Of a stretch of 5,794 bases of DNA, positions 1-5,794 are shown piece by piece (the first letter of the stretch is position 1; every line of letters begins with the position of its first letter). The DNA is from an uncultured Actinomycetes bacterium. GTDB lineage: Bacteria > Actinomycetota > Actinomycetes > Nanopelagicales > Nanopelagicaceae. Made by a program: the position numbers and the translations under genes. The stretch covers positions 1 to 5,794 of the forward strand of contig CAINSH010000178.1 of NCBI GenBank assembly GCA_903852955.1, read 5' to 3'. The notes under the pieces are model-generated. The model had not been told where the DNA came from and searched no databases. It worked only from the letters and a program-made list of their open reading frames with translations.

Positions 1-404
1 CCGATCTCCCACCTTATGCCTGCGGCATTTTCCCAATAGTAACCTTTGGCATCTCGACTAATAGTCCCTAGATGGTAGCCATTTGCACCTGGGGTATCGA
101 TGTAGTTGAAATCTGCGTAACAACCAATCACATTTTCGGGTCCAGTAGTTGGCGATGCAGAACCATCTGCTAATCGAGTAAAAATCTGACCGGTTGCATC
201 AAACTTAAATGCGGCAACCTTTGGTTGACCTGTATGTTGTGTATCAATAACCGCTGGACACTTAACTGGCCAAGATGAATTGCCAACTCCTGCAGGTTGA
301 ATTACATCGCTTTGTTGAGCGGCAATTGAACTTGAGGAAAATATAATTATTTGTAAAGCAAGAATAAAGCCCAGGAGAGCCTTCCAGCGTGCATGCCTTT
401 TCAT
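1..404 (-). CDS. Partial secreted protein of unknown function
   Basis: An open frame of 134 codons starts at ATG 404..402 and leaves the window at base 1 without a stop, so the C-terminus is missing. The protein begins MKRHARWK, a basic n-region, followed by a hydrophobic run at about residues 9-28 and a small-residue site (SIAA, then QQSD) at about 27-30. This is a typical Sec signal peptide, so the product is probably exported. The mature part has two cysteines (KCPAV and GCYAD), which could form a disulfide, and an aromatic-rich stretch (GYYWENAAGIRW) near the edge. I do not recognise the family. In-frame ATGs also lie 7 and 13 codons upstream (425 and 443) and would overlap the preceding CrtI remnant; none of the starts has a good Shine-Dalgarno. 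I chose 404 because it puts the signal peptide at the extreme N-terminus. Confidence 0.75.
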   Translation of the reverse strand, partial: MKRHARWKALLGFILALQIIIFSSSSIAAQQSDVIQPAGVGNSSWPVKCPAVIDTQHTGQPKVAAFKFDATGQIFTRLADGSASPTTGPENVIGCYADFNYIDTPGANGYHLGTISRDAKGYYWENAAGIRWEI

Positions 405-408
405 AAAG

Positions 409-666
409 TTAAATGATCTTTGCATGGGTTTTAAACAAATCATCAATTAAGTGAGTTCCAGTAAGAACTGTTGGGCCTGCGTCAAAATCATATTCACCAA
501 TTGTGAATTTTCTAGCGCGCCCACCGATAAAGGAATTCTTTTCGACAATGAGCACATTTAAACCTTTTGAAAGCAATCTAATTGCCAATGCAAGACCACC
601 AAAACCACTACCAATAATTATGGCATCCCAGTTTTGGTCCAAATCAAGTTTGGCCTTGCTCTCCAT
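409..666 (-). pseudogene. crtI: Truncated CrtI-type carotenoid desaturase (N-terminal 85 codons only)
   Basis: The 85-aa frame carries the N-terminal FAD-binding hallmarks of CrtI-family phytoene desaturases. These are the Rossmann glycine motif GSGFGG at residues 19-24, the acidic end of beta-2 (VEK, E42), GGRA at 48-51 and DFDAGPTVLT at 60-69. Full-length CrtI, CrtN and CrtD proteins are about 490-510 aa, so some 400 residues with the substrate and C-terminal FAD regions are absent. The frame ends in TAA at 411..409. The next reading frame is a signal-peptide protein, not the rest of the desaturase, so a single frameshift does not explain it. This looks like a 5' remnant left by a deletion or insertion, or a misjoined assembly. 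It cannot be an active desaturase alone. No Shine-Dalgarno precedes ATG 666. Which carotenoid step the parent enzyme performed cannot be told from this piece. Confidence 0.75.
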
Positions 667-719
667 GGGGTAATGGTTGTCTATTTACAGATTGAAATCA
701 AGTTAAAATCAGTGTCACT

Positions 720-750
720 AATAAGTAAGAGCAACCACTAACTACTTATT
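720..750 (-). other. AT-rich hairpin just after the GDPD-phosphatase stop codon
   Basis: In the 88-nt spacer, AATAAGTA (720-727) is the exact reverse complement of TACTTATT (743-750), giving an 8-bp stem with a 15-nt loop. In the mRNA it starts four bases after the TAG of the 512-aa gene, where a terminator or 3'-end structure would sit. The stem has only one G-C pair and no U-run follows, so intrinsic termination is doubtful. The rest of the spacer shows no convincing promoter or ribosome-binding site for the following CrtI remnant. Confidence 0.3.
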
Positions 751-754
751 CGGA

Positions 755-2293
755 CTAAAAGCGATTTTGACTTGAAATAGCGGTTTTCCATAACTCATAA
801 AGTGATGTTGACGCCTTTTTGGTTGCGACTAAAATTCCACCAGAGTTTGGAAAGAGATTTACGTTTCCTTCTTCATCCAGAACAACTCCACCTGCCTCGT
901 GCACGATCAAGGTTGCAGCTAGATGATCGATGGGACTGAACTGCCCGATTACTGCACCAATACCGCGTTTTGCAGAAACCCCAACTACTGTGAGAGTTCC
1001 CGAACCCATAATTCGCATTGTGCAATAGTTTTCGGAAAGCGAATCTAAAAGTTGTAACATTCCAGGCCAAGGTCTGTGCGCGGCGAGTTCAGTTGAAACT
1101 ATTCGACCGCTGAGTGGATTTTCAATTTCCCCTTGGTCTTCAATAACTAATTCTTTACCGTTTAATTTTGCTCCGTTTCCTGCTCTTGCTTCAAATAGAG
1201 AACTACGCCAAGGATCAATGACAACGCCAACCAAAGGTGTTTTATTAAAAGCTAAGGCTAAAGAAAAAGAACTCCAAGGCACGAGATTGGCGAAATTAGT
1301 AGTCCCATCTAGTGGATCTAAGTACCAGGTGGGAGTGTCATTTAGATAATTTCCACCTAACTCTTCACCAACAAAATTGTGCCCTGGAAAATTTGTCTCG
1401 ATAACTTCACGCACATGTACTTCAATCATTACATCAACTTGAGTCACGATATCTGCAGGATTGAGCTTGGTTGTGATGGAGCCTGGCTCCATCGACTTAA
1501 TCACCAGCGTGGCCCATCTACCTAAGTCCCGCGCAACTGTCATGGCTCGATCTACATCAATGTCTTCAAGTGACCAAGTTTGTGCAATATCACTCTTAGA
1601 AAAAATGTCAGCTTGTCCAATGGTTAATTGTAATAATTCCAATTCGTTAGTTGTAATCGAGTCGACGCCAATTGCGTGCGCCCAACGCATTGTTGCTTCG
1701 TCATCAACGGTCCAAACTGCAGTTTTTAGTCCAAGTGATCTAAAATCTTCAATTCTCTTCCTAGTCACAAACGAATAATGCAAATTTATATACTCTGGGT
1801 TTAATTCATCGATTTCGAATTGTTCTGGATTTGTTATTTCATTCCATGGCATCCATATCCGGGCGTCTGAAGAAAGTTGGCGAATCTTTTTCATTCCCTG
1901 CAAATTTCCACACCAATAAATCTGATTTAGAGCCAGTGGGCCACTTTTAACTACGTCAAAGGCGGTTTGTGCGGGATCTGCCGCTTCCATGTCAATCATT
2001 AAAATAGTTGAGGTATTTACAAAAAGTTTGAGGACTTCACTTAAAAGCGGAATTCTATTGTCAGCATCGCCAAGACCGGCGATGAATTCCCAATCTCGTT
2101 GAGAAACTAAATCTGACACACCCCATAATCGTTCCAGCGTTGAATCATGCAGAACTACAACTTGATTATCTTTAGTGAGCCTTACATCTATCTCGACAAT
2201 ATCTGCTCCTGAATCAATGGCAGATTTAATAGCAACTATCGTGTTTTCGCGTTGTTTACTAGAGTCGCCGCGATGTGCGCAGGTTATTGTCAT
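755..2293 (-). CDS. Fusion: glycerophosphodiester phosphodiesterase + inositol monophosphatase-family phosphatase
   Basis: This 512-aa protein has two domains. Residues 1-225 are a GDPD TIM barrel: HRGD at 7-10 and HD at 49-50 (catalytic histidines H7 and H49), ENT at 16-18, the metal-binding EID at 34-36, and the late WTVDDEATMRWAHAIGVDSI (194-213). Residues about 240-512 are an IMPase-fold Mg-dependent phosphatase: DIVTQVD at 281-287, GEE at 309-311, DPLDGTTNF at 326-334, D456 in SPIDHLAA, and HEAGG at 465-469. Each half has its family's usual length, so both are probably whole. There is no signal peptide, so it should act in the cytoplasm. GDPDs split glycerophosphodiesters to glycerol 3-phosphate plus alcohol; IMPase-family enzymes release phosphate from inositol phosphates, histidinol phosphate or related monoesters. 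The start lies 9 nt after the ATPase stop with no Shine-Dalgarno, suggesting translational coupling. The usual GDPD E-x-K motif reads DME (101-103). The exact substrate is inferred, not shown. Confidence 0.92.
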   Translation of the reverse strand: MTITCAHRGDSSKQRENTIVAIKSAIDSGADIVEIDVRLTKDNQVVVLHDSTLERLWGVSDLVSQRDWEFIAGLGDADNRIPLLSEVLKLFVNTSTILMIDMEAADPAQTAFDVVKSGPLALNQIYWCGNLQGMKKIRQLSSDARIWMPWNEITNPEQFEIDELNPEYINLHYSFVTRKRIEDFRSLGLKTAVWTVDDEATMRWAHAIGVDSITTNELELLQLTIGQADIFSKSDIAQTWSLEDIDVDRAMTVARDLGRWATLVIKSMEPGSITTKLNPADIVTQVDVMIEVHVREVIETNFPGHNFVGEELGGNYLNDTPTWYLDPLDGTTNFANLVPWSSFSLALAFNKTPLVGVVIDPWRSSLFEARAGNGAKLNGKELVIEDQGEIENPLSGRIVSTELAAHRPWPGMLQLLDSLSENYCTMRIMGSGTLTVVGVSAKRGIGAVIGQFSPIDHLAATLIVHEAGGVVLDEEGNVNLFPNSGGILVATKKASTSLYELWKTAISSQNRF

Positions 2294-2302
2294 AAAGGAA
2301 AC

Positions 2303-3322
2303 TTATTCAACCTTTAGCAATTTTCCGTTTTCATAAATCAAAGCTTTTTTGATTACCGCGTAACCTTTTTCACCAACAGCTGGGATATTGGTGGACATAA
2401 ATGCGCGTAGCTCTGCGTCCTCACGCTTGAGGTAAACCTCACTGAAATGACCTCGGGGAACAACATGGTCCACAGTTGCTTCGAATCCATTACTTTCATT
2501 AGTTGAGGTGAAATGAACGTCTTCTGGGCGGATACCAATAGTTTTGGTTCCGACAGTGACGCGTCCATTCGAATAATCGCCGGTTAAGTGATTGAGGCTT
2601 CCGATAAAGTTTGCAACATATTCAGTTGCTGGGCGGTCATAGAGCTCTTGTGGGCTGCTAAATTGCTCGATTCTGCCGCCATTCATCACTGCAATACGAT
2701 CTGAGATAGAAAGTGCCTCATCTTGGTCGTGAGTCACAATTACTGTAGTAATTCCTAAACGGCGCTGCAAATCGCGAATATCTTCACGGACTTTTACTCT
2801 TAGCTTGGCATCTAGGTTACTGAGCGGTTCGTCCAGCAGTAAAACATCAGGTTCTTGCACAAGTGCGCGTGCCAGAGCAACACGTTGTTGTTCTCCACCT
2901 GAAATTTGGCTTGGGCGTGAATCTTTATGGTGCATTAAATTCACTAATTCAAGAACGTTGTGAACTCGCTTTGTAATTTCTGACTTATTCATCTTGCGAA
3001 GTTTTAATGGGTAGGCAACATTTTTATAAACACTCATGTGTGGCCATAGCGCGTAATTCTGAAAAACCATAGCGCTTGGGCGCTTCTCTGGCCCAGTATT
3101 AGTAACGTCATTACCTGCCAACACAACTCTTCCGGCATCAGGAATCAAGAATCCTGCAATCATTCGCAGCGTTGTTGTTTTGCCACACCCTGAAGGACCA
3201 AGGAGTGAAACCATCTCACCTTTATTTACCGTCAAATTGAGGTCATCGATAATAACTCGCCCTCCTAGGATCTTTTTTAGACCCTGGAGTTCTAGACCGC
3301 CACTACCTGTGGAATTAGACAT
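2303..3322 (-). CDS. ABC importer ATP-binding subunit (PotA/FbpC/UgpC type)
   Basis: This 339-aa ATPase energises the importer from the cytoplasmic face. All nucleotide-binding motifs are present: Walker A GPSGCGKTT at 42-50, Q-loop Q88 (VFQNYALWPH), signature SGGEQQ at 141-146, Walker B VLLLDEP at 160-166, D-loop SNLDA at 168-172 and H-loop H198. After about residue 240 comes a regulatory extension with IGIRPEDV at 262-269, the TOBE-like segment typical of ATPases serving polyamine, iron, sugar, phosphonate or glycerol-phosphate importers. Length and motif order are normal for that class. The motifs do not reveal the substrate. It follows the second permease by 30 nt, has the best ribosome-binding site in the window, and precedes the GDPD-phosphatase by 9 nt. 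It very probably belongs to one operon with both. Confidence 0.95.
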   Translation of the reverse strand: MSNSTGSGGLELQGLKKILGGRVIIDDLNLTVNKGEMVSLLGPSGCGKTTTLRMIAGFLIPDAGRVVLAGNDVTNTGPEKRPSAMVFQNYALWPHMSVYKNVAYPLKLRKMNKSEITKRVHNVLELVNLMHHKDSRPSQISGGEQQRVALARALVQEPDVLLLDEPLSNLDAKLRVKVREDIRDLQRRLGITTVIVTHDQDEALSISDRIAVMNGGRIEQFSSPQELYDRPATEYVANFIGSLNHLTGDYSNGRVTVGTKTIGIRPEDVHFTSTNESNGFEATVDHVVPRGHFSEVYLKREDAELRAFMSTNIPAVGEKGYAVIKKALIYENGKLLKVE

Positions 3323-3329
3323 TAGTGAT

Positions 3330-3334
3330 ACCTC
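3330..3334 (-). promoter_or_regulatory. Shine-Dalgarno for the ABC ATPase
   Basis: GAGGT lies seven bases upstream of ATG 3322 in the 30-nt gap after the second permease. It supports that start and is the only clear Shine-Dalgarno among the internal gene starts here, so the ATPase is probably initiated independently. The other genes appear to rely on coupling or weak sites. Confidence 0.7.
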
Positions 3335-3352
3335 ATTTTTCTAGACTGTGAA

Positions 3353-4171
3353 TCATTTGATTTGGAAACCATCTGCCAGTTGGCCACCAATTATGTGCTT
3401 GCGTGCAATAGATATAAGAAGAACTGAAGGAATTGCTAAGAGCAGAGAGAAAACCGCCGCGATCTGTACTGGGTAATTGAGAACAAGAGCATACATTTTT
3501 GTGGGCATTGTGTAGATGGTTGGAACGCCAACTAGATAAGTACCTTGCGCTTCATCAAATGATGCAAGGAAAGACATCACCATTGCCACCAAAATACCTG
3601 GCAATGCCAATCTGAAAGTTATATCCCAAAAAGTTCTTAGCTTTGAAGCCCCTGCATCGCGTGCTGCATCTTCTAGATTGCGTGGCACAGATCCAAATGC
3701 TGCTGCTGGGATCCATGTCATAAAGATGATTGTTCCCAATAACTGAATAATTATTACGCCAACAATGGTTCCCATCAGGTTTAGTGTGTAATACAAGGTA
3801 GCAATTGATGCGTACAAGCCAATCTTTGGAAATGCATTTGCTGCAAACATGCCAATTAAAAAGGATTTACGACCAAAGAATTGATATCTAGAGAATGCAT
3901 AAGCTGCAGGTAAACAAACTACGGCAGATATCAATACAACAATTGGGCTAATCAGTAACGAGTTCTTGACTGACTTAACAAGTTCTTGATCTCCGGCAAT
4001 TGTCTTCCACCAAGTAAACGTAAATCCGTCTGGAAGTAGATTCGGGTATGTCCATGATGTAGCAAATGCATGCACAGCTAGCCAGATAAGTGGGCCCAAA
4101 ATAAACAATGCCATAAAAGCTATAAATGAACTAATGAAGATATTTACGAGGCTGACTTGTTTGCGTGACAT
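3353..4171 (-). CDS. ABC importer permease subunit, PotC-like (second permease)
   Basis: This 272-aa inner-membrane protein has about six hydrophobic segments, at roughly residues 11-36, 71-95, 103-128, 133-158, 188-207 and 235-256. The cytoplasmic coupling (EAA) loop is at about 167-193 (EDAARDAGASKLRTFWDITF, then RLALPGI), where it contacts the ATPase. Length and topology fit the second permease of binding-protein-dependent importers such as PotC or UgpE. Its ATG shares one base with the TAA of the preceding permease gene (TAATG), so the two are translationally coupled and should form a heterodimeric channel. It has no usable Shine-Dalgarno of its own. The substrate cannot be read from the sequence; the neighbouring GDPD-phosphatase suggests a phosphorylated polyol ester. 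Confidence 0.93.
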   Translation of the reverse strand: MSRKQVSLVNIFISSFIAFMALFILGPLIWLAVHAFATSWTYPNLLPDGFTFTWWKTIAGDQELVKSVKNSLLISPIVVLISAVVCLPAAYAFSRYQFFGRKSFLIGMFAANAFPKIGLYASIATLYYTLNLMGTIVGVIIIQLLGTIIFMTWIPAAAFGSVPRNLEDAARDAGASKLRTFWDITFRLALPGILVAMVMSFLASFDEAQGTYLVGVPTIYTMPTKMYALVLNYPVQIAAVFSLLLAIPSVLLISIARKHIIGGQLADGFQIK

Positions 4172-5112
4172 TAGATACGCCCGCTTTGTTTTGCGCTACG
4201 CAAGTTAGCCCATACGTAAAAAATTGCAATTAATGATGCTGCACCAAAAATAACAAAAGCCATTACTACTGATTGTTGCGGGCGATTATATGAATTAAAG
4301 AAATTCGTGATTTCAACCCCAAGCATCGCTGGTTGATTTGGCCCCAAGAAATATGGAATTGTGAACGAGCCCATAATCCCAATTGCTGTAAAAGTCGTTG
4401 CGATTACGATTGGAACAAAAGCTAAGGGCACCATGATTGTATAAATGATGCGAATAAAGCTTGCTCCTGCATCCTGTGCCGATTCAATAAGTGCATCAGG
4501 GATTGCCTGCAAACCAGAGGAAATCATCAGGATTGCGAAGGGTAGAGAAGTCCAAATCGTGCCAATAGCAATCGCTGAATTGGTCATTGTGAGGGTTGGG
4601 AAATCAATTCCAAAATGAGTAAGAAGTGATTTTACAAAACCGGTTCCATCATAGAAAGTTCTTATTGCAAAAGCTGAAATCACTACTGGCACAAAGAGTG
4701 GAATTAGCGAAAGTGATACCAAGATGGTCGCTAAACGGCCTCCGATAACTCTGCGATAAATGGCCATTCCAAGGGCCATGAAAATAACAATCGTGGTTGC
4801 CACAACTGTGACGCCTAAAGTAACCCTTAAGTCGCCGCCAAATCGTGGATCATTTATAACGCTTTTGTATCCGTCAAGGGTTCCCCACCAATGTGTCTTT
4901 GTGGAAATCTCTTGTCCTATCAGAGCGATGATTCTGTTCGGGCCGCCGGTAAATCCAAGGCTTAATCCTGCGGCGATAAGAATTGGCGCACCAACAAAGC
5001 AAATAATTACAAGAACTGGAGGGAGTGCCATAAAAAACCCAAACCAAGAGAGCTTCGCAGTCTTGTTGACTGCAAAGCTCTCTTGGTTATTAATTGAGTT
5101 TGTTTTATCCAT
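4171..5112 (-). CDS. ABC importer permease subunit, PotB-like (first permease)
   Basis: This 313-aa membrane protein has about six helices, at roughly residues 29-51, 97-118, 128-152, 180-202, 226-250 and 282-302, and an EAA coupling loop at about 204-235 (IPDALIESAQDAGASFIR). It pairs with the downstream permease, whose loop has the matching DAGAS core. The gene starts 18 nt after the binding-protein stop, without a Shine-Dalgarno. Codons 9-24 lie inside a 21-bp inverted repeat, so residues N9-W23 are encoded by a hairpin. Met28 (5031..5029), just before helix 1, is a possible alternative start that would leave the hairpin between genes. I kept the longer start because K17, K20 and the KLSW stretch look like a normal basic cytoplasmic N-terminus, but the choice is open. 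Confidence 0.9.
   Translation of the reverse strand: MDKTNSINNQESFAVNKTAKLSWFGFFMALPPVLVIICFVGAPILIAAGLSLGFTGGPNRIIALIGQEISTKTHWWGTLDGYKSVINDPRFGGDLRVTLGVTVVATTIVIFMALGMAIYRRVIGGRLATILVSLSLIPLFVPVVISAFAIRTFYDGTGFVKSLLTHFGIDFPTLTMTNSAIAIGTIWTSLPFAILMISSGLQAIPDALIESAQDAGASFIRIIYTIMVPLAFVPIVIATTFTAIGIMGSFTIPYFLGPNQPAMLGVEITNFFNSYNRPQQSVVMAFVIFGAASLIAIFYVWANLRSAKQSGRI
5032..5088 (-). terminator. Terminator-like 21-bp hairpin in the start of the first permease gene
   Basis: Bases 5042-5062 (beginning AACCAAGAG) and 5068-5088 are reverse complements with one mismatch, separated by a 5-nt loop (5063-5067). In the minus-strand mRNA the mismatch becomes a U-G wobble, so all 21 positions can pair: 10 G-C, 10 A-U and one G-U, with loop AACAA. 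In the mRNA the stem is followed by UGGG and then six U (5037-5032), which resembles an intrinsic terminator. It begins 42 nt after the binding-protein stop codon. Partial terminators or stabilising hairpins after a highly expressed binding-protein gene are known in ABC operons, for example between malE and malF. Here it falls within codons 9-24 of the annotated permease, so ribosomes translating that frame would disrupt it. Its regulatory role is inference. Confidence 0.55.
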
Positions 5113-5130
5113 GTAATTAAAGTTTAGGAA

Positions 5131-5794
5131 TTACTTTCCTGGAACTTCAATTGCCCATGCTGCCTTCATATCGAAGTCGTTAACAGCAAGGTATGGGGCG
5201 CGCAAAGTAGCAATATCAAGATCAGCAATTGCGGCTGCAACTGTTGCGTCAAGATTTCTAGGTGCAATTACTGGAATACCGTTAAGTGAGCCAGAGACAA
5301 TGAGGTTCTGCGCCGCTGGTGAAAGTACCCAGTTTGCAAGTACACGTGCAGCGTCACGGTTCCTTGAAGCAGATGGGATACCTAGGTAAGCAGGTCCACC
5401 TGTAAGTGAAGGATTTGTGATGCCGTAGTACTTGATGTCTTTAGGCATAGTTCCTGCCTTAAGAGCAGATGCAATTTGATCTGACCATACTGGTGCAAGA
5501 TCTACTAAGCCCTTAGCAAGTAAATCTAATGTTCCAGCGTTGTTAGTTGGGTATGTTCCATTTTGGCCATATGTGTACTTGTTTAGACCACGAAGAACTT
5601 CCCAACCTTTTGACCAATTTGCCTGTACATCTTTGCTCGCAGTGGTCTGAAGTGTCTTGACATCATTTTTTGAAAGCTGGCTGTCTAGAACTGTCTGGAC
5701 AAATGCGCGTCCCGATCCTCCACCTGATGGCGCGTTGTATGTGAACTTGCCAGGGTTGGCTTTTGCCCATGCAAGCACTGCGGCAAGAGTCTTA
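5131..5794 (-). CDS. ABC importer solute-binding protein, YnjB-like (C-terminal part)
   Basis: The frame is open to the right edge, giving 220 C-terminal residues. The GTG at 5778 is an internal valine (context KTLAAVLAWAKANPGKF), not a start. The LLAWAKANPGKFTY-like segment, GRAFVQTVL and the closing region (YLGIPSASRN, then AARVLANWVLSPAAQNLI) resemble the YnjB family of extracellular solute-binding proteins, about 390 aa long. If so, about 170 residues, including the expected lipoprotein or Sec signal, lie outside the window. The product should capture the ligand outside the membrane and deliver it to the two permeases that follow. The family's ligand is not well established, and polyamine- or iron-type binding proteins of the same fold remain possible. 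The operon promoter should lie beyond base 5794. Confidence 0.88.
   Translation of the reverse strand, partial: KTLAAVLAWAKANPGKFTYNAPSGGGSGRAFVQTVLDSQLSKNDVKTLQTTASKDVQANWSKGWEVLRGLNKYTYGQNGTYPTNNAGTLDLLAKGLVDLAPVWSDQIASALKAGTMPKDIKYYGITNPSLTGGPAYLGIPSASRNRDAARVLANWVLSPAAQNLIVSGSLNGIPVIAPRNLDATVAAAIADLDIATLRAPYLAVNDFDMKAAWAIEVPGK

What the first reader, a model, noticed from the sequence alone, without database searches (positions are those of the whole stretch)
5032..5088. Near-perfect 21-bp hairpin with T-run embedded in permease codons 9-24
Two 21-nt arms with a 5-nt loop are complementary except for one position, and that position is a U-G wobble in the mRNA strand but a C-A mismatch in the opposite strand. 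So pairing is complete only in the transcribed RNA, as expected if selection acts on RNA structure. It sits between the binding-protein stop and the first permease helix and is followed by UGGG then six U. It may act as an attenuator setting the binding-protein to permease ratio, with permease translation opening the hairpin. Stem and T-run are seen; the regulatory role is inferred.
Basis: partly seen in the sequence, partly recalled or inferred. Interest (0 to 1): 0.7.

Follow-up and report, generated by a model that had tools for sequence, protein, structure and literature searches.

The report
Conserved RNA hairpin inside permease gene
A 21-base-pair RNA hairpin lies inside the first codons of a bacterial nutrient-importer gene and is kept in its close relatives even though its letters, and the amino acids they spell, change; it likely lets the cell make more of the importer's binding protein than of its membrane channel.

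Summary
The hairpin is real (5042-5088, codons 9-24 of the permease), far from chance (z -8.25), and under selection as RNA. In the window's order, 27 of 28 orthologous permease matches reach the junction, and all 27 (25 distinct) have a long hairpin at the same place in the reading frame. Its sequence changes between genera while pairing stays: 13 of 15 core pairs show two-sided changes, 0 of 500 shuffles reach this, and synonymous recoding almost never folds as stably. Amino acids follow the pairing (Phe with Lys, Leu with Arg). Strong hairpins mark 28 of 32 Pfam-confirmed binding-protein-to-permease junctions surveyed, but 0 of 38 ATPase-to-permease junctions. The six-T run is not a conserved part: it is Gly-Phe-Phe codons, 15 of 25 tails lack five Ts in a row, and Phe codons there are unbiased. 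I favour a decay-barrier hairpin of the malE type over an attenuator; either would raise the binding-protein:permease ratio and no RNA data here separate them. The kind is known (PMC5927463, PMC9045158). Five orthologues outside the order mostly lack the hairpin.

The parts
5042..5088 (-). RNA hairpin: 5' arm 5088-5068, loop 5067-5063, 3' arm 5062-5042 (one G-U pair); permease codons 9-24
   Evidence: covariation; synonymous recoding
5032..5041 (-). UGGG then six U after the stem; Gly-Phe-Phe codons at the start of the first hydrophobic stretch; not conserved as a T-run
4171..5112 (-). first permease gene (BPD_transp_1, 313 aa); its ATG begins 24 nt upstream of the hairpin
5131..5793 (-). 3' part of the substrate-binding-protein gene (SBP_bac_8), stop codon 5131-5133; the gene runs off the contig
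3353..4171 (-). second permease gene (272 aa); its junction has no strong hairpin (control)
2303..3322 (-). ABC transporter ATPase with TOBE_2 domain (339 aa)

Best explanation
Codons 9-24 of the permease gene spell a 21-pair hairpin whose pairing, not its letters, is conserved in all 27 readable orthologous junctions of the order, and in the mRNA it likely acts as a barrier to 3'-to-5' decay that lets the binding-protein message outlast the permease message. Proposed steps, all inferred: the whole operon is transcribed; the distal, less translated permease part is cut and degraded from its 3' end; the exonuclease stalls at the hairpin just inside the permease gene; the binding-protein part survives with the hairpin as its 3' end; binding protein is therefore made in excess over the membrane subunits. 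A ribosome that translates the permease must melt the hairpin, so fully translated messages would be read normally. Partial termination at the hairpin may add to the effect in species, such as this one, that happen to have a T-run.
For: Pairing conserved: 13 of 15 core pairs changed on both sides (shuffle mean 8.5); 93.1% of 375 cells paired against 77.9% in shuffles; 65 two-sided cells against 20.1; 0 of 500 shuffles reach it; sliding the partner by 1-3 columns drops pairing to 28-57%. On a tree built from residues outside the hairpin: 24 pair-keeping two-sided changes, 24 one-sided, 23 breaks. Synonymous recoding: 0 of 300 as stable in 24 of 25 rows, 1 of 300 in L049. Amino acids at one base pair switch together: F-K 11, L-R 10, other 4 of 25 rows. 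Only the junction after the binding-protein gene has it: stem score mean 37.4, minimum 24.0 (n=26) against 13.9, maximum 20.0 (n=26) at permease1-permease2 and 17.1, maximum 23.5 (n=25) at permease2-next. Survey: strong hairpin at 28 of 32 Pfam-confirmed binding-protein-to-permease junctions, 0 of 38 ATPase-to-permease junctions. T-run not conserved. Precedent: E. coli decay-barrier hairpins, 26 of 34 with a stable hairpin and no U-tract, 17 of those 26 inside the downstream coding sequence (PMC5927463, section 7 read).
Against: No RNA data: no 3' ends, half-lives or read depth for this lineage. Intergenic hairpins at other binding-protein-type junctions of the order look more like true terminators (T-score mean 4.03 for 13 loci), and the window's own tail scores 2.96, or 4.08 if the last stem Us are freed, against 2.13 for random 15-mers (90th percentile 2.97). 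Five orthologues from outside the order mostly lack the hairpin: L156 and L158 none, L157 explained by composition, L155 marginal, L159 has one. Four of 32 confirmed binding-protein junctions score under the cut-off of 30, which I set after seeing the scores. The shuffle control does not remove relatedness of the sequences.
Confidence: 0.5

Rival explanations
1. Leaky intrinsic terminator (attenuator): RNA polymerase stops in part at the hairpin and T-run, so fewer transcripts reach the permease genes; permease translation close behind the polymerase could prevent it.
For: Long stem plus six Ts, top terminator-like hit; tested stem-loops after binding-protein genes terminate at 20.7-96.1% in a reporter, including types with few Us (PMC9045158, section 7 read); intergenic hairpins at other binding-protein-type junctions of the order mostly have T tails directly after the stem.
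Against: Runs of five or more Ts occur in only 10 of 25 orthologue tails and start 4-9 nt past the stem; Phe codons there are not biased to TTT.
Confidence: 0.33
2. Translation-level role: the hairpin hides the permease start region or slows ribosomes before the first membrane helix, lowering permease synthesis or helping membrane targeting.
For: The window's ATG begins 24 nt before the hairpin; an in-frame start codon lies upstream of the hairpin in all 25 rows.
Against: A closing helix that would sequester the start codon is not supported (1 of 25 rows at p<0.05). Second permeases of the same operons (n=26) and 38 permeases that follow an ATPase gene have no such hairpin, so it is not a general need of membrane proteins.
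Confidence: 0.1
3. Not an RNA element: a DNA palindrome (protein site or mobile repeat) or a by-product of the peptide sequence.
For: Near-perfect inverted repeat, as mobile palindromes have (recalled).
Against: No second copy of the stem sequence found in this incomplete genome; the two C222 hits lie outside the stem. Stem letters differ between genera; G-U exceeds A-C in the mRNA sense; synonymous recoding loses it.
Confidence: 0.03

Closest known systems
Protective hairpins of differential operon decay, malE-malF type (Dar and Sorek 2018, PMC5927463)
   Same: Stable hairpin at the border between a binding-protein gene and its permease; in most E. coli cases (17 of 26) inside the downstream coding sequence (mean 107 +/- 56 nt in; here nt 25-71); no U-tract needed; conserved in relatives.
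   Different: Different phylum; pairing kept by changing the letters of both arms, with amino-acid changes, where the section read reports wobble-position conservation; the window's copy happens to be followed by T6; decay not measured here.
Internal transcription terminators after binding-protein genes (Wu et al. 2022, PMC9045158)
   Same: Stem-loop directly after the binding-protein gene, long stem, few Us in many, same supposed effect on subunit ratio.
   Different: Theirs are described in intergenic regions of Clostridia; this one is inside the permease coding sequence and its T-run is not conserved.
Ribosome-controlled attenuators (trp type; recalled)
   Same: A translated segment overlaps a hairpin followed by Ts.
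   Different: Those use a leader peptide and an alternative antiterminator fold (recalled); I did not search for these beyond one closing helix, which was not supported.

Membership tests
In-CDS protective hairpin of differential decay (malE type) | stable hairpin at the border of the favoured upstream gene | tested here: met
In-CDS protective hairpin of differential decay (malE type) | structure conserved in relatives | tested here: met
   27 of 27 readable junctions of the order; covariation. Outside the order 1 clear and 1 marginal of 5
In-CDS protective hairpin of differential decay (malE type) | no U-tract after the stem | tested here: inconclusive
   window has T6 after a 4-nt spacer; 10 of 25 orthologues have at least five Ts in a row in the 15 nt after the stem
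In-CDS protective hairpin of differential decay (malE type) | upstream segment outlives downstream segment; 3' ends just after the hairpin | not testable with these tools
   needs RNA-seq after rifampicin and 3'-end mapping
Internal intrinsic terminator after a binding-protein gene | stem-loop immediately downstream of the binding-protein gene | tested here: met
Internal intrinsic terminator after a binding-protein gene | U-rich tract directly after the stem, under selection | tested here: not met
   offset by 4-9 nt where long, not conserved, no codon bias
Internal intrinsic terminator after a binding-protein gene | measured termination in vivo or in vitro | not testable with these tools
   needs transcription assay
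Rfam families | match at or above gathering score | tested here: not met
   none among 4227 families

The most novel reading that the evidence does not exclude
The hairpin is a translation-gated ratio valve: each binding-protein message ends at a stem hidden in the permease gene unless a ribosome has already started on the permease and melts it, so the ratio of the two proteins is set by ribosome traffic, and RNA pairing rather than protein function dictates the amino acids of the permease's N-terminal tail. Actinomycetes would use such stems, inside or just before the permease gene, as a general mark of binding-protein genes.
Probability: 0.2. Interest if true: 0.75.

Novelty: new member of a known kind. 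Interest (0 to 1): 0.5.

Why it matters
Binding proteins of importers tend to be made in excess, and how one operon achieves this is a standing question (PMC9045158, abstract). Here an RNA signal is written inside protein-coding sequence so strongly that amino acids co-vary by base-pairing rules, which gives evolutionary evidence of RNA function without any RNA data. The contrast between junctions after binding-protein genes (28 of 32) and after ATPase genes (0 of 38) makes a simple, testable rule for Actinomycetes, including uncultured lineages rich in such importers.

Tried and rejected
A closing helix between the start-codon region and the Gly-Phe-Phe codons, suggested by single-sequence folds, was tested against shuffled flanks and dropped: 1 of 25 rows at p<0.05. 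A mobile palindrome was dropped: the own-genome search shows, besides the self match and its own inverted match, only two hits, both flanks of the orthologous junction on C222. A start at the ATG after the hairpin was dropped as a family rule because L062, L065, L066 and L067 have no ATG there (L063, L064, L036 and L037 repeat L062), while an in-frame start codon lies upstream of the hairpin in all 25 rows. Rfam gave nothing, plasmid DNA search nothing. The genome-contig scan gave three loci: two whose junctions equal L062 (L036, L037) and a distant permease (L038, 38% identity over part) that I left aside. The script missed rows because its stop pattern was too narrow; searches replaced it. 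In one search twelve or more loci gave no hit and its output was cut; redid the survey from known coordinates. Two upstream ORFs in the survey (L135, L143) were first taken in a wrong frame; the Pfam used the right one, but the hairpin positions were not recomputed for them. Literature searches (listings with abstract starts seen) found the two close precedents; I saw nothing listed on this clade's junctions or on amino-acid covariation in such stems. This covers only the open library searched. One listed abstract (PMC9067536) mentions palindromic RNA candidates overlapping Cas genes; not read.

Full report
What is there. On the minus strand the window carries the end of a substrate-binding-protein gene (SBP_bac_8), two permease genes (BPD_transp_1), an ABC ATPase with a TOBE_2 domain, and a fused GDPD-inositol monophosphatase gene. 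Codons 9-24 of the first permease spell a 21-pair hairpin with a 5-nt loop, 5042-5088. The predicted fold is -47.6 kcal/mol, z -8.25.

Relatives. The window is G000:C178 of a 1.36-Mb, 80% complete, 4.8% contaminated genome in 253 contigs. The two near records of genome contigs are titled only 'uncultured actinobacterium'; that the lineage is the freshwater order Nanopelagicales (acI) is my inference from recall. A search of 296 genomes of the order gave 28 matches at E<=1e-25 in 27 genomes, two of them in G000 itself. One match (G193, L073) is truncated before the junction. The 27 others have a long hairpin at the same place in the permease frame. L063, L064, L036 and L037 repeat the L062 junction, so 25 distinct junctions were aligned (A1).

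Selection on RNA. RNAalifold finds 15 core pairs, 13 with changes on both sides. Counting on that structure: 93.1% of 375 cells paired against 77.9% in shuffles, 13 pairs with two-sided change against 8.5, 65 such cells against 20.1, 0 of 500 shuffles as high on any of five measures; sliding the partner by 1-3 columns leaves 28-57%. That shuffle does not remove relatedness, so I also counted on a tree from permease residues outside the hairpin: parsimony gives 24 two-sided pair-keeping changes, 24 one-sided and 23 breaks over the 15 pairs. Of the 26 unpaired cells, 15 lie in four divergent rows (L062, L065, L066, L067), three of which pair better one column off. G-U cells outnumber A-C cells 33 to 5, or 18 to 1 without those four rows, which places the selection on the mRNA strand. 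Random synonymous recoding with each gene's own codon usage folds as stably in 0 of 300 tries for 24 of 25 rows and 1 of 300 for L049; on the cruder single-stem score the best recoding equals L049 and exceeds L056, L067 and L072. At base pair 104-126 the codons switch together: Phe with Lys in 11 rows, Leu with Arg in 10, others in 4; parsimony places three Phe-Lys/Leu-Arg switches on the tree. So the RNA stem shapes the protein tail.

Where such hairpins occur. In the same operons the binding-protein-to-permease junction scores 24.0-50.5 (n=26, one duplicate included), the permease1-permease2 junction at most 20.0 (n=26) and the next junction at most 23.5 (n=25). From the permease rows that one search listed (its list was cut) I picked 80 loci, mostly the best-scoring ones and not at random: 60 from the own genome and genus, 20 from other families of the class. 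Six had no usable upstream gene. Of 74, 38 follow an ATPase gene (28 by signature, 10 by my reading of P-loop and C-terminus) and none of these reaches score 30. The other 36 gave 31 at or above 30 (15 of 16 and 16 of 20). Pfam confirms a binding protein for 32 of the 36 (not L075, a fragment; L133; L146; L147), and 28 of these 32 reach 30; L088, L140, L143 and L149 do not. Three of the 28 are less clean: in L142 and L144 the stem lies in the first membrane helix and in L153 about 200 nt after the stop. The cut-off of 30 was chosen after seeing the scores; an internal control is that in all 28 no other sampled window of the same locus scores as high. In 11 loci no start codon lies between hairpin and first helix by a mechanical test, so the stem should be coding; of 13 coding or ambiguous stems tested, synonymous recoding reaches the fold in 0 of 300 for 9, in 1, 2 and 4 of 300 for 3, and 17 of 300 for L137. 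These stems were picked as the best of their region, which favours them.

T-run. They are Gly-Phe-Phe codons. Five Ts in a row occur in 10 of 25 tails, and those runs start 4-9 nt after the stem. TTT is not favoured over TTC there (24:13 against 337:243, p 0.49). A T-score (formula recalled) averages 2.48 for these tails and 3.12 if the last stem Us are freed; 13 intergenic hairpins at other junctions of the order (11 with a Pfam-confirmed binding protein), treated in the freed way, average 4.03; random 15-mers average 2.13. The window's own tail (2.96, or 4.08) is at the stronger end. Termination in this species therefore stays possible, but it is not what is conserved.

Limits. Five orthologues outside the order (47-52% identity) mostly lack the hairpin: L159 has one, L155 is marginal, L156 and L158 have none, and L157's is explained by composition. 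So the coding hairpin is a feature of this order's transporter, not of the whole orthologous group. The C222 copy may be a paralogue or contamination.

Known kinds. Dar and Sorek (PMC5927463; passages and sections 7 and 9 read) showed that in E. coli decay-barrier hairpins stabilise upstream genes, that in the five ABC operons they found the stabilised gene was invariably the binding protein, and that 17 of 26 such hairpins lie inside the downstream coding sequence. Wu et al. (PMC9045158; abstract, passages and section 7 read) showed termination by stem-loops after binding-protein genes in Clostridia. A metatranscriptome of acI reports binding-protein expression 1.7-411 times the median for some transporters, but the passages I read do not compare them with permeases (PMC5574706). 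The two passages seen of a Streptomyces griseus study (PMC8914203) had nothing on this junction.

Verdict. Observation confirmed; RNA-level selection shown by comparison within the order; a role in the binding-protein:permease ratio likely from position and controls; decay barrier preferred to attenuator because the T-run is not maintained. All steps of the mechanism itself are inferred.

Noticed in passing
755-2293 (-): A 512-aa ORF fuses a glycerophosphodiester phosphodiesterase domain to an inositol monophosphatase domain and follows the transporter genes; a similar ORF follows the ATPase in L037 (domains there read by eye). It suggests, unproven, that the importer takes up glycerophosphoinositol or a similar diester (one literature search, listed nothing on it).
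   Followed up: partly
L005 / G000:C222:1-3108: The same genome bin holds a second copy of the binding protein and permease (74% permease identity), close to that of G178; paralogue or contaminating strain. Its hairpin has a different sequence at the same place.
   Followed up: partly
L053, L057, L058, L060: In these four rows of the window's genus the predicted fold has a second small hairpin over the GTG start codon of the permease; L050-L056 fold somewhat alike. Conservation was not tested.
   Followed up: no
L075-L081 and L084-L087 (11 loci): Intergenic hairpins between binding-protein-type and permease genes of the same genus, most with T tails directly after the stem, look like leaky terminators.
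   Followed up: partly
409-666 (-): An 85-aa ORF matches only the first 66 of 504 positions of a phytoene-desaturase-type family; a truncated gene or a sequence error.
   Followed up: no
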